Positions 1 to 7,508 of a stretch of DNA of 7,508 nucleotides are shown piece by piece (within the stretch, counting starts at the first letter, position 1; each line of letters begins with the position of its first letter). A program made the position numbers and the translations under genes. A model generated the notes under the pieces. The model did no database searches. It worked only from the letters and a program-made list of their open reading frames with translations, and was not told the DNA's origin. Source of the DNA: Methylovulum sp. (GTDB taxonomy: Bacteria; Pseudomonadota; Gammaproteobacteria; Methylococcales; Methylomonadaceae). The stretch lies in NCBI GenBank assembly GCA_028713595.1, contig JAQTNZ010000113.1, positions 1 through 7,508 of the forward strand, read 5' to 3'.

Positions 1-788
1 TGCTCAGTGATATTATTATTAAAATCACGCATTGCCTTTTCTAAGGCTTCAATGAACGCTTTAGAATTGTTTTCAGCAACAATTTGCGCAAAGTCTTCAA
101 ATTTTTGTGATAAATTATCGAAATTGGTGGTCAATACGCTGTTGAGCAACTCGCTACGATACTTGTTGTTGGAGTCAATATCTTTCAATGCGTCTTTCAT
201 ATCTATACGCACTTTAGCCAATTGCGTTGTCACGGACGCATCGCCCTCACCTGCTAAACTAGATTTGATACTATCGAGTAAAATATTTTGCTTTCTAAAT
301 TCCTGAGGGAGTTCTTCAATAGCTTGCTTTAATTCTCGCAATAAAGTGTCAGGGCTGTTTTTTACGCTCCTTAATAAGGTTTCGTTAATTATCCCCAGTA
401 ATTCAATGATTTTTTCATCAGAACTGGTTTCAACAGTTTTTTGTTCAATAGTAAAGCTTTGTGCAACCCTAACAATAATTGATGCAAAGATACCCATTAA
501 GCTAGCGATGAATTTAACCTTTAATCCATCAAGTAATTTTGGGATGCTATTTTGAATATCATTTAAATCCAAACCAATTAAACCAATTGAAATCCCCCAA
601 AAACTAAAAAATATTCCAACAGTTGCTAAAATTGAAGGTGATTGTTTAATGTAGTGTTCGAGTTTTTCAGAATTAGGCCAAAGTTTTCTTCCAAATAAGG
701 CAAGTATTGTCAATATAGCAATAACAATCAAAGCAACGATATTGGTTAAACTGTTAAAGATAGCCTGTGTGATTTGTAGCATTTCCAT
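1..788 (-). CDS. zorA: ZorA-like MotA/TolQ/ExbB-family membrane protein, 3' end missing
   Basis: This open frame runs from an ATG at 788-786 to the left edge without a stop, giving 262 residues of a longer protein. Hydrophobic segments lie at about residues 14-33, 51-73 and 93-109. The second and third have the MotA/TolQ/ExbB channel look (SPSILATVGIFFSFWGISIG at 50-69, then IPKLLDGLKVKFIASLMGIF at 82-101). From about 113 the chain is polar, charged and probably helical, with a stretch near 223-262 (AENNSKAFIEALE, RDFNNNITE) that I recall as typical of ZorA tails. In Zorya, ZorA forms a proton-driven, stator-like inner-membrane complex with ZorB that senses phage infection and passes the signal through its long tail to cytoplasmic effectors. 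A GAG seven bases before the first ATG favours it over the ATG at 782. The gene is A+T-rich, unlike the rest of the window. Its partners would lie outside. A generic ExbB/TolQ homologue is the alternative, but the tail argues against it. Confidence 0.78.
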   Translation of the reverse strand, partial: MEMLQITQAIFNSLTNIVALIVIAILTILALFGRKLWPNSEKLEHYIKQSPSILATVGIFFSFWGISIGLIGLDLNDIQNSIPKLLDGLKVKFIASLMGIFASIIVRVAQSFTIEQKTVETSSDEKIIELLGIINETLLRSVKNSPDTLLRELKQAIEELPQEFRKQNILLDSIKSSLAGEGDASVTTQLAKVRIDMKDALKDIDSNNKYRSELLNSVLTTNFDNLSQKFEDFAQIVAENNSKAFIEALEKAMRDFNNNITE

Positions 789-1060
789 ATAGTTACTCTA
801 TTTTTTGAATACGGAGGGCATCATTCAAGTTAAAAAACCAAATTATCTCGGTTACTTATAATGCAGGATATAGCCCGAGCCAGTGGGTTCAATCAGCCAG
901 AAATATATCTGTATAGATTGAATTTAGGTACGGAGATTTTGAGTATACAAAAATACTAAAGAAAACGCTGTTAACTATTTTACATTATTCAACTATTTTT
1001 ACGCTTTAACCAGCAAGCACCCTTTGCTTCCATCATTTACGTTTAGGGCTGGCAGGTGAT
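789..1060. other. A+T-rich intergenic region upstream of the zorA-like gene
   Basis: I see no gene here on either strand. It must carry the minus-strand promoter of the zorA-like gene. Weak candidates exist on that strand, such as a TATACT-like hexamer within 940-950 and TATAAG near 855-860, but none has a convincing -35 partner at 16-18 bp, so I do not assign one. Confidence 0.5.
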
Positions 1061-1171
1061 AACGCGGTAAGGCGCAATCCGGTGCAATAGGCGATAGCCG
1101 TATTGCACCGCCTGTTGGGCATTTAAACATCCGGCACATTACGCTATCACTAATGCGCCCTACGCGGGTTA
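1061..1171. repeat. REP/BIME-like nested palindromic element
   Basis: Two hairpins lie in tandem inside degenerate outer inverted arms. Hairpin 1 (1081-1109) has a perfect 9-bp stem, GGTGCAATA with TATTGCACC, and an inner GGC/GCC closing a GATA loop. Hairpin 2 (1133-1159) pairs GGCACATTA with TAATGCGCC with one mismatch and has GCTATCAC in the loop. The flanks (GCGGTAAGGCGCA at 1064-1076 and ATGCGCCCTACGCGGG at 1153-1168) are imperfect reverse complements. This layout resembles REP doublets mobilised by RAYT transposases. No transposase gene is present here. It may also act as a transcription barrier between the zorA-like gene and the methyltransferase gene. Confidence 0.6.
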
Positions 1172-1244
1172 TTCCTCCATCACCCTCATTAACTTAAGCA
1201 TAAGTATTTGCTTCCTTTAGAGTTTAAAAAGAATATCATCTTCC

Positions 1245-1273
1245 TTGGATATTAACATCTTCTTTGATATGAT
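1245..1273 (+). promoter_or_regulatory. Predicted sigma-70 promoter of the methyltransferase gene
   Basis: The -35 candidate TTGGAT (1245-1250) and -10 candidate TATGAT (1268-1273) are separated by exactly 17 bp. TGA directly before the -10 gives an extended -10 element. Transcription would start near 1280, about 33 bases before the TTG start codon. An alternative pair is TTGATA (1264-1269) with ATTAAA (1287-1292). Confidence 0.55.
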
Positions 1274-1295
1274 GACTTTATGTATCATTAAAAGC
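1274..1295 (+). promoter_or_regulatory. Putative single C-box operator at the methyltransferase promoter
   Basis: This 22-base block (beginning GACTTTATGTATC) matches 3190-3211 upstream of the controller gene at 20 of 22 positions, in the same plus-strand orientation. It lies directly after the predicted -10 and covers the expected transcription start. A bound controller dimer there should repress the methyltransferase gene. This matches the known logic of Esp1396I-type systems; the functional role here is inference. Confidence 0.6.
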
Positions 1296-1301
1296 GATAA
1301 C

Positions 1302-1305
1302 AAGG
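1302..1305 (+). promoter_or_regulatory. Ribosome binding site supporting the TTG start
   Basis: AAGG lies seven bases before the TTG at 1313. An in-frame TAA at 1298-1300 excludes any longer product, so this site and TTG define the start. Confidence 0.7.
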
Positions 1306-1312
1306 TAACAAT

Positions 1313-2233
1313 TTGCGCTTCACTGTTCCCCATCCCATACCTTATCAAGGCAGCAAGCGGCGGTTGGCAACAGCCATTCTTAGCCACGTCCCCGCTAATC
1401 AGTACACGCGCCTTATAGAGCCGTTTGCCGGTTCTGCCGCTGTTAGTTTGGCGGCGGCATCCCGAAATACGTTTTCCTCTTTTGTGATAGGTGATGCGCT
1501 CGAGCCACTTATCAAACTATGGAATATGGTCATTGTTGACCCTACGGAAGCCGCCGATGAGTACAGTAAGTTATGGCATCGGGAACGCGAAAAACCAATT
1601 GAGGCCTACTATGAAATTCGTTCTGAGTTTAATGTCGATCGTAGCCCAACCAAGTTGTTGTATTTGTTGGCTAGATGCGTGAAAAACGCTGTTCGGTTTA
1701 ATCCGGCAGGTGAGTTTAACCAGTCACCGGACAAGCGACGGAAGGGGACGCGCCCGCAATTGATGAAAGAAGAGTTGTTTGCTGCCCATCGGGTTCTTGC
1801 AGGTAGGTCTCAAGCCGTGTACGGGGACTTTTTTTCAATGATTCTATCAGCCCAAAAAGGGGATTTCTTCTACCTGGACCCGCCGTATCAAGGCACCAGC
1901 GAGGGGCGGGATCAACGCTATATTTCTGGTGTTAGCCGGGATAGGATGGTTGAAGCGCTGGCAGTCCTTAATGAAAAACGCATACCGTTTATTCTCAGCT
2001 ACGATGGTTTTTGCGGGGAACGCAATTATGGTGATCCTCTTCCCGAAGCTGTTGCCCATCGGATTTTGTTAGATGTTGGCAGGTCCAGTCAGGCCACTCT
2101 CAATGGCCGTAATGACGTGACAATAGAATCCCTTTATGTCTCTCACTGTATTCCGGTTATACGCGAAGTCAACAGGCCTACCCGCTCACTGGGCGATTTT
2201 GCAGAACAGGCGACCCTATTTGCATTTTCTTAG
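1313..2233 (+). CDS. Type II R-M N6-adenine DNA methyltransferase, D12 class (Dam/EcoRV-like)
   Basis: This 306-residue enzyme would transfer a methyl group from S-adenosylmethionine to N6 of adenine in a specific DNA site, protecting the host from the neighbouring endonuclease. Visible motifs are PYQGSKRR near residues 10-17, the cofactor-binding EPFAGSAAVS at 36-45 (motif I), RFNPAGEFNQS near 128-138 as in D12 enzymes, and the catalytic DPPY at 189-192 (motif IV). The order, motif I first and DPPY later, is that of alpha-class D12 enzymes such as Dam and M.EcoRV, and the length fits the family. The start is TTG, preceded by AAGG, with an in-frame stop just upstream. The 3' end overlaps the convergent endonuclease gene by four bases. 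A controller box at its predicted transcription start suggests repression by C. The recognition site cannot be read from the sequence. Confidence 0.92.
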   Translation: MRFTVPHPIPYQGSKRRLATAILSHVPANQYTRLIEPFAGSAAVSLAAASRNTFSSFVIGDALEPLIKLWNMVIVDPTEAADEYSKLWHREREKPIEAYYEIRSEFNVDRSPTKLLYLLARCVKNAVRFNPAGEFNQSPDKRRKGTRPQLMKEELFAAHRVLAGRSQAVYGDFFSMILSAQKGDFFYLDPPYQGTSEGRDQRYISGVSRDRMVEALAVLNEKRIPFILSYDGFCGERNYGDPLPEAVAHRILLDVGRSSQATLNGRNDVTIESLYVSHCIPVIREVNRPTRSLGDFAEQATLFAFS

Positions 2234-2931
2234 CATTGCTTTTTTAACATGTGCTTTATCTCTTCTGCCAAGCTTAGTTGGTGACGTTCCGCCTCATCTT
2301 TGATGCGCTCAAAGTCGTTTAGCTCCTCGTCAATCCAGACAAGTTCTACCCGCCGTTGGGGTTGCATGGCGATGTGGGTATAAGCCGTTGGTTCCGCCCA
2401 ATAGCAAGACAGGCAGACATCAAAAGAATGCACTTGTAGCCAATTTTTGCAGTGTTCACATTCCCATGATTTTTTTCGGTTACATGAACCGCAGAGGATT
2501 TGATACGGTTGCCGTTCTTCGTATTGTGATTCACCAGCGACCTCGTAGGGGATACGGTGATCGACTTGTAAATTGTGGGTAGCCCCGCAAAGCTGGCATT
2601 TATCGCCAGCCGCATGAATGAGTGCATCCCGTTCTTTTTTGGGTAGGAGCCGCCGCCCCTTCTTGCCTACCTCCAATTCCCCTTCATCCAATTTATATGC
2701 CGCAATTGAACGGCCATTGGTGTGTTTGACTTTAATGGTTTTGAGGCGAAACCCCAAATCCCTAACGTCTTGGGCGGCGCGAGGTGGATGGTCGTATCCG
2801 GCTTGGCTGATTTGTTCGGTTGTGATAACGCCGTCTTTAAGGATGCTGTCTAAAACAAACCGCGCCCTTTTATTTGTTACCGCCGCGATTCGCTCAAGAA
2901 GCGCTTTAGGGAAGTCAGGAGCATCAGCCAT
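2230..2931 (-). CDS. HNH-type restriction endonuclease (putative R subunit of the R-M system)
   Basis: This 233-residue protein has an N-terminal part (about 5-85) that looks like a winged-helix or other helix-turn-helix DNA-binding fold, then a C-terminal HNH nuclease. The nuclease shows CQLC (112-115), VDHRIP (123-128, with D124 and H125 as likely catalytic-site residues) and CGSCNRKK (147-154, including N151). The cysteine pairs probably bind structural zinc. A second CxxC pair (158/161 and 173/176) suggests another zinc ribbon. It is assigned as the restriction enzyme from the HNH fold and its place between a controller and a methyltransferase. The ATG at 2931 is chosen because AAAGGAG lies seven bases upstream; an in-frame ATG at 2964 lies inside the controller gene and lacks that support. 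The start overlaps the controller's stop, so the two are probably translationally coupled. I do not recognise its specificity. Confidence 0.82.
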   Translation of the reverse strand: MADAPDFPKALLERIAAVTNKRARFVLDSILKDGVITTEQISQAGYDHPPRAAQDVRDLGFRLKTIKVKHTNGRSIAAYKLDEGELEVGKKGRRLLPKKERDALIHAAGDKCQLCGATHNLQVDHRIPYEVAGESQYEERQPYQILCGSCNRKKSWECEHCKNWLQVHSFDVCLSCYWAEPTAYTHIAMQPQRRVELVWIDEELNDFERIKDEAERHQLSLAEEIKHMLKKQC

Positions 2932-3148
2932 TAAACAGCTCCTTTGCTGGAACGCCCAATGCAACCGCTATTTTATGGATGTTTAGAAGGCTGACATTTC
3001 TTTCGCCACGTTCAACACTGCCAATATAGGTTCGGTCAAGATCACAGATAAGCGCCAGCGACTCCTGTGAAAGCCCTTTTTGCTTTCGAAGTTCCCGCAC
3101 TCGTGCGCCGAAGTTCTTTTGAAGTTGGTTTTCATTTGGTTTATTCAT
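2924..3148 (-). CDS. XRE-family controller (C) protein of the R-M system
   Basis: This 74-residue protein is almost entirely one helix-turn-helix domain. RVRELRKQKGLSQESLA begins at about residue 17, the recognition region is around DLDRTYIGSVERGERN (36-51), and NIHKIAVALGVPAKELF (56-72) closes the fold. Size, sequence and position directly upstream of the endonuclease match controller proteins such as C.AhdI and C.Esp1396I. These bind C-boxes as dimers, first activating and then repressing their own operon, which delays restriction while methylation is established. ATG at 3148 is chosen; a GTG at 3151 is directly adjacent and in frame. No clear Shine-Dalgarno site precedes either, which would fit a leaderless mRNA as reported for some C genes. 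The stop overlaps the endonuclease start (ATGGCTGA, 2931-2924). A tandem operator lies about 26 bases upstream. Confidence 0.9.
   Translation of the reverse strand: MNKPNENQLQKNFGARVRELRKQKGLSQESLALICDLDRTYIGSVERGERNVSLLNIHKIAVALGVPAKELFNG
2939..2945 (-). promoter_or_regulatory. Strong ribosome binding site of the endonuclease gene
   Basis: The minus strand reads AAAGGAG, then seven bases, then ATG at 2931-2929. The site lies inside the controller coding sequence and decides the start of the endonuclease. Confidence 0.75.
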
Positions 3149-3174
3149 CACTGTGCAATTGAATCACTGTAGAT

Positions 3175-3200
3175 GACAATAAGTCTACGGACTTTAAGTA
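3175..3200 (-). promoter_or_regulatory. Tandem C-box operator of the C-R operon
   Basis: On the minus strand two 11-bp dyads, TACTTAAAGTC and GACTTATTGTC, are separated by CGTA. The centre is a perfect inverted repeat, AAGTC-cgta-GACTT. This is the 11-4-11 layout known for controller operators, in which two dimers bind: the distal site activates and the proximal one represses. The half-site sequence GACT/AGTC is the usual one. A weak promoter could use GACTTA (3185-3180) as -35 and TTCAAT (3163-3158) as -10. That would start transcription at or next to the GTG/ATG, but this assignment is uncertain. Confidence 0.72.
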
Positions 3201-3306
3201 TCATTTAAAGCTTGGCGGCGGTAGCACAAAAGCTGTAAGTCTGGTGGGCTTTACAGGCTGTTTCTACTGAACATTTCCAACTTTATTAGCTGCGCGTATA
3301 CGGTCA

Positions 3307-3336
3307 TTGTCAAAATTACCTAAACTCTGCTATAAA
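3307..3336 (+). promoter_or_regulatory. Sigma-70-like promoter in the gene-poor region
   Basis: TTGTCA (3307-3312) and TATAAA (3331-3336), each one base from consensus, are separated by 18 bp on the plus strand. The predicted start is near 3343. No convincing gene follows before the hairpin at 3542. It may drive a small RNA, a short peptide, or a leader reading toward the NRPS genes. Confidence 0.45.
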
Positions 3337-3541
3337 CACGGTAAGGTTGGCTCCGTGGTATTTGCTCTGCCATCCGGTCGCCTATTATGACGATAAGGTC
3401 GGGATGAATTCTAGCTTCTATGTTGATGTGCAATTCATCAATATAGGGGGCGGACGGTATCTGGAAAGAAATCGCCGAACACCTGCCTCGCTATCGCCGA
3501 AGGCCCTTAGGCGTGGCGAACGGGTATTAACCTAAGGTGAT

Positions 3542-3572
3542 CCCCTTGGACTGTGTCCAGCAGGGGGGTTTT
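3542..3572 (+). terminator. Terminator-like hairpin
   Basis: CCCCT-TGGAC (3542-3551) pairs with GTCCA...AGGGG (3555-3566), with a three-base TGT loop and a two-base GC bulge on the 3' arm. The run GG-TTTT follows (3567-3572). The T-tract is short, so termination may be partial. Together with the promoter-like pair at 3307-3336 it would bound a transcript of roughly 230 bases. Confidence 0.45.
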
Positions 3573-3628
3573 GATAGATACGGCACTGCCATCAGATAAC
3601 TTATGTAGAATTCAGGTTTTCTTTTGCC

Positions 3629-3653
3629 CCCCAAAATGATACGCTTTTTGGGG
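3629..3653. other. Perfect 8-bp hairpin upstream of the NRPS gene
   Basis: CCCCAAAA (3629-3636) and TTTTGGGG (3646-3653) form a perfect stem around a nine-base loop, TGATACGCT. The stem can be extended by CC/GG with one bulged A. No T-tract follows on either strand, so it does not look like a standard terminator. It could be a protein-binding site or a leader structure. Confidence 0.4.
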
Positions 3654-3722
3654 AGGTTGGGTGCACATACCTATAAGCCATTCAACCCACCCTATTTGCA
3701 AGCCTGACAGAATTAACGACTG

Positions 3723-6700
3723 ATGAATTTTTCGCAACCACAAGATGTTGACAGCTATCTTTTCCCCGCGTCTTTCGCCCAGCAACGGCTGTGGTTTTTT
3801 GAGCGGCTGATGGGGGTTAACGGCATTTATAACATCATCTTGGCGACTCGGCTTATCGGCGAGTTGGTTGTGCCTGCTTTGCAGCAAAGCCTTGATGCCA
3901 TTGTTGCCCGCCATGAGGCGTTACGGACTGGCTTTGGCGAACAGGACGGCAACACTATCCAGGTCATCAGGCCTACACTATCTGTGGCCTGTACGCGGCT
4001 GGAGTTGCCCGCCTATCGGCAAGATGAAGTTCAAGGCATTTTGGAGGCACAGGCAAACCAAGCCTTTGACCTCAAGCAGCCACCTTTAATCCGTGCCTTG
4101 TTGGTCACATTATCAGGGCAGGGTAGCCATATCCTGCTTATCACCGTCCATCACAGTGTGTTCGATGGTTGGTCTATCGCCGTGTTTAACAAAGAATTGG
4201 CGCATTTTTACCACGCCTTTAGCCAAGGCCCAGCGGCGGCTTTACCTAAATTGCCCATCCAGTATGCGGACTATGCGGTCTGGCAACGGGAATGGTTGCA
4301 GGGTGAGATGCTGGATAAGCAACTGGCGTATTGGCAACGGCAATTGTCTGGCCTGTCCGTATTGGAATTGCCGACCGACAGGCCGCGTCCGAAGCGCCCG
4401 TCGCATCGGGGCGGGCAAGTGCCTATCCGTTTGTCTGCCGAGTTGGCCCAAGGGCTTGACCGCTTGGCACACCACCACCATGCGACCTTATTCATGGTTC
4501 TTTTGGCAGGTCTGCAAACGTTGTTGCACCGCTACAGCGGCCAAACCGACATTGCCATTGGCACTGCCATTGCCGGACGCAACCGCGAGGAGTTGCAAGG
4601 CTTGATTGGCTTTTTTGTCAATACGCTAGTGTTGCGCGGGGATTTGTCAGACCATCCCGATTTTTGCCAATTGCTAGGCCAAGCCCGTAAAACCTGTCTG
4701 GAAGCTTATGGTCATCAGGATATTCCTTTCGAAAAGCTGGTTGCCGAAGTTCAAAGCGGACGTGATACGGGCCGCCATCCGCTGTTTCAAGTCATGTTGG
4801 TCTTACAGCCGCCACCCGTCTTAAACCCGCCTTGGCCGGGCTTGGCGATGGAACCGCTTGCCGTTGCCCATCACTTTGCCAAGTTTGACCTGATAGTTTC
4901 CTTGACGGAATACCCTGATGGTCTGGCGGGCGAAGTCGAATACAGCGCTGATTTGTTCGATGCCGCCACTATCGTCCGCATGGTCGGGCATTTTCAGACC
5001 CTATTGGCGGCTATTGTCAGGCAACCGGAAACTGCCATTGCCGAACTGGAGTTGCTTACCGACTCCGAACGTAAGCAACTCAGTGGCTGGAACGCCACCA
5101 CCACGGCCTATCCGCACAATCAATGCGTCCATCAGCTTTTTGAAACGCAAGCGGCAAAGACACCGGAGGCCATTGCCCTAGTTTTTGAAGGGCAGCAACT
5201 GAGTTACCAAGAACTTAACACCAAGGCCAACCAGTTGGCGCACTACCTTGCCAGTTTGACGGGTAAGCCGGACCTATTGATAGGCGTTTGCTTACCAAGA
5301 AGCCCGGCGATGATTATCACTGTCTTGGCGATCCTTAAGGCAGGTGGCGGTTATGTGCCGCTAGACCCGGCTTATCCTAAAGAGCGGCTAAAATGTATGC
5401 TGGCAGATGCTAACGTTCCGGTATTGATTACCCATACGGGGCAACGGGATAGCCTTCCTGAAACGGATGCCCTGATCGTCTGTGCCGATACGCTAGAGGA
5501 AACCCTTAACGCTTTTGGCACGGATAATCCGGCGGCTATCGCCACCCCTGAAAATCTGGCCTATGTGTTGTATACGTCCGGTTCGACAGGCATCCCTAAA
5601 GGCGTGGCTATGCCCCACCGTGCGTTGGTCAATTTGCTCAACTGGCAGACTGATGGCTTCAAACCCGCACCTGACCGGCGAATTCTGCAATTTACCAGTC
5701 TAAGTTTTGATGTGTCTTTCCAAGAAATTTTTACTGCCCTGACCACAGGGGGCGCTCTGGTGTTGATTTTGGAAGAACAACGCCGCTATCCGCCGGTATT
5801 GTTAAATAGTATTGCCCAGCAAAAAATAACAGACCTGTTCATCCCGTTTATCGCCCTGCAACAACTCGCCCAAGCCCATGCCAATACTGCCATAGCTAAT
5901 CATCTTAACGTGATTATAACGGCGGGCGAGGCGCTGCATATCACCCCCGCCATCAAACGCTTTATGGAAAGCTTGGGCGGTTGCCAGTTAGTCAACCAAT
6001 ACGGCCCGACAGAATGCCATGTGGTCACTGCTTTTAATTTGCCTAAAGATATAAGCGCTTGGGCGGAGTTTCCATCCATAGGCCAGCCGATTGCCAACAC
6101 CCAAATCTATATTTTGGACAAGCAGTTGCAGCCTGTCCCTATCGGGGTGATCGGCGAGATTTATATCGGTGGCGACAGCTTGGCACGCGGTTATCTCAAC
6201 CAAGCGGAATTGACCGCCGAAAAATTCATTAGCCATCCTTTCAGCACCGACCCCGCCGCCCGGCTATACAAAACCGGCGATCTGGCCCGTTATCTGCCCG
6301 ATGGCGGCATTACGTTTCTGGGGCGTATGGATAAGCAAATCAAGTTGCGCGGTTTCCGCATTGAGCTGGGGGAGATAGAAGCGGTGTTGGGGCAATACCC
6401 AAGTGTCAATGATGTGGTGGTGCTGATCCGTGAGGACTTGCCCGGCGATAAACGCCTAGTCGCTTATCTGACTTGTCCACCTCAGGCGCAACCGGACATC
6501 AACGCCTTGCGCGGACATGTCAAAGCTAAGTTGCCCGATTACATGGTGCCTTCGGCTTTTGTGTTTTTGGAGAGCCTGCCCTTGACCCCTAATGGCAAAC
6601 TTGACCGTGATGCCTTGCCTGTCCCTGAGCCGTCACGTCCTGAATTGGCGCAATTATATGCCCCGCCCAGAACTCCCGTTGAAGAAGTGCTGGCGGCCAT

Positions 6701-6965
6701 TTGGCGGGAAGTGTTGGGGGTTGCCCAAGTCGGCATTCATGACAGTTTTCTGGATTTAGGTGGGGATTCTATCTTGGCTATGCAATTGCTTGCGCGTATC
6801 GATAGCCATTTTCAAATGGGGTTCCCATTGGACTTGCTATTTGAAGAGCCTACCATCGCCGGCCTGTCAGGACAATTGGAAATCCTTCTGAAACAAGCAA
6901 GCCCTGGAAAAAGATTGCCTATCCGTGCCTTGCGGCGGCAACCTTATAAACTAGATTACCTATGA
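3723..6965 (+). CDS. Nonribosomal peptide synthetase, one module C-A-T, probable proline activation
   Basis: This 1080-residue cytoplasmic enzyme adds one amino acid to a growing peptide. The condensation domain (about 10-450) has SFAQQRLWF (17-25), RHEALRTGF (63-71), HHSVFDG (143-149, catalytic H144), YADYAVWQ (181-188) and RHPLFQVML (351-359), an LCL-like set. The adenylation domain (about 465-965) has LSYQEL, YTSGSTGIPKG (617-627), NQYGPTE (758-764), YKTGDL, KLRGFRIELGEIE and NGKLDR with K959. The carrier domain has LGGDSI, with S1016 for phosphopantetheine. The specificity residues read by alignment to GrsA are D663, V664, Q667, F706, I732, A734, Q759, V767, V768 and K959 (DVQFIAQVVK). 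This is close to the proline code DVQLIAHVVK as I recall it. There is no epimerase or thioesterase. An in-frame stop at 3714-3716 supports ATG 3723; the ribosome site is weak. The stop overlaps the next gene's start. The N-terminal C domain implies a donor from elsewhere, either an upstream synthetase or an acyl group. Confidence 0.93.
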   Translation: MNFSQPQDVDSYLFPASFAQQRLWFFERLMGVNGIYNIILATRLIGELVVPALQQSLDAIVARHEALRTGFGEQDGNTIQVIRPTLSVACTRLELPAYRQDEVQGILEAQANQAFDLKQPPLIRALLVTLSGQGSHILLITVHHSVFDGWSIAVFNKELAHFYHAFSQGPAAALPKLPIQYADYAVWQREWLQGEMLDKQLAYWQRQLSGLSVLELPTDRPRPKRPSHRGGQVPIRLSAELAQGLDRLAHHHHATLFMVLLAGLQTLLHRYSGQTDIAIGTAIAGRNREELQGLIGFFVNTLVLRGDLSDHPDFCQLLGQARKTCLEAYGHQDIPFEKLVAEVQSGRDTGRHPLFQVMLVLQPPPVLNPPWPGLAMEPLAVAHHFAKFDLIVSLTEYPDGLAGEVEYSADLFDAATIVRMVGHFQTLLAAIVRQPETAIAELELLTDSERKQLSGWNATTTAYPHNQCVHQLFETQAAKTPEAIALVFEGQQLSYQELNTKANQLAHYLASLTGKPDLLIGVCLPRSPAMIITVLAILKAGGGYVPLDPAYPKERLKCMLADANVPVLITHTGQRDSLPETDALIVCADTLEETLNAFGTDNPAAIATPENLAYVLYTSGSTGIPKGVAMPHRALVNLLNWQTDGFKPAPDRRILQFTSLSFDVSFQEIFTALTTGGALVLILEEQRRYPPVLLNSIAQQKITDLFIPFIALQQLAQAHANTAIANHLNVIITAGEALHITPAIKRFMESLGGCQLVNQYGPTECHVVTAFNLPKDISAWAEFPSIGQPIANTQIYILDKQLQPVPIGVIGEIYIGGDSLARGYLNQAELTAEKFISHPFSTDPAARLYKTGDLARYLPDGGITFLGRMDKQIKLRGFRIELGEIEAVLGQYPSVNDVVVLIREDLPGDKRLVAYLTCPPQAQPDINALRGHVKAKLPDYMVPSAFVFLESLPLTPNGKLDRDALPVPEPSRPELAQLYAPPRTPVEEVLAAIWREVLGVAQVGIHDSFLDLGGDSILAMQLLARIDSHFQMGFPLDLLFEEPTIAGLSGQLEILLKQASPGKRLPIRALRRQPYKLDYL

Positions 6966-7508
6966 TATTGCACGAACACCCTGACGGGCATCCTGAACCG
7001 GAAAAGGTTGGCGACTACCTGTTCCCCACGTCTTATGCCCAGCAACGGCTGTGGTTTTTAGAGCGGCTGCTCGGAGCCAGCGGCCTGTATAACATTAGCT
7101 GGGCCATCCGGCTGACTGGTAGGCTGGATGTGCCGGCCTTACAACAGAGTTTTGCCGCCCTTGTCGCCCGCCATGAAACCTTGCGGACTTCTTTTGCCGA
7201 ACAGGACGGCGAGCCGGTGCAGATTATCAGGTCAGCCCTGCCTTTCCAGTGCACAGTGAAGGTGTTGCCAGTATCTCAAGAGCGCGAAATCCAAGGCCTA
7301 CTCGATGCTGAGGCCAGCAAACCGTTCGACCTGAAAGCAGCCCCCTTAATCCGCGCCTTGCTACTGGCCTTGGCCGAAGGGCAACATATCCTGCTGACCA
7401 CCCTCCATCATAGTATTGCCGATGGCTGGTCTATGGCGGTGTTCCGGCAAGAACTGGCGCATTTCTACCGCGCTTTTAGCCAAGGCCAAGCGGTAGGGCT
7501 ACCCGAAT
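6962..7508 (+). CDS. Second nonribosomal peptide synthetase, partial (condensation domain start)
   Basis: The frame opens with ATG at 6962-6964, overlapping the TGA of the preceding synthetase (ATGA), and runs 182 codons to the right edge without a stop. It encodes the N-terminal half of a condensation domain: SYAQQRLWFLERL near residues 25-37, RHETLRTSF at about 74-82, and the catalytic HHSIADGW around 151-158. It should accept the aminoacyl or peptidyl chain from the carrier domain of the preceding enzyme and join it to the next residue. Protein and DNA are strikingly similar to the start of the first synthetase, indicating duplication. The overlap points to co-transcription and coupled translation. 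The activated amino acid and any termination domain lie outside the window. Confidence 0.9.
   Translation, partial: MILHEHPDGHPEPEKVGDYLFPTSYAQQRLWFLERLLGASGLYNISWAIRLTGRLDVPALQQSFAALVARHETLRTSFAEQDGEPVQIIRSALPFQCTVKVLPVSQEREIQGLLDAEASKPFDLKAAPLIRALLLALAEGQHILLTTLHHSIADGWSMAVFRQELAHFYRAFSQGQAVGLPE

Follow-up and report, generated by a model that had tools for sequence, protein, structure and literature searches.

At the left edge of a contig of a Methylovulum sp. genome (Methylomonadaceae; GCA_028713595.1), a minus-strand gene resembling zorA is cut off, which raises the question of which type of Zorya system it belongs to and where the rest of its operon lies. The window, i.e., the stretch of DNA that was analyzed, is the whole of contig C113 (JAQTNZ010000113.1; 7508 bases), so the gene was cut by the assembly, which consists of 587 contigs and is 76.6% complete. 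In the ORF listing, the frame is start-complete and runs without a stop from position 788 to position 3 (Table 1), as the earlier note had described. The ZorA-like identity proposed there was borne out by profiles. The protein had 11 matches among PADLOC profiles, including six ZorA2 models (best E = 4.4e-39), and matched NCBIfam ZorA2 at E = 6.6e-21. Matches to ZorA1 models were far weaker (best E = 1.9e-10), and no ZorA3 model was among the 11. A scan of viral contigs returned three stretches fitting a pattern, none of which was a relative.

Table 1. Coordinates of features in the window and in the second ZorAB operon of the source genome, and gene sizes of the zorA operons of relatives.
Feature	Location	Strand	Remarks
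zorA (type II), first 262 codons	window 3..788	minus	ATG start, open at contig edge
Predicted membrane helix 1, residues 14-36	window 681..749	minus	structure model, moderate confidence
Predicted helix 2, residues 41-71	window 576..668	minus	model and alignment
Predicted helix 3, residues 78-117	window 438..557	minus	model and alignment
Start of predicted helical cytoplasmic tail, residues 123-262	window 3..422	minus	model and alignment
Dam-type adenine methyltransferase, type II R-M	window 1313..2233	plus	PF02086 E = 9e-34; PADLOC MTase_II E = 5.5e-65
HNH restriction endonuclease	window 2230..2964	minus	PF01844 E = 1.2e-4, just over cut-off; PADLOC REase_II E = 5.4e-50
HTH control protein of R-M system	window 2924..3151	minus	PADLOC Control_protein E = 2.9e-27
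VWA	C3:17676-18353		second operon
PP2C phosphatase	C3:18350-19198		second operon
Ser/Thr kinase	C3:19203-20240		second operon
Second zorA	C3 from 20237, on to C301:827		second operon
Second zorB	C301:839-1636		second operon
zorA-zorB-zorE	L018 9989-13816		760, 236 and 278 aa
zorA-zorB-zorE	L019		zorA split in two ORFs; zorB 236 aa, zorE 276 aa
zorA-zorB-zorE	L024 (G097)		643, 230 and 275 aa
zorA-zorB-zorE	L025 6514-9748 (G066)		573, 230 and 272 aa

To assign the type, relatives of the gene were searched for in 200 genomes, including its own, and 12 of them had a match at E <= 0.001. The closest was that of a genome of the same genus (G004), which was 75% identical across all 262 residues, followed by G080 (64%) and G097 (58%); the ZorA of G066 was 60% identical over residues 3-213 and 49% beyond them. 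When genome contigs were scanned, four loci emerged: L017, on the contig of G004 (Methylococcaceae MAG PowLak16_MAG1); L018, on that of G080; L019 (69% identity); and L020, where the first 100 residues are 67% identical. In four of the six close relatives (best segment 58-75% identical), namely L018, L019, L024 and L025, zorA, zorB and zorE lie in a row. The zorB and zorE calls rest on profiles in L018 and L019 (PADLOC ZorB2 6e-86 and 1e-85, ZorE 2.6e-64 and 2.5e-72, respectively) and on alignment in L024 and L025. In all four, the channel aspartate of ZorB (SVSDMMSGLM, aligned with E. coli D24), the EGHTSSEW stretch and the HNH core of ZorE are conserved. The contig of L017 breaks off inside zorA. 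L020 (9995-10502) is a deletion scar, with residues 3-104 of zorA fused to residues 161-231 of zorB and nothing matching ZorE at the locus; since the scar joins the start of zorA to the end of zorB, the gene order here is also zorA-zorB.

Because zorB and zorE stand directly behind zorA in four of six relatives, the window gene is assigned to type II. Its motor core agrees with this type both by profile (ZorA2, 4.4e-39) and by comparison with the solved type II chain 8vvi (5.9e-19). Type I does not fit, given the weak ZorA1 matches and the presence in L018 and L019 of zorE, without zorC or zorD, behind zorAB. Nor was type III (ZorA3, zorF with DUF3348, zorG with DUF2894) indicated, the third gene being zorE in L018 and L019. 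Of the two outcomes that the earlier note had left open, a Zorya type or a new variant, profiles and relatives support type II for the former, and the latter is not supported for the window gene, which reads as an ordinary type II member rather than a new type.

The known Zorya types comprise zorABCD, zorABE, and zorAB with zorF/zorG, according to PMC11890865 and PMC8565338. In common with type II systems (E. coli plasmid NZ_CP127005.1; Sulfuricurvum kujiense 8VVI), the window gene has the ZorA profile and three predicted membrane helices, and its relatives share the gene order, the channel aspartate of ZorB and the HNH core of ZorE. The identity to E. coli ZorA2 is low (26.4%). Full-length ZorA proteins of the relatives often have 570-967 aa, compared with 550 aa for the E. 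coli protein and 378 aa for that of S. kujiense. The ZorE proteins of L018, L019, L024 and L025 (272-278 aa) lack the C-terminal portion found in E. coli ZorE, which has 367 aa. The ZorA motor core is shared with type I (8qyd, 8vvn) as well, but the match of the window protein was weaker, and L018 and L019 carry zorE where type I has zorC/zorD.

Two further Zorya-like loci were observed in the surveyed genomes. One, in the congeneric genome G017 (L032 5412-12758), has four genes whose order and lengths (615, 259, 478 and 1119 aa) resemble those of a type I Zorya. In G155, a zorA-zorB-third-gene locus occurs twice with its flanks, about 10.9 kb apart (L028 5140-8815 and 16067-19742), with equal ORF lengths in both copies, as a duplication or an assembly artefact.

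Types I and II form ZorA5B2 motors, and defense needs the tail and peptidoglycan binding, with ZorE acting as a nickase, as described in PMC11890865. By analogy with the solved Zorya II in the same source, the motor would be driven by ions and consist of a pair of ZorB chains ringed by five of ZorA, with ZorB anchoring it to peptidoglycan. The tails of ZorA would come together as a long rod in the cytoplasm; once a phage attacks, ZorE, the HNH nickase, would be recruited to the complex and cut DNA. For the system of the window, the direct observations are the gene itself, the type indicated by profiles, and the conserved motifs and gene order of its relatives; assembly, motor action and defense in this way are inferred.

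Very probably, positions 3-788 of the window encode a type II ZorA up to the beginning of its tail, including the predicted membrane core. On the gene order of the relatives, its operon most likely continues off the contig with zorB2 and zorE. In searches of the genome's own assembly (76.6% complete), neither ZorE nor a further type II ZorA, tail included, was found, and no second contig has the terminal 20 bases of the window. The sole zorB recovered lies on contig C301; it was ruled out as the partner of the window zorA, since the ends of C3 and C301 share 23 identical in-frame bases that complete a different zorA. Such a result might also be obtained if the gene were a decayed remnant, a zorA start that survived when the remaining operon genes were deleted, and a comparable scar is present in L020. 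This reading is improbable: all 262 codons are open right to the edge with the invariant residues retained, and it is the contig end itself, in an incomplete assembly of many contigs, that the gene runs into.

The structure model of the window ZorA, of moderate confidence (mean pLDDT 69.9, pTM 0.35), contains three helices followed by long helices up to residue 261, in line with the three membrane segments and helical tail that had been proposed; we take the first three helices to be the membrane segments. In the alignment with relatives, P51, G58, F63 and G65 of predicted helix 2 are invariant and T56 is nearly so, and in predicted helix 3, G88, K90, F93, S96 and G99 are invariant. The window ZorA keeps the invariant core positions, including S96. 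The first 140 residues of the tail are visible and helical in the model, the remainder being off the contig; this part terminates in AENNSKAFIEALEKAMRDFNNNITE, which is conserved in close relatives and matched by S. kujiense ZorA.

The same three-helix fold is found in TolQ-TolR, ExbB-ExbD and MotA-MotB, and VIA-align ties TolQ, ExbB and ZorA together. A comparison of folds did not separate ZorA from TolQ/ExbB, which are inseparable on fold alone. Sequence separates them: among solved chains, S. kujiense ZorA-II 8vvi was the best match (E = 5.9e-19), followed by the ZorA chains 8qyy, 8qyh, 8qyk and 8qyd (E = 1.4e-05 to 2e-04), whereas the best TolQ chain reached only E = 0.018, and a Pfam search gave no MotA/TolQ/ExbB match. 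The long tail and the gene neighbors of the relatives differ as well, zorB2-zorE rather than tolR/exbD following zorA in L018 and L019. It is therefore very unlikely that the gene encodes a motor subunit of the housekeeping TolQ/ExbB kind, the alternative already raised in the earlier note, or of another MotA-like kind.

Returning to the type II ZorA, we examined how the length of its tail varies. With residues 1-290 of the ZorA from L018 as the query, a capped set of 7994 candidates was scored; at least 524 of them matched at E <= 1e-20, 120 of which were listed. ZorA lengths among the matches listed included nine at 662-669, 16 at 750-778, nine at 859-876 and one of 967 aa, and a more distant set among them had lengths of 589 (13 proteins), 611 (14) and 633 aa (4), a step of 22. 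The tail was defined as the stretch from a W-Q anchor to a C-terminal anchor (FVxDY-like); the window ZorA ends about 17 residues short of the first. The tail set contained 127 proteins, 120 (P0003, P0005-P0123) plus seven from loci, with P0004 left out as all but a copy of P0003. Of these, 113 were measured, and 14, four of them from loci, were without an anchor.

Anchor-to-anchor tails of the 113 ZorA-II proteins ranged about fourfold, from 154 to 636 residues; as single straight helices with a rise of 0.149 nm per residue, they would span roughly 23 to 95 nm. The 39 distinct lengths were coherent with a lattice spacing of 3.655 residues (R = 0.882, in a set whose relatives are not independent). 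None of 5000 random sets in the band 3.0-4.5 reached this value (maximum 0.577), and a control stretch from the start codon to the first anchor gave R = 0.24. For 20 representatives below 70% core identity, R was 0.922 (0 of 5000 random sets). With a narrower anchor pair, present in 92 of 122 proteins, the peak was again at 3.655 (R = 0.704), and the more distant subset of the 113-protein test peaked at 3.645. The hydrophobic period of the tail, measured separately, was 3.655 for the 60 proteins of the near set and 3.64 for the other 51, E. coli included, and was lost when near-set tails were shuffled (power 1.2 vs. 25.3).

A length of 106 residues, exactly 29 turns of 3.655, recurred in several ways. 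Of 13 tails tried, with P0003 and its copy P0004 counted separately, seven had it as their leading self-similarity lag and six did not. It was also the commonest gap of >= 20 residues between the tails of related pairs, which are non-independent and include off-lattice gap values, partly from broken-ended proteins (P0008). In L017, a 318-bp (106-codon) tandem unit is present in 2.1 copies and reaches the very end of the contig. The tail would form one continuous helical rod from the membrane to its tip; if it must stay so, its length can change almost only by whole turns, often by 106 residues. The type II rod is thus likely one continuous bundle, free in length and fixed in phase. A continuous coiled coil would be expected to gain or lose whole turns, which makes the rule strong rather than mysterious. 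Component size is described as well conserved within each Zorya family in section 6 of PMC11890865, whereas the tails of type II measured here span a roughly fourfold range of lengths yet keep their helical phase almost everywhere.

A second ZorAB operon was identified in the source genome. Its five genes, in the order VWA-PP2C-kinase-ZorA-ZorB, are split over contigs C3 (17676-20827; L062 6677-9828) and C301 (1-1636; L023). The first 197 codons of this zorA finish C3, and the two contigs overlap by 23 identical nucleotides, in frame. Four-base overlaps join VWA to PP2C and the kinase to zorA on C3. The C3-C301 overlap refutes a reading of the window zorA and the C301 zorB as halves of one Zorya operon without zorE, which was prompted by C301 starting within a zorA tail and carrying a zorB that matches ZorB2 models: C301 completes another zorA, its zorB is 44% identical to the type II zorB of L018 vs. 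64% to that of G188, in which the kinase precedes zorA, and the end of the window shares no exact overlap with it at lengths of 8 to 60 nt.

The five genes are together and intact in G188 (L053; zorA-zorB gap of 8 bases) and G144 (L054; gap of 9 bases). The first three form what we take to be the TerY-P triad. In G147, triad and zorA are together, and zorB is on another contig, starting 339 bases inside its end; zorA is followed by 420 bases without zorB up to the contig end, mostly an imperfect palindrome, and there is no exact overlap between the zorA and zorB contig ends. This palindrome (L056 10214-10514, about 300 bases) recurs in short pieces in L053 and L055 as a dispersed repeat. Residues that we presume to be catalytic or metal-binding in VWA, PP2C and the kinase are kept in the four genomes.

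Pfam domains in G188 were VWA (4.5e-12), PP2C_2 (9.3e-35), Pkinase (1.5e-15) and OmpA in ZorB (2.9e-08). Among PADLOC models, the second ZorA matched both ZorA1 and ZorA2 (best 9.3e-18) and ZorB matched ZorB2 (6.8e-61); the phosphatase had one faint match (1.2e-4), the kinase had kinase-domain matches (best PD-T4-6, 4.9e-14), and VWA had none. In a survey of the order (311 genomes), seven matched the second ZorA at E <= 1e-8: the source genome, G188, G144, G147, and three weak matches at 20-29% identity. In a survey of the class (369 genomes), the PP2C matched in 12, its own included; around the 12 PP2C loci of the 11 other genomes, VWA was found in nine and the kinase in six, and no zorA or zorB of the second kind lay within about 1.5 kb on each side. 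A protein database search yielded 13 relatives, with identities of 35-96% and a length coverage of 96-100%, one of them from Methylovulum psychrotolerans.

Judged by its genes, the second operon appears to fit none of the described types found, Zorya I-III, and its gene content suggests a phospho-switch acting on the motor. At somewhat less than even chances, we propose that the genome has two ZorAB motors and that the second is a fourth kind of Zorya, in which infection would shift phosphorylation, and a kinase/phosphatase switch, not a co-encoded nuclease, would start or aim the motor. A literature search, in which most subscription papers were out of reach, returned no paper joining ZorAB with PP2C and a kinase, and at the same reach none joining Zorya with a phosphatase, VWA and a kinase, nor any joining at least four of TerY, PP2C, von Willebrand, kinase and MotA; we do not claim that the tail lattice or the second operon is absent from print. 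While the window gene adds one Zorya II to the relatives of methanotrophs (methane-oxidizing bacteria), the tail lattice and the kinase/phosphatase-linked ZorAB operon in the same genome are of greater interest. The latter suggests that ZorAB motors may also be wired to phospho-signaling, which would show a motor module shared among different outputs.

Beside the window zorA, the methyltransferase, HNH nuclease and control-protein HTH of an R-M system were recovered by profiles, as the earlier note had indicated, and their position fits a defense neighborhood. The ORFs flanking zorA in L017, L018 and L019 differ from these neighbors. A SNF2-type helicase is encoded near the same-genus zorA (L017 764-3505), with best PADLOC matches to HmaA, BrxHI and DrmD, and is possibly a further defense neighbor. 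An intergenic dispersed repeat is shared by the window (3346-3533) and L023 (1920-2106), with 85% identity over 189 bases. The rest of the window contains an NRPS gene with condensation, adenylation and carrier domains (3723-6965) and a consecutive NRPS gene whose condensation domain lies at the right edge (6962-7507); the starts of the two genes are 71% identical at the DNA level.
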